Shown: piece after piece, positions 1 to 64,000 of the stretch
Numbering within the stretch: position 1 is the first letter of the stretch
Layout of the letters: every line of letters begins with the position of its first letter
DNA from: Desulfovibrio sp.
Lineage (GTDB): Bacteria; Desulfobacterota; Desulfovibrionia; Desulfovibrionales; Desulfovibrionaceae
Assembly: GCA_031279825.1 (NCBI GenBank)
Contig: JAITHT010000046.1
Location: 1-64,000 of the forward strand
Direction: 5' to 3'
DNA: 64,000 bases
Translations under genes and position numbers: made by a program
Notes under the pieces: generated by a model
The model's database searches: none
What the model was told of the DNA's origin: nothing
Seen by the model: only the letters and a program-made list of their open reading frames with translations

Positions 1-39
1 GTGTCCTGAGTCATAAATTCGCATTAAAAATCAGGACAC
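1..39. repeat. Inverted repeat GTGTCCTGA...TCAGGACAC at the window edge
   Basis: Perfect 9-bp arms, followed by a second hairpin AAGCCGAAAA-TCACGT-TTTCGGCTT (about 94-115). Confidence 0.6.
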
Positions 40-175
40 TAGCCGCCGGGCCGTATTGCCCGGCGCGCCGCCGCAGGCGGCGGGAGCAAGCCGAAAATCA
101 CGTTTTTCGGCTTGCGATCTTCTCAGAAGTCTGTAAGCAAATTTCTGAGACACCACACGAGGATGCCCAAACAAC

Positions 176-2224
176 TCACTCTTGTTCCAGTAGCTCAAAA
201 ACATCCCTACTGCGCGGGGTAAGACGAATACGCAATTCAAGCCGACGCTCCGGGAGTTCTCCCGACGAGGTCCGGCGAAACTGCTGGTCATAGCCGGTGC
301 CGGTGGGGATGCCGTAAACGGAGATCTGCAATTTGGAACCTCTGGCATAAAGCATGGAGGCCAAGGTGCGCGCCCGGGCCTGGCTTAACTCGAAATTGCG
401 CTTGTCATTGCCCGAAGCGTCGGCGTAGCCGTAAACGGCAAGACTGACTACAATCCCCATTTCTCCTGCCAAATGCTCAATCTCAGAAAGAGTATCTACT
501 ATATTTTTCAGTTTTGGCAAGTCCACCGGTATGGGTACATCTTTGCCCAGAGGAAATTCCACAACGCTTGATTCAACCATGCGCACCATGTCGAAGAGCG
601 TATCCAGGCGCGAATCCTTAAGATCGGTTATAACGAGTTCCTTAATGCCGGGTACGGTTTTGGCCGTCCGTTTGATCTGCAGAATCCACTGCAAAGGAGC
701 AGAGCCCGAGAAGGTGAGCGTGCCGTCGCGCGTATATTTCATGCGCGTGCCTTCGGGCGGACGCAGTTCTTCCTGCACCCGCAGGGCTACAATTTCCGGA
801 TCAAAGGAGTCATAGGGAGTTTCCACCACATCAAAATCATAGGAACGGCCGCCGGCTTCCTGTATGATCAGGGGAATCGATCTGGCCAGTTTGTCGTGCA
901 GGCAGGTTATGCGCCACGGTTGATCCGTCGTGCGGTTCACGTGCAGGACAAGCACTCCGGGTTCCTTGCTCAGAATATCGAGAATTTTTTCACGAAACTG
1001 GTGCTGTTGCCGCTGCAAAAGCGCTCGCTGCTCCCCAAGGAGCGTCAGTTGCTGCTTCAGGAGCTCCCCTGTAGCCATTTCTTGCGCCGCCGTATACCTC
1101 GCGTACAGCCACATGCCCGTACCGGCGGCCATGAGCAGAAGCAGCAGCGCCAGCAGGGAGCGGATCCAAATGGGCGAAATTCTGCCCTCTTCAACAAATT
1201 TCGATTCCAGGCAGTCATCAAGCAATCCCCGGACGGCGAGAAAGGGCTCGTTGTCTCCGTTATAATTCTCCAGAACATCCGCCTGATCCACAAGTATGAG
1301 GTCAAGGGAGGAGCGCAGTGTCTCGCGGAATTTTATAGGCGGGGTGCCGCGCACCACGCAGGCGAGGTAGGCCAGAGGATGTTTTTCTACGAGGATGGTG
1401 AACTCCCCAAGCTGCAACTGTTCCAGAGAGCCTTCCCCACCGCTTGCAAAGCAATCGCGCACGAAATCCTGGATGGCGGTGAGCATGGCCGAGACCATGT
1501 CCGCATCCTGGGATTCCACTCCTTCGCCGACAATGTGGGTCAGCACGAGGCCGGTAGAGGCGTGAATAAGAAAGATCTGTTCCACCCTGTATACCAGGGT
1601 ATGCATCAGCACCACTTCGCTGAAGGGCTTGCCCGTGCGCAATGCTTCGAGCCTCCAGCGCAGCCCCTTCCAGGAGAAGGACATTTCTATGCTTTTATTA
1701 AAGCCCTCAAGCATGCTGCGAAAGGTTTCGGCAATTGAGCGGCGGATGGCCGGACCCATAATGGGAAATAAGGCGTTGGCGAAGGAGGCGCGATTCTTGC
1801 CGAAGGAGCGAGTGAGGATACTCCCCACAAGCGGCTCAAGAACGCGTTCCAGCTTGTCGTCCTTACGGGAGCGTAATAAAAGCGCCTCAGCCACCACAGA
1901 ACTTATCTCTTTGGAGTGCAGGCCGGGATCAGACAGGCGGGCATTGATCTGATCCAGCATGAGGAGTTCCCGTTGGAACATAAGGCGGCGTAAGGCGACA
2001 AGATCCGGCTCGTCAGGCGGCGGAGGCAGAGAGGGGGAGGCGTCTTGCGGATCGTCGGAAGGTAGTTCTCCCGTCTGCGGGGGAGAAGGCCCCGCTCCGG
2101 AATCAGCGCCGGAGGCGTCGGGAAAAACGTCCTGCCTGAGGGGCAAAGGTTTCATTTCCCCTTGAGGGTCCGTCGACGGGCCGCTTAAGAGGGAATCCGT
2201 CGGAAGAAAACTGCCGTCAGGCAT
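176..2224 (-). CDS. Inner-membrane protein with cytoplasmic N-terminal domain, one TM helix, BON-like segment and C-terminal OmpA domain
   Basis: 690-aa ORF. TM SLLALLLLLMAAGTGMWLYA; OmpA-type motif VYGYADASGNDKRNFELSQARARTLASML...ERRLELRIRL. Start ATG at 2224 overlaps the stop of the upstream gene. Confidence 0.8.
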   Translation of the reverse strand: MPDGSFLPTDSLLSGPSTDPQGEMKPLPLRQDVFPDASGADSGAGPSPPQTGELPSDDPQDASPSLPPPPDEPDLVALRRLMFQRELLMLDQINARLSDPGLHSKEISSVVAEALLLRSRKDDKLERVLEPLVGSILTRSFGKNRASFANALFPIMGPAIRRSIAETFRSMLEGFNKSIEMSFSWKGLRWRLEALRTGKPFSEVVLMHTLVYRVEQIFLIHASTGLVLTHIVGEGVESQDADMVSAMLTAIQDFVRDCFASGGEGSLEQLQLGEFTILVEKHPLAYLACVVRGTPPIKFRETLRSSLDLILVDQADVLENYNGDNEPFLAVRGLLDDCLESKFVEEGRISPIWIRSLLALLLLLMAAGTGMWLYARYTAAQEMATGELLKQQLTLLGEQRALLQRQQHQFREKILDILSKEPGVLVLHVNRTTDQPWRITCLHDKLARSIPLIIQEAGGRSYDFDVVETPYDSFDPEIVALRVQEELRPPEGTRMKYTRDGTLTFSGSAPLQWILQIKRTAKTVPGIKELVITDLKDSRLDTLFDMVRMVESSVVEFPLGKDVPIPVDLPKLKNIVDTLSEIEHLAGEMGIVVSLAVYGYADASGNDKRNFELSQARARTLASMLYARGSKLQISVYGIPTGTGYDQQFRRTSSGELPERRLELRIRLTPRSRDVFELLEQE

Positions 2225-2948
2225 CCTCAGACCCGTGATCGTCGTCAACTCGGCTTACGGTGTCATCGTCATCCGTCCGCGTATCCTGAATCGCCACCAG
2301 TGGAGAAAGTTCCGAGGACCACTGGCCGCTCAACTTTACGGCCATTTCCGTCAGCATGGCCGAGAAAGAAGAACGGTACACCATATCGTGGCGGATCTGC
2401 GCGGCCGTGTTTGCCAACACGTCCAAGGCGTTTTGATAGCGCTCTTCTATCTTGTTGGAGAGGCTCCCGCTTTCCTCAAGGAGAATCCGGCGCAATTCAC
2501 GTTCCGCGGTATCCAGAGTACTTGATACCTTGGCGATTTTCCTTTCAAGGATTGCAACGGCCGTCGCGATTTCTTTGCTCAAAAGACTTACAGCCTCAGC
2601 CCGTTCGCGCTGTTCGTTTTTGAGTGCCTCCGATCGTTCCCGCTGTTCCGATCTTAAAGTTTCGCCGCGTTCGCGTTGCTCAATTTTCAGCGATTCGTCG
2701 CGTTCATTCTGCTCTTCTTTCAAGCGGTGCAGGATAGTGGCTATCTCGCTTTTCATAAAATTTTCAAGCGAATCCAGGCGCGTTTTCAAACCGTCACGGC
2801 AATCGGCCACTTCACGCATAAAGCGTTCTTCCTGGCGCTTAAAGCGGGTTTCCATATCCTTGAGTTGGGCTCCGAACAGCAGATCCCGCACTTGATCCAT
2901 CTGGGGCGCGTCTTGAGGATGGGACAGATCGCCGGAGCGTTTTGACAT
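2217..2948 (-). CDS. Coiled-coil protein with hendecad repeats, translationally coupled to the OmpA-domain gene
   Basis: 243-aa ORF, highly charged, EQRER repeats; stop overlaps the downstream start (ATGCCTGA). Confidence 0.75.
   Translation of the reverse strand: MSKRSGDLSHPQDAPQMDQVRDLLFGAQLKDMETRFKRQEERFMREVADCRDGLKTRLDSLENFMKSEIATILHRLKEEQNERDESLKIEQRERGETLRSEQRERSEALKNEQRERAEAVSLLSKEIATAVAILERKIAKVSSTLDTAERELRRILLEESGSLSNKIEERYQNALDVLANTAAQIRHDMVYRSSFSAMLTEMAVKLSGQWSSELSPLVAIQDTRTDDDDTVSRVDDDHGSEDA
2586..2717 (-). repeat. Four tandem 33-nt/11-aa repeats inside the coiled-coil CDS
   Basis: EEQNERDESLK / IEQRERGETLR / SEQRERSEALK / NEQRERAEAVS. Confidence 0.85.
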
Positions 2949-3236
2949 TGGATGTACTCCCTTATTTTTTGTGTGGCGCGTTCATCAAGATATTTTGCGG
3001 AAATCGCGAGAGCGTCGTCGTATGGACCCTTCCCGCTTTATAAAGCGCGCTTGTCGGTGAAAGTTGTCCCGCCGGCGCGGCGGACAAAACGGAAAGGCGC
3101 GTGTGTATTCTCCAAGCTGGGTTACAATATTATCAATCTTTCAACATTGTCAAGAATACGGTAGCCCCGGCTCCGTGCTTTCATCAGAACTTCCTTTGTG
3201 GTTTGAAACCCCTGCCGCAAGGCCATATAGCCCCGA

Positions 3237-3263
3237 CCCCGCCCTGAAGGGCGGGGTTTCTTT
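3237..3263. terminator. GC-rich hairpin with short T run
   Basis: CCCCGCCCTGAAGGGCGGGGTTTCTTT. Confidence 0.6.
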
Positions 3264-3276
3264 CCGGGGCGGAAAG

Positions 3277-3304
3277 CTCGGGAGGGGTAAAAAACCCTCC
3301 CGAG
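3277..3304. terminator. Hairpin CTCGGGAGGG...CCCTCCCGAG
   Basis: Perfect inverted repeat around GTAAAAAA. Confidence 0.55.
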
Positions 3305-3564
3305 CGCGAGGCGCGAAGCCATGAAGGCCTTCGCTACCTCATTTGGATCTGAAAAACGCGGTTTTTAGATCGCTCCGGCGGCTCGCAGCGTGCGGCCCAT
3401 GAGGCACAGACGACTGCTTGCCACAGGCAGGATAGCGGAATAGGGGGTGAAGGCGTTCGTTTTCACTCCCCGAAGGAGCGAGGGCCGTCCCGTTCCCGCG
3501 GGTCATCATGTATTTTCGCGGGCTGCGTCGCATGGAGCGTCTCAACGTTACAAAGCACTCATCA

Positions 3565-3611
3565 GAAAAGCAAAGGGACCGTACTCGACCAATACGATCC
3601 CTTTGCTTTTT
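3565..3611. terminator. Long hairpin, possible bidirectional terminator
   Basis: AAAAGCAAAGGGAcCGTA-ctcgaccaa-TACGaTCCCTTTGCTTTT; about 17 bp with one mismatch, T run on both strands. Confidence 0.6.
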
Positions 3612-3775
3612 CGAATCCGTCGCTACGACGCGTTCTTTCAGGAATTTCTGTCCGGCGATATCCGGCGTTGCCACACTTCCGGATTTCTCGAACAGGATCG
3701 GCCTTTCATAAAGGGGCCGATTCCACTGCGGCCAAGCTCTCTTTAACGTAGCGCCTTCACCGGGAGGAGAAATCA

Positions 3776-4120
3776 GTGAAGACGCCGACACAACCCGCTT
3801 CCGGCCATTCCGCTTTGTCTCGCATCGGAGTCATCCGGGGCTCAATACGCATCTGGGTATACCGCTTGTCCAAAGGACATGAAAAACGCATGGCTATTGA
3901 ACGAAATACGTCAGCGGACATGCTGTGCGCTTTGTTATGCATATCCCGTACCAGATATGTTGACTCCTTGGGGATGCCCGTAGCGCCCGGAGCAATTTCA
4001 AAATTAAAGCGCTCTTGCGGCGATTGCTTCGCACGCCGCGTGCCCATGAGGCACAGGCGAAATCCATTTTTTCAGACAGTATGGAACGGATCGTTTCAAA
4101 GTTACGATACGCCGGAATAA
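3776..4120 (+). CDS. Uncharacterised 114-aa ORF
   Basis: GTG start 6 nt after a strong SD (GGGAGGAG, 3762-3769); no recognised domain. Confidence 0.3.
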   Translation: MKTPTQPASGHSALSRIGVIRGSIRIWVYRLSKGHEKRMAIERNTSADMLCALLCISRTRYVDSLGMPVAPGAISKLKRSCGDCFARRVPMRHRRNPFFQTVWNGSFQSYDTPE

Positions 4121-4301
4121 CGGTAAGGTGAAAAGAACGCTATCTCAAAGATTCCCTGGGAAGGTAGGTAAGACGCTTGCATAAATTGCACATATGTGCA
4201 AAAAATGAACAGCTACTGCACATGCGTGCCTGCTCAAGGAGATTTTCCTTTGAGCGTCTTGAGCCTTGTATAATAGAGCCATAAAGAAATATGACCGGAC
4301 A

Positions 4302-4688
4302 TTACGGCGGCGTAATAGCGGCGACAATATGCGCGTCAGCCGGAAGAAAAGAGAGGAGGCGGGCTTCTTCAGGCGTGACCCAGAGCAATTCCTGCCCTTC
4401 GCGCGGGGCGGGTTCTCCGGAAAAAGCGGTAACGCGCATAAAGTGCAAGGCAACCGACAGTTCCGGGTACGCATGGGAACACGTCTGCCAAGGCATGAGA
4501 GAAATGCACGTTATGCCGAGTTCCTCGCGCAGTTCCCGGCGCAAGGTCTCTTCCATGCTCTCTCCGGGCTCCTGTTTGCCGCCGGGAAACTCCCAATAAC
4601 CGGCCAGGGATTTGCCCTCAGGCCGTCTGGCAACAAGAAAACGCCCGTTTTTCCAGAGTATGCCCACCGCTACCCGTACGCTTCTCAC
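4302..4688 (-). CDS. mutT: (Deoxy)nucleoside triphosphate pyrophosphohydrolase, NUDIX/MutT family
   Basis: Nudix box GGKQEPGESMEETLRRELREELGI; VAVGILWKNGRFLVARRPEGKSLAGYWEFPGGK. Confidence 0.9.
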   Translation of the reverse strand: MRSVRVAVGILWKNGRFLVARRPEGKSLAGYWEFPGGKQEPGESMEETLRRELREELGITCISLMPWQTCSHAYPELSVALHFMRVTAFSGEPAPREGQELLWVTPEEARLLSFLPADAHIVAAITPP

Positions 4689-4726
4689 AGAGCCTTTTTC
4701 CCTTGACGCGCCGCGTCATCTACATC

Positions 4727-4884
4727 TAGTGTTTACTCGCAAAAATAAACACTATAAAATACTGGAGGGTTTTGCGCTGACGAAGGCGGCGTAAATCGGC
4801 TGAAAATCATGTTTTTAAGCCGACACTCCTGCAGAAATATCCGTAAAAAATATACTTAGAATTTTTGCAATTAAATAGACACTA
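4727..4884. repeat. Dispersed repeat family 2, copy a (upstream of mutT)
   Basis: TAGTGTTTACTCGCAAAAATAAACACTATAAAATACTGGAGGGTTTT...GAAATATCCGTAAAAAATATACTTAGAATTTTTGCAATTA; matches 45208-45361. Confidence 0.85.
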
Positions 4885-5369
4885 GCGTCTTGTATGCTGC
4901 AATAAATAGCCTATTTTAGAGCATTTTGCAACGTGTAATGCCTGGCGGCGCCCCATATGCCCGTGCCTCAGTCCGTGCTCCGGGGGTGTCCGCGCGGGTG
5001 TCGGAAAGCATATGGCGGCCGCCTGTTCCGACAGAGCGGATGCCACTGACGGGGGAGTAACCATACAAGCCCGAAGATGCGGATAAAGGCGTTTACAGTT
5101 TATTTTCCGTGAGGTATAGAAGCCGGGCATAAGCTTGTGCGGCAAAGCCGTTGCGGGCGGGCCGGAAAAGGTGTTTTTCGGCGGAGTCGGCGGAGTGAGC
5201 GTTTTGCGCGCGCCCGGACGGATGATTGTGAGACAGTTTGGGCGAGTGGATGGAAAGCCGTTTTTTGCTGTAAAAGCGGCGTTTCTTGCGCGCCATGGCA
5301 TATACGACGGTCCGGGTGAAAGCGGAGGTCGGCTCAAAATCAATCGTAAGCGGTTTTTAAGGAGTTGTC

Positions 5370-6488
5370 ATGCCTGAAGATCTTTTGCAGAATATTCGTC
5401 CTGTCCTTCTTATGGGGCCGGGCCCTTCTCCCGTATGCGAGGCGGCGTACGCCGCATTGGGCAAGCCGACCCTGGGCCACCTGGATCCGTATTTCATCAG
5501 GATTATGGATGCGATCAAAGAACATCTGCGTCAGATATTCCATACGAAAAACGAAATGACCCTGACCATTTCCGGCACCGGATCATCGGGAATAGAAGCC
5601 TGCTTCGTCAATCTGGTTGAGCCTGGAGACAGGGTGCTCATTCTGGCAAACGGCGTTTTCGGCAAGCGCCAACAAGATATGGCTGTCCGCCTGGGCGCCC
5701 GGGTGGATGTGCTCGACGTTGCGTGGGGAGAGCCGCTTTTGCCCGACGCCGTGAAGAAAAAACTCGCCGGTAGCGCCTATGACGTCGTGTCGATGGTGCA
5801 TGCCGAAACCTCCACGGGCGTGCGCAATCCTGTGGAGGAGATCTCTCCGCTCGTCAAGTCCACGGACTCCCTGTTCATAGTGGACTGTGTCACCAGCCTC
5901 GGCTGCATCCCGGTCGATGTTGACCGTTGGGAGGCCGACGCCGCGTGTTCCTGTTCCCAGAAAGGCCTTTCCTGTCCTCCGGGTCTGGCGCCGATTACCC
6001 TTTCCGCACGGGCCATGGCCAAGGTGAAGGGGCGTAAGAGCAGAGTGTCGAATTTCTATATGGATATGACGGCACTGACCACCTATTGGGAGGGCGACTC
6101 CCGGGCTTACCACCATACCGCGCCCAGCAATATGTATTATGCACTGTACGCGGCATTGCGCGAGTTTTTGCGGGAGGGCGAGGACAAGGTTTTCTCCCGG
6201 CATCTGGACACCCACGCCATGCTGGTCAGGGAGCTTGGCGAAATGGGGCTCACTTTGAGCGTCGCCGCGCCCCATCGCCTGCCCCAGGTGAACGTGGTAG
6301 GCATTCCCGAGGGAGTGGACGACGAGCAGGTCCGCAGCCGTCTTTTAAACGAATACCGTATTGAAATCGGTGCCGGTCTCGGCGCGCTTGCCGGCAAGGT
6401 ATGGCGTATCGGCCTCATGGGGCATGGCGCCAGACGGGAAAACGTGGAGAAGCTGCTGGACGCCATGCGCCGGATACTCGGCAGGTAG
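5370..6488 (+). CDS. PLP-dependent aminotransferase, alanine-glyoxylate/serine-glyoxylate aminotransferase family
   Basis: 372 aa; LLMGPGPSPVCEAAYAALGKPTLGHLDPYF; SGTGSSGIEACFVNLVEPGD; CSQKGLSCPPGLAPI. Confidence 0.9.
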   Translation: MPEDLLQNIRPVLLMGPGPSPVCEAAYAALGKPTLGHLDPYFIRIMDAIKEHLRQIFHTKNEMTLTISGTGSSGIEACFVNLVEPGDRVLILANGVFGKRQQDMAVRLGARVDVLDVAWGEPLLPDAVKKKLAGSAYDVVSMVHAETSTGVRNPVEEISPLVKSTDSLFIVDCVTSLGCIPVDVDRWEADAACSCSQKGLSCPPGLAPITLSARAMAKVKGRKSRVSNFYMDMTALTTYWEGDSRAYHHTAPSNMYYALYAALREFLREGEDKVFSRHLDTHAMLVRELGEMGLTLSVAAPHRLPQVNVVGIPEGVDDEQVRSRLLNEYRIEIGAGLGALAGKVWRIGLMGHGARRENVEKLLDAMRRILGR

Positions 6489-6497
6489 GGGCGAGAT

Positions 6498-6776
6498 TCA
6501 CGAACTGCCCGTGATGCATTTCCGCAGGGAGGCTATTCCTGAGGAATGGCTCATATGCAGGGGAATACGGTTGGTTTTGGCGTACTTCACGGCTTCTGAG
6601 CGGGCCGCGTGGGATACCTTGCCCGTGAAAAGAATGATCATGTCCAACTCGCCGAGTTGGTTTTTGATGCTGCGTTCCTGACCGGTAAAAACTTTGAGAT
6701 CGATGCCCAGCGTTTTTGCCGTTTCTACATATTCCTTACGCAGACGGTCCATGCCGCCCACAAGAGCCGCGCACAT
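6498..6776 (-). CDS. DUF2325-family small protein downstream of feoB
   Basis: MCAALVGGMDRLRKEYVETAKTLGIDLKVFTGQ...MIILFTGKVSHAARSEAVKYAKTNRIPLHMSHSSGIASLRKCI. Confidence 0.75.
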   Translation of the reverse strand: MCAALVGGMDRLRKEYVETAKTLGIDLKVFTGQERSIKNQLGELDMIILFTGKVSHAARSEAVKYAKTNRIPLHMSHSSGIASLRKCITGSS

Positions 6777-6834
6777 AGCGACCTCCTTATTGTTGTCGTC
6801 TATAACATCCGTGTTTCGGGTATCCGGTGGAAAA

Positions 6835-9048
6835 TCACGTCCTGAGAATGATCTGGTTGACTGCCGCAGCCACGGCAAAGGCCAGACTCAGGTTGAAAAA
6901 AAGGCTGAAGAACAGCCAGCGCCACTTGCCGGATTCCTGCCTGATGATGGCCAGGGTAACAAAGCATGGGGAGTACAGCAGGGTGAAGAGAAGCAGGGCC
7001 GCGGCATTGGCGGTTGTCCATTGCTTGTCCGCCCGGATGCGCTCCGCCAGAGATGTATCGTCCTCCGCGTCCACCGCGCCGAGGGAATAGGCCGTGCCGA
7101 GGGTCGCCACTACGACCTCCTTGGCCGCTATGCCGGCCACCAGGGCGATATTGGTGCGCCAGTCGAATCCCGCCAGGCCGGTCAGGGGTTCCAGGGCGAT
7201 GCCGATTTTGCCCGCGTACGAGTTGCGCAGGGCTTCGCCGGCCAGTTCGTTGTCTATGGCGGCTATTGCCGCTTCAAGCCGGGTTTTCGGCGGACTGTCC
7301 TCTTCTTTTGCCGTCTTCTGTGCGGAGTCAGCCGGGCGTCCTGAAGAAAGGGCGGCCTTTTCGGCGGCGAATTTTTCCTTCACATCGACGGGCAGTTCCG
7401 GAAAACTCATGCCGGCCCAGATAAGAACGGAGATGGCGAGAATAATGGTGCCCGCCTTCTTGATATATTGCCAGGTACGCTCCCATGTATGGATAAGCAC
7501 GCCGCTCAAGGTAGGGAGGCGGTAGGGGGGCAATTCCATGACAAAAGGGGTGGCCGCTCCTCTGACAACGGTGCTTCGCAGCAGGCGCGCCACCAGGAGC
7601 GCCGCTGCCCAGCCCGTCAAGGTGATACAGAACATAACCAGAGCCTGGCGTTCTTCGAAAAAAATGCCCGCGAAGAGCAGGAAAACAGGGAGTTTCGCCC
7701 CGCAGGCCATGAACGGGGCGGTGAGGATGGTGGCCAGACGTTCACGCGGACTGCGCAGGGTGCGTGTGGCCATTATGCCCGGCACGGCGCACCCGCCGGC
7801 TATGCCCCCGGACACGATAAAGGGCATGATTGAGGCGCCGTGCAGGCCGAATACGCGGAAAATTCTGTCCATCATGTAGGCCACGCGCGCCATATAGCCG
7901 GAATCTTCCAGCACGGAGATAAACAGGAACATGATGACGATAAGCGGCACGAAGCTGAGGACCCCGCCCGCGCCGTCGATGACTCCCGAGGTGATCAGGG
8001 ATTTGAGCATGCCGTCGTCCATGATCCTGCCCGCCGCGCCGTGCAGCCATTCAAATCCGGCGGCCAGCCAGTCTGAAGGGTAGGCCCCGATTTCAAAGGT
8101 GACGAAATACATGGCGTACAGGAGTCCCATGAGGATAAGAGGCCCGAAGAGGCGGTTGGTCAGCACCTGATCCAGCTTGTCCGACCAGGCGATGCGGTCT
8201 CCGATGCTTTTTTCCTCCGTCAGGACGCCCTGGCGCAGTACGGAGGCGATGTAGCCGTAACGGTAGTCGGCGATGACCGCTTCCGGAAAGCTGTTCAGGG
8301 TGCTTCGCAGGTGCTTTGTTACCTCGTCGGTCACGGCCGTGAGCCGCTTGTGCGTCTCCGGCGAAAATGCCTGCCCTTGGGCCAGAATGTCGGCGTCCCG
8401 CTCCAGATATTTGATGGCGACCCAGCGGGCAGGATATTTTCCCGCAAGAACATCAGCCTGCCTCACCAGCGGGATCATGCGCGCAAGCGCCTCGTCAATA
8501 TCCGATCCGTAAGAGATTTCCAGGGGAATCCATTCGCTGTTCCGGCGTTCTTCAGCCAGCGTGACGGCGGCGGCGAGGGCTTCCTTGAGGCCTTCGCCGC
8601 GTCTTGCCACAGCGGGCACGACGGGAAGGCCGAGAAGCTCTTCCAGGCGTCTTGCGTTGATGTTCAGCCCCTTGGCTTTGGCCTCATCCATCATATTCAG
8701 CGCCAGGACGACGGGCACGCCCAGTTCCATCAACTGGACGGCCAGATAAAGATTGCGTTCAAGCACTCCGGCGTTGACGACATCCAGTACGGCGCCGGGG
8801 CGCTCTTCCGCGAGTACTTTTCGCGCCACTATCTCTTCCAGGGAATAGGCGGTCAGAGAATAGGCGCCGGGCAGGTCCACCAGGGCAACGGCGGTTTTGC
8901 CGAGATGGGCCGTGCCTTCCTTTTTTTCCACGGTAATGCCGGGATAATTGCCTACGTGCTGGCGGGCGCCTGTATACCAGTTAAAGGCGGTGGTTTTGCC
9001 CGAGTTGGGGTTTCCGGCGATGGCGATAAAATTGTTTGCGGTGAGCAT
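6835..9048 (-). CDS. feoB: Ferrous iron transport GTPase FeoB
   Basis: G1 motif AGNPNSGKTTAFN, NYPGITVEKKEG, DLPGAYSL, ALNMMDEA; Gate domains in the C-terminal half. Confidence 0.95.
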   Translation of the reverse strand: MLTANNFIAIAGNPNSGKTTAFNWYTGARQHVGNYPGITVEKKEGTAHLGKTAVALVDLPGAYSLTAYSLEEIVARKVLAEERPGAVLDVVNAGVLERNLYLAVQLMELGVPVVLALNMMDEAKAKGLNINARRLEELLGLPVVPAVARRGEGLKEALAAAVTLAEERRNSEWIPLEISYGSDIDEALARMIPLVRQADVLAGKYPARWVAIKYLERDADILAQGQAFSPETHKRLTAVTDEVTKHLRSTLNSFPEAVIADYRYGYIASVLRQGVLTEEKSIGDRIAWSDKLDQVLTNRLFGPLILMGLLYAMYFVTFEIGAYPSDWLAAGFEWLHGAAGRIMDDGMLKSLITSGVIDGAGGVLSFVPLIVIMFLFISVLEDSGYMARVAYMMDRIFRVFGLHGASIMPFIVSGGIAGGCAVPGIMATRTLRSPRERLATILTAPFMACGAKLPVFLLFAGIFFEERQALVMFCITLTGWAAALLVARLLRSTVVRGAATPFVMELPPYRLPTLSGVLIHTWERTWQYIKKAGTIILAISVLIWAGMSFPELPVDVKEKFAAEKAALSSGRPADSAQKTAKEEDSPPKTRLEAAIAAIDNELAGEALRNSYAGKIGIALEPLTGLAGFDWRTNIALVAGIAAKEVVVATLGTAYSLGAVDAEDDTSLAERIRADKQWTTANAAALLLFTLLYSPCFVTLAIIRQESGKWRWLFFSLFFNLSLAFAVAAAVNQIILRT

Positions 9049-9211
9049 GCGCTTCTCTGTTTTTTGAGGTTTGCACCGTGACGTTCGCAACGCAAAAGAC
9101 GCGATTTGTTTACCTTGCTCCCGCCACCTATCGCGACGCGCCGGGCTCGGCAAGCCCGGCGGCAGGCACGCCGTCTGATAAGTATGTTCATACGGCGCTT
9201 ATTGATAAAAA

Positions 9212-9226
9212 TGAAAATCAATATCA
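9212..9226. promoter_or_regulatory. Fur-like box upstream of feoB
   Basis: TGAAAATcAATATCA, close to 7-1-7 TGATAATnATTATCA. Confidence 0.6.
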
Positions 9227-9362
9227 AATATGAAGTCAAATATCCACAGTAGGCGGATTCTTCCGATACTCCGGCGCGGGATTGCCGGCACGCCATCCCG
9301 CTTTACCGGAAAAATCCGTGCCGGGAGATCACCGTGTAAGGATGATATTGCGGCGTAGCGGG

Positions 9363-9599
9363 TTACGTGATTTTAACGGCTATATAATCGGCCTCATGGT
9401 TGCGCAGTGTCAAGGTGAATTCTTTAAGGCGCAGGGCTATGGGATCTTTGAGAGGGGCGCGGCCGACAATCTGCACGTCAGCGCCGGGAATAAGCCCCAT
9501 GTCCCGGATGCGCCGCCCCATTTCACCGTCTGCATTGACGGCGGCGATGACGGCGCACTGTCCTTTTTGCAGGGACCGCAGTGAAACTGTGTCTTCCAT
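9363..9599 (-). CDS. feoA: FeoA domain protein
   Basis: MEDTVSLRSLQKGQCAVIAAVNADGEMGRRIRDMGLIPGADVQIVGRAPLKDPIALRLKEFTLTLRNHEADYIAV. Confidence 0.93.
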   Translation of the reverse strand: MEDTVSLRSLQKGQCAVIAAVNADGEMGRRIRDMGLIPGADVQIVGRAPLKDPIALRLKEFTLTLRNHEADYIAVKIT

Positions 9600-9659
9600 G
9601 ATTGTCTCCGGTACGGTAAAGGTACGGCAACGGCGTCCTTGCGTGGATGCAAGGCGTTA

Positions 9660-9839
9660 TTAGCCGCAGGAACATGGCTTGTCCCGACTGTCAGGAACAT
9701 CCTCCGGCCGGTGACGCGATTGCGGCGCATCGCAACCGCATCGGCATCCGCATCCGCAAGCGGGGCGGATGAAGAGGCGGTAAAGGGCGTAGACGGCCGC
9801 CGCCGTCAGTATTGCGCCGACGATGATGTTGTTCCACAT
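9660..9839 (-). CDS. FeoB-associated Cys-rich membrane protein
   Basis: MWNNIIVGAILTAAAVYALYRLFIRPACGCGCRCGCDAP...KPCSCG: one TM helix plus Cys-rich tail. Confidence 0.8.
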   Translation of the reverse strand: MWNNIIVGAILTAAAVYALYRLFIRPACGCGCRCGCDAPQSRHRPEDVPDSRDKPCSCG

Positions 9840-9987
9840 AAGGAGATCCCCCCGAGGCGGACGGTTTGACGCGAGCCTTCGCCCGGCAAGCGCCGGCATG
9901 TCGCGTTGTGTCCGGCGCGGGTCCGGCCGTTGCCGGGCGAGGCGTCGGAGATGTTCACGTTCTTCTTTCGCAAGAGTATATGCCATT

Positions 9988-10002
9988 GAGAATGATTGTC
10001 AA
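9988..10002. promoter_or_regulatory. Fur-like box upstream of the feo cluster
   Basis: TGAGAATgATTGTCA, palindromic 7-1-7 arrangement. Confidence 0.6.
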
Positions 10003-10040
10003 GATTTTCGCCGGAATATTTTCAGGAAGCGAAGAACGGC

Positions 10041-10529
10041 TTACCAGAGCAGCGACAGGGCGCGCCGCTCCTCCTCCGCCAGAGCGGAATCGACATATTC
10101 TACACGCACGGAGATACGGGTGCCCCCGCGCGCGTTGAAGATCCCCTCGACGCTCATGCGCCTGGGGGCGAGCGCGGCGGTGAGATCGTCGGCAATGCGG
10201 TTGGTCAGGTTTTCCATGAACGTCCCCTGGTTACGGAAGGCTCCCATGTAAAGCTTGAAGGATTTCGACTCCACACAGCGAAGATCGGGAACGTAGCGAA
10301 CGCGGATGGTGCCGAAATCCGGCTGCCCGGTCATGGGACAGAGGCTGGTGAATTCCGGATATTCCAGGATGATGACGTAATGGCGTTCCGGATAGCGGTT
10401 GGGAAAGGATTCCAGTATGGAAACGTCGGGCGCGTCGAAACGGGGGCGAGAAGAGGAGCCGAGCAGGGTCAGACCGGACCCGTCTTCCACGTCCGCGCTG
10501 TGATCGGTCCGGGCGGCATGTCTATTCAT
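10041..10529 (-). CDS. queF: NADPH-dependent 7-cyano-7-deazaguanine (preQ0) reductase
   Basis: EYPEFTSLCPMTGQPDFGTIRVRYVPDLRCVESKSFKLYMGAFRNQGTFMENLTNRIADDL. Confidence 0.93.
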   Translation of the reverse strand: MNRHAARTDHSADVEDGSGLTLLGSSSRPRFDAPDVSILESFPNRYPERHYVIILEYPEFTSLCPMTGQPDFGTIRVRYVPDLRCVESKSFKLYMGAFRNQGTFMENLTNRIADDLTAALAPRRMSVEGIFNARGGTRISVRVEYVDSALAEEERRALSLLW

Positions 10530-10626
10530 GAATATCCTCACGGAGAAAAGGGGGTTGTTACAGTATTTTTCCGGGGCGTTATTCCAAAAAACACCATCGG
10601 CGACTGCCTCAAACGCAAAAGTTTTT

Positions 10627-10650
10627 TGACATATTCCTATTTTTATGTCA
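10627..10650. promoter_or_regulatory. Inverted repeat between queF and the cobalamin riboswitch
   Basis: TGACATA-ttcctatttt-TATGTCA. Confidence 0.35.
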
Positions 10651-10694
10651 TTGAAATAAACGAAACCGCAATGCGCTGTTTTATTCAATAAAGA

Positions 10695-10855
10695 TAAAGC
10701 GCCCCGCCGGGCTTAATAGGGAATCTCGTGTAAAGCGAGAGCGGACCCGCCGCCGTGTACCGGGCATAACCTTCTTTTCCTGACGCGCCACTGGGAATCC
10801 CCCGGGAAGGCCGGAAAAGAAGCCGGACAGCCGGAAGACCTGCTTTATCATTTCG
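10695..10855 (+). ncRNA. Cobalamin (B12) riboswitch
   Basis: GGGAATCTCGTGTAAAGCGAGAGCGGACCCGCCGCCGTGTA...GCCACTGGGAATCCCCCGGGAAGG...GAAGCCGGACAGCCGGAAGACCTGCT, with canonical B12-box-like end; upstream of cobalamin genes. Confidence 0.9.
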
Positions 10856-10918
10856 TCTGTGAGGACGGACCGCGGCAACGGGGCTTTTGCCGTGTGGTCT
10901 TTTCGGGGATGAATCCGT

Positions 10919-10950
10919 TTCCTCCGCCCTTTTTGGGACGGAGGTTTTTT
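10919..10950 (+). terminator. Intrinsic terminator, likely riboswitch expression platform
   Basis: CCTCCGCCCTTTTTGGGACGGAGGTTTTTTT. Confidence 0.8.
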
Positions 10951-11028
10951 TATTCCTGATTCCCGACGTCGCCCCATAGGTCTGTTCCGGAGGACAACGC
11001 GTCCACATCCGGAAGCAGGAGGTTCTTC

Positions 11029-11988
11029 ATGATGTACTCTTCCTCCCTTTGCCGTCACCGCGCCGCCGCTTGCGGGCGCGGGACCGTGGAGATCGGCCCG
11101 GGGACGCCCGCGCGGGCGCCGTTCGTCCGCATCGCGGCGATCCTGACCTTCCTTTTGTCCGTATGTTGCGGCGCGGCCTTTGCGGAGCACCCCTCAGGCA
11201 AGGATGCCGTGCTTATCGTCGCCTTCGGCACCAGCGTGGAGAAGGCGAGAATTTCTTACACCAATGTGGAAGAGCGTGTCAAAAAGGCTTTCCCGGACAG
11301 CGTGCTGCGTTGGGCATGGAGCGCCCGCTCGCTCCTTAAAAAAGGCCCGAAGGACAACCCCGCTCTCTCCGTGCAAGAATCCCTGGCAAAGCTCGCCGCT
11401 GAAGGCGTGGAAAATGTCTCCGTGCTCTCGTTGCACGTCATTCCCGGTTCGGAATACGCCGATTTGCTCCAAAACGCCCGCGCCTTTGAAGGTCTGCCAA
11501 AGGGACTGCGCCATGTACGCGTCGCTCCGCCGCTCCTCTCCGATACGGAGAGTCTGCGCGCCGTGGCGCGCCTTCTTCTGGAAACGGTACCGGCGGAACG
11601 TGGAAAAGACGAGGGAGTGCTGTTTGTCGGGCACGGCACCCATCATCCTTCGGGAGTGTACTATCCCGCCTTGCAGTATTATTTGCAGGCCATGGACGGC
11701 AACGCCTTTGTCGGGACGGTCGAAGGAGATCTCGATGTTGCAAGCGTCTTGCGGAGTATGAAGGGCAAGGGCCTGCGCAAGGTGTGGATGGCTCCGCTCA
11801 TGACGGTGGCCGGAGATCATGCCGACAATGACCTGTTCGGCCCCGAGGCCGACAGTTGGAAGCAGCGTTTTACAGCGGACGGCATCCAGGTGAGGAGCAT
11901 AGCCAAAGGCCTCGGCGAGTATCCTGCTTTTGTCGCCAGATGGATTGCCGGCCTGGAAAAAACGGCCGGACGGGAGTCGTCCCGATAG
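11029..11988 (+). CDS. cbiK: Sirohydrochlorin cobaltochelatase CbiK, predicted secreted/periplasmic form
   Basis: DAVLIVAFGTSVEKARISYTNVEERVKKAFPD...GVLFVGHGTHHPSG...APLMTVAGDHADNDLFG; N-terminal hydrophobic signal ending AFA-EH. Confidence 0.9.
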   Translation: MMYSSSLCRHRAAACGRGTVEIGPGTPARAPFVRIAAILTFLLSVCCGAAFAEHPSGKDAVLIVAFGTSVEKARISYTNVEERVKKAFPDSVLRWAWSARSLLKKGPKDNPALSVQESLAKLAAEGVENVSVLSLHVIPGSEYADLLQNARAFEGLPKGLRHVRVAPPLLSDTESLRAVARLLLETVPAERGKDEGVLFVGHGTHHPSGVYYPALQYYLQAMDGNAFVGTVEGDLDVASVLRSMKGKGLRKVWMAPLMTVAGDHADNDLFGPEADSWKQRFTADGIQVRSIAKGLGEYPAFVARWIAGLEKTAGRESSR

Positions 11989-12005
11989 CGCGAGTCGGGA
12001 TCCGT

Positions 12006-12076
12006 ATTCCTCGTGCTCTGGCAACCGGTGTTCGCGTTGTCGGTTGACGGAGCATTTTCAAAGTGAAAATGCTCCG
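12006..12076. repeat. Dispersed repeat family 1, copy E (reverse orientation, truncated)
   Basis: CCTCGTG...GGCAACCGGTGTTCGCGTTGTCGGTTGACGGAGCATTTTCAAAGTGAAAATGCTCC. Confidence 0.75.
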
Positions 12077-12146
12077 TCCGAAGCATGACTTGCTATGGAC
12101 CGATTTATTCTGTGACGCCGGCTATTTTCGTTCGGGAGGAGTGATT

Positions 12147-12626
12147 GTGAAATATCTTGCGCTGTATGTTCTTTCCATTATCACGGTTAATTACGCTTTT
12201 GAGCGTGTTCCGCCGCTTGTTCTGCCCGGTGGGGATATCTGGTCGCCGGTGGCGCTTGTCGTGGGTCTGGTTTTTGTCGTCCGCGATTACGCGCAACGCG
12301 AGATCGGCCATGCCGTTCTGCCGGCCATGCTGTTCGGCGGGGCCATCAGTTGGTTTTTGGCCTCGCCGAACGTGGCCCTTGCCAGCGTATGCGCCTTTTT
12401 TGCCGGCGAACTGCTGGACTGGGCCGTGTATACGTTTACCGGCCGTCCTTTTTCCCAGCGGGTTCTTCTGTCCAGCGCCATCGGCACGCCGGTGGACAGC
12501 GCCGTGTTTTTGTCCATGGCGGGGCTGTTCTCGTTATCCTCACTGATTATGATGACCATAAGCAAGATGGCGGGCGCGCTCGTTGTTTTTTTTATCGTGC
12601 GCCGCCGCGAAGGGGTTTCCGCCTGA
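12147..12626 (+). CDS. VUT family (YhhQ-like) integral membrane transporter
   Basis: MKYLALYVLSIITVNYAFERVPPL...GLVFVVRDYAQREIGHAVL...FFAGELLDWAVYTFTGRPFSQRVLLSSAIGTPVDSAVF; GTG start after GGAGGA. Confidence 0.75.
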   Translation: MKYLALYVLSIITVNYAFERVPPLVLPGGDIWSPVALVVGLVFVVRDYAQREIGHAVLPAMLFGGAISWFLASPNVALASVCAFFAGELLDWAVYTFTGRPFSQRVLLSSAIGTPVDSAVFLSMAGLFSLSSLIMMTISKMAGALVVFFIVRRREGVSA

Positions 12627-12757
12627 AGTTGTTTGCGGAGGCCCCGGCGTCCCGCAGGGCGTCAGGGCGCGGAGTCTCCGGCGGGGAGAGCGGCATACTC
12701 CTTTGCCCGCGATGCGCCCGTGTCTCCGGTGTCCCACGGGAGTACGGGGAAAGTTGT

Positions 12758-13732
12758 ATGCGGAAAGCGTGTATGCTCCTGTCGGCGTTGTGCCTGCTGT
12801 GCTGTATGGATCCGTCGGAAAGGGCGCTTGCGGCCGCGCCGGCGGCGGGTGGACAAGCCGTGGAAGTTATTGACGACAGCGGCAACCCCGTCCGCCTGGA
12901 TGCGCCGGCGCGGCGGATCGTCGTTCTTTACGCGGGCTTCGGCGATACCCTCGCCGCCATGGGGCTTACAGGGTATGTGGCGGGACGCACGGTTTCCGAC
13001 GATACCCTGCCTCCCACCGTGCCGGCGGTGGGCACGCATATGCGGCCCAACATGGAACTGGTGGCGGCCCTGCATCCTGATTTGGCCTTACTGCTTGAAG
13101 GGAGGGAGGAAGCGGGAGCGACCGCGCTGTCTCTGGGCAGGCTGGGTATTCCGGTGGCCCGTTTCCGCGTATCTTCTTTCGACGATTTGTTTTCCTGCAT
13201 CGGCCGCCTGGGAACGCTTACCGGGGAACAGACCAGGGCGGAAATCCTGTTGGCGGACATGCGGGAGCGCCTTGATGCCGTACGGCGCAAAACGGCCACG
13301 CTTGCACGCAGGCCGACGGTCTTTTTTGAAGTCCGCTACCCCAACCTGCTCGGGGCCGGCGGCAGGAGCATGCCTGCGGACATTATTCGCGCCGCGGGCG
13401 GGATCCACTGTCTGGACGGCGAAAACAGCCGCATGGTGCGTTTGAATGAGGAACGCCTGCTTCTCCTGAATCCCGATATATATCTGATTCAGGAAGGAGC
13501 CATGAACAAAAACCCGATTCCTTTAGAAGATCGGTCGCATTTTCGGGCTTTGTCCGCCGTGCGTAATGCATGGAGTTTTACGGTGCCGGAGTCGCGTTTT
13601 TCCCGTCCCGGTCCGCAAAGCGTTTCCGCAGTGGAAGAACTGGCGGACATCATCCTGCGCCGGTATGCCGGAAAGCGGCGGATGCCCGAGTCGGAACAGC
13701 CGGATGAGGGATGGGCATCATGCGTGGAATAA
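12758..13732 (+). CDS. BtuF-like periplasmic cobalamin/corrinoid binding protein
   Basis: Signal peptide; VIDDSGNPVRLDAPARRIVVLYAGFGDTLAAMG; LHPDLALLLEG; FFEVRYPNLLGAGGRSMPADIIRAAGG. Confidence 0.8.
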   Translation: MRKACMLLSALCLLCCMDPSERALAAAPAAGGQAVEVIDDSGNPVRLDAPARRIVVLYAGFGDTLAAMGLTGYVAGRTVSDDTLPPTVPAVGTHMRPNMELVAALHPDLALLLEGREEAGATALSLGRLGIPVARFRVSSFDDLFSCIGRLGTLTGEQTRAEILLADMRERLDAVRRKTATLARRPTVFFEVRYPNLLGAGGRSMPADIIRAAGGIHCLDGENSRMVRLNEERLLLLNPDIYLIQEGAMNKNPIPLEDRSHFRALSAVRNAWSFTVPESRFSRPGPQSVSAVEELADIILRRYAGKRRMPESEQPDEGWASCVE

Positions 13733-13745
13733 AGGGTGTCAATGC

Positions 13746-14567
13746 ATGAGTGTGAAGACTTCCAAAACGCCGGGTAACGAAGCTCTGTCCTGGCCGCCGC
13801 GCGCGCCTCTTGCAAACGGCGGCGACGGCCGGGAACAAGGCAGGAACTCCGCATCGGGCGTGCTTTACGGTATCGGCGTTGGTCCGGGGTCGCCGGACTT
13901 GCTCACCTTGCGGGCGGTGGCGGCGCTTCGCTCTGCGCGGGTCGTTCTGGCCGCGGCCTCCCCCGGCAATGAGTATTCCCTTGCCTTGTCCATCGCCGCC
14001 CCCCATCTGCCTGAAGATGCGGAGATACTGCGTCTGAACTTTCCCATGACCCGCGATGCGCGGATTCTGGAGCAAGCCTGGTCCGACAACGCCCGTCAAG
14101 TGCTTGAGGTTCTCCATTCAGGGCGTGACGCCGCGTTCCTCACGCTCGGCGATCCCTTGATTTACAGCACCTTCGGCTATCTTCTGCATACGCTCCAAAC
14201 CCTTGAACCCGGAGTGACCGCGCGCGTCATTCCCGGCATCACCTCATACCAGGAGGCGGCCGCCAGGAGCCGGACGGTGCTCTGTCAGGGAGGGGAAAAT
14301 CTTCTGATCGTTTCGGGCATCAATGATGCCGACCGTCTCGCGCAGGCCATGCGCCTTGCCGACAGTGCGGTGATTTTGAAGGCCTACCGTAATTTCAGCA
14401 CGATTTCGGAGGTTTTGCGGGCAAACGGCAGGTCCGGACACAGCCTTTTCGCCTCCCGGCTCGGTCTGGATAATGAAATACTTCTGCGCGGGCTTGAAAA
14501 TGTTCCGGAAAACCCGCATTATCTTTCTCTCATTCTGGCTCCGCCGGACAGATCCGGCAGCGAGTGA
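13746..14567 (+). CDS. cobI: Precorrin-2/cobalt-factor II C20-methyltransferase
   Basis: GVLYGIGVGPGSPDLLTLRAVAAL...FLTLGDPLIYSTFGYLLHTLQ...RVIPGITSYQEAAA. Confidence 0.9.
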   Translation: MSVKTSKTPGNEALSWPPRAPLANGGDGREQGRNSASGVLYGIGVGPGSPDLLTLRAVAALRSARVVLAAASPGNEYSLALSIAAPHLPEDAEILRLNFPMTRDARILEQAWSDNARQVLEVLHSGRDAAFLTLGDPLIYSTFGYLLHTLQTLEPGVTARVIPGITSYQEAAARSRTVLCQGGENLLIVSGINDADRLAQAMRLADSAVILKAYRNFSTISEVLRANGRSGHSLFASRLGLDNEILLRGLENVPENPHYLSLILAPPDRSGSE

Positions 14568-14736
14568 ACGAATACGCGTCATTGCACCCCGGGGGACGGC
14601 ATGGAAGCGAATCTCCTTTGAGCGCATCCGTACGCCGCTTCCTTTCCTTACGCCCGTTTCGGCGCTCACGGCGCGGATGCGGCGCGTCCGCGCTTTTCCC
14701 TTGCGGCGCCTGAGACAAATATATTAAGGAAGTATT

Positions 14737-15156
14737 ATGCCTATGCAAACGATACCCTCCTCTTTTTCCCCCGGCAACGCGGCTTTTTTTCCTGATTTCG
14801 TCAAGGCGGGCGGGCTTGTTCCGGCCATTGTCCAGAACGCGCTTACGGGCGAGGTGCTCATGCTGGCCTATATGAATGAAGAAGCCTACCGCCGGACCCT
14901 GGAAAGCGGCGAGGCCCACTTTTGGAGCCGCAGCCGCCGGAGCCTCTGGCACAAAGGAGGTTCATCAGGACATGTGCAGAAAGTGCGCAGTATCCGTCTT
15001 GATTGCGATAGCGACGCCGTGCTGCTCCTCGTGGATCAGGTGGGCGGAGCAGCCTGTCATACGGGCTATCGCAGTTGTTTTTACCGTGAATTGAAAGACG
15101 GAGAGATTGCCGAGTGCTGTCCCGTAGTCTTTGACCCCGAGGAGGTCTATACATAA
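14737..15156 (+). CDS. hisI: Phosphoribosyl-AMP cyclohydrolase
   Basis: [84 protein letters not shown]. Confidence 0.95.
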
Positions 15157-16034
15157 TGCCGGCGTCTATGCTTAAATTCGGTCTGCCCAAAGGTTCTCTC
15201 GAAGAAGCCACCCTGACGTTATTTGACAGGTCAGGCTGGAAAATCTCCATGCGCAACAGGAATTATTTCCCCGCGATTAATGATCCGGAAATGTCCGTAA
15301 GCCTGTGCCGCCCGCAGGAGATGCCCCTCTATGTGGCCGACGGCATTCTGGACGCCGGCCTGACCGGCAAGGACTGGGTGCTGGAAAATAACGCGGATGT
15401 TCAGGTCGTGGCGGATCTGATCTATTCCAAGATGAGCAACCGTCAGGCCCGCTGGGTGCTGGCCGTCGGCGGAGATTCTCCGTACACGAGACCCGAGGAT
15501 CTGGCCGGCAAGCGTGTGGCCACGGAAATCATGGGTTTGACCCGGCGTTATTTCGAGGAACGCAATATTCCGGTCAAAATCAGCTATTCCTGGGGCGCTA
15601 CCGAGGCCAAGGTGGTGGAAGGGCTGGCGGATGCCGTCGTGGAGGTGACCGAAACCGGCGCCACCATTCGGGCGCACGGTTTACGCATCATTGACGAGGT
15701 GCTGGTTACCAATACCCAGCTTATCGCCGGCAAGGACGCATGGGCCGACCCATGGAAGCGCCGTAAGATCGGGCAGATTACCATGCTCCTGCAAGGAGCT
15801 TTGCGGGCGGAATCCATGGTCGGCCTCAAAATGAATGCGCCTACGGCCAATCTGGAAGACATCCTGAAGCTTGTGCCCTCCCTTAATTCGCCCACTATCT
15901 CTAGTCTGCAGGACAAACGCTGGGTATCGCTGGAAATCATCATTGATACCGGCTTTGTGCGCGACTTGATTCCCAGACTGGTGGCGGCGGGCGCCGAGGG
16001 CATTATTGAATACCCTTTGAACAAAGTTATCTGA
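15156..16034 (+). CDS. hisG: ATP phosphoribosyltransferase (long form)
   Basis: LKFGLPKGSLEEATLTLFDRSGWKI...GLTGKDWVLEN; 292 aa with C-terminal regulatory domain; 1-nt overlap with hisI. Confidence 0.95.
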   Translation: MPASMLKFGLPKGSLEEATLTLFDRSGWKISMRNRNYFPAINDPEMSVSLCRPQEMPLYVADGILDAGLTGKDWVLENNADVQVVADLIYSKMSNRQARWVLAVGGDSPYTRPEDLAGKRVATEIMGLTRRYFEERNIPVKISYSWGATEAKVVEGLADAVVEVTETGATIRAHGLRIIDEVLVTNTQLIAGKDAWADPWKRRKIGQITMLLQGALRAESMVGLKMNAPTANLEDILKLVPSLNSPTISSLQDKRWVSLEIIIDTGFVRDLIPRLVAAGAEGIIEYPLNKVI

Positions 16035-16084
16035 TATGACGGCGGCCGGGCCCGTTATGCCGCGAAATGTTGAGGAGAGATGCC

Positions 16085-16867
16085 ATGGGTGGCGCGAAAA
16101 CCGGGTACGGACGGGGCATGGTGTGGTTTGTCGGCGCCGGTCCCGGCGATCCGGAACTCATTACGGTTAAGGGCCGGCGTTTGATTGCCGAGGCGGATCT
16201 TGTGCTGTATACTGGTTCTCTGGTGCCTTGTTCCATGGTGGCCTGCGCCAAACCCGGCGCCAGGGTGGAAGATTCCTCCGGCATGACCCTGGAAGAAACC
16301 CACGCGCGCATACGCCGGACTGTCTTGTCCGGCCTTATGGTAGCCAGAGTGCATACGGGGGATCCCATGTTGTACGGAGCGGTCCGTGAACAAATGCGTC
16401 TGCTGGATCGGGACGGCATACACTATGCCGTGGTGCCCGGCGTCAGCGCGGTTTTTGCCGCCGCCGCCGCCGCCGGAGTCAGCCTGACCGTGCCTGAACG
16501 GGTGCAGAGCCTGGTTGTGACCCGGCTTGAAGGGAGAACTCCGGTACCCGCAGGGCAGAGGGTGGCTGATTACGTCCGGCACGGCGCTTCCCTTGCCGTA
16601 TATTTATCGGCGGCTTCTCCTGAAGCGCTGGCGGAAGAATTGCGCCGGGGCGGCGCGGAAGAGGATGTGCCCGTTTTGCTGGCGCATCGGGTGGGCCTGC
16701 CCGATGAAAAAATCGTCCCGACAACTCTGCGTGATTTGGAGGAGACGGCGCGCGGGCAGGATATCGGCCGACAGACAGTCTTTCTCGTTTTGCCGGGCGA
16801 AAGGCTGGGAGAAAGCCCTCCGTCGCGTCTTTACGCGCGCGATTTCACGCACGGCCGCCGGCAATGA
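16085..16867 (+). CDS. cobM: Precorrin-4 C11-methyltransferase
   Basis: MVWFVGAGPGDPELITVKGRRLIAEADLVLYTGSLV...RVHTGDPMLYGAVREQM...VVPGVSAVFAAAAAAGVSLTVPE. Confidence 0.92.
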   Translation: MGGAKTGYGRGMVWFVGAGPGDPELITVKGRRLIAEADLVLYTGSLVPCSMVACAKPGARVEDSSGMTLEETHARIRRTVLSGLMVARVHTGDPMLYGAVREQMRLLDRDGIHYAVVPGVSAVFAAAAAAGVSLTVPERVQSLVVTRLEGRTPVPAGQRVADYVRHGASLAVYLSAASPEALAEELRRGGAEEDVPVLLAHRVGLPDEKIVPTTLRDLEETARGQDIGRQTVFLVLPGERLGESPPSRLYARDFTHGRRQ

Positions 16868-16975
16868 CCGGCCTGAATTCGTCCTGGCATCGCTTCGGCG
16901 GCGGCTCGCGGCCTGCTGCGCGAATACGCCTCCGTCGGCCTTGTGCGCTACGACACTTGTATTGTTGGAGGATAT

Positions 16976-19114
16976 ATGCGTCTGAAAACGAAAATGCTTT
17001 TGTTTCTCGTTCCGGCTATCATCGTCTGCCTTGCCTCCATTACCACGTATAACCAGGTGCATGTTCGCGAGCAGGCGTGGAATTTTGCCCTGCAGCAGGC
17101 GGGCAATATTGCCGCGAAAGAAATGGAGCCGTTGCGTGATCGCCTGTTGCAGGCTCAAGGCATGCTCAAAAGCATGATTGCCGCATTGGAGAAATTCAAA
17201 AAGGAAAACAGAACCGACAGGGGGTATCTGCGCGATTTGGTCGCCGGTGTGGCCGCGTCCAACAGAAATTTTGTCGGCGCCTGGATGCTGTGGGAACCGA
17301 ACGCCTTTGACGGCAGAGACGCCGAATTTGTGGACAATGAGGATTACGGCAACCAGGAGGGACGCGCTAACGCCTACTGGCTGGATACAAACGGCGAACT
17401 CGCCTACGCGCCGTCGGACAATTACGACGGCGAACCGTACTATACCGTCCCTCAAAGCAAGGGCCGCATGTGCGTTATGCCTCCCTATATTGATGAGGAT
17501 ACGCCCACGAAGATTTTTATGAGCTCTATCGTGATGCCCCTGATTATTGACGGAAAATTCCACGGCGTCGGCGGTATTGATATTGAATTGAAGTCATTGA
17601 GCAATCTCATCGCCAAAGCCGATATTTACGGTACGGGCTATGCCCTGCTGATTTCCGATACGGGCGTTGTCGTGGGCTCTCCGCGCATGGAGGATGTGGG
17701 CAAGAATATCTCCGGGATATTGAGCGAAGAGGCCGTCGCTACGATGCGCGGCGCGGCGGATTCTCAGAAACAGCCGCTGTACAGAGGGAGATCCCTCTTG
17801 AACGACAAGGAGGAGATGCTGTTTTTATCCGTGCCGGTGCGCCTGGATGCCTTTGACGCGCCGTGGAGATTTCTTGTGGCCTTGCCCCTGGATAAGATTA
17901 TGGCCCATGCCGACAGGCAGTTCTATGTCTCCCTGGGAGTTGCCTGCGTGGGTATTCTTGCGTTGTTGCTTCTCGTCTTTGCGGTCGCCGGCAGCGTATC
18001 CCGTTCGATGCAGCGACTTGTTTGCGTTGCCGGCGAAGTGGCCGACGGCAACTATAAGGATTGGAGCGACGGCGGGGGCAATGTCCGGGAATTGCGGGAA
18101 TTGGAGGATTCCTTGCGGCGCATGTTGCGTTCCTTGTTTGACGCCATGCGGCATGCGGAACAGCAGGGGACGGAAGCCCGGCGCGAGGCCGATCGGGCGC
18201 AGGCGGCGGCGCGGGACGTGGAAGAAGCGCAGCGGCATGAGCTTGCCCGCCGGCAGGCCATGCACGATGTGGCCGGCAGGATGGAAGGGGTTGCCGAGGA
18301 CTTGCAGGCCACGTCGGCCGTGCTGGTGGAGAAAATAGGCGCGGCTTTCCTGAATTCGCAGAAGCAGGGAGGTCTTGTGGGTAATGCGGTCCACGCCTCG
18401 TCCCAGATGACTGATTCCACGCGGCAGGTGGCCGCCAATGCCGAAGATGTCGCCGGATTCGCCGCGCGGACTCAGGAGCGCGCCATGCAGGGCGCTGATG
18501 TCGTCAACAACACCATAGAAGCATTTGACGGCATCCATACCTCCACCGAGCGGATAGGCGTCCAGATGCGGGAATTGTCCGCCAGGACGGAAGGCATCGG
18601 GACCATTATCGGCGTGATCAGCGAAATTGCCGATCAGACCAACCTCCTGGCTCTGAACGCCGCGATTGAAGCGGCCCGGGCCGGCGAAGCCGGACGCGGC
18701 TTCGCCGTTGTCGCGGACGAGGTGCGCAAACTGGCGGAAAAGACCATGTTGGCTACACGCCAGGTGGATAGCGCTATAAGCGGTATTCAGACCAGCATGA
18801 ATGAAAGCCTTGAGGGAGTGAAACGAGCTGTGGAATCCGTGGGAAATACGGTGGAAGTCAGCCGGGAGGCGCGTTCTTCCCTGCAGGATATCGTGTCTTT
18901 GGTGCAGGCCATGAGCAGCCAGATTCAGGGCATAGCTTCCCTGTGCCAGGAGCAGTCCGTCGCAAGCCTGAGTATATCAAAACTGATGAACGATTTGGAC
19001 GAATTAAGCAAATCAGCCGCCTGCGCCATGGAAGACGGTTCTCAGGCGGCGGCCGAACTGCCCCCTCAGGCCAAAAAGCTGGGAGAGCTTGTCCATGCCC
19101 TGACGCAGAAGTAA
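16976..19114 (+). CDS. Methyl-accepting chemotaxis protein with periplasmic Cache-type sensor
   Basis: N-terminal TM, Cache-like region, second TM, signalling tip [41 protein letters not shown]. Confidence 0.95.
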
Positions 19115-19205
19115 ATGCGGCGGGTAATGGTATGTCGACACAAAGCGTGCCGGAAGCTCTCCGTTTCCGTATCGCTTTTCACCCTAAATAAACGTGAGGT
19201 GACGT

Positions 19206-20267
19206 ATGAAAGGTTTCGCTATGCTTGGTATCGGCAAGACAGGTTGGATAACCAAAGACAAGCCGGCTTGCGGTCCTCTGGATGCCGTGGTGCGTCCCAT
19301 CGCCATCGCGCCTTGTACCTCTGACGTGCATACGGTGTGGGAAGGGGCCATCGGCGAGCGCAGCAATTTGATTCTCGGACACGAAGGCGTTGCGGAGGTG
19401 GTGGAAACTGGCTCCATGGTCAAGGATTTCAAAAAGGGAGACAGAGTTATCATCCCGGCTATCACTCCGGACTGGAGCGCCGTGGAATCTCAGGAGGGGT
19501 ATTCCACCCACTCCGGCGGGCTGTTGAACGGCTGGAAATTTTCCAATTCCAAAGACGGAGTGTTCGGCGAATTCTTTCACGTCAACGACGCGGACGGCAA
19601 TCTGGCTATCCTGCCCAAGGGCCTTGATCCGTGCTCGGCGACCATGCTCAGCGACATGGTGCCTACCGGCGTTCATGGGGCGGAACTGGCCGATGTGCAG
19701 TTTGGAGATGACGTGGCCGTCATAGGCATCGGTCCGGTGGGGCTGATGGCGGTTGCCGCCGCGGTTCTGCGCGGCGCGGCGCGCGTATTCGCCGTGGGTT
19801 CCCGCGCCGTATGCGTTGATGTGGCCAAAAAATACGGCGCTACGGATATCGTCAATTATCGCGACGGCGGCATTGTTGAGCAAATCATGGAAATGACTGG
19901 AAAAAAAGGCGTTGACAGGGTCATTATCGCCGGCGGCGACGTCAACACCATGATTGAAGCCATCACCATACTCAAGCCGGGCGGCCGCGTCGGCAACGTC
20001 AATTACCTGGGTGCCGGGGATCATGTGCTGATTCCTCGCCTTGAATGGGGCTGCGGCATGAGCCACAAGCAGATCCATTGCGGTCTCATGCCCGGCGGCC
20101 GCCGCCGCATGGAAAAGCTGGCCGCTCTGCTTGTCACCAAGCGTCTTGACCCCTCCCTCATGCTCACGCACCGTTTCCATGGTTTGGAAGCGGTGGAGCC
20201 CGCCCTGATGCTGATGAAAGACAAACCCAGAGATCTCATCAAGCCGGTGGTGCTGGTGGACAAGTAG
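19206..20267 (+). CDS. NADP-dependent secondary-alcohol (isopropanol) dehydrogenase-like, Zn-dependent
   Basis: MKGFAMLGIGKTGWI...PCTSDVHTVWEGAIGERSNLILGHEGVAEVVE; residues C37, H59 and D150, plus GSR(198-200) and Y218, as in Thermoanaerobacter/Clostridium enzymes. Confidence 0.88.
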   Translation: MKGFAMLGIGKTGWITKDKPACGPLDAVVRPIAIAPCTSDVHTVWEGAIGERSNLILGHEGVAEVVETGSMVKDFKKGDRVIIPAITPDWSAVESQEGYSTHSGGLLNGWKFSNSKDGVFGEFFHVNDADGNLAILPKGLDPCSATMLSDMVPTGVHGAELADVQFGDDVAVIGIGPVGLMAVAAAVLRGAARVFAVGSRAVCVDVAKKYGATDIVNYRDGGIVEQIMEMTGKKGVDRVIIAGGDVNTMIEAITILKPGGRVGNVNYLGAGDHVLIPRLEWGCGMSHKQIHCGLMPGGRRRMEKLAALLVTKRLDPSLMLTHRFHGLEAVEPALMLMKDKPRDLIKPVVLVDK

Positions 20268-20290
20268 AGAATATCGCCCGATTGCGTCGT

Positions 20291-20420
20291 TAGAGCATTT
20301 TCACTTTGAAAATGCTCTGGCAACCGGCAGCGTAAGCGCCGGACCTCGTGCACGAGGAGTAGGCGAAACGTATTTTCGCCGAGGGCGACGAGTGCAACGT
20401 TTCAAAGGTAATCTGCTCTA
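20291..20420 (+). repeat. Dispersed repeat family 1, copy A (full length)
   Basis: TAGAGCATTTTCACTTTGAAAATGCTCTGGCAACCGGCAGCGTAAGCGCCGGACCTCGTGCACGAGG...GTTTCAAAGGTAATCTGCTCTA; terminal inverted repeats. Confidence 0.9.
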
Positions 20421-20425
20421 CATCT

Positions 20426-20460
20426 AAGAGACCCGGGGAGGTTCCGCCTCCCCGGGTCTT
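20426..20460. terminator. Strong hairpin between convergent adh and icd
   Basis: AGACCCGGGGAGG-ttccg-CCTCCCCGGGTCT. Confidence 0.8.
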
Positions 20461-20461
20461 G

Positions 20462-21676
20462 CTACATCAAAGCGCAGATTCTTTCAGCGAAACGGGAGCA
20501 GGAAACCTCGCGCGCGCCGTGCATCTGCCGGGCAAGATCGTAGGTGACGTCTCCCGCGGCCACGGCTTTGGCCAGACCGGCGCGCACCAGTTCGGCCGCT
20601 TCTTTCCATTCCATAAAATCCAGCATCATGGCTCCGGAAAGAATGAGCGAACCGGGATTAACCTTGTCCAGCCCCGCGTATTTGGGCGCGGTGCCGTGCG
20701 TTGCTTCAAACACGGCGTAGTCGTCCCCGATATTGCCGCCCGGAGCCATACCGAGGCCGCCGACCATGGCCGCCAGGGCGTCGGACATATAATCGCCGTT
20801 GAGGTTGGGCATAGCCAGTACGCTGTATTCGGCGGGGCGGAGTAAAATTTGCTGAAACATGGCATCGGCGATGCGATCCTTAATGACGATTTTGCCGGCG
20901 GGAATAATGCCGCCGTGTTTTGCGGACAGTTCAGCCTCCGTCACCACGCGATCGGCGAATTCTTCGGCCGCGAGTTCATAACCCCAGCGGCAGAATGCCC
21001 CTTCGGTGAACTTCATGATATTGCCCTTGTGCACCATGGTGACGCTCTCTCTGCCGTTGAGCAGCGCGTACTGAATGGCCTTGCGTACGAGGCGCTGTGT
21101 GCCGAATTTGCTGATGGGTTTGATGCCTATGCCCGATCCCTCGCGAATGTCGCGGCCGCTGATTTTTTTCACAAGCTCGGCGATTTGCCGGGATTCCGGC
21201 GTGCCGCTCTCCCATTCCAGACCTACGTAAACATCTTCCGTATTTTCGCGAAAGATAACCATATCCACATCTTCCGGCTTCTTCATGGGACTGGGGACGC
21301 CGGGAATATAGCGCGTCGGACGCACGCAGGAGTATAGATCAAGGGCCAGACGCAGTGCGACGTTGACGCTACGGATACCCTTGCCCACAGGAGTCTGCAG
21401 GGGACCTTTGATCGCCACCCTGTAAGTGCGGATGGCTTCAAGGGTTTTTTCCGGCAGGGATTCTCCTGTGTCAAGAAAGCACTTCTCCCCGGCGGGCAGT
21501 TCAAGCCAGGTGACGGCGCGTTTACCTTGATAGGCTTTACGTACGGCTTCATCAAGGGTCAGGGCGGCGGCTTTCCATATGTCCGGACCGGTGCCGTCGC
21601 CGGGAAGGCAGGGAATGGTCGGTCTGTCCGGCGTGAGCACGGCGCCTGAAGGGCTGATGTGAATGATATCCGTCAT
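20462..21676 (-). CDS. icd: NADP-dependent isocitrate dehydrogenase
   Basis: [25 protein letters not shown]...[20 protein letters not shown]...[62 protein letters not shown]. Confidence 0.95.
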
Positions 21677-22060
21677 GGTCGCTTTCTCCTGTAGCTTGTT
21701 TATCGATATATTTGAACACGCGGCGTGAGGCTCGTGTTTCGCGCGGGCCATACCGCTGTCGCGTAAAGCGCCTGCATGGCGTCGTTATCGGTCAGAAGCT
21801 GATACTGCATATTTATGTCCGGGTAAACCCTTCCTGCTCCCTGCTTTGCCTTACTTTTGCGCCATCCGTCCCGATGCCCCGCGCGGATACTCGAATGTTC
21901 CGCCGGCATCGGTCGTCGCCGGGGCGGCCTTTACGCCATTGCCGCTCCTTTTGAAAATCGACTTTTTTTTACTTTTGGGCTATTCTTTAAAAAGCGTCTG
22001 TAAACCCATAGTTGCGCAATACGCCCGGCGACCCCTGACCGTCGCGTCGCCGGAATATCT

Positions 22061-22189
22061 GCAGCAGAGTAACTGTGAAACGCTGCACCCGTCGTTGACG
22101 GCGAAAACAATGTTTGCCCGCTCTTCGTGCGCGCACGTCAGCGCGTATACTGTCGGTTGACAGAGCATTTTCGCAGTGAAACCGCTCCG
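22061..22189 (-). repeat. Dispersed repeat family 1, copy F (reverse orientation, diverged)
   Basis: GTGAAACGCTGCACCCGTCGTTGACGGCGAAAACAATGTTTGCC...CTGTCGGTTGACAGAGCATTTTCGCAGTGAAACCGCTC aligns to the reverse complement of copy A. Confidence 0.75.
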
Positions 22190-22247
22190 GTTTCGGCGTT
22201 TCTGACGCGCGAGGGGATGCATATACGTACTGAAAAGGAGTTGCGCC

Positions 22248-23633
22248 ATGCCGCAGGATACACCTGGTTCGCGTGTGCGGTCCGCTACGGGAATGGCGGC
22301 CTTTTGGCCCTTGCTGTTGTGTTGCTTTGTCGTGCTGACCGGAGGATGCGCCGGTAAAAACGGAAGAACGGCGGATGTGCCGGACGACAAGGCGAGCATC
22401 CGTTTTGTCCTGCCTGACGGAAGTCTTGCGGGCGAACGGGATATGCTCGCCCTTGTCGGCGAGGTCGACTATATCCTGTTGGGAGAAGTGCACGATAATC
22501 CCGTTGATCACAAAGCTCAGGCGGCATTTATCGACTTGGCGGTGCGCAAGGGCGGCGTTCGTCCTTTGCTCGGCTTGGAGATGCTGCCGCGCAGGTATTA
22601 CGATTTTTCACTGGCGGCCTTCGGCAAAGGGCAGATTTCCCTTGACGATTTGCCTGAAGCTCTTAATTGGAAGAATACTTGGGGCTATGATTTTGCTTTG
22701 TATCAACCTGTTTTTGAAACCGCCAGGAAGTACGGTCTGCAAATATACGGACTGAATCTGCCTGAGGCGGTGCGCCGGAGCGTAAGCCGCAAAGGTCTTG
22801 CCGGTTTGAGCGCAGTTGAAAAGAAAGAACTGCCCGCACGTATTATCCCCCCCCAAGCGGCGCAGATGGAAAAATTACTGGCGGTTTTTCGTATGCACGG
22901 AGGTATGAAAAGAGAGCGTCCCGGCGTTCCGGCGGCGGCATCCCTCTCAGGTGCGGAAGAGGGGCGGCGCAGGGTACTTCCCGTTGCGGAACGCGCGGCG
23001 CCGGAAGGGACGAGTACCCCTTACCGGCACGATCTGCCCGAGAAGGGAGGCGCAGGGATCGCGTCGGCGGCGGTGCAGGGGCTTGACCGTTTTATCCTTA
23101 TACAAAGTCTGTGGGACAGCACCATGGCCGAACAGGCGGTGACGATCCGGCGGACGCTGCGCCGGCGGCAACAAAAACAGTCGTCGCGCATACGGCCACT
23201 GCCGATGATCATCCTGGCCGGAGCCGGTCATGTGGAACACGGGTACGGCATCGCCTCCCGTATCAAGGCGCTGGAGCCGGGAGCGCGCATCGCGCTGGGG
23301 GTCCCTTTTTCGGGAGAAAGGCCCGAACCCGGAGCGGCGGATATCTATTATTACAGCGAAGCGCGTTCGCACAACCCGTTGGGCTTCATCTTTGCCGGAA
23401 GCGACGGAGGAATGCTGATAGTCAGGGTCGTTCCGGGATCGCGGGCTGAAGCGGCGGGGATGCGCGCAGGGGACAAGATTATCTGGGCGGACGAGATTCC
23501 TGTCCGTTCTTCCTCCGATTTGCATAAGGCCGCCATGCAGGCGAAACGCCAAAAACGTCCCTTGCGTTTTATTCTGGAAAGAGGCGGGGCTACGCTGCAG
23601 GTGCACATGCCGGCTCCCGAGAGCCGGGTGTAG
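22248..23633 (+). CDS. ChaN-family (iron-regulated lipoprotein type) protein fused to a C-terminal PDZ domain
   Basis: Lipobox LTGGCAG; VDYILLGEVHDNPVDHKAQAAFI; LGLEMLPRRYYD; ILAGAGHVEHGYGIASRI; PDZ LIVRVVPGSRAEAAGMRAGDKIIWADEIPV. Confidence 0.85.
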   Translation: MPQDTPGSRVRSATGMAAFWPLLLCCFVVLTGGCAGKNGRTADVPDDKASIRFVLPDGSLAGERDMLALVGEVDYILLGEVHDNPVDHKAQAAFIDLAVRKGGVRPLLGLEMLPRRYYDFSLAAFGKGQISLDDLPEALNWKNTWGYDFALYQPVFETARKYGLQIYGLNLPEAVRRSVSRKGLAGLSAVEKKELPARIIPPQAAQMEKLLAVFRMHGGMKRERPGVPAAASLSGAEEGRRRVLPVAERAAPEGTSTPYRHDLPEKGGAGIASAAVQGLDRFILIQSLWDSTMAEQAVTIRRTLRRRQQKQSSRIRPLPMIILAGAGHVEHGYGIASRIKALEPGARIALGVPFSGERPEPGAADIYYYSEARSHNPLGFIFAGSDGGMLIVRVVPGSRAEAAGMRAGDKIIWADEIPVRSSSDLHKAAMQAKRQKRPLRFILERGGATLQVHMPAPESRV

Positions 23634-23637
23634 TGGG

Positions 23638-23667
23638 AGTCGTCTCATACCCCCATGTGAGACGGCT
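23638..23667. terminator. Hairpin downstream of the chaN-like gene
   Basis: CGTCTCA-tacccccatg-TGAGACG. Confidence 0.45.
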
Positions 23668-23774
23668 TGCGGCCATGCTCGCTGGCGCGAAATTTGCAAA
23701 ATATTTTTTGTGCCATCAGGACTTTTGACGCACGCGGGAGTACCATCCCGCAACCATTATAAGCGAGAAGACAT

Positions 23775-25349
23775 ATGTCCATAGCTATGCCCGAAGCAAA
23801 AAAACGGCCGGTTTTCAGACCCGCGTACGTATTCCTGGCCTTTCTCGCGCTGGCGGGAATGCTCGCCGTGTATTGGCGTAATGCAGGCCAGGCGGATCTT
23901 GCGGGAGAGGTCAACGATTCGGTTATTGCCCTGCATCCCGGAATTTCCGGCATCGTCAGCCGGATAGAGGTTCGGGAAGGGCAACGGGTCGGCAAAGGGC
24001 AGGCGCTTGCGCGTCTTGACGCGAACGCGCAGCGGAAAGTCCTGGCTGAAGAGCGGCAGAAGCTGGCTCAGCTTGAAACGGCGCTGCCTTCTCACTACCT
24101 GCGTCGTCAGGATGGCCGGTTACGGGAAGAAGAAAGCCTGGAGGAACGCCTGCTTCGCCGGCGAAAAGAGGAAGAGGTAGCCGAGCGGCGCCTGCAACAG
24201 GCCGCCGAACACGAAGCGCAAGTCTCCATCCTGTATAACCGGGTTATGCTTGCCGCCCGAGAGAATGCCGCGCAGGAACGCGCCGTTGCCATTGCGGCCC
24301 TTGACGCGGCCAGACAGGCGACCCGGGAGGCCCGGGCGGCCTTTGAGTCCGTGAGTCATGCCCGTTCCGCCATCGCGGCGGAAATGCGCCGGGTTAAAGA
24401 TACGCAGAGAGCCGCCGGTATTGACGGCTTTTCTGCCGAGGTACGCATCAAAAACTACGAGTTGCAGCGTGAGCGGGTTCGCGCCGCGGAGGCCGCGCTT
24501 GACGCCGCTACGATCTACGCCCCGGAAAACGGCATTATTACGGAAATAGCCGCCAAAGAGGGTTCTATGGCCGTTGCCGGCGCGCCCTGCCTGTATATGG
24601 CTTCCCTTGACGCGCCTGTTACCATTGTGGCTCACGCCGAGGATGCTATAGCTAAAAAGTTGCGTCCCGGGCAGCAATGCCGGCTGAGCATTGCCGGAGC
24701 CTCTGATAATCCCTATTACGGGTACATCAGCGGTATTCTTCCCGAAAGCCGGAGGACTTCCGTCTCGGTTTCGCAGGGGGAGGCGGTGCCGGGGCTGCGC
24801 GTACTCATAGCGCTTGCCGATTCTGCCGGGAAAGATCGGGCGGGCATTTCCCAGACAGCGCCGGGCGGTGAGTCTACGCTGTATTTGCTTGGAGGGGCCA
24901 AAGCGGATATCAGCGTGCTTTTGAGAGAGCCCCTGTATACGCCGGCACAGTGGGCGTCCGGAGTTTCCGCCGGTCAAAGGGAGACTGACAAGGATGCGGC
25001 GGGCGCGGCTCCGTCAGCCGGCCTCTCCACCGGCGCGGCACCTGTTTTGAAACAGACGCCGGCGGCCGCTGTCCGGGAGGCTTCTCCTCCTGTCGCGCAG
25101 AGCGTATCCGGGCCGCCGCCGGTTTCCGCCAATCCTGAGGGGAGGGTTCTTCCCCCGGTGTCCCCGCCCGAGGTGAAGACGTCGTCCGGAAGTTCGCAGG
25201 GGCCTCTTGAAAGTACGCTGCCCTTGCCGCAACTGCCTCCTATGCAGCTTCCGGAGCAATTGCCGGGAAACTCCCCGCCGGAACGGCAAAATTCCCCCTC
25301 CTTGGTTACTCCGGAAATACTGGATCGGGAAGCGAACAGCGAACGGTGA
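23775..25349 (+). CDS. HlyD-family membrane fusion protein with Pro/Ser-rich C-terminal tail
   Basis: GEVNDSVIALHPGISGIVSRIEVREGQRVGKGQALARLDANAQ...APENGIITEIAAKEGSMAVAGAPCLYMASLDAPVTIVAH. Confidence 0.85.
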   Translation: MSIAMPEAKKRPVFRPAYVFLAFLALAGMLAVYWRNAGQADLAGEVNDSVIALHPGISGIVSRIEVREGQRVGKGQALARLDANAQRKVLAEERQKLAQLETALPSHYLRRQDGRLREEESLEERLLRRRKEEEVAERRLQQAAEHEAQVSILYNRVMLAARENAAQERAVAIAALDAARQATREARAAFESVSHARSAIAAEMRRVKDTQRAAGIDGFSAEVRIKNYELQRERVRAAEAALDAATIYAPENGIITEIAAKEGSMAVAGAPCLYMASLDAPVTIVAHAEDAIAKKLRPGQQCRLSIAGASDNPYYGYISGILPESRRTSVSVSQGEAVPGLRVLIALADSAGKDRAGISQTAPGGESTLYLLGGAKADISVLLREPLYTPAQWASGVSAGQRETDKDAAGAAPSAGLSTGAAPVLKQTPAAAVREASPPVAQSVSGPPPVSANPEGRVLPPVSPPEVKTSSGSSQGPLESTLPLPQLPPMQLPEQLPGNSPPERQNSPSLVTPEILDREANSER

Positions 25350-25398
25350 GCCGTAAGGAGACAAGCGGATCAGAGTAAAAAACGCCGCATCGTTATCG

Positions 25399-25459
25399 TT
25401 AGAGCATTTTCACTTTGAAAATGCTCTGGCAACCGAACTAGAAGTGAAAATGCTCTTAA
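25399..25459. repeat. Dispersed repeat family 1, copy D (short, apparently internally deleted)
   Basis: TTAGAGCATTTTCACTTTGAAAATGCTCTGGCAACCGAACTAGAAGTGAAAATGCTCTTAA; inverted terminal arms retained. Confidence 0.85.
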
Positions 25460-26364
25460 CGAAAGTACTCGACGGCGTATTTGACGGCGGTGGCGGAAAT
25501 AACGAGGCCGAGCATCCATTTGATGAGGGTGGGGGAGACGAATTTCTGGCAACGCGCGCCCAGATACATGCCGGCCATGCCGCCTGTGCCGAAGAGCAGA
25601 CCGAGGGTCCAGTCGGGAGATATGGACTGCTCCGGGAAAAACGGGGCAATGGCCATATAGAAACTTACCCCCGCCACGGAGGTCAGAAAGGTGCCCATAA
25701 GGGTCGAGCCGCTGATGGTATGCACGGGCAGACGGAACCATGATACGAAGAAGGGCGCGATAATGGCGCCGCCGCCGATGCCGTAGGTGCCGCCCACGAT
25801 ACCCACGATAAAGCTCAGCAGCGATATGCCGATGGTCGGGCAACTGTATATTTCGCCCTGAAAGCTGTAACTGATGCGGCGCAGGGAAAATTCCTTTACG
25901 TCAACGACAAAGTCCGTCCGATCGCCGGCGGAACTTTTGGAAGCGCCGGCGGCTTTGCCCGCCGGCTTTTTTTGCAGCAGATCCTTGATCAATCTGCCGC
26001 CTATATAGAACAGGACGCCGGCGGCGAACAGCTTGAAGGTTCTGGGGTCAGGCAGCCAGAGCACGCGGACGAAAGCCCCGATGAACACGCCGGGCAAGGT
26101 GCCGGCCGCGACGGTGAGGGCCAGAGGCCAGACCATGCGTTTTTCTTTGATATAGCGGTACACCCCGCTGGGAATGGCCACGACGTTGAAAAACTGATTG
26201 GTGGCGCTCACCGAGGGGCGAGTGTAGCCGAGTACGGACATTTGAAAGGGCAGAAGCAGAAAGGCTCCGGAGATGCCGCCCATGGAGGCGAGAAACGACA
26301 CGCCAAAGGCCGCCAGCGGAGGGATGAACGGAGAGACTTCGATTCCGGCTTCGGGAAAAAGCAT
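25456..26364 (-). CDS. TauE/SafE-family sulfite/anion exporter
   Basis: FGVSFLASMGGISGAFLLLPFQMSVLGYTRPSVSATNQFFNVVAIPSGVYRY; VGGTYGIGGGAIIAPFFVSWFRLPVHTISGSTLMGTFLTSV. Confidence 0.88.
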   Translation of the reverse strand: MLFPEAGIEVSPFIPPLAAFGVSFLASMGGISGAFLLLPFQMSVLGYTRPSVSATNQFFNVVAIPSGVYRYIKEKRMVWPLALTVAAGTLPGVFIGAFVRVLWLPDPRTFKLFAAGVLFYIGGRLIKDLLQKKPAGKAAGASKSSAGDRTDFVVDVKEFSLRRISYSFQGEIYSCPTIGISLLSFIVGIVGGTYGIGGGAIIAPFFVSWFRLPVHTISGSTLMGTFLTSVAGVSFYMAIAPFFPEQSISPDWTLGLLFGTGGMAGMYLGARCQKFVSPTLIKWMLGLVISATAVKYAVEYFR

Positions 26365-26389
26365 GACAGAGCTCGTGATAGTTGAGGAT

Positions 26390-26431
26390 ATATACCACCC
26401 GGACAATTTATATATACCACCCGGACAATTA
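26390..26431. repeat. Two tandem 22-bp direct repeats upstream of tauE
   Basis: TATACCACCCGGACAATTTATA x2 (second copy from 26413). Confidence 0.8.
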
Positions 26432-27427
26432 TAAACGCGCCGCGATATCCGTCAATACTTTTTTCGCCGCGGCCTCCGGCGGCAGGGCAAGCTCCGCCCC
26501 GGCGGCGGCCGCATGGCCGCCGCCGCCGTACAGGGCGGCTATGGCGTTGACGTTGACGTCCCCCACGGACCGCAGACTGATCTTGCAGCGGGAGGGAGAG
26601 TCTTCCCTGACGAGGAGGCCTACGCGCACTCCGCGCAAACGGCGCAGCCAGGAGGCAAAGCCGTCCAGATCGGCCCTGGTCAGGCCAGACTCGTCCAAAT
26701 AGCGTTTGGGGATGAGGCTGCAGGCGACGGCTCCATCGGCATGCAGGCGTATTTCCGTCATCAGCCTGCCCCAAAGGCGCATTTTGGCTATATTCCAGGT
26801 ATTTTCGTATTTTGCGGTGAAAGTCGCGATGTCAAACCCTCCGGCGGCGAGGCGCGCGGCCAGGGCAAGGGTGTCGGAAGAGGTGTTGGCAAAGGAAAAG
26901 TTGCCCGTATCCGAGACCAGGGCAAGGTAGACGGCTTCGGCGAGATCTCCGGTGAGAGGGATACCCATATGCTCGGCCAGAAGCCCGACGAGTTCACCCG
27001 TGGAAGAGCGCGAGGCCTCCACCCAGTTGAGATCTCCAAAGCCGCCGTTACTGAGGTGATGATCGATGGTGACGAACGTAATGCCTTGCCAGTCCCCATC
27101 CGGTAATCCTCTTGCCTTGAGCTTGATTCTCAGATCCGGCTCGGTGCGGCTGATATCTCCGCAATCGGCCAGCAACAGCAGATCCGGCGTCCAGGCGCCG
27201 AGTTCGCGCAGCGATTGTACGCAAGGCGCGGGCAGAGACAGCCAGGCGAACGCGGTGGGCAGGCCTTCGCCAAGCAGAATGCGCACATCCGCTCCACGGC
27301 GGAGAGCGATATGGGCCAGAGCGGCCGCCGAGCCAACGGCGTCGCCGTCGGGGTTGACATGGGTAGCCACGAGTGCCCGTTCGGCTCGAGAAATGGCTTC
27401 GTTCAGAGAATCCTGAATAATGCGCAT
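26429..27427 (-). CDS. DHH/DHHA1 phosphoesterase (NrnA-like)
   Basis: ALVATHVNPDGDAVGSAAAL; TIDHHLSNGGFGDLNWVE; ALVSDTGNFSF; YGGGGHAAAAGAEL. Confidence 0.92.
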   Translation of the reverse strand: MRIIQDSLNEAISRAERALVATHVNPDGDAVGSAAALAHIALRRGADVRILLGEGLPTAFAWLSLPAPCVQSLRELGAWTPDLLLLADCGDISRTEPDLRIKLKARGLPDGDWQGITFVTIDHHLSNGGFGDLNWVEASRSSTGELVGLLAEHMGIPLTGDLAEAVYLALVSDTGNFSFANTSSDTLALAARLAAGGFDIATFTAKYENTWNIAKMRLWGRLMTEIRLHADGAVACSLIPKRYLDESGLTRADLDGFASWLRRLRGVRVGLLVREDSPSRCKISLRSVGDVNVNAIAALYGGGGHAAAAGAELALPPEAAAKKVLTDIAARL

Positions 27428-27473
27428 ACAGCACGCCGCTGTCGCCGGAGGAGGCGGTCACGTAAAGGGTGGA

Positions 27474-27770
27474 TCAGGGCAAGTCTTCGCCTTGGATGGA
27501 TATTTCGCCGTATACCATGTCTTCCGGACAGATTGCCTCCAGCATGGAAAGACACTTTGTCAGGCGGCTTTCAAGGTGACGCCTGTCATTGCTTACGGAG
27601 ACGACGGCCAGGCAGAGGCGGTCCATGTCGTTTTCACTGTTCACTTCGGCTATGCTCACGTTAAATTTGGCGCGCGCCTTCTGTTTGACGCTGTTGGCCA
27701 CGCGCCGTTTATCCTTGAGGGACTCATTGTCGTACAGGCGGAATTCCACGCCGAGAATGCCGATGAACAT
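27474..27770 (-). CDS. DUF503/YlxP-like protein
   Basis: MFIGILGVEFRLYDNESLKDKRRVANSVKQKARAKFNVSIAEVNSENDMDRLCLAVVSVSNDRRHLES. Confidence 0.88.
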   Translation of the reverse strand: MFIGILGVEFRLYDNESLKDKRRVANSVKQKARAKFNVSIAEVNSENDMDRLCLAVVSVSNDRRHLESRLTKCLSMLEAICPEDMVYGEISIQGEDLP

Positions 27771-27811
27771 AGCGCGGGCGATTGCAGGCTAAGCGTCCTT
27801 GCAGGGCATTG

Positions 27812-30800
27812 TCACAATGTTGCCGCTTCTTCGACGATTTCGAAAACTTCAATGACGTCGCCGGCTTTGACGTCATTATAATTATCCAGGCCGATGCCGC
27901 ATTCGTAGCCCTTGGCCACTTCGCGCACGTCATCCTTGAAGCGGCGCAGGGAGGCGATCCTGCCGGTATGCACCACAATGCCGTCGCGGAGCAGGCGAAC
28001 ATGCGCGCCGCGAACCGCTTTGCCGTCGGATACGTGGCAGCCCGCCACCTGCCCCGCCTTGGGCACGGAGAATATTTCGCGCACCTCGGCGTTGCCCAGA
28101 AGAAGCTCGCGCGATACCGGGGCGAGCATGCCCTCCATGGCGTTTTTTATTTCTTCCACGAGTTTGTAAATAATATCGTAGAAGCGTATATCCACCTTTT
28201 CCTGTTCGGCCAACTCTTTCGCCTTGATTGACGGGCGCACGTTAAAGCCGATGATGATGGCGCCCGAAGCCGTGGCCAGCAAGACATCCGATTCGGAAAT
28301 GCCCCCGGTGCCGCCGTGAATGACGTTGATGCGGACTTTGTCGGTGGACAGCTTGTTCAAAGCGTCGGTAATGGCTTCCAGCGATCCTCGCACGTCCGCC
28401 TTGACGACCAGATTGAGAACCGCGGCCTCCACGCTGTCTGCCTTACGGGCCAGGAAGGTTTCCAGGGTAATCCTGGATTCTTTGGCCAGTTCCCGTTCCC
28501 GTTGCTTGAGAGCCCGGGATTCGGCTATACGGCGTGCCGTTTTTTCATCCGCGATACAGATGAACTCTTCGCCGGCTTCAGGTACACCTTCAAATCCCTG
28601 AACTTCCACAGGCATGGACGGGCAGGCATCTTTGAGTTTTTTCCCTTGATCGCTGAACATGGCGCGTACCCTGCCGGAATGGACGCCGCAGACAAACGAG
28701 TCGCCAAGGCGCAGGGTTCCCTGTTGGATAAGGACGGTGCCGAGGGAGCCTCGGCCCTTATCCAGCTTCGCTTCAATGATATGGCCCACTGCGGAGCGTT
28801 TGGGATTGGCCTTCAACTCCAGTATTTCCGCCTGCAAGGCCAGCAATTCCAGAAGATCGTCAAGCCCCGTACGGGTTTTCGCGGATACGTAGCTGAAGGT
28901 GGTTTCTCCTCCCCAGTCTTCAGCCACAAGGCCTTGTTCGGCAAGTTCCCGTTTGACGCGATCCGGATTAGCCGCTTCTTTGTCCATTTTGTTTACCGCC
29001 ACCATGATAGGCACGCCGGCGGCGCGGGCATGGTTGATAGCCTCTTTGGTCTGTTCCATGACGCCGTCATCGGCGGCCACTACCAGAACAACGATATCCG
29101 TGACTTCCGCCCCGCGCGCGCGCATGGCGGTAAACGCCTCGTGGCCGGGAGTGTCGAGAAAGACGATTTCGCCTTTTTTCGTTTTTACATGGTACGCGCC
29201 GATATGCTGGGTAATGCCTCCTGCTTCGCCCGATACCACTGATGATTTGCGGATGGCGTCCAGCAGCGAAGTCTTGCCGTGGTCAACGTGGCCCATAATG
29301 GTCACTACCGGAGGACGGGTGATGAAGTCTTCAGGCTTCTCCTCTTTTTGCTCCTGCTGGGCATCAATGAGATCCTGTTCTGAAAATCCCGTTTTTTCAA
29401 TTTCATAGCCGAATTCACCGGCCACCAGAATCGCGGTGTCGATATCCAGGGATTGGTTAATGGTGGCCATGACGCCGAGATTGAAAAGCACCTTGATGAT
29501 CTCTCCGGATTTAAGCGCCATTTGATGGGCGAGATCCGACACGCGAATAAATTCATCCACCTTGATTTTTCGTTTAACCGCCTTTAGCGGCTGAGTGCCG
29601 CCCACAGGCTGCTGTTCGCGCGATTTGCGCGGCTTCATCCGGCGGTTGGCCGCTTTGCCCCAGGCCACATCCTCCTCGCTCCCTTTTTCCCGATGGTCGA
29701 TAAACTCCACGGTACGTCTGCCCTTTTGCCGTTTTTTACGGCCTTGTTCGCCTTCCGGCGTAAGCGGGGCAAATCCTCCGCCGCCGGGTGCGCCGCTTGG
29801 CGGCCTGGGCATAAATCCGCCCTGCCTGCCGGAAGAAGAGGGAGCGGGACGGCTTCCGCCCGGGCGTTGCCCGGGCGCGCCGCTTTCCGGCCTGGCAAGG
29901 CCGGGACGGCCGTCGCTTTTCTCTCCTCCCGGACGGGGACGATGCGCCGCGGGCCGCTGTCTGTCCTGAACATAGGCTCTCGGGCGATCAGCCGTTTGCC
30001 GAGGATTAGGGAGGGAAATGACGCGTACCTGAGAAGCCTGCCTGCCTTCGTCATCACTTCCTTGTCCGCTTTCTCCATGATCCGCGCGCGCGGACAGGGC
30101 GGGCGCGGAAGAGAGCGCCATGCCGTCGGCTCCGCGTTCCGGTTCGGCGGAAAAGGCCGCCGGGTGAACGACGCGGGCGGATTTTTTGGGAGAGAGGGGG
30201 GCATGTTCCTGCGCTTCTTCCACAACGGGAGCGTCACGCTGCATCGTAGCCTCGCCCTGATCCGAAATGGGGGCTTCCGGCGGAGACGCGGCATCAGGGA
30301 GTGTTTTTCGGGAGACGGTAGCGGGATAGCGCACGATTCGGGCCATTACCGGAGAAGGCGTTTTGCTTGCCTCGTCAGGGAGCGTCGTGTTTTCCGCTAC
30401 GGGCTGGATTACCACTTGTCCTTCCGCAGGGGCTTCGGCTGCCGTCGCGGGGTCTTCTTTTTTCGCCGTTTCGGCGGGGAAGTCGCGAACGGGATTGACT
30501 TGTCGGGCGGGCGGGGGAGAGGCTTCAGGGGGAGCGTCAGCCAAGGGAGGCTGTACCGGCGCGGATGCGGGGGATTGTTCCGGCGTTTGCGCGCTTTCCA
30601 CTTCTTTGCGCCTGCGGCGGACGATTACCTCCTGCCTGTCTGTCCCGACGCCGGGAGAGAAGTGCTCGCGCAGTCGCGAGGCTTCCGCATCAAAAAGACT
30701 GCTGGCAGCGACTTTTGCGGCGGTGATGCCCAGATCTTTAGCCGCGGCAAGAACCTCCCTGGGCGAAAGGCCAAGGTCAACGGCCAGATCCTTCACTTTT

Positions 30801-30817
30801 TTCTTCTCGTCGCTCAT
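27812..30817 (-). CDS. infB: Translation initiation factor IF-2
   Basis: [61 protein letters not shown]; long Pro/Ala-rich N-terminus. Confidence 0.97.
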
Positions 30818-31056
30818 ATTTCCTGCCCCTTTGTTTTCCTTTGAGTCCATCGGCGTGAAAAAGCTTCCCGGCACTGGGGCTGTCCGCAGAGATACATCCC
30901 TCTGCCGGGGGCTTTCTGCTTGAGATCCGGCAAGGGGAGCATCCCTTCCGGCGCTCGGGTGAATCTCGTAAGCGCCTTTTTAGGCGCGCGCTGTCGGCAA
31001 ATCGTGCACATACGCATAGGAACGTGTTTGGTTGTACGCGCCATGGTTGTCGTCAT
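30814..31056 (-). CDS. YlxR/DUF448 protein
   Basis: [29 protein letters not shown]...GRGMYLC. Confidence 0.88.
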
Positions 31057-32363
31057 TCCTGTTCCGTTTGCGCGGGGGTGTCGTCGTTGGCGCCAGACAG
31101 GGAGGGCGCGGTTTCGTCATCGCTATGCTTGGGGCTGAGAAAATTAATGGCCGTGCGCACATCGGCGATTTTTTCCGCCGTGATGCCGGGAATCGTCAGC
31201 AGGTCTTCGTCGCCTGCCGTACGGATGCTTTCTATGGAAGTAAAGCCGGTGGCAATGAAATTTTCCAGAGGAATTTCAGCCACGCTGGCCAACTGCTCGA
31301 GTCCCTGTCCGATGGCGTTGGCCTCGTTATAGCGGGTTTCCGTGTAGATATCGATTTTCCATCCGAGAAGCTTCGCGGCCAGCTTGACGTTTTGCCCTTT
31401 GCGCCCGATAGCGTTGGTAAGCTGATCGTCAGGCACGATGACTTCAAGCAGGTTTTCACTTTCATCCACGACAATGCGGGAAATGATGGCCGGGGATAGG
31501 GCGTTTCTGGCATATGTGGCGATATCTTGACTCCAGACGACTATGTCGATGCGCTCGCCGCGCAATTCCTGCACGATATTCTGGATGCGCGATCCGCGCA
31601 CTCCGACGCAGGCGCCCACCGGGTCCACGTCCCGATCCCGGCTCAAAACCGCCACCTTAGCCCGGCTGCCGGGATCGCGGGCTACTCCCATGATCTGGAC
31701 GACGGCGTCATCCACTTCCGGCACTTCGCGGCGGAAAAGAGCGGCCATGTAATCGCGGTGAGAACGCGACACGATGACGTGGGGGCCGCGTCCTTCCCGG
31801 CGTACTTCCACCAGCAGAGCCTGGATGCGATCTCCCCGTTTATAGTGCTCGCGGGGGATTTGTTCTTCTTTCGGCAGCAACGCCTCCGTACGGCCCAGGT
31901 TAATCACCCAGCCCGTCTTGTCGCGGCGTTGGATGATGCCGGATACGATTTCATTAATACGATCTTTATATTCGTCATAAATGACACTCTGTTCCGCGTC
32001 GCGCATGCGCTGGATAATAACCTGCTTGGCCGACTGGGCGGCGATGCGGCCCAAGTCCTCCACCCGCAGGCGGAAACCCACTTCATCGTCAAACTGTACG
32101 CTGGGATCGTGTTTTCTGGCCTCCTCAAGGGAGATTTGGGAAGCTTCATTTTCTATGTCTTCGTCAGCCACGACAATTTTAAATTGAAAGACATCCATTT
32201 CGCCGGTCTCTTCATTAAAGGAGACCTCCACATCCATACCCTCGCCGTATTTACGGACAACAGAGGTGCGTACGGCATCTTCCAGGGTTTCAATCAGCAT
32301 GGCTCGGTCAAGCCCCTTATCTTTGCTGATCTGCTCTATGGCTTTTTTAAGCTCCAGGCTCAT
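31053..32363 (-). CDS. nusA: Transcription termination/antitermination factor NusA
   Basis: MSLELKKAIEQISKDKGLDRAMLIETLEDAVRT; GWVINLGRTEALLPKEEQIPRE; KVAVLSRDRDVDPVGACVGVRGSRIQNIVQELRGERIDIV. Confidence 0.96.
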   Translation of the reverse strand: MSLELKKAIEQISKDKGLDRAMLIETLEDAVRTSVVRKYGEGMDVEVSFNEETGEMDVFQFKIVVADEDIENEASQISLEEARKHDPSVQFDDEVGFRLRVEDLGRIAAQSAKQVIIQRMRDAEQSVIYDEYKDRINEIVSGIIQRRDKTGWVINLGRTEALLPKEEQIPREHYKRGDRIQALLVEVRREGRGPHVIVSRSHRDYMAALFRREVPEVDDAVVQIMGVARDPGSRAKVAVLSRDRDVDPVGACVGVRGSRIQNIVQELRGERIDIVVWSQDIATYARNALSPAIISRIVVDESENLLEVIVPDDQLTNAIGRKGQNVKLAAKLLGWKIDIYTETRYNEANAIGQGLEQLASVAEIPLENFIATGFTSIESIRTAGDEDLLTIPGITAEKIADVRTAINFLSPKHSDDETAPSLSGANDDTPAQTEQE

Positions 32364-32408
32364 GGGAGATTCTCCTCCAATCATTACACAGCGGCGTTGC
32401 TGTTTTCT

Positions 32409-33077
32409 TTATTCAGAAGCGTGCGCGTTGGCGTTTTGTTGCCGGGAATTCTTTTTGCCCGCCGACTTGCCCGGTAGCGTCCGTTCCGGAATGCAGTGGA
32501 TTTGCGTGGCTTTTTTGACGTCGGCAAAGGCAAAGGCGATAATAGGCTCGTCATCGCCCGGCCGGGCCATAGCATCAGCCTTCAGAAAAAACAGGGCGTC
32601 GTGGGGTTTGTCCTTGGGGGCGCTTTGCGCTGAAGAATGTAAAAGGTTTTGTCCGGCAATCTCAGGCGGGTTTTCCTCTTCGTTCCGAGAGAGGAACGCG
32701 GGAACTTCTTGCAGCAGACCGCGGAATTTTTTTCTGCCGGGCCAGGCCGCCTGCGGTCGATGCAGCGTGATTTCCACCTTCTGTCCCAATGCGCGCGCAA
32801 GTTGCTCCGCAGAGAAGAATGTTCGTTCCAATCCGGGAGACGAGACTTCCAGCACATAGGCACCGGGGATACAGTCCTCCACATCCAGGCTTGCGCTGAG
32901 GAGACGGGAGAGTTCCGCGCATTGTTCTATGGAGACGCCGTTTTCATTTTCCACAAAGACGCGCACAATGCTGCGTCCGCCAAAGGCCAGTTCAATTCCC
33001 CAAAGTTCGAGGCCAAGGGAGGCGGTCAGAGGGGCGGTCATATCGGCAAGGGCGGCGGTCAGCGTGGAGTGATCCAT
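32409..33077 (-). CDS. rimP: Ribosome maturation factor RimP
   Basis: LGLELWGIELAFGGRSIVRVFVENENGVSIEQCAELSRLLSASLDVEDCIPGAYVLEVSSPGLERTF. Confidence 0.93.
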   Translation of the reverse strand: MDHSTLTAALADMTAPLTASLGLELWGIELAFGGRSIVRVFVENENGVSIEQCAELSRLLSASLDVEDCIPGAYVLEVSSPGLERTFFSAEQLARALGQKVEITLHRPQAAWPGRKKFRGLLQEVPAFLSRNEEENPPEIAGQNLLHSSAQSAPKDKPHDALFFLKADAMARPGDDEPIIAFAFADVKKATQIHCIPERTLPGKSAGKKNSRQQNANAHASE

Positions 33078-33102
33078 CGTTTTACGGCTGGGTAAAAAGA
33101 AC

Positions 33103-33132
33103 AAAAAAAAGGGAGGCCGTCAGGGCCACCCT
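33103..33132 (-). terminator. Intrinsic terminator just upstream of rimP
   Basis: Minus strand GGGTGGCC-CTGAC-GGCCTCCC followed by 8 T. Confidence 0.75.
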
Positions 33133-33161
33133 AATGAACCGCGACAGGTTCCCAGGATGAT

Positions 33162-33220
33162 GGGATAAAACGCCGGCGGCGCGAAATCGGCATGCATGCG
33201 ACCGCGCAGCACTTTATCCC
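33162..33220 (-). ncRNA. Structured leader/short RNA candidate upstream of rimP
   Basis: GGGATAAA...TTTATCCC arms with GC-rich inner pairing; ends in the terminator at 33103-33132. Confidence 0.4.
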
Positions 33221-33399
33221 GCTGAGTTGCAGGCTTCTAGCATCGCCGTTCGCATTTGTCAAGCGCTTTTTGCGCGCCGCCGCCACGTCTGCCCTGGTTT
33301 GGCGAAACGCGTTTTCGTCGCGCGCGCCGAGGGGAGATATGCAATGCGACAACGCCGCGGGCGAGTTTCTCCCGGGGTGACGGGCGCGGTCCGGACGAT

Positions 33400-34317
33400 T
33401 CAGTTCAGGATATAGCGCATGGGATCGACGGGGATACCGCCGACAATCACTTCGTAATGCAGGTGAGGTCCAGTGCTGCGGCCCGTATTGCCGAGAGTGG
33501 CGATAACGTCGCCGCGCTGCACATACTGGCCCGCTTGCGCTATAGTCCGCTGCAGATGGGCGTAGCGCGTTACAATATTATTGCCGTGGTCGATCATCAG
33601 GCAGAGACCGTAGCTTCCGTCTTGCCCCGCGAAAGAGACCGTTCCCCTGGCGGGCGCCAACACGGGCGTGCCGATGCGGTTGGAAATATCCAGTCCTTTA
33701 TGCATGCTGCCGCTGCCGGAAAAAGGAGAACGCCTCCAACCGAATCCTGAAGTCAGAAAACCCTGGGTCGGCCAGATGGACGGCGTTGACAGCAGGGTGT
33801 CCTTATTGACGCGCAGGAAGTTCATCAACGTCTGCTGTGCGACTTCTTCCAGGGTGACGGTACCGGCAAGTTCATCCACCAGGCTGTGTGTGCGGCGGAT
33901 GAACAGTTCCCGGTGTCGGGCGAGAAATGCGGAATTGTTCAGGACGCCGGCGGATGTTTGAGGCGGGGACGCTTCTTCGTTCGCCTCCTTGCTGCCGCCT
34001 GTTTCTTTATCAATATTCACGAGTATTCGCAGTTTGGTGTCAAAATGCTGCACGCGCTGCAAGTTTTCTTCAAGAGTCTGAAGCTTGCCCGCAAGATTGA
34101 GCAGTTGGCTGTCATAGGCGCGGACGTTTTTCTGGCTTTCTTCAAGTTCCTGTTCCAGGACAAAGGATTTTGAGTAAAACCTCAGAAGATATACGTTTGT
34201 TCCGGCCAGAGCGGCCACCAGCAAAAATAACAGGACGCCCAGCCAGCCGCGTAGCCGGAGGTTGCGAAAGCCGCCTTCGCGGTCCTTGAAGATCACAACA
34301 TGGTAGTTTTTGAACAA
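33400..34317 (-). CDS. M23-family (LytM) metallopeptidase with N-terminal TM and coiled coil
   Basis: TSGFGWRRSPFSGSGSMHKGLDISNRIGTPVLAPARGTVSFAG...LMIDHGNNIVTRYAHL...ATLGNTGRSTGPHLHYEV. Confidence 0.93.
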   Translation of the reverse strand: MFKNYHVVIFKDREGGFRNLRLRGWLGVLLFLLVAALAGTNVYLLRFYSKSFVLEQELEESQKNVRAYDSQLLNLAGKLQTLEENLQRVQHFDTKLRILVNIDKETGGSKEANEEASPPQTSAGVLNNSAFLARHRELFIRRTHSLVDELAGTVTLEEVAQQTLMNFLRVNKDTLLSTPSIWPTQGFLTSGFGWRRSPFSGSGSMHKGLDISNRIGTPVLAPARGTVSFAGQDGSYGLCLMIDHGNNIVTRYAHLQRTIAQAGQYVQRGDVIATLGNTGRSTGPHLHYEVIVGGIPVDPMRYILN

Positions 34318-34455
34318 AGGGTATGCGCCTTACTACAGATGAAGGGGTTGGAGAACGGCAATTCCAATTTTAGCGGATACCGGTCCTTTTTTCAAAATTT
34401 GAATTGCTGCTTGGAGAAGCCAAGGCGGACGCCTACGCGTTTTGAGAGCCGCCTG

Positions 34456-34626
34456 CTATTTTCGCTTTCCGTCAAGAAAAGCGCGGGTCATGCCGGCCAG
34501 AAAGCCGGCGACGGCTCCGATGGCCACTGCCAGAAACATGTTTTCGCTGATGCCGAAAACATGACTGAAGGCGCCAAGGGCGCCGCCGATGAGGATGCCT
34601 CTGGTAATGCGTTCGACGACTCCCAT
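34456..34626 (-). CDS. Small Gly-rich two-TM membrane protein
   Basis: MGVVERITRGILIGGALGAFSHVFGISENMFLAVAIGAVAGFLAGMTRAFLDGKRK; AAGGAC SD. Confidence 0.5.
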   Translation of the reverse strand: MGVVERITRGILIGGALGAFSHVFGISENMFLAVAIGAVAGFLAGMTRAFLDGKRK

Positions 34627-34905
34627 AAGTATTGTCCTTGCTGTGAAGCGGAGTGTTGTCTGGTTGCGCGTCAGTGCTGCCGGACGCCAGTTTTCACTCT
34701 CTCGCCAAAGGGCATTACCCTCTTTGTCCGCCCTTGGCAAGTGAGGCCGGAGGCTAGGGCGGCGTGTTAACGCTATGCCTTTTTGCCCTCCGGCTGCGTC
34801 AGATTGTGTCTGCCATCCCGGTCAAATAGCGTTTAAGAGTATATTCCCTCATGGCAGAGGCATCTTCCTTGCCGGAGAACAAAAATTTTATAACGTTAAC
34901 ACGCC

Positions 34906-34937
34906 CTAAAGCATTTTCAAAGCGAAAACACTCTAAC
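34906..34937 (-). repeat. Fragment of dispersed repeat family 1, copy G
   Basis: CCTAAAGCATTTTCAAAGCGAAAACACTCTAA resembles the terminal hairpin of family 1. Confidence 0.55.
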
Positions 34938-35146
34938 TTTCGTTGCGGTGTAGAAATGAGCAAAAAATTTTGCCGGATGGGCTTTATCAGGCTTGAGTAT
35001 GTATGCGGCCGCAGTAGCGGTACGACGGCCTTGACAACGGCGGCAATATCTCCCACAATCAGAAAAGAGGAAAAGTATGCTTTGTTTCCCCACGTATGGC
35101 GGTGTATGTTCCGTTTTTTAACAACAGCACGCAGGGTATATTTGTG

Positions 35147-38100
35147 ATGAATGATCTCCGGGCTCTCTTTAAGTGCGTCGGCGTATTCCTTGGCGTTTTT
35201 TTTCTCACGGGTATGGGGGGCAGACCCGATGGCGGCGCAGGCGCCCGGAGGGGGGAAGACTCCCCGCCGGCCTACGTCACAAAAGTGAGCATCCAGGATA
35301 CGGAAATTCTCAGAGGCAAAAAAGCCGCTGTCGTCACTTTTTCCGCTCCCATGGTTGATGCCGGGGCCGTAAACAAAAAAGCGGAGACAGCGGACAGCCC
35401 CTTTATTATCATACCCGCCGTAGGCGGAGAAGGCTATTGGGTGACCGACAGCAGCTTCGCCTTTATTCCTGACAATGACTTCCGGCGCGGCACGCAGTAT
35501 TTCCTCCACTTAAAGGACGATCTGAAGACGCTGGACGGCAAGCCGGCACGCTATCTGATTCATTTCAGGACTAAAGGCGTCGTTCTTTCGTCGTTGGAGG
35601 CGGAAAACTTCGATAAAAGCAAGCAGACGCTCTCCCTTGCCCTGAATTTTGATCAGGTGATACAGGCCAAAGCGCTTGAAGAGCATCTTGTCATCAAGGA
35701 CAAAGACAGCGGCGATATCCTGCCGTATACGGTGAGAGGAGGTTCCGAGCCGAGTTCCCGCCAGAAGCTGACCGTCAGCCTCGGCAAGTATCGTCCCAAG
35801 CTGGAGGTACTGCTGCGCGCCGATGCGGACGCCGACAAGCATTACCTCGGCTTGTCCCGGGAGTATACCCACAGCGTTTCCCTGCCGGTGCCGGAGGAAA
35901 CGAGAGCGGATCCGGTCACGCAACAGACCGACGCGCCTTCCGACATCAAAATCACGCATCAAAGGAGCGGGTGTTCCGACGGCGAGCTCTACGCCTATTT
36001 TGATTTGAGCGAGAATGTGCGAAGCGACAATTACAAGGATTTCATCAAAGTCGAGCCGGAAGGCCTGACGTATACCTTTGAGTATGGCGACAGGCTGCGT
36101 TTCGCGGAAGGGCTGAAACCAGGCATGCAACTCAGCGTCACCCTTAAGCCGGGGCTGGTGGACGAGGCCGGCCGCATACTTGCCGAGGAGCGCGGCGCTT
36201 CTGTGATAATAACGGATTACGAGCCGGCGGCGCGTTTCGCCCATCGCGGCAACTACCTTTCTCCCGTTTACGGCAGCCGCCTGGGCGTGGATGTGGTGAA
36301 CGCGGATAAGGTCGCCGTGGTTCTGCGCCGGCAGTATGATAACAATCTGCCCTTCATGACGTTGGAGCCGCGGTATTGGGTCAAAGATCTCATGCGCGAT
36401 GTCGGCATCAAGGAAGTTACGCTCGAAGGCGGCAAAAAGAATGAAATACAGCGCCGCTCCCTGAATGTGGCCGATCTGGTCAAGGGCAGGCGCGGCGTCT
36501 TTATGGTGCGTCTTGACGCCTATAAGGAAAAAACGCCCGATAGCGGCGGTTCCTATCTGGAGCTGGCAAACCACGATGAGCAGGTGGTGGTGCTTACGGA
36601 TATAGGAGTCACTGCCCGGGTCTTTCCTTCGGGCATAACGGTGTTTGCGGCCGCCCTCAGTACGGCCGCTCCGCTGGCCGGGGCCGACGTTCGGGTGTAT
36701 TCCGAGAGCAACCAGCTTGTCGCCCAGGGGAAAACCGGGCCTGACGGACTCTACGTCCATCGCTTGGGCCAACGATGGGATCCGCAACTCAGACCTGCCG
36801 TGGTCACCGTGCAATACGGCAGCGGGGATGATGCGGATTTGACCTTTTTGCCTCTGGACGGCTCAACGCAAAAAGAAATGGCCGATACGGCCCTGCGCGA
36901 CTATCTGGACGACGGGAACTACGAGGCCTTCGCCTACACGCCGCGCGGCGTGTTCCGGCCCGGCGAGCGCGTGGATGTCAAAGCTTTTGTGCGCAACAGC
37001 AGCCACCTGCCGCCGGAGCCTTTTCCCGTTCTGTTCAGGGTGACGTCGTCGCGCGATTTGGAGGCGGCCCGAGGCAGCGCCGTCTTATCCCGCGAGGGAG
37101 GGGCGGATTTTTTCTTCACGTTGCCTGCGACCGCTCCTACCGGAGAATACCACGCCTATGTAGAAGTGCCGGGGCAGAAAGGCGGCGGCCCGCTCGGTTA
37201 CTGCGTCTTTTCGGTGGAAGATTTCGTCCCTCCGCGCCTGGAGGTCGGCCTCACGCCGGAAGCGGACAGCCTCTCCGCAAAGGAAAAGTTGTCCGTAGAC
37301 GTATCCGGCCGCTATCTTTTCGGCACGCCCGGAGCGGATTTGCAGTATGAATTCGGCTACAGGGTCACGGCTAAGGCATTCACCCCCAAAGGCTGGGACG
37401 GCTACGTGTTCGGTGACGGCGAGCGCAAGTTCGACGCGCGGATGGATTTGCGTCACATGCTTGGTAAACTGGACGGCGACGGTCGCGCCAAGGCTGTTTT
37501 CTCGGCGCCGGCCGACTGGCTGCCGCCCGCTCTGCTCAATCTGTTTCTTGTGGCCAGCGTGCAGGAAGACGGCGGCCGTTGGGTGAGCCGGACCAGTCAA
37601 CTCACGTATTTTCCCACGCCCTATCTGCTCGGCCTTAAACAGGAAGGGGGGGACGCGCAGCCCGGCAAACCCGTCGCCATGAAGGTGGCGGCTGTTGATC
37701 CGGCGGGCAAGCCGGTTGCAGGCGGCGTCCTTAAGGCGGAAATTTTTCTGGTTAAAGGCGCCTGGTATACGGTATATCGCAACAACCGCTATGTCAGCCT
37801 TTGGGAAGAGCGCCTTATCGCCCAGGATGCATTCGCGCCGGAGGCAAAGAACGGTGAAGCCTCTTTTCTTTTTACCCCCAGGCAGTATGGCCGCTATCTT
37901 GTGCGCGTGTCCACGGCCGACGGCGCTATCGTCGCTTCGCGGCGAATACGCGCGATGGATGGGGAGATGTCCGCTTTTGAGGATGGATCGGGCCGTCTGG
38001 AGAGCGTCGAACTGAGCTTTGACAAAGCCGACTATCGTGTCGGGGACACGGCCAGGCTGTCCGTCAAGGCGCCCTATGCGGGTACGCTATTGCTCGGCAT

Positions 38101-40771
38101 TGAGCGCGGACCGCAGTTGAGCAGCCGGGTTGTTGCCATGCCTCAGCCCGCTACGGTGGTGGAAATACCCGTTACCGCGGATATGGATCCCAACGCCGCG
38201 ATTACCGCCTGGGTCATCCGTCCCGTCCGGGAGGAAAACAAGGAGTGGTATGCCCATCGCGCTTACGGCATGATCCCCCTTACGCTTTCCAAAACCCCTC
38301 ATAAACTGAAGCTTTCGGCCGAGACGCCGGACAGAGCTCTGCCCGATAGTCCTTTGTCCATAAGTTTCACCGTTTCCGACGAACAAGGCAGGCCTGTGGA
38401 AGGAGAATTCTCCGCCGCCTTTATTGACGAGGGCATTTTGTCCCTGACCGCCTTCGCCACCCCTGATCCGGTGGAATTCTTCATGGCCGACCGGCGCACC
38501 ACAGGACACAGCTTTGATATATACGACGCCCTGCTCAGACCTGAAGCCAAGGCAACCCCGCTGCTCCTTCCCGGTGGGGACGCCGCGCAATATTACCAGG
38601 GGTCTCTCAGCACGCAGCAGGTTTTTCTCACCGCGTACCAGCCCGCTGTACGCACTGACGCCGATGGCCGGGGAGAAGTGCGTTTTGATGTTCCGGAATA
38701 CTCCGGCAAGGGGCGCTTGATGATCGTGGGCGCGTCCGGCAATCTGTTCGCGTCTTCAGCCACCGAGATTCGCGTGGCCCGCGATCTGGTGATAGAGGCG
38801 TCTGCTCCGCGCGCCGTCGCTCCCGGCGATACCTTTGAGATTTCCTGCAACGTGTTCTCTACGGCTGCGGAAAACGGCGGCACCCTTTCCGGCCTTGCCG
38901 GGATTGATATTGCGGCCGAAGGCCCGATTCGGCTCAGCGGCGAGTTGCAAAAGTCCTTGCCCCTTACCGTTTCTTCCGATTCCGGAAAAGAGACGACTTC
39001 CTCCGTTTCCCATCGTCTTGCCGTCATGGGAGAAGCTCTCCAAGAGAGCGGCATAGGTGCCGTTATCGTCAAGGTATCCGTGCCCGGCCGCGACGATCTC
39101 TCCTTCAGCAAGCGGATTGAAGTGGCGGTTCGTCCGCCGTATCCGCGTACGGGCACCGTTACGACGGCCCTGCTCAGAGCCGGCGAAACCGCCACTATGG
39201 CTGTGCCCGGCGAATGGCTCAAGGGCAGCGTCAAGGCTTCGTTTTCCATGGATCGTTCTCCGGCGCTGACCATATTGCCCGCTTTGGAGTATTTAAGAGA
39301 GTATCCTTACGGATGCCTGGAGCAGATCACGTCGCGCGCCTGGCCCTATCTCGTCTTGCCCTCAGTGCAGGAACTGCTGTACCCCGATGCGGACAAAAAC
39401 GCCGCCGCCAACAACAGCAGGGCTATGCTCACGGATATTGTGGCCCGTATCGTCTCCATGCAGACAGGTGAGGGCGGCTTCGGCCTGTGGGCGGGCCGTT
39501 ATGCTCCCGACCCATGGAAAAGTGTGAACGCCGCCTTTTTTCTGGTGGAGGCCAAGGCAGGCGTGCCTGTGTCCAAAAACGCCATGGACAACGCGCTGGG
39601 CTATCTGCGCCTGCTTCTGGCGGCAAAGCCGCGAACAGACGAAACGATGACGGCGTATGACTATTCCACCAGGGCGTATGCCGCCTTTGTGTTGACCAGG
39701 GCAGGGGATCCCCCGGTAAGCTGGATACAGCATCTGAGCAAGCATGAAGAAGTAATGCTTCCCTCGGGCCGCATATTCCTGGCCGGGGCCAAAGCCCTGA
39801 AGGCCGGCAATTCAGGCGCGCTGAAAGCTTTGGAGGCAAAAGAAAAGAGCGCTTTTGCCTTTAAGGCTCTTCAGGAGGTGCCCAACGACAGCATGGAAGG
39901 CGATCTGCGCAATACCAGCCTCCGGCTGCTCCTATGGAGTTTGGTCGCTCCTAATGAACCTGAGGCGGCGCAGCTTTGCGCCAAGGTGGTTGCAAAGCTC
40001 GCGGACAAAAAGCGCTTCACCACGCAGGAGGCGGGCATGGCCGCTCTGGCCGTCGGCCGTTATCTGGAAAATACCGGCGCGTCGGCCAAGTCCTATACGG
40101 CGAAGATTGAGGCCGAGGGATCTCCGTTGGCAGCGGTTTCCGACGGCGGGCGTCTGGTTTTGAGTGACAGACGTCTCCCCTTGTCCGCGGATGGGCAACC
40201 TCCCGCGCTTTCCGTAGCTATGGGAGACGGAGGGCCGGCATACGGCGTATACAGCGTGCGCGGCGTACCCCGGAATATGCCCGAGCCGATTTTTTCAGGG
40301 CTGTCCGTGGGCCGGATATGGAAGGACGCCCAAGGCAAGGAACTTAACCTGAGTTCCGGCGCCGTCCGTGTAAAGAAGGGAGATCGCATCCTTGTCGAAT
40401 TGTGGCTGAGGCCGGATGAGCCGGTGTCGCATATTGCCCTGTCGGATCTTCTGCCCGGCGGCATGGAGGTGGAAAACCCCCGTCTGAAGACGGCCGCCGG
40501 AGCGCTGAGCGATGACGAAAGGAGGGAGAACGGCGGAGAAGACTCGGAGGACTCCGGCGAGGGCGCGCCGCAAGATGGCGGCATGTTCCTTGACCTGCGC
40601 GAAGACAGGCTTCTGGTCTTTTTTGACCGTGTGGAGGGCCACGTGGTCTATAGGTATTCCATGCGGGCCGTGAGCCGGGGGTCCTTTGTCCTGCCCCCTC
40701 TGGCGGCCGACGGCATGTATGATCCCGATATCCGCGCCGTGGACTCCGCCGGCATCGTGATCGTGGAATAG
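35147..40771 (+). CDS. Bacterial alpha-2-macroglobulin (YfhM-like) with intact thioester motif
   Basis: About 1874 aa; YPYGCLEQITSRAWPYL thioester (Cys codon 39314-39316); MG-domain repeats; followed by pbpC. Confidence 0.93.
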   Translation: MNDLRALFKCVGVFLGVFFLTGMGGRPDGGAGARRGEDSPPAYVTKVSIQDTEILRGKKAAVVTFSAPMVDAGAVNKKAETADSPFIIIPAVGGEGYWVTDSSFAFIPDNDFRRGTQYFLHLKDDLKTLDGKPARYLIHFRTKGVVLSSLEAENFDKSKQTLSLALNFDQVIQAKALEEHLVIKDKDSGDILPYTVRGGSEPSSRQKLTVSLGKYRPKLEVLLRADADADKHYLGLSREYTHSVSLPVPEETRADPVTQQTDAPSDIKITHQRSGCSDGELYAYFDLSENVRSDNYKDFIKVEPEGLTYTFEYGDRLRFAEGLKPGMQLSVTLKPGLVDEAGRILAEERGASVIITDYEPAARFAHRGNYLSPVYGSRLGVDVVNADKVAVVLRRQYDNNLPFMTLEPRYWVKDLMRDVGIKEVTLEGGKKNEIQRRSLNVADLVKGRRGVFMVRLDAYKEKTPDSGGSYLELANHDEQVVVLTDIGVTARVFPSGITVFAAALSTAAPLAGADVRVYSESNQLVAQGKTGPDGLYVHRLGQRWDPQLRPAVVTVQYGSGDDADLTFLPLDGSTQKEMADTALRDYLDDGNYEAFAYTPRGVFRPGERVDVKAFVRNSSHLPPEPFPVLFRVTSSRDLEAARGSAVLSREGGADFFFTLPATAPTGEYHAYVEVPGQKGGGPLGYCVFSVEDFVPPRLEVGLTPEADSLSAKEKLSVDVSGRYLFGTPGADLQYEFGYRVTAKAFTPKGWDGYVFGDGERKFDARMDLRHMLGKLDGDGRAKAVFSAPADWLPPALLNLFLVASVQEDGGRWVSRTSQLTYFPTPYLLGLKQEGGDAQPGKPVAMKVAAVDPAGKPVAGGVLKAEIFLVKGAWYTVYRNNRYVSLWEERLIAQDAFAPEAKNGEASFLFTPRQYGRYLVRVSTADGAIVASRRIRAMDGEMSAFEDGSGRLESVELSFDKADYRVGDTARLSVKAPYAGTLLLGIERGPQLSSRVVAMPQPATVVEIPVTADMDPNAAITAWVIRPVREENKEWYAHRAYGMIPLTLSKTPHKLKLSAETPDRALPDSPLSISFTVSDEQGRPVEGEFSAAFIDEGILSLTAFATPDPVEFFMADRRTTGHSFDIYDALLRPEAKATPLLLPGGDAAQYYQGSLSTQQVFLTAYQPAVRTDADGRGEVRFDVPEYSGKGRLMIVGASGNLFASSATEIRVARDLVIEASAPRAVAPGDTFEISCNVFSTAAENGGTLSGLAGIDIAAEGPIRLSGELQKSLPLTVSSDSGKETTSSVSHRLAVMGEALQESGIGAVIVKVSVPGRDDLSFSKRIEVAVRPPYPRTGTVTTALLRAGETATMAVPGEWLKGSVKASFSMDRSPALTILPALEYLREYPYGCLEQITSRAWPYLVLPSVQELLYPDADKNAAANNSRAMLTDIVARIVSMQTGEGGFGLWAGRYAPDPWKSVNAAFFLVEAKAGVPVSKNAMDNALGYLRLLLAAKPRTDETMTAYDYSTRAYAAFVLTRAGDPPVSWIQHLSKHEEVMLPSGRIFLAGAKALKAGNSGALKALEAKEKSAFAFKALQEVPNDSMEGDLRNTSLRLLLWSLVAPNEPEAAQLCAKVVAKLADKKRFTTQEAGMAALAVGRYLENTGASAKSYTAKIEAEGSPLAAVSDGGRLVLSDRRLPLSADGQPPALSVAMGDGGPAYGVYSVRGVPRNMPEPIFSGLSVGRIWKDAQGKELNLSSGAVRVKKGDRILVELWLRPDEPVSHIALSDLLPGGMEVENPRLKTAAGALSDDERRENGGEDSEDSGEGAPQDGGMFLDLREDRLLVFFDRVEGHVVYRYSMRAVSRGSFVLPPLAADGMYDPDIRAVDSAGIVIVE

Positions 40772-40908
40772 AGCATGGTACGCGTGAAACGCGCGGCAAG
40801 GATTTTTTGAAAAATCCTTGCCGCCGGGGCGCCGCGTTCACTGTCATGGAAGCCGTCTCGCGAAGGTATTGCGCGAGGCTTTTCTTCGCCCGTCAGAGCA
40901 ATGTCAGA

Positions 40909-43359
40909 ATGAAGAGGAATAATCGTTTTCCCCGTACGCTTTTCCGTTGCATGATCGCGGGCGGAATCGCGGCGCTCTGCGCGTCGTGCGTTTTGGCTTT
41001 CGCCTGGATTGCGACGCCGGATCCGCTGCCGCAGGTGTTGCGCTGGCCGGTATCTCCGGTGTTGCTGGATAACGGGGGAAACCTGATCCATGCGCGCATG
41101 TCCTCTGCCCAGGAGTGGTGCCTGCCTGTTCCTTTGGAAGAGATGGGAGAATGGCTGCCTAAAACCTTGGTGGCTGTTGAGGACAGGCGTTTTTACGAGC
41201 ATTGCGGCATGGATGTTCTGGCCATTGCGCGGGCGGCGTTGCAAAACGCGCGCGCCGGCAGGGTGGTGTCGGGCGCGTCCACCATCTCCAGCCAACTTGT
41301 GCGCCTGAGCGTCCCCAGAGAACGAACAGCAAGCGCCAAGTTTATGGAATTCATGGGCGCGCTGAAGATTGAACGCCGCCTGAACAAAGGGCAGATACTG
41401 GAGCATTATCTCAACCGCGCTCCTTTCGGCGGTCCTATCCGGGGGGTGGAGGCCGCGGCGCGTATGTATTTCAGCAAGCGGGCCAAAGAATTGTCTTTAG
41501 GCGAGGCGGCTCTTTTGGTGGGTATGCTCAAAGGGCCCACAGCCTACAGGCCGGATAAAAACCCCGGGGCCGCTCTGAGGCGAAGGCAGCGCATCATTGT
41601 CAAGGTAGCGGACCAGGCGGGTTTTCCTGACGATTTGCGGGCGCTCGCCCTGGAGGAGCCCTTGCCGGCCTATCGTTCCGCCATGCCCGCCGCCGCCTGG
41701 CATTTTGCGAATCTGGCCTTTGCCGCATTGCCTCCTGAAGGCGGGGTGGCGCACAGCACCCTCGATATGCGGGCGCAGAAACTGTTGGAGCGCGCACTTG
41801 TCCGGCAATTGCGGCGTACCGCAAAAGACGTCACCGCAGCGGGCGCCGTGGTGGATAATCGTACCGCTTCCATCATCGCCTATGTGGGTAATGCCCGCTT
41901 TAATCCGGCAAACGGCACGCAGTGGGTGGATTGCGCCATAGCCCCGCGTTCGCCGGGTTCCGCGTTGAAACCCTTCATCTATCTGAACGCTATGGAGGCC
42001 GGCCATATCATTCCGGCCAGCCTGCTTGCGGACACTCCCCTGCAATTGGGCGGCGAGGCGCCGCGGAACTTCAGCCGGGACTATCGGGGGCCTGTAACGG
42101 CTCATGTCGCTCTGGCCGATTCCCTGAACGCGCCGGCCGTACGCGTCACGCGTATGCTAGGAGTGCGCGAGACTCTGTCTTCCTTGCGCCGGGCGGGTTT
42201 TTCCTTTCTTGATCGCCGGGATGAAGAGTATGGCGATTCTCTGGCCTTAGGAGCGGGAGAGGCGACGGTGCTGGAATTGGCCCGCGCTTACACGGCGTTG
42301 GCCAATCTCGGACTTGACCGCCCTCTGCTCTTGCGCCGTGCCGTCTTGCCGGGGGAGAACGTGGACGAAGAGAGAGGAACAAAACTGGGAATCGCAGGAT
42401 TGTATGGAAAAGATATACCCTTTGACGCTATGCCGAAAAACGGGAGATACCCGCCCGATGCGGTTTTGCCAGGCGGACTGGCCTGTGTCGCCGCGCAACT
42501 GGAGGCAGAGCGGACAGGGACGCTTCCCCAAGCCAGTCAGTTATACAGCCGGGAGGCTGCCTTTCTTATAGCAGATATTCTTAAGGACCCAGGAAGGTTG
42601 CCATTTCTTGCCCAACTGCTGCAGGCGCGCGACTCCCCTGTCGCCTTTAAGACCGGCACGTCTTTCGGCTTGCGCGATGCCTGGACCGCCGCGTATACTC
42701 CCGCCTTTACGGTGGTGATCTGGTTCGGCCGGGCCGGTGGCGGAAGCGATGCGCACCTTGTGGGAGTGTCCATGGCCGCTCCGGTCGCCATTGCCGTCGT
42801 GCGGGAACTCAGTGCCTTCGCTTCGCTGCAACAATCCTGGTATACCGCGCCGCCGGGTGTGGCCTCGGTCCGGGTTTGCAGTCTGTCCGGCGCGACCTTG
42901 TCTCCTTTTTGTCCCGCAGGCCGGACTGCGCTGTCCATCCGCAATGTATGGCGCACCGTGCCTTGCGCCATGCACGCGCTGAAGAACGGGCAAATCGCGC
43001 TTGTCTGGCCGCCGGAACTGGAGGATTTCAGACGCAAGCGCTTCAGCCGGGAAGATCTCAGCCGCAAGGCCGCTATTGTTTCTCCGATGCCGGGTGCCCG
43101 TTACATGCTCACTCCGGGCGCCCGCTTCAATCCCATTGTTCTGAGGGCGGAAGGGGTGGCCTACCCCGTATACTGGTATGCCGACGGCAAATATCTCGGA
43201 AAGCAGGAACGCGATGACCTGCCTCTGTACTGGGATCCCCAGGGCGGCGAGCACAGTATTTCTCTGCTCGACGCGCAGGATCGTATCGCCGCCGTTACCG
43301 TGCCGATCACCGATTTGGGAGCCGTCCGGGAAAAATCCCCTCCTTTGCTGTGGAAGTGA
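40909..43359 (+). CDS. pbpC: Penicillin-binding protein 1C
   Basis: VAVEDRRFYEHCGMDVLAIARAALQNARAGRVVSGASTISSQLVRL; PRSPGSALKPFIYLNAME; AFKTGTSFGLRDAW; C-terminal BiPBP-like domain. Confidence 0.95.
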   Translation: MKRNNRFPRTLFRCMIAGGIAALCASCVLAFAWIATPDPLPQVLRWPVSPVLLDNGGNLIHARMSSAQEWCLPVPLEEMGEWLPKTLVAVEDRRFYEHCGMDVLAIARAALQNARAGRVVSGASTISSQLVRLSVPRERTASAKFMEFMGALKIERRLNKGQILEHYLNRAPFGGPIRGVEAAARMYFSKRAKELSLGEAALLVGMLKGPTAYRPDKNPGAALRRRQRIIVKVADQAGFPDDLRALALEEPLPAYRSAMPAAAWHFANLAFAALPPEGGVAHSTLDMRAQKLLERALVRQLRRTAKDVTAAGAVVDNRTASIIAYVGNARFNPANGTQWVDCAIAPRSPGSALKPFIYLNAMEAGHIIPASLLADTPLQLGGEAPRNFSRDYRGPVTAHVALADSLNAPAVRVTRMLGVRETLSSLRRAGFSFLDRRDEEYGDSLALGAGEATVLELARAYTALANLGLDRPLLLRRAVLPGENVDEERGTKLGIAGLYGKDIPFDAMPKNGRYPPDAVLPGGLACVAAQLEAERTGTLPQASQLYSREAAFLIADILKDPGRLPFLAQLLQARDSPVAFKTGTSFGLRDAWTAAYTPAFTVVIWFGRAGGGSDAHLVGVSMAAPVAIAVVRELSAFASLQQSWYTAPPGVASVRVCSLSGATLSPFCPAGRTALSIRNVWRTVPCAMHALKNGQIALVWPPELEDFRRKRFSREDLSRKAAIVSPMPGARYMLTPGARFNPIVLRAEGVAYPVYWYADGKYLGKQERDDLPLYWDPQGGEHSISLLDAQDRIAAVTVPITDLGAVREKSPPLLWK

Positions 43360-43405
43360 ACGCCGGAGCGCGTATTTGAAGATATACCGGATGCCGGAGG
43401 ACAGT

Positions 43406-44068
43406 ATGGAACATGTGTTGTTCGATCATGATCGGCTGGCCCGTATAGGGCTGCCGGAAGCGGTGTTCTGTGAATCCAAGTCTCCGGACGTGCTGGCGGA
43501 ACTGCTGATCGCCCACGGACGGAGAGGAGCGCGGCCGGCGCTTTTCACCCGCCTTGCCCCGAAGATCTTTTTCTCTCTGCCGGAAGACCTTCGTTCGCTG
43601 GTGGATTATCACGAGCTTTCTCGTACCGCCTTCGGCTCGGTCATGCCGGAAAAACGAACGGGCCGCGTGGCCGTTATTTCCGCCGGCACCGCCGACGGCC
43701 CGGTGACCTGGGAGGCCGCCCGCACTCTTGAATACCTCGGCATCAGGCATACGGTGTATGAAGACAGCGGGGTGGCCGGACTCTGGCGTCTCGCCTCCCG
43801 TCTGAAAGAAGTCAACGGGCACGATGCGATTATCGTTGTGGCAGGCCTCGACGCCGCCCTTGCCTCGGTTCTGGGGGGGCTTACCCCAAGGCCCGTGGTG
43901 GCCGTTCCTTCGTCTGTGGGCTACGGTATGGCCCGGCAGGGGGAATCAGCCTTGTGCAGTATGCTCGTCAGTTGCGCCCCCGGCGTCAGCGTCATGAATA
44001 TAGATAACGGATACGGCGCGGCCTGCGCCGCCGCGCGTGTCATAAATCTGCTTGCAGGCGTGGATTGA
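43406..44068 (+). CDS. larB: Nickel-pincer cofactor biosynthesis protein LarB
   Basis: GRVAVISAGTADGPVTWEAARTLEYLGIRHTVYEDSGVAGLWRL...AIIVVAGLDAALASVLGGLTPRPVVAVPSSVGYG...NIDNGYGAACAAARVINLL. Confidence 0.9.
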   Translation: MEHVLFDHDRLARIGLPEAVFCESKSPDVLAELLIAHGRRGARPALFTRLAPKIFFSLPEDLRSLVDYHELSRTAFGSVMPEKRTGRVAVISAGTADGPVTWEAARTLEYLGIRHTVYEDSGVAGLWRLASRLKEVNGHDAIIVVAGLDAALASVLGGLTPRPVVAVPSSVGYGMARQGESALCSMLVSCAPGVSVMNIDNGYGAACAAARVINLLAGVD

Positions 44069-44071
44069 AAC

Positions 44072-45124
44072 ATGAAAAAATCCGCTGCGCCTAAAAGAAA
44101 ACGTGATGCCGGCAAAATCCGCGATGCCGGGCATGACGCATCCGGTACAACTGGAGTCGCCGCTTCGGATGATATTTTGCCCGGCAAGGAGGAAATTGCC
44201 GCCGCTCAGACAGCGATACGCGTATTTATGAAGGCTCCGGAGCAGGGGCGGATGCGCCTGTTTCTGGAACGCTTGCGCCCTGCTCCGCCTCAGGTCCTGC
44301 TGCTTGAAGGGGGAACAACTGATGATCGCCTGGCGGCGGCGCATTACTGGTCCCTGTTGCTCAACTGTCCCGCAGCGATTTCTCCGCCGGAGGGGGCGGG
44401 CGTCGGCGTTCCCTGTCTCGACTGTTCGGAATGCCTTCGTATGCTCATGCATATGCACCGGGACTGCTTTTTTTTTGACGGGCGCGCGGGCAGCATAAAA
44501 ATAGACGATGTGCGCGCTATGCGGGCCGTACTCGGCGAGCCGGCGCGCGAGGCCCGTTGTCGCACGGTCATTTTTTGTGAAGCCCAGTCTCTGGTGGAGG
44601 CCGCGGCCAATGCCCTGCTTAAATCCCTGGAGGAACCTCGCCCGGGTACATCCTTTGTGATTTTGGCCCCGCAACGGGAAGCATTGCTGCCGACTCTGGT
44701 GTCGCGAAGCCTCGTACTGACTTTGCCCTGGCCTCACGCGGCGGATCCCGGGAGTCAGGCGCATCTTGCCCCCTGGGAAGATGCTTTATGCTCGTTTTTG
44801 CGCGGCGGATGCGGTTTTTTCGAGCGGAGCGGCAGCAGGGGAGCGGTGAATCCGGCGCTTGCGCATGATCTGATCAACGTGTGCCGGCGCGCCTTGGTCA
44901 GGCGTCTTTTTTCCATGCAAAGCGGTATTGCGCCCGCCGAAGGTCTGGATGTCCTGCTGGCCCGGCTGCCTCTCCAGCGCCTGCGCATACTGGATGAAGC
45001 CCTGGCCGAATGCCAGGACAGCCTCATGTATAAAGTTGATGCCGCGCTGGTACTGGAGTGGCTCGCCACCCGCCTGTATCTGCTGCTGCCCGGGGCAACG
45101 ACCGATTCCCGTCCCACCCCGTGA
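44072..45124 (+). CDS. DNA polymerase III subunit delta'-like protein
   Basis: VLLLEGGTTDDRLAAAHYWSLLLNC...CLDCSEC...GSIKIDDVRAMRAVLGEPAREARCRTVIFCEAQSLVEAAANALLKSLEEPRPGTSFVILAPQREALLPTLVSRS. Confidence 0.85.
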   Translation: MKKSAAPKRKRDAGKIRDAGHDASGTTGVAASDDILPGKEEIAAAQTAIRVFMKAPEQGRMRLFLERLRPAPPQVLLLEGGTTDDRLAAAHYWSLLLNCPAAISPPEGAGVGVPCLDCSECLRMLMHMHRDCFFFDGRAGSIKIDDVRAMRAVLGEPAREARCRTVIFCEAQSLVEAAANALLKSLEEPRPGTSFVILAPQREALLPTLVSRSLVLTLPWPHAADPGSQAHLAPWEDALCSFLRGGCGFFERSGSRGAVNPALAHDLINVCRRALVRRLFSMQSGIAPAEGLDVLLARLPLQRLRILDEALAECQDSLMYKVDAALVLEWLATRLYLLLPGATTDSRPTP

Positions 45125-45207
45125 TTCGCGGGAATCCGACAGAGAAAGAGCAGAGCCGGCTTCCCCGGCGATTTGCGCTGCTTCGCGTAAGCTTTGAGAA
45201 ATGGACA

Positions 45208-45361
45208 TAGTGTTTACTTGCAAAAGTAAACACTATAAAACACTGGAGGGTTTTTACCGCAAAATTCGGCGTAAGCATGCTGAAAATATGTTTTTTTTCA
45301 GCAGACGATCCCGCAAAAATATCCGCAAAAAATATACTTGTTATTTTTGCAATTAGACAGT
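45208..45361. repeat. Dispersed repeat family 2, copy b (upstream of the K+ channel gene)
   Basis: TAGTGTTTACTTGCAAAAGTAAACACTATAAAACACTGGAGGGTTTTT...AAATATCCGCAAAAAATATACTTGTTATTTTTGCAATTA; matches 4727-4884. Confidence 0.85.
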
Positions 45362-45383
45362 AGGCATTATGTAAGGAGTTGTC

Positions 45384-47078
45384 GTGAAAGTCATTTTCTC
45401 CCAGATGGCTTTTTTTATGGCGCAACAGAGTAACAGGCGCAATGTGCGCTTCATGCTGCGTTTTACTTTGTTCATGTTCGGGCTGTTTTTCCTCTACAGC
45501 GTGCTCTTCCATTATATTATGGAGTTGGAAAACCGCTACTATTCACCTGTTACGGGCCTGTACTGGACGCTGACGGTCATGTCCACGCTGGGATTCGGCG
45601 ACATCACGTTCAGCAGCGATATCGGCAGGATTTTCAGCGTGGTCGTGCTTCTGTCCGGAGTCCTTCTCTTCATGCTGGTCATGCCCTTTACCTTTATCCG
45701 GTATATCTACTCGCCCTGGCTGGAAGCCCAGAGCAACGCCATGACGCCGCGCGAACTGCCCAAAGACACGCACGGGCATGTCATCATCGTGGGCACGGAC
45801 AGCAACGCCCTGAGCATTGCCTTGTCCTGCCGGCATTACGATATTCCGTATGCTTTGCTGGTGGCTGATAGCAGCAAGGCTCTGGAGCTTTTCGACAAGC
45901 GCCTGGGCGTGGTTCTCGGGGATTTGGACTCCGCGCTCAGTTATGAAGCGATGCGGGCCGATAAGGCCGCTCTTGTGCTGGCCTTGGATGATGACATGAA
46001 AAATACCAACATAGCGGCTACGGTACGCGAATATTCTTCTTCCGTGCGTCTGGCCGCGAGCGTGAGCAACGAGGAGTCCGCCGACATACTGACCCTGGCC
46101 GGGTGCGATCGTGTCTTCCAGTTCTCCAAAATGCTGGGGGAGGCCCTGGCCGGCAGAATCTTCACCCACAATGCCGAATCCAACATCATCGGCCGTTTTG
46201 AGGGATTCTGCATTGCCGAAAGCCCTGCCCACAATACCCCCCTTGTGGGTAAAAGTCTGCTGGAAAGCGATTTACGCGGTCGTTTCGGCCTGAACGTGGC
46301 CGGCATATGGCAAGGCAACCGGTATATGGTCGCCCGATCGGATACGCTTATCGACGAGGGATCGGTGCTTCTTCTTGCCGGCACCGCCGACATGCTGGAA
46401 AAATATGATCGCTCCCTCAGCAGAGAATGCAAGATCGTTCAGACTCCCGTACTGATTCTCGGCGGGGGGCGCGTGGGGACGGCGGCGGCCAACGCTCTGG
46501 CCCGCCGTAGGGTTCCTTTTCGCATTGTGGAACAAAAATCCGCTCTTGTGCCCGTCGATGACGAGCGCTACATTCTCGGCAACGCGGCGGATATCGCCGT
46601 CCTGCGCTCCGCCGGCATTGACGGGACGCAGACCGTTCTGGTCACGACGCATAACGATGATTTGAATATTTATCTTACCATCTATTGCCGCAAGCTTCGT
46701 CCGGATATTCAGATTATCAGCCGTTCGACCCTTGAGCGCAACGTGCCCTCACTGTACAGCGCCGGTGCCAATCTGGTCATGTCCCTGGCCGGCATGACCT
46801 CAACCGCGATTATCAATCTGCTCAAGCCGGGCCGTGTCTTCATGCTTACCGAAGGCCTGAACATCTTTCGTGTCGGCGCGCCTGCCTCCCTGGTGGGGGT
46901 GAACCTCATCGACAGCAATATCCGCGGGGACACCGCATGCAATGTCATCGCCGTCCGTAACGGGAGCAGACTGGCCGTGCCTCCCAATCCCCAGGAACGT
47001 ATCCGGCCGGATGACGAGCTTATCCTCATCGGCGCCGTTGAGGCTGAAAGACGCTTTATGCAGAAGTACTGCCGCTGA
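45384..47078 (+). CDS. Two-TM potassium channel with two RCK (TrkA-N/TrkA-C) modules
   Basis: TVMSTLGFGDITFSSDIGRIFSV; HVIIVGTDSNALSIAL; VLILGGGRVGTAAANAL; C-terminal TrkA-C motifs. Confidence 0.9.
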   Translation: MKVIFSQMAFFMAQQSNRRNVRFMLRFTLFMFGLFFLYSVLFHYIMELENRYYSPVTGLYWTLTVMSTLGFGDITFSSDIGRIFSVVVLLSGVLLFMLVMPFTFIRYIYSPWLEAQSNAMTPRELPKDTHGHVIIVGTDSNALSIALSCRHYDIPYALLVADSSKALELFDKRLGVVLGDLDSALSYEAMRADKAALVLALDDDMKNTNIAATVREYSSSVRLAASVSNEESADILTLAGCDRVFQFSKMLGEALAGRIFTHNAESNIIGRFEGFCIAESPAHNTPLVGKSLLESDLRGRFGLNVAGIWQGNRYMVARSDTLIDEGSVLLLAGTADMLEKYDRSLSRECKIVQTPVLILGGGRVGTAAANALARRRVPFRIVEQKSALVPVDDERYILGNAADIAVLRSAGIDGTQTVLVTTHNDDLNIYLTIYCRKLRPDIQIISRSTLERNVPSLYSAGANLVMSLAGMTSTAIINLLKPGRVFMLTEGLNIFRVGAPASLVGVNLIDSNIRGDTACNVIAVRNGSRLAVPPNPQERIRPDDELILIGAVEAERRFMQKYCR

Positions 47079-47504
47079 ACGGGAGAGTGCGTCGGGCAGG
47101 GGAGGAAAAAACATTCTTTTGCGGATTTTTTTTCACAAGAGGCTTGACCCTGCCGGGAAGAAGATGTAATAGCAATCTCCGCGCTGAGAATGGATATTGC
47201 AAGTGATATGTCCCTGTGACGGTTAAGGGAGGGCGGATGGAGTCCGCCTTATCGCGCCTGGTTGTACTACGCCAATCAGGTTTGACATTTGCAGGCTGAG
47301 TTGTCCTTTAATGTCTTGCCGTATCCCGTCCGGATTTTTTTCGGGCGGGGGGCGTCCACGCAGATGCGAAGCGCGTCTGGGCGGCCTGCAAAGAGTCCGA
47401 ATCCGGGAATTGTCCGGTCAGGTCGGCCAAAGCAGGTGATCGCGCGAAAATTTGTTTTGGTCGTTTGAAGCCGGCCTTTTTCTTTTATGACGGAGTAGCG
47501 AGCG

Positions 47505-47822
47505 ATGACGACAGTCAGCAGTGATCGTATCAGAATCAAGCTCAAGGCATATGATTACCGTATTCTGGACAAGGCCGTTTCCGAGATAGTGGATACGGCG
47601 CGCAACACGGGTGCCGGCATTGCCGGCCCGATTCCCCTGCCCACGAATATCCACAAATATACGGTAAACCGTAGCGTGCACGTCGACAAGAAGTCGCGTG
47701 AACAATTTGAGATGCGTATCCATAAACGGCTGGTGGATATTCTTGAGCCCACCCAGCAAACGGTAGACGCCTTGGGCAAACTCTCTCTGCCTGCCGGTGT
47801 GGATGTTGAAATCAAGCTGTAG
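47505..47822 (+). CDS. rpsJ: 30S ribosomal protein S10
   Basis: [40 protein letters not shown]. Confidence 0.97.
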
Positions 47823-47832
47823 TGAGGAAGTC

Positions 47833-48462
47833 ATGGCTGAGAAATTGGGAATTTTGGGTCGCAAGCTTGGCATGACTCGTATTTTCGCCAGCGACGGTTC
47901 CGCTGTTGCGGTTACCGTGATTCAGGCCGGCCCCTGTCCTGTGGTGCAGGTAAAAAACGCCGAAACCGACGGATACTATGCGGTGCAGATAGCCTTTGGC
48001 GCGGATAAAGAAAAGCACATGACAAAGCCGCTTGTCGGGCATTTCAATAAGGCGGGTAAGGGTTTTTTCCGCTCTTTGCGCGAAATCCGGCTGGAAGGCC
48101 CGGGGAATTTGGCGGTCGGCGATGAAATTTCGGCTTCTATTTTTGCCGCGGGCGAAAAGGTGAAGATCACCGGTCGAAGCATAGGCAAAGGCACAGCCGG
48201 CGTTATGAAGCGCTGGAATTTCCGCGGCGCGTGTTCCTCACACGGCGCGGAAAAGGTGCATAGAAGCGGTGGCTCCATCGGCAACAACACGGAGCCTTCC
48301 AAAGTCTGGAAGGGCAAAAAAATGGCCGGACATCTCGGTGCTCGACGGGTCACTTCTCACAATCTGGAAGTTGTCGCCGTTCGTCCGGAAGATAACGTGA
48401 TTTTGGTCAGGGGCGCCGTACCCGGTCCCAGGAACGGCCTGATCATGGTGCGTAAGCAGTAG
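47833..48462 (+). CDS. rplC: 50S ribosomal protein L3
   Basis: [34 protein letters not shown]. Confidence 0.97.
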
Positions 48463-48476
48463 AAAAGGAAAAGCTC

Positions 48477-49124
48477 ATGGCTCAGGTAACCGTATTTGAT
48501 CAGGAAAAAAAGCAAGCCGGCAGCGTTACGCTTGCGCCGGAAGTTTTTGAAATCCCGGTGCGAGCTGAAATACTCAATCTGGTCGTACGCGCTATGCGCG
48601 CTTCCTGGCGTGCCGGCACCCACCAAACGCTGACCCGCTCCATGATGAAGGGAGGGGGGGCCAAGCCTTGGCGGCAAAAGGGCACGGGGCGGGCTCGCTC
48701 CGGATCCGGCATTTCGCCTGTCTGGACAGGCGGGGCCGTGGTGTTTGGCCCGCAGCCGCGCGACTACAGTTTTAAGGTGAATAAAAAGGTCCGTCGCCTG
48801 GCGTTGAAAATGGCGCTGTCTTCACGCCTTGCCGGGGAAAATCTTATGGTTGTAAAGGACATCTCCCTGCCTGAAGCCAAAACGAAGTATTTTGCCGGAA
48901 TCAAGCAGGCGCTGGGGCTGGACAAGGCCCTGGTGGTGGTGCCGAATGATGCGTATTCCCTGATGCTGGCCGGCCGCAATATTCCCGGGCTGATGTTGCT
49001 GCCTCCCGAACAGCTCAATGTATATGACGTGCTGAAGCACCCGCAGCTTGTGCTGCTTGAAGGCGTTATTGATCCCGTGACCGCGCGACTGCTGGCTCCT
49101 GCGGAAGAGATCGGGGCGGAGTAA
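48477..49124 (+). CDS. rplD: 50S ribosomal protein L4
   Basis: GTHQTLTRSMMKGGGAKPWRQKGTGRARSGSGISPVWTGGAVVFGP. Confidence 0.97.
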   Translation: MAQVTVFDQEKKQAGSVTLAPEVFEIPVRAEILNLVVRAMRASWRAGTHQTLTRSMMKGGGAKPWRQKGTGRARSGSGISPVWTGGAVVFGPQPRDYSFKVNKKVRRLALKMALSSRLAGENLMVVKDISLPEAKTKYFAGIKQALGLDKALVVVPNDAYSLMLAGRNIPGLMLLPPEQLNVYDVLKHPQLVLLEGVIDPVTARLLAPAEEIGAE

Positions 49125-49134
49125 GGAGGGCGCC

Positions 49135-49434
49135 ATGGATTACACGCAAATTCTTATCAAGCCGCTTATTTCCGAAAAAGGCACTTTTTTGAAGGAAGAA
49201 GTCAACCAGGTGGCCTTTTTTGTGAGACGGAACTCCAATAAGGTTCAGATAAAAAAAGCGGTTGAAGATGCCTTTGCGGTGAAGGTAGAGGCTGTCAACG
49301 TGGTGGTGAAAAAGCCGCTGGCGAAGATTTTTTCCCGTGGCCGCAAGCGCCTTGCCGGTACGGTGCCGGGTTATAAAAAAGCCTATGTTACCTTGGCCCC
49401 CGGCAGTAAAATAGAGTTTTTCGAGGGAGTGTAG
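49135..49434 (+). CDS. rplW: 50S ribosomal protein L23
   Basis: [17 protein letters not shown]...[30 protein letters not shown]. Confidence 0.96.
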
Positions 49435-49436
49435 TT

Positions 49437-50261
49437 ATGGCCATACGTACGCTGAAACCCACCTCGGCAGGACGTCGCTTCCAGACGGTTTCCTCCTTTG
49501 AGGAAGTTACGGCCACGCGTCCTGAAAAGTCGCTTACCGTAGGGCTTTGCAAGTCAGCCGGACGTAATAATAACGGTCGCGTCACCAGCCGCCGTCGCGG
49601 CGGTGGCCACAAGCGCCTGTACCGTCTGATAGATTTCAAACGGGACAAGGTCGGCATAAGCGCCGTCGTGACCGGCATAGAATACGATCCCAACCGTTCG
49701 GCAAGAATTGCCCTTGTGCGTTATTCGGACGGTGAAAAGCGTTATATTCTCGCTCCGGTCGGCATTGCCGTGGGGGACAGCATCCTTACCGGCGAGGGCG
49801 CGGATATCAAGCCCGGCAATGCCCTGGCCTTAAGCCGGATTCCCGTGGGTACCCTGGTGCATAATATTGAACTGCATCCCGGACGCGGCGGGCAGTTTTG
49901 CAGAAGCGCCGGGACCTTCGCCCAGGTCGTGGCCAAGGAAGGCAAGTACGTCACCCTGCGCATGCCTTCGGGCGAAGTGCGCAAAGTGCTTGCGGTCGGC
50001 ATGGCTTCCATCGGCCAGGTGGGCAACATCCAGCATGAGAATATTTCCCTTGGCAAGGCCGGCCGCAATCGTTGGCTTGGCCGCCGTCCCAAGGTCCGCG
50101 GCGTGGCTATGAACCCGGTGGATCACCCCCTTGGAGGCGGCGAAGGCAGGAGTTCCGGCGGTCGTCATCCGGTGACCCCATGGGGTGTGCCCACCAAGGG
50201 CTACAAGACCCGTGACCGCAAGAAGGCTTCTTCCAAGCTGATTGTAACCCGGCGCAAGTAG
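49437..50261 (+). CDS. rplB: 50S ribosomal protein L2
   Basis: [57 protein letters not shown]. Confidence 0.98.
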
Positions 50262-50275
50262 GTAGGAGTTGACCA

Positions 50276-50557
50276 ATGCCGAGATCACTGAAAAAAGGTC
50301 CTTTTGTGGACGGGCATCTGCTGCATAAAGTTGAAGCCGCCGTGGCGAATGGCGATCGCCGGGTTATTAAGACTTGGTCGCGCCGGTCAACCATATTGCC
50401 GGAAATGGTGGGGCTTACTTTTGCCGTCCATAACGGGCGCAAGTTCATCCCTGTGTTTATCACCGAAAACATGGTCGGGCATAAATTGGGCGAGTTTTCA
50501 CTCACCCGCGTTTTCCACGGTCATGCGGCGGACAAAAAGACGAAGGTCAAGAAGTAA
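50276..50557 (+). CDS. rpsS: 30S ribosomal protein S19
   Basis: [20 protein letters not shown]...[46 protein letters not shown]. Confidence 0.98.
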
Positions 50558-50568
50558 AGGGGGGTTGG

Positions 50569-50901
50569 ATGGAAACACGGGCAACCTTGAAAGGCGTGCG
50601 GGTATCACCGAGAAAGACCCGCCTTGTGGCGCGCAATGTGGTCGGACTTGAAGCCGCCAAAGCCTTGGATATTCTTCAGTTTACCCCGCAAAAGGCCGCT
50701 TTTGTCCTGCGCCAGGTGCTGTATTCGGCCGTTTCCAACGGTGCCAACGTGTCGTCTATTGATCCCGACGCGCTGATGGTAAAGGAAATTATTGTCAACG
50801 AAGGTCCCAGCTGGAAACGTTTTTTGCCGCGCGCGCAAGGCCGCGCCTCGCAAGTTAAGAAGCGTACCAGCCATATTACAGTCATTCTTGCCGAGAGCTA
50901 G
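50569..50901 (+). CDS. rplV: 50S ribosomal protein L22
   Basis: [20 protein letters not shown]...[29 protein letters not shown]. Confidence 0.97.
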
Positions 50902-50909
50902 GAACAATT

Positions 50910-51551
50910 ATGGGTCAGAAAGTCAATCCCTTCGGGTTCCGGCTCGGGTACAACAAGAACTGGCAGTCCCGCTGGTACAGCAAAAAAGAGTACCCGGCCT
51001 TTGTTTATGAAGATCACACCATCCGCGCGCATGTGAAAAAGCTTTTGTTTGCCGCGGGCATTTCGCGCATTGAGATCGAGCGCCCCGGCGACAAGGTGCG
51101 GCTTATTCTTTCCACCGCCCGGCCCGGTATCGTCATCGGGCGCAAAGGCGTGGAAATAGAAAAGCTGCGTACCGATCTGCGCAAGGAGTTCGGGCGGGAG
51201 TTCGCCATTGAAGTAAACGAGATTCGTCGTCCCGAAATAGAGGCGCAGCTCGTGGCTGAAAATGTGGCTCAGCAGCTTGAACGTCGAGTGGCGTTTCGCC
51301 GCGCCATGAAGCGTACGGTGTCCATGGCCCGCAAGTTCGGGGCCGAGGGTATTAAAATCGGCTGTGCCGGCCGTCTTGCCGGGGCGGAAATCGCTCGCAG
51401 CGAATGGTATCGGGACGGTCGCGTGCCCCTGCAGACGCTTCGGGCCGACATTGATTACGGCTATGCCGAAGCCACCACCACTTACGGCATTATTGGCGTA
51501 AAGGTGTGGATATTCAAGGGTGAAATCCTCGACAATGAGGTGAATTCGTAA
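50910..51551 (+). CDS. rpsC: 30S ribosomal protein S3
   Basis: [39 protein letters not shown]. Confidence 0.98.
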
Positions 51552-51967
51552 TGCTTAGCCCCAAACGGACAAAATTTCGCAAGCTGCAAAAGGGCCGCCT
51601 TAAAGGTCCGGCATTACGCGGCGCGCAGATAGCTTTCGGCGATTACGGCCTTAGAGCTCTGGAGCACGGTAAATTGACCAATCAGCAAATAGAGGCCGCG
51701 CGTATTGCTATGATGCGTCACATCAAGCGCGGCGGGAAGGTCTGGATTCGCGTTTTTCCGGATCATTCCTATACGGCGAAGCCGCTTGAAGTCAGGATGG
51801 GTTCCGGCAAGGGCGCGCCTGCGGGCTGGTATGCCCCGGTGAAGCCGGGCCGTATTTTATACGAACTTAAGGGTGTGAGTTATGAGCTTGCCAAGGAGGC
51901 GCTTACCCGCGCCGCCCATAAGCTGCCTATAAAAACGTATATAGTGGCGCGGGAGGACTTGGCATGA
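51551..51967 (+). CDS. rplP: 50S ribosomal protein L16
   Basis: [19 protein letters not shown]...[23 protein letters not shown]. Confidence 0.97.
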
Positions 51968-52317
51968 GCGCGGTGAAACGTAAGGTCCGCCGTCTTGAGC
52001 GGTACCGGGCCAAAGTAAAGGGCAAAAGCGTCCCCGAAATTCAGGGAAAGGGCAAGGCAGACGCCCGTGACGGCAAGGCCGTGAATATCCGGGCCGCGCT
52101 TGCTCTGAAGAAAAAGAGCGGAAAAGCGGCGCGCGAATTCGATAATCTGGACATGGATAAATTGAAGAATATGCTTGAGGAAACCCGTAAGGAACTTTTT
52201 ACTCTGCGTTTCAGGCACGCTACCCGCCAGCTTGGGAGCACGGCATCCATTCCTGCGGCAAAACGCCGTATCGCGCGTATCCTTACTTTGATTAGGCAGA
52301 AGGAAGTGGGGGTATAA
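51964..52317 (+). CDS. rpmC: 50S ribosomal protein L29 with long basic N-terminal extension
   Basis: C-terminal [50 protein letters not shown] is L29; about 55 extra N-terminal residues; ATGA overlap with rplP. Confidence 0.9.
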
Positions 52318-52318
52318 C

Positions 52319-52585
52319 ATGTCTGCAAGTCTTGAACACAGAAAGGGCAGATCGTTGGTGGGGATGGTTGTCAGCAATAAGAACGACAAGACTATTGTTG
52401 TTCGCGTGGAGTCGTTGATAAAACATCCCCTTTTCAAAAAGTTTGTTCGCCGTCACAAGAAGTTCACGGCGCATGATCCCAATAACGAATGCGGCTTGGG
52501 TGATACCGTCAAGATTATTGAGTATCGTCCTTTAAGCCGTAATAAGCGTTGGCATTTGGTTTCCATACTGGAAAAAGCCGTCTAA
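52319..52585 (+). CDS. rpsQ: 30S ribosomal protein S17
   Basis: [72 protein letters not shown]. Confidence 0.97.
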
Positions 52586-52594
52586 GGAGCTGCC

Positions 52595-52963
52595 ATGATT
52601 CAGGTAGAATCCGCGTTGGAAGTGGCGGATAATTCCGGGGCCAAACGTGTCGCCTGCATTAAGGTGCTTGGTGGTTCCAAGCGTCGATACGCATCCGTAG
52701 GTGATATCATTATGGTTTCCGTGAAAGATGCCATGCCGCACAGTAAAGTCAAAAAAGGCGACGTGATGCAGGCTGTTATCGTTCGTACGGCCAAGGAACT
52801 TCGCCGGCCTGACGGTTCGTATATAAAATTCGACACCAATGCCGCCGTATTGCTGACCAAGCAGGGTGAGCCCGTCGGGACGCGTATTTTCGGCCCGGTC
52901 GCCAGAGAACTGCGTGCCAGAAACTTTATGAAAATCGTCTCTCTTGCTCCTGAGGTACTGTAG
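52595..52963 (+). CDS. rplN: 50S ribosomal protein L14
   Basis: [46 protein letters not shown]. Confidence 0.98.
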
Positions 52964-52973
52964 GATCGCCGCC

Positions 52974-53336
52974 ATGAAACAGTTTCGTATTCATAAAGAT
53001 GATGTGGTGATGGTAATCGCCGGTAAGGATAAGGGCAAGATCGGCCGGGTTTTGAAAATTCTGCGTAAGCATGACAGGGTGCTTGTGGAAAAGGTCAATA
53101 TAGCCGTCCGGCATATGAGGCCCAATCCGCAACTGCAACAGCCCGGCGGCAGAGTGGAAAAAGAAATGCCCGTTCATGTGTCCAATGTGGTGGTGCAGTG
53201 TCCCGTGTGCAAGCAATCCACCCGTATCGGCTATCGATATTTAGAAGAAAGCAAGGACGGCAAAACCAAACGGAAACGGGTTCGATTCTGCAAAAAATGC
53301 AACGAAATTATGGCTCAGGGTGGTAAAAAGAAATGA
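52974..53336 (+). CDS. rplX: 50S ribosomal protein L24 with C-terminal CXXC pairs
   Basis: [22 protein letters not shown]...[46 protein letters not shown]. Confidence 0.96.
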
Positions 53337-53872
53337 CACGCCTTGAAAAACAATATCGCGAGAAAGTGGCTCCCGGCCTGCGGACGGAATTCGGTTATAA
53401 ATCCTCCATGCAGATCCCGGGGCTTGAGAAAATCTCGCTGAATATCGGTCTCGGCGCGGCTTCGCAGAACAACAAGCTTATGGAAGAGGCTGTTTCGGAG
53501 CTTACCTCCATCGCCGGCCAGAAAGCGGTGATTACGCGGGCCAGAAAGTCCATCGCCTCCTTTAAGCTGCGTGAGGGTATGCCCATTGGTTGCCGGGTCA
53601 CGTTGCGCGGTCAGAGAATGTGGGATTTTCTCGACAAATTGGTGAATTTCGCCCTGCCTCGTGTGCGCGATTTTCGCGGCATTCCTGACCGGGGCTTTGA
53701 CGGACGGGGCAATTTTACCTTGGGCATCAAGGAACATACCATCTTTCCCGAGTTGGAAGCCGATAGGGTGGAGAACCCTAAGGGCATGAATATCACCATT
53801 GTTACCACAGCCCGCACCGACAAGGAAGGCAAGCAGCTGCTCGAGCAGCTCGGCATGCCTTTCAGAAAGTAA
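53333..53872 (+). CDS. rplE: 50S ribosomal protein L5
   Basis: [63 protein letters not shown]. Confidence 0.97.
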
Positions 53873-53884
53873 GGAGAAATTGTC

Positions 53885-54070
53885 TTGTCCCGCACTTCTC
53901 TTGAAATAAAGGCGAAACGCAAGCCGAAATTCAGCGCGCGCGCGTATAACCGTTGCCCCGTATGCGGCCGTGCCCGTGCGTATATGCGCAAATTCGGCCT
54001 CTGCCGCATCTGTTTCCGGAATATGTCCCTGCGAGGGGAACTGCCCGGAGTACGCAAGTCAAGCTGGTAA
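53885..54070 (+). CDS. rpsN: 30S ribosomal protein S14, zinc-binding (type Z)
   Basis: [42 protein letters not shown] start. Confidence 0.96.
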
Positions 54071-54095
54071 GATACGTGTTAAGGAGAATGATGAC

Positions 54096-54476
54096 ATGCT
54101 GACCGATCCCATTGCCGATATGCTGACGCGTATCCGCAACGCGCACTTGGCCCTGCATAAGGAAGTGAGTGTGCCGCGCTCGAAGATGAAGGAATCCATT
54201 GCCGCCATCCTCAAGCAGGAAGGATATGTTGACGACGTTGCAGTCGGAGACAAGGCTATTTCTATTACCCTGAAATATCACAAAGGCCGACCGGCTATCT
54301 CCGGACTCAAAAGAGTAAGCAAGCCAGGCCGTCGTGTGTACGTCGCATCTTCCCGAATCCCCCGGGTGCAGAACGGTCTCGGCATCTGCGTTCTCTCCAC
54401 CTCCAGCGGTCTGCTTGAAGGTCAGGCCGCGTACGAGAAGAGGGTGGGGGGCGAACTTGTGTGTGAAATCTGGTAG
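54096..54476 (+). CDS. rpsH: 30S ribosomal protein S8
   Basis: MLTDPIADMLTRIRNAHLALHKEVSVPRSKMKESIAAIL. Confidence 0.97.
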   Translation: MLTDPIADMLTRIRNAHLALHKEVSVPRSKMKESIAAILKQEGYVDDVAVGDKAISITLKYHKGRPAISGLKRVSKPGRRVYVASSRIPRVQNGLGICVLSTSSGLLEGQAAYEKRVGGELVCEIW

Positions 54477-54485
54477 GGTGAGGAT

Positions 54486-55025
54486 ATGTCCAGAATAGGT
54501 AAAAAACCCATAGATCTTCCCAAAGGGGTTGAGGTCAGGTTTGACGGAAGCGTCGTGAATATCAAGGGTCCAAAAGGGAGCCTGACGACTCCGCTTGCCG
54601 ACTGCCTTGACTATGCGCTTGCCGGCGGCCAGGTAAGCATTACCCGCAAGGATGACAGTCCTCTGGCCAGGGCGCAGCACGGTTTGAGACGAACCCTGCT
54701 TGCCAATTGCATCGCGGGTGTGGATAAGGGATTTTCCAAAAGTCTGGAAGTCATCGGCGTGGGATACAGGGTGGCGGTTAAGGGCAATGTTGTCGAGCTT
54801 GCTCTGGGATTTTCGCATCCGATGATTGTGGAACTTCCCAAGGGAATTGAAGCCAAGGCGGAAGGTCAGAAATTGACCATCAGCGGTATTGATAAGGAGC
54901 AGGTCGGCGAGTTTGCGGCCCGTATTCGCCGGTTGCGTAAGCCTGAGCCCTATAAGGGCAAAGGAATCCGCTATGAAAATGAGCAGATTCGCCGTAAGGT
55001 CGGCAAATCCGGCGGCAAGAAATAG
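54486..55025 (+). CDS. rplF: 50S ribosomal protein L6
   Basis: MSRIGKKPIDLPKGVEV...NCIAGVDKGFSKSLEVIGVGYRVAVKGNVVELALGFSHP. Confidence 0.97.
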   Translation: MSRIGKKPIDLPKGVEVRFDGSVVNIKGPKGSLTTPLADCLDYALAGGQVSITRKDDSPLARAQHGLRRTLLANCIAGVDKGFSKSLEVIGVGYRVAVKGNVVELALGFSHPMIVELPKGIEAKAEGQKLTISGIDKEQVGEFAARIRRLRKPEPYKGKGIRYENEQIRRKVGKSGGKK

Positions 55026-55036
55026 GCAGGTGAGAT

Positions 55037-55399
55037 ATGGTTGCTATCAATAAGGAAGTTGCGAGACAGCGCCGTAAAGTGCGCATACGCAAAAAGATTT
55101 TCGGCACGCAGGGCCGTCCCCGTTTGGTGGTGTTTCGTTCCAACCTGCATCTTTACGCTCAGATTATAGATGATGAAAGCGGCACGACGCTTGTCAGCGC
55201 ATCCACTCTGGCCATGAAAGGTTCGGGTGAATTCGTGCGTTGCAGCAAAACCGGCGGCGAATTGGTGGGCAAGGAAATTGCGCGGCTTGCCAAAGAAAAG
55301 AGCATATCCCGCGTCGTGTTTGATCGTAACGGCTACATTTATCACGGCCGCATCAAAGCCGTGGCCGATGGAGCTCGTGAAGCCGGTCTTGACTTTTAA
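55037..55399 (+). CDS. rplR: 50S ribosomal protein L18
   Basis: [46 protein letters not shown]. Confidence 0.96.
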
Positions 55400-55417
55400 T
55401 GTCAGCAGGTGAGCTCT

Positions 55418-55909
55418 ATGGAACAAAATGAATCGGGAATGGTTGAAAAGATTGTCGCCCTTAACCGTGTTGCAAAGGTTGTGAAGGGCGGTCGGAGATT
55501 TTCTTTCTCCGCTCTGGTGGTGGTGGGCGACGGCAAAGGTTCCGTGGGTTTCGCCCTCGGTAAGGCTCAGGAAGTGCCCGAAGCCTTGCGCAAGGCGACG
55601 GAACGCGCCCGCAAAACGATGATACGGGTTCCTCTGATAGAGGGAACATTGCCGTACGAGGTGCTGGGCGTTTACGGAGCCGGCAGGGTGATGCTCAAAC
55701 CTGCTTCACGCGGTACCGGTATCATTGCCGGCGGTGCCGTGCGTGCGATCATGGAGGCGGTCGGAGTTTCCGACGTGCTGGCCAAAGCCATCGGCACCAA
55801 TAATCCGCACAATGTCTTGCGGGCAACGGTTGAGGGGCTTGCGTCGCTTCGTAGCGCCGAGGCCGTAAGCGATATTCGCAGCAAAAAGCTCGCCACGCCG
55901 CGTAAATAG
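55418..55909 (+). CDS. rpsE: 30S ribosomal protein S5
   Basis: [48 protein letters not shown]. Confidence 0.97.
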
Positions 55910-56005
55910 CGCGTAATGGCGCGTATCGGCTCCGGCGGCGGAACATGTGGTACTGAAAAGCGCTATCCCGAAGTATTCAGGCGTCGGGGCAGGCAGGATG
56001 AAGTC

Positions 56006-56176
56006 ATGATCAAGGTAAAACTCGTTCGCAGTAAAATCGGCTGTAGCCCGAAACAGCGCCAGGTGTTGGCGGCCCTCGGCCTGCGGCGCATGCAGATGGT
56101 GAAGTCGTTTGAGGACAATGCCGCGATTCGCGGCATGATCGCCAAAGTACGGCATATGGTGGAGGTAAGTGAATGA
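56006..56176 (+). CDS. rpmD: 50S ribosomal protein L30
   Basis: [54 protein letters not shown]. Confidence 0.95.
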
Positions 56177-56631
56177 TGCGGCTCCACTCCTTATATCCCT
56201 TTGTTGAAGAAAGGAAGACGCGCAAGCGCGTCGGCCGGGGCTCGGGATCAGGTCTTGGGTGTACCGCCGGCAAGGGCAACAAGGGTCAGAACGCCCGTTC
56301 GGGCGGTGGCGCCCCCGCCGGCTTTGAAGGCGGACAGATGCCCTTGCAGCGTCGTTTGCCTAAACGCGGGTTTAAAAACGCGCCTTTTAGAAATCGCTAT
56401 TCCCTTGTCAGTTTGGCGGTACTCGTCAGCCATTTTGAGGGCAAGAGCGCAATATCGCTTGAGGATATTTACGGGCGGGGGCTTGCGGGTAACGGCAAGC
56501 CGGTAAAGGTGCTGGATGACGGCGCGTTGACCTTAAGCGGCCCTTTGTGGATTGAAGCGCATACATTCAGCGCATCCGCGCGCGAAAAGTTGCGTAATGC
56601 GGGCGGTGAAGCCAAAGCCCTGGAAGGATAA
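56176..56631 (+). CDS. rplO: 50S ribosomal protein L15
   Basis: [54 protein letters not shown]. Confidence 0.97.
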
Positions 56632-56637
56632 TACATC

Positions 56638-57951
56638 GTGTCCGTGCAAGGCGTAAAAAATTTGGCCTACGTTCCCGATCTCTGGCGCAAGCTCGGCTGG
56701 ACCTTTATGATCCTTTTGGCGTACCGGGTGGGCATACATGTGCCTATTCCGGGTGTTGACGTCAAAGCCATGGCCGACTTTTTTGCCCAGGCCGAGGGAA
56801 CTCTGTTCAACGTGTTTGATATGTTTTCCGGCGGCGGACTTCGTAATGTGTCCATCTTCGCTCTTGGCGTGATGCCCTATATTTCCGCCTCCATCATCAT
56901 GCAACTGTTGCAGGTGCTCAGCCCGGATCTCAAGCGCATGGCCAAGGAGGAGGGGGGCGTCGGCCGGAAAAAGGTTACTCAGTATACCCGCTATGCCACG
57001 GTGCTGATCTCTCTCGTGCAGAGCTTCGGCCTTGCGACGATGCTTGAAGGGATGCCCAGCCCGCAGGGAATTCCCATGGTGCCTGAGGCGGGCGCCCTGT
57101 TCCGTGTGGTGACCATTGTTACCATGACCGCCGGCACCATCCTGATTATGTGGCTGGGAGAGCAGATTACGGCCAGAGGTATCGGCAACGGCATTTCTCT
57201 GGTGATTTTTTCCGGGATTGTCGCCGGCATTCCCAGGGCCATCGGGCAGACGTACGCCTTTTTGGGTGACACCATACCGTATATCCTGCTCCCGATAATC
57301 GGCGTCGTCATGGTTGCGGTGGTGCTGGTCATCGTGTTCGTGGAGCGGGCGCAACGGCGTATCCCCGTGCATTACGCGAAACGTCAGCAAGGGCGCAAGA
57401 TCTACGGCGGGCAGACGACGCATCTGCCGTTGCGTCTTAATACGGCCGGGGTTATTCCTCCCATTTTTGCGGGCAGTCTGCTGGTCTTTCCCGCGACGCT
57501 GGCCCAGTTTTCTCATAACGCCGTGCTTCAGTCCATGTCTCAGTGGTTTTCTCCAAGCACGATACTGTATAATGTCCTTTATGCCGCCCTGATTGTCTTT
57601 TTTTGCTATTTTTATACGGCTATTATTTTTGATCCCAAGGATATTGCCGAAAATTTAAAGAAGCAGGGAGGTTTTGTACCGGGAATCCGGCCCGGCGACA
57701 AAACCAGGGAGTACATCGGCAATGTGCTTACCCGCATTACTTTGTGGGGCGCCATATATATTACTCTTGTCTGTCTGTTGCCGCAGTTTCTCATAAGCTA
57801 CTTTAAAATTCCTTTTTATTTCGGCGGCACCAGCGTGCTCATTGTTGTCGGGGTGGCCATGGATTTTATGGGCCAGGTCAATTCATATATGATTTCACGC
57901 CAGTATGAAGGGCTTATGGGTAAAGCCAAGATAGCGGGCCGGTATCAGTAA
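56638..57951 (+). CDS. secY: Preprotein translocase subunit SecY
   Basis: LRNVSIFALGVMPYISASIIMQLLQVLSPDLKRMAKEE; GTG start; 10-TM pattern. Confidence 0.97.
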   Translation: MSVQGVKNLAYVPDLWRKLGWTFMILLAYRVGIHVPIPGVDVKAMADFFAQAEGTLFNVFDMFSGGGLRNVSIFALGVMPYISASIIMQLLQVLSPDLKRMAKEEGGVGRKKVTQYTRYATVLISLVQSFGLATMLEGMPSPQGIPMVPEAGALFRVVTIVTMTAGTILIMWLGEQITARGIGNGISLVIFSGIVAGIPRAIGQTYAFLGDTIPYILLPIIGVVMVAVVLVIVFVERAQRRIPVHYAKRQQGRKIYGGQTTHLPLRLNTAGVIPPIFAGSLLVFPATLAQFSHNAVLQSMSQWFSPSTILYNVLYAALIVFFCYFYTAIIFDPKDIAENLKKQGGFVPGIRPGDKTREYIGNVLTRITLWGAIYITLVCLLPQFLISYFKIPFYFGGTSVLIVVGVAMDFMGQVNSYMISRQYEGLMGKAKIAGRYQ

Positions 57952-58715
57952 TGAAGAAATTCCGGGGAGTATTTCTTAAAAATGAAAATGAAATAGCCCT
58001 GTTGCGTGAAGCTAACCGTATAGGGTCGTTGATTCGCGAGGCCATGAAGGCTGAGGTCAAACCCGGCGTGGCGACCATGCGTTTTGAAGAAATCGCCCAG
58101 GATATATGTCGGACCTATGCTGTTCGGCCGGCCTTTCAGGGGTACCACGGATTCCCTTTTGCATTGTGCTGTTCCGTCAATGAAGAGGTGGTGCACGGAT
58201 TCCCCTCGCGTTCGCGGATTTTAACGGAAGGGGATATCGTCAGTTTTGACATGGGCGTGGTGTATGAAGGTTTTTATGGTGATTCCGCCTGTACGGTGGG
58301 AGTGGGGGTCGTTTCGGAAGAAGCGGCCAGACTCATGCGCGTGACCGAAGAATGTCTTTCGCGTGCTGTTGCCGCAGCAACCGTGGGTAACAGCATGAAC
58401 GACATCTCCAGGGCCGTGCAGATGCATGCGGAAGCGAACGGGTACTCAATAGTGCGGCGTTTTGTCGGGCACGGTATCGGGCGCAGTCTGCACGAAAAGC
58501 CGGAAATCCCGAATTTCGTGCCGGCATTCGGTACTCCTTTGCCTCTTAAGGTCGGCATGGTGCTGGCCATTGAACCCATGCTCACCATAGGGACGCATGA
58601 AGTGGACATTTTGGAAGACAACTGGACGGCGGTGACCAGGGACAGAAAGCTGGCCGCCCATTTTGAACATAGTATTGCCGTTATGCCGCATGGTCCGGAA
58701 ATTTTAAGTCTCTGA
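57951..58715 (+). CDS. map: Methionine aminopeptidase, type I
   Basis: GFPFALCCSVNEEVVHGFPSRSRILTEGDIVSFDMGVVYEGFYGDSACTVGVG; VGHGIGRSLHEKPEIPNF; MVLAIEPMLTIG. Confidence 0.97.
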   Translation: MKKFRGVFLKNENEIALLREANRIGSLIREAMKAEVKPGVATMRFEEIAQDICRTYAVRPAFQGYHGFPFALCCSVNEEVVHGFPSRSRILTEGDIVSFDMGVVYEGFYGDSACTVGVGVVSEEAARLMRVTEECLSRAVAAATVGNSMNDISRAVQMHAEANGYSIVRRFVGHGIGRSLHEKPEIPNFVPAFGTPLPLKVGMVLAIEPMLTIGTHEVDILEDNWTAVTRDRKLAAHFEHSIAVMPHGPEILSL

Positions 58716-58732
58716 GCATCGTATTTTTATTC

Positions 58733-58761
58733 TTGACATAGGATGGCGATAGAGCTATCTA
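58733..58761 (+). promoter_or_regulatory. Putative internal sigma70 promoter upstream of rpmJ-rpsM-rpsK-rpsD-rpoA-rplQ
   Basis: TTGACA-N17-TATCTA. Confidence 0.55.
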
Positions 58762-58825
58762 GCTCAGTTCGAGCCACGCACGTCAGCCGGCTTGGCGTAT
58801 TGAAGCAGCATATGTGGAGCGCATT

Positions 58826-58939
58826 ATGAAAGTACGGCCTTCGGTCAAAAGGATTTGCCCCAAGTGCAAGGTCATCCGCCGCCACGGCGTTTTGCGGGTG
58901 ATTTGCGATAACCCCCGGCACAAGCAGCGCCAAGGCTAG
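58826..58939 (+). CDS. rpmJ: 50S ribosomal protein L36
   Basis: [37 protein letters not shown] (37 aa, absent from the supplied ORF track). Confidence 0.96.
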
Positions 58940-58956
58940 GCGAGCAGGAGTTTCAC

Positions 58957-59325
58957 GTGGCCAGAATCGCGGGAGTAGATTTGCCCAGAGGCAAACGCAC
59001 TGATATTGCCCTTACCTATATTTACGGCATCGGTCGGGCTACGGCTTTGAAAATTCTTGATGCCACAGGTGTGGATTGGGCTCGCGGAATAGACGATCTC
59101 TCCAATGAGGAAATTAACGAGATCCGCAAGGAACTTGAGCAACACTACAAGGTTGAAGGCGACCTGCGCCGCGAAGTCGGCTCCAGCATCAAGCGCCTTA
59201 TGGATATAGGATGTTACCGGGGTCTGCGCCATAGAAAGGGATTGCCGGCGCGCGGTCAACGCACCCATACCAACGCGCGTACAAGAAAAGGTCCGCGCCG
59301 CGGCGCCGCCCCCAAGAAAAAATAG
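58957..59325 (+). CDS. rpsM: 30S ribosomal protein S13
   Basis: [38 protein letters not shown]...[22 protein letters not shown]-type end. Confidence 0.98.
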
Positions 59326-59395
59326 GTATTGCCCGAGACGGGCGCTCCGCCGTATTCCTTTATCAATATTAACGAAAGTCATTTGAGAGTGCGAC

Positions 59396-59785
59396 ATGGC
59401 CAAAGCCAGACGAGTTGTCAAGAAAAAAGAAAAAAAGAATGTGCCGGTGGGTTTGGCCCATATTCAGGCTTCGTTCAACAATACTATTATCACCTTTACC
59501 GATACCCGCGGAAATGCCGTCAGTTGGGCAAGCTCGGGGCAGGCCGGTTTTAAAGGATCGCGCAAGTCCACCCCCTTCGCCGCGCAGGTGGCCGCCGAAC
59601 AGGCGGCCCGTAAGGCTCAGGATAACGGCATGCGTACTGTGGGCATTTATGTCGTCGGTCCCGGCTCGGGGCGGGAGTCCGCCATGCGCGCCATCAACAA
59701 TGCCGGTTTCAAGGTAGCGTTCATTCGAGACATCACCCCCATTCCGCACAATGGCTGCCGTCCTCCCAAGCGGCGCCGAGTGTAA
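59396..59785 (+). CDS. rpsK: 30S ribosomal protein S11
   Basis: [44 protein letters not shown]. Confidence 0.98.
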
Positions 59786-59804
59786 GCCTTGAGGAGGAAC
59801 CCCC

Positions 59805-60431
59805 TTGGCCAAGTATAATGAAGCCAAATGCCGCCTGTGCAGGCGTGAAGGCAGCAAGCTCATGCTCAAGGGCGATCGTTGCCACACGGACAAGTGCGCG
59901 TTTGATCGCCGCCCCTACGCGCCCGGTCAGCACGGCAGGACGCGCAAAAAAGTCTCCGACTACGCCCTGCAATTGCGCGAGAAGCAAAAAGTACGCCGTA
60001 TCTACGGCGTCCTGGAAACGCAGTTTCGCAATTATTTCATTAAGGCTGATATGGCCAAGGGCATTACCGGCCATAATCTGCTCGCCAATCTGGAGCGCCG
60101 CCTTGACAGCGTGATATACCGTCTCGGATTTGCCGGTTCGCGCCAGCAGGCCCGTCAGTTTGTCCGTCACGGCCTGTTTACCCTGAACGGCCATAAGGTA
60201 ACCATTCCCTCTTTGCTTGTTCGTGTGGGTGATATTGTGGAAGTTCCGGAAAAGAAGCGTAAAGTCGCCGTGCTTGCCGAAGTGCCGCAACTTATTGCCC
60301 GCAGAGGCATTCCCGGTTGGCTTGAAGTTGACGGCACGGCTTTTCGCGGCGTTGTCAAGGCCCTGCCCCAACGCGAGGACATTCAGACTCCGATTAACGA
60401 GGATCTGATTGTCGAGCTTTACTCTAAATAA
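59805..60431 (+). CDS. rpsD: 30S ribosomal protein S4
   Basis: [70 protein letters not shown] start. Confidence 0.97.
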
Positions 60432-60442
60432 CGGGTAGAAGC

Positions 60443-61486
60443 ATGATTTTTAAACAAGGCGACAGGCTTATTAATTCGCGCAATTGGTCAGAGTTGGTCA
60501 AGCCGGAGCAGGTTTCCCGTACGAGTGATGTTGAGGACAGCCTCTACGGTCGGTTCGTCTGCGAGCCTCTTGAGCGCGGGTACGGTACGACCATAGGCAA
60601 CGCGTTGCGTCGTATTTTACTGTCTTCGTTGCAAGGGGCGGCCTTTGTATCGGTAAAATTTTCAGGCGTGCAGCATGAGTTTACCACCATTCCCGGCGTG
60701 CTTGAAGACGTGACCGATATTGTGCTGAATTTTAAGCAGGTCCGTCTCGCCATGGATATTGACGAACCGCAGCGTCTTGTCCTGAGGGCGGTGGAAAAAG
60801 GCGCGGTTTCGGCGGCGGCGATACAGTGCACCCAGCATGTGGCCGTACTGAATCCGGAACAGCATCTTTTTACCGTCACCGACGCCGTTGATCTGCAGAT
60901 CGAACTGGAAGCCCGCATGGGTAAAGGCTATGTGCCGGCTGATATGCACGGGGTGCTTTCCGATGAAATAGGGCTCATTGCCCTGGACGCCAGTTATTCT
61001 CCTGTACGTAAGGTTTCCTATACCGTCGAGCAGGCCCGTGTCGGCCAGATGACCGACTACGACAGGCTGATTCTTGAAGTGTGGACGGACGGCTCCGTCA
61101 CGCCTGAAGATGCCCTCGCGTACAGCGCAAAGATTTTAAAAGATCAGCTCACAGTATTCATCAATTTTGATGAGCGCACGTCAGGAGAGAGCCAGGGGAG
61201 CAGTTCGGGCGTGAACGATATTAATGAAAATCTCTTTAAATCCATTGACGAGCTTGAGCTTTCCGTGAGGGCGACCAACTGCCTGAAGAGCGCCAATATC
61301 GCCTTGGTGGGAGAAATCGTGCAGCGTCAGGAGAATGAAATGCTTAAAACCAAGAATTTCGGCAAAAAATCTTTGGATGAGATTCGCCGTGTTCTTGCTG
61401 AGATGCATCTCGACTTCGGCATGAGGGTGGACGGATTCGAGAAGAAATATCAGGAATGGAAGAGGAAGCAGCAACATGAGGCATAA
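60443..61486 (+). CDS. rpoA: DNA-directed RNA polymerase subunit alpha
   Basis: [63 protein letters not shown]; alpha-[24 protein letters not shown]. Confidence 0.98.
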
Positions 61487-61889
61487 TAAATCCGGCCGGA
61501 AGCTCGGCAGAAATCCTTCCCACAGAAAGGCCCTTCTGCGTAACATGGCGAAAGCCCTGCTTATCAACAGCAGCATTACCACTACGGAAGCCAAGGCGAA
61601 AACTCTGCGCGGCGTTGTTGACCCTTTGATTTCCCTGGCGTTGAAGAATGATGTGCACGCGCGCCGTCAGGCCTATTCTCTGCTTGGGGAGCATGGGCTT
61701 GTCAGCCGTCTTTTTGATGAAATAGGTCCGCTGTACAAGCAGGGAGGCGGATATACCCGGGTGGTCAAACTAGCTGTTCCCCGGAAGGGTGACGGCGCCT
61801 CCCTCGCCGTCATAGAACTTATCCATAAGCCATTGAAAAATGAAGAAAAAACTGTCGATAAAGATTCTTCGGCCAAGGTCTCCAAATAA
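61476..61889 (+). CDS. rplQ: 50S ribosomal protein L17
   Basis: [42 protein letters not shown]. Confidence 0.97.
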
Positions 61890-61913
61890 GCGTTATGGTG
61901 ATGCTATCGTTGA

Positions 61914-62043
61914 CAGAGTGCGTTCACTTTGAAAATGCTCTGGCAACCGGCAACGTAAGCGTCGGCTCTCGTGCACGAGGAGTAGGCGAAACGTGTTTTC
62001 GCCGAGGGCGACGAGCGCAACGTTTCAAAGTGAATCTGCTCTA
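61914..62043 (+). repeat. Dispersed repeat family 1, copy B (full length)
   Basis: CAGAGTGCGTTCACTTTGAAAATGCTCTGGCAACCGGCAACGTAAGCGTCGG...GTTTCAAAGTGAATCTGCTCTA. Confidence 0.9.
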
Positions 62044-62083
62044 AAGCGGCCCTCTCCCTCTGTTGTGAGGAGAGGGCCGCTTT
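62043..62083. terminator. Strong terminator at the end of the ribosomal operon
   Basis: AAAGCGGCCCTCTCC...GGAGAGGGCCGCTTT, perfect 15-bp stem. Confidence 0.85.
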
Positions 62084-62178
62084 ATGTAATTTACACGCTT
62101 GTGGGAACCTGTTAGAGCAGAGGTGTCCGCCGGTTCGTTGCGGAGAAAAGACGGCCCATGTTGGCGCTCTTTCCATAG

Positions 62179-62295
62179 CTGGGGCATTTTCACTTTGAAA
62201 ATGCCCGTCAACCGGCAGCGTAAGCGCCGGTTGCGTGCACGAGGAGTGGGCGAAACGAAACGGCGAGGGCAAGGTTGCAAAGTTGATCTGCTCTA
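62179..62295 (+). repeat. Dispersed repeat family 1, copy C
   Basis: GGGGCATTTTCACTTTGAAAATGCCCGTCAACCGGCAGCGTAAGCGCCGGTTGCGTGCACGAGG...GATCTGCTCTA. Confidence 0.88.
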
Positions 62296-62312
62296 ATGGA
62301 GGAGTCCTTCAC

Positions 62313-63485
62313 ATGAAACTTGCCGACCGCGTGGCGCAGCTTAAGCCTTCCGCCACCCTTAGCGTCAGCGCGAAAGCCCAGGAACTGAGAGCCGCAGGGC
62401 GGGAAATATTCAGTCTTTCCGTGGGGGAAACTGATTTTCCAACGCCGGCATATATATGCAAGGCGGCTCAAGACGCCATAGACGCCGGTTTTACGCGGTA
62501 CACGCCCGTACCCGGCATACCGGAGTTGCGCCTTGCCGCCGCGGGCTACTTCAACAGGCATTACGGCATTGCCGCCGAGGCTGATCATATCATCATAAGC
62601 AACGGCGGCAAGCATTGCCTGTACAATGTGTGCCAGGCGCTGCTTAATCCCGGAGATCACGTGCTGATTCCCGCGCCGTATTGGGTGAGTTATCCGCCTA
62701 TGGTGGAACTCGCCGCCGCCAAGCCGGTGATCATCAGCACGGCGCCGGAAAGAAATTTCAAAGTCTCTCCGACGGATCTGGAAAAGAGCCTGACGCCGAA
62801 AACCCGTCTGCTTCTGCTCAATTCCCCTTCAAACCCCACTGGCTCCTGCTACGGCAAGGAGGAACTCGACGCCATCGCCGAATGGGCCGTTGCGCGCGGC
62901 GTAACGGTCATAGCCGACGAGATTTATGATCAACTGGTTTACGGAGATACGCCGGCCCTAAGCTTGTGCGCCTGGTGGCAAAAGCACCCGGAGAATTTCG
63001 TCATTGTCAACGGAGTGGCGAAAACCTTTGCCATGACGGGCTGGCGGGTGGGCTACACGCTTGGTCATCCGGATCTGATCCGGGCCATGTCCCGTTTGCA
63101 GGGGCAATCCACCTCCAATATTTGCTCAGTCTCGCAGAAAGCCGCAGTCGCCGCCTTGAACGGGCATATGGATACGGTGGAAGAAATGCGCGTTGCCTTT
63201 GAGCGCCGTAGCGCCTTAGCCATGGAGATTGTTTCCGCATGGCCTGATGTGCTTTGCCCGCGCCCCCGGGGCGCGTTTTATATTTTTCCGGATGTGCATC
63301 GTCACTACGGCGCGCGCTTTTCCGATTCCACCAGCCTGTGCACCCTGCTGCTGTCTGAAGTCGGGGTGGCTCTCGTCCCCGGCGCGGCTTTCGGCGATGA
63401 TCGCTGCATCCGCATTTCTTACGCCGTGAGCGATGACGCCCTGATCAAGGCGCTTCACCTTGTGGAGAAGGTATTGCTGGGTTAA
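62313..63485 (+). CDS. Aspartate-type aminotransferase (class I/II PLP)
   Basis: VAQLKPSATLSVSAKAQELRAAGREIFSLSVGETDFPTPAYICKAA...SNGGKHCLYNVCQALLNPGDHVLIPAPYWVSYPPM...VNGVAKTFAMTGWRVGY. Confidence 0.93.
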   Translation: MKLADRVAQLKPSATLSVSAKAQELRAAGREIFSLSVGETDFPTPAYICKAAQDAIDAGFTRYTPVPGIPELRLAAAGYFNRHYGIAAEADHIIISNGGKHCLYNVCQALLNPGDHVLIPAPYWVSYPPMVELAAAKPVIISTAPERNFKVSPTDLEKSLTPKTRLLLLNSPSNPTGSCYGKEELDAIAEWAVARGVTVIADEIYDQLVYGDTPALSLCAWWQKHPENFVIVNGVAKTFAMTGWRVGYTLGHPDLIRAMSRLQGQSTSNICSVSQKAAVAALNGHMDTVEEMRVAFERRSALAMEIVSAWPDVLCPRPRGAFYIFPDVHRHYGARFSDSTSLCTLLLSEVGVALVPGAAFGDDRCIRISYAVSDDALIKALHLVEKVLLG

Positions 63486-63526
63486 GATTGCAGAGTAATT
63501 GTATCGACATATTACGGAGAACATCT

Positions 63527-64000
63527 ATGGAAATACGCAAACATGTGCTTGACTGGACCTACGCCTTCACCTGCCGCCTGCAGAGCACGTCGCCTGAAAG
63601 CTCACTTTTTGCCGGCCGCCTTGAGGCTTGCGCGCAAAGACTGCAAGGCGAGCTTCAGGCGGGTACCCTGCCGTATCTGAATATGCCTTTCCGTCAGGCT
63701 CTTGAAGCGGATTTGCCGCCGGTGCTTGAGCGTATCCGTTCTTATAAGCATATGATGCTGCTGGGTATCGGCGGATCCGCCCTTGGCGCCAGGGCCTTGC
63801 AGAAAGCGTTTTTCCCGGCTCAGGATCGTCCCGGGCACACTGGTCCTTTTTTGTGGATAGCCGACAACATTGACGCCGATACTCTTGACGCCTGGATGGG
63901 GATCCTTGATCCCAAGGAAACGGTGGTAGTGGTCATTTCCAAATCCGGCGGCACAATTGAGACCATGGCCCAATATTTTCTGGTGCGCCGCTGGCTTCAG
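63527..64000 (+). CDS. pgi: Glucose-6-phosphate isomerase (partial, runs off the window)
   Basis: MEIRKHVLDWTYAFT...HMMLLGIGGSALGARALQKAFF...VVVVISKSGGTIETMAQYF. Confidence 0.9.
   Translation, partial: MEIRKHVLDWTYAFTCRLQSTSPESSLFAGRLEACAQRLQGELQAGTLPYLNMPFRQALEADLPPVLERIRSYKHMMLLGIGGSALGARALQKAFFPAQDRPGHTGPFLWIADNIDADTLDAWMGILDPKETVVVVISKSGGTIETMAQYFLVRRWLQ

Follow-up and report, generated by a model that had tools for sequence, protein, structure and literature searches.

A 130-bp hairpin-rich repeat of Desulfovibrio is very probably a MITE of the Tc1/mariner-IS630 type

In this paper we looked at a repeat that lies between two genes in a 64,000-nucleotide stretch of Desulfovibrio sp. DNA (the window). 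We are highly confident that it is a non-autonomous MITE of the Tc1/mariner-IS630 type, as an earlier note made from the sequence alone had proposed. This reading is based on ends that match those of IS630-family elements in relatives, on TA duplication in two pairs of filled and empty sites, on a YTAR signal in the flanks, on a high number of dispersed intergenic copies in both orientations and on the recent multiplication of a sister element in Desulfovibrio sp. ZJ369. In the mechanism that we suggest, the element would travel as a passenger, its 130 bp being too short to encode a transposase. An IS630-family (Tc1/mariner group) DDE transposase would move it in trans by recognising its TAGAGCA...CTTTGAAA ends, excising it and pasting it into a YTAR site (CTAG-like), where the TA would be duplicated.

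The full-length element (copy A) is flanked by convergent ORFs at 19206-20267 (+) and 20462-21751 (-). Its position, ends and internal palindromes are all present as they were first described (Table 1). As in a MITE, the element is short and bounded by terminal inverted repeats, in which 18 of the 21 end positions pair; in 48 copies taken together, 88.6% of the cells are paired. In 7 of 82 full copies the H1 loop reads AAG, the exact inverse of the usual CTT, which suggests that the terminal hairpin can flip, an easier route than three substitutions.

Table 1. Parts of copy A and other copies of the element in the window
Feature	Position	Strand	Remark
Full-length element (copy A), TA...TA	20291..20420	+	130 bp; TAGAGCATTTTCACTTTGAAA ... 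TTTCAAAGGTAATCTGCTCTA
Left terminal inverted repeat TAGAGCATTTTCACTTTGAAA	20291..20311	+	matches the ends of the IS630-family element L078 at 20 of 21 positions
Right terminal inverted repeat, read inward TAGAGCAGATTACCTTTGAAA	20400..20420	-	family consensus TAGAGCAGATTAACTTTGAAA
Terminal hairpin H1	20291..20319	+	13 pairs, 3-nt loop; overlaps the left repeat
Hairpin H2	20324..20342	+	GTAA (GNRA-type) loop
Hairpin H3	20343..20359	+	around CTCGTGCACGAG
Hairpin H4	20362..20380	+	GGCGAAA...TTTCGCC
Full copy	61914..62043	+	left ca. 9 bases diverged; BLASTN with copy A
Copy with internal deletion	62180..62295	+	116 bp, both ends kept; BLASTN with copy A
Full, older copy	22060..22189	-	75% identical; BLASTN with copy A
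Partial copy (left half)	12005..12075	-	
Fragment, terminal hairpin alone	25401..25435	+	
Degenerate terminal hairpin	about 34910..34937	-	beside the second repeat family
Very diverged candidate copy	3989..4105	+	nhmmer E 8.5e-7

The window holds four copies with both ends, one of them internally deleted, and several fragments. All seven places that had been listed as copies are real, some of them being fragments or degenerate. The repeat is not limited to the window; such a limit would have counted against mobility. A covariance model built from 48 copies matched 149 of the 150 candidates scored in the own genome assembly (2.23 Mb, 94 contigs, 83% complete), so that at least 149 dispersed matches exist, a copy number far beyond chance. 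A rough count puts the element at ~19 kb in all, close to 1% of the assembly. Because several copies sit at the ends of contigs, further ones were probably lost to assembly. Pairwise identity among the copies has a median of 84%, and every full copy differs from all the others, which indicates that the activity in this genome is old.

The claim that the copies are intergenic and lie in both orientations was borne out, as all 82 full copies examined fall outside the genes that our simple home-made procedure called; 44 are between tandem genes, 12 between convergent and 10 between divergent genes, and 16 are near a locus edge. By the same gene calls the orientation relative to tandem genes has no bias (25 same, 19 opposite). 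One possible option is that such sequences are intrinsic terminators, or other fixed gene-end parts, which became alike by convergence, and the location of copy A between convergent genes would suit them. However, the convergent pairs are only 12 of the 66 classified copies, which is no strong excess, the homology extends over the full 130 bp, and the cores are species-specific. We give this option almost no probability, since convergence is refuted by the homology together with the insertion-site evidence.

Insertion of the MITE into a TA site can be followed from the flanks of 82 full copies, all of them distinct. A pyrimidine (C or T) precedes the left TA in 68 of them (p 2e-10), a purine (A or G) follows the right TA in 74 (p 8e-15), and positions farther out have little bias. 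This pattern defines the target as YTAR, which is CTAG-like, and IS630 itself is reported to prefer the TA in CTAG (reference 29 in PMC2170065). The TA preference that had been proposed, which is that of IS630 and Tc1/mariner elements, is thus supported by the flanks, and also by two filled/empty pairs that show a single TA when empty. TA at both ends was found in copy A but does not hold for the whole family, where the outermost dinucleotide is TA in only 41 of the 82 copies on the left and 45 on the right, the remainder being mostly TG, CA or CG. These ends are one or two transitions from TA and would be expected of ageing copies; yet the loss of TA at about half of the ends weakens the duplication reading where the own genome is taken alone.

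One of the two pairs comes from the own genome, where a copy (L024:2071-2200) is located inside a repeated sequence whose relative in L013 is uninterrupted. The empty version reads CAGACTAGTGTTTAC, with a single TA, and is 85% identical to L024 over 226 bp. This pair is weaker than the one from ZJ369 described below, and both of its flanks are repeats themselves. Empty sites in relatives had also been named as a check, and the genes beside the copies at 20291 and 25399 do have congener orthologues without the element; however, the synteny is too poor for a clean junction at the window copies. Two other candidates were rejected: a joined-flank match for L182, which is just the neighbouring repeat, and two paralogous genes that resemble the flanks of the copy in L160 but are too diverged to place the junction.

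In ZJ369, a cultured isolate going by its record type, the model matched at least 147 times. Among the 31 copies examined there, 28 belong to a single family of 141 bp, and 13 do not differ from one another at any base. This sister element is identical to the window element in its left 29 bp and its right 19 bp. In L331/L382 a sister copy splits a gene for an IS630 transposase; L261 carries the uninterrupted version, with 95% identity over 526 bp across the junction; the empty L261 has a single TA and the filled L331/L382 has two. The L261 contig end, read inward, is TAGAGCAGATTAACTTTAAA, with the GATTAA variant that is typical of the MITE right end, and the right end of this element agrees with the right-repeat family consensus at 19 of 21 positions. 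Another MITE copy of ZJ369 is inserted in the terminal TA of an L261-type element. Taken as a whole, these data show recent movement, duplication of the TA and a link to the L261 subgroup of IS630.

A transposase ORF between the same 21-bp ends, which had been named as the thing to look for, was found in congeners as well as in ZJ369, with 20/21 and 19/21 agreement. A search with PF13358, the IS630 catalytic domain, gave matches in 12 of 15 genomes of the genus and in 2 of 10 others. In the congener G006 (Desulfovibrio sp. MAG Roe453_bin138) an IS630 gene lies between perfect 21-bp repeats, TAGAGCATTTTAACTTTGAAA. This element (L078) is 998 bp end to end, and the two elements that share their ends with the MITE, L078 and L261, are both in relatives. 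The IS630-family ORFs matched PF13358 (2.7e-32) and, in the catalytic part, NF033545 (1.7e-33, over its cut-off). The L078 transposase consists of two overlapping frames with the overlap at a run of A, an arrangement that would suit a programmed frameshift, which some IS630 elements use. A GTDB genome scan with an alignment of two L078-like transposase proteins gave relatives in Desulfovibrionaceae, Planctomycetota, Verrucomicrobia, Hydrogenedentota and others, and most of the relatives with both ends visible have TAGAGC-type ends about 1 kb apart. In the incomplete own genome the search for an L078-type transposase gave no match, its IS630 pieces being broken or of other subgroups. We infer that the mover is or was present in the lineage of the window, and that it probably was of the L078/L261-type subgroup.

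Two further observations touch on these elements. In several Desulfovibrio IS630 elements (L078 at 978-998, L271 and L263) the right end can already form a fold of its own, at about -5 to -10 kcal/mol, from which the strong left hairpin of the MITE may have arisen. In the congener G013 a 127-bp MITE with the same end type (L104:188-314) adjoins a broken IS630 transposase fragment.

A different kind of mover can be considered, in which a RAYT (Y1/HUH) transposase spreads REP/BIME-type repeats and uses their hairpins as substrate. Hairpins that are short, intergenic and present in many copies would fit such a system, and Y1_Tnp domains do occur in the genus, with two matches in the own genome. 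Yet TA duplication and a YTAR target are hallmarks of DDE transposases, and the element shares its paired 21-bp inverted ends with IS630 elements. Moreover, Y1_Tnp does not track the copy number: G009 has none and 124 elements, and G007 has ten and 30 elements. We therefore regard a RAYT origin as very improbable and rejected this identity on the TA duplication in the filled/empty pair and on the distribution of Y1_Tnp.

Across the genus, model matches were found in 14 of 15 genomes, and the four congeners G004, G006, G009 and G013 have 78 to 144 each (144, 124, 94 and 78 in descending order). The core sequence is particular to each species but is set within common ends and a common hairpin chain. 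The RNAalifold consensus on alignment A1 was weak and odd, and the named structures were counted instead. In two within-group alignments the stem pairing is kept by two-sided changes above shuffled and slid controls, with 18 double-changed cells against 6.0 when shuffled in A3 and 16 against 4.9 in A4. The earlier note would have taken a lack of covariation beyond shared ancestry as contrary evidence; the compensatory changes seen here exceed both kinds of control. What is conserved in the hairpin chain is its shape, not its sequence.

One question is whether this shape is maintained as RNA or as DNA. It could be that the repeat is a dispersed structured RNA (a regulator, an RNase substrate or an attenuator) whose fold is selected, with mobility being secondary. 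Folding z-scores of -3.9 for the window element and -9.4 for the ZJ369 sister agree with this, as do the cross-species compensatory changes. So does the H2 loop, which is GNRA in 72 of the 82 own copies and in 18 of 20 in a second subfamily while its position 2 takes all four bases; this loop is the sole strand-specific hint. However, both strands fold equally well. The test that separates RNA from DNA palindromes is the count of G-U against A-C intermediates, and G-U is not consistently in excess (H2 43:38, H4 11:25, A3 10:16, A4 14:12), the ratio over all stems in the own genome being 143:100. Nor do the copies have an orientation bias to neighbouring genes, and in an Rfam search of the window nothing within the element scored above the gathering score. 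The single match there was a cobalamin riboswitch (RF00174, 90.7 bits) at 10680-10861 (+), upstream of the ORF 11029-11988. The possible RNA activity raised at the outset is thus not supported by the test for strand preference, the stems and the GNRA loop leaving some room for it; we assign an RNA role a low probability, and a structured RNA with secondary mobility is distinctly unlikely.

It is somewhat less unlikely, but still doubtful, that the chain is selected as a folded strand, with the inner sequence replaced and the series of hairpins, including the GNRA-capped one, kept. If so, the element would be a folding cassette that moves about and works once it is transcribed, perhaps as RNase substrate or insulator; alternatively, the folded DNA would aid its own transposition. 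The likeliest explanation for the upkeep of the hairpins in this MITE is palindrome maintenance at the DNA level or selection acting on those copies which transpose.

Other repeats can also be seen in the window. A second family of ~150 bp with ends GGGCGTGTTAACRCTAT...ATAGCGTTAACATGCCC is found at about 34757-34909 (-) and in L011, L014, L015, L019, L021, L025, L030 and L036. It often abuts the TAGAGC end of the main element, which suggests that one MITE may have inserted into the terminal site of the other. A third family, with ends TAGTGTTTACTTGCAAAA...TTTTTGCAATTAGACACTA, lies at 4726-4873 (+) and 45208-45370 (+) and in L013, L018 and L175; the search for its mover gave no result. A fourth repeat surrounds the palindrome GAAATTTGTAAGCAAATTTC at 91-161 and is found also in L013, L024, L157 and L165.

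With this family the Desulfovibrionaceae gain a high-copy MITE superfamily with a likely mover identified. The movement of bacterial MITEs is usually inferred from old copies alone, and ZJ369, a cultured host whose genome combines IS630-family transposase genes with numerous identical copies, would allow a direct test. The same ends and hairpin plan around a different core form a natural experiment on what MITEs must keep, and the element accounts for many contig breaks in Desulfovibrionaceae assemblies.

IS630-derived MITEs are a kind already known, of which this Desulfovibrionaceae family is a well-supported new example; the open-access literature that we searched gave no report of MITEs in Desulfovibrio and no paper naming strain ZJ369. 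ERIC (127 bp, intergenic, TA termini, high copy number, structured; PMC2229807, PMC10969869) resembles the element in all these respects when architecture and not sequence is compared, but has short 7-bp repeats and, per review, no identified mover. Correia/NEMIS of Neisseria (about 100-200 bp, TA ends, >120 copies, structured transcript; PMC2229807, PMC10969869) is alike in size, ends, copy number and structure, again in architecture and not in sequence, with different 24-bp repeats, other motifs and RNase III processing proposed in Neisseria. ISY100 and IS630 share the TA duplication and the DDE transposase, and IS630 the CTAG preference (PMC2170065); unlike the Desulfovibrio element, both encode their transposase. 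The closest precedent is RUP of Streptococcus pneumoniae, a 107-bp MITE with 108 intergenic copies, a TA target, insertions in transposase genes and a proposed mover, IS630-Spn1, with matching ends (PMC2229807, PMC3049150). The likeness extends to all these points of architecture, which was compared instead of sequence. The host is unrelated, and the two ends of RUP pair with each other (PMC3049150), whereas the Desulfovibrio element has TAGAGCA... ends, a body that is a chain of local hairpins, and a core that is replaced from species to species under constant ends.
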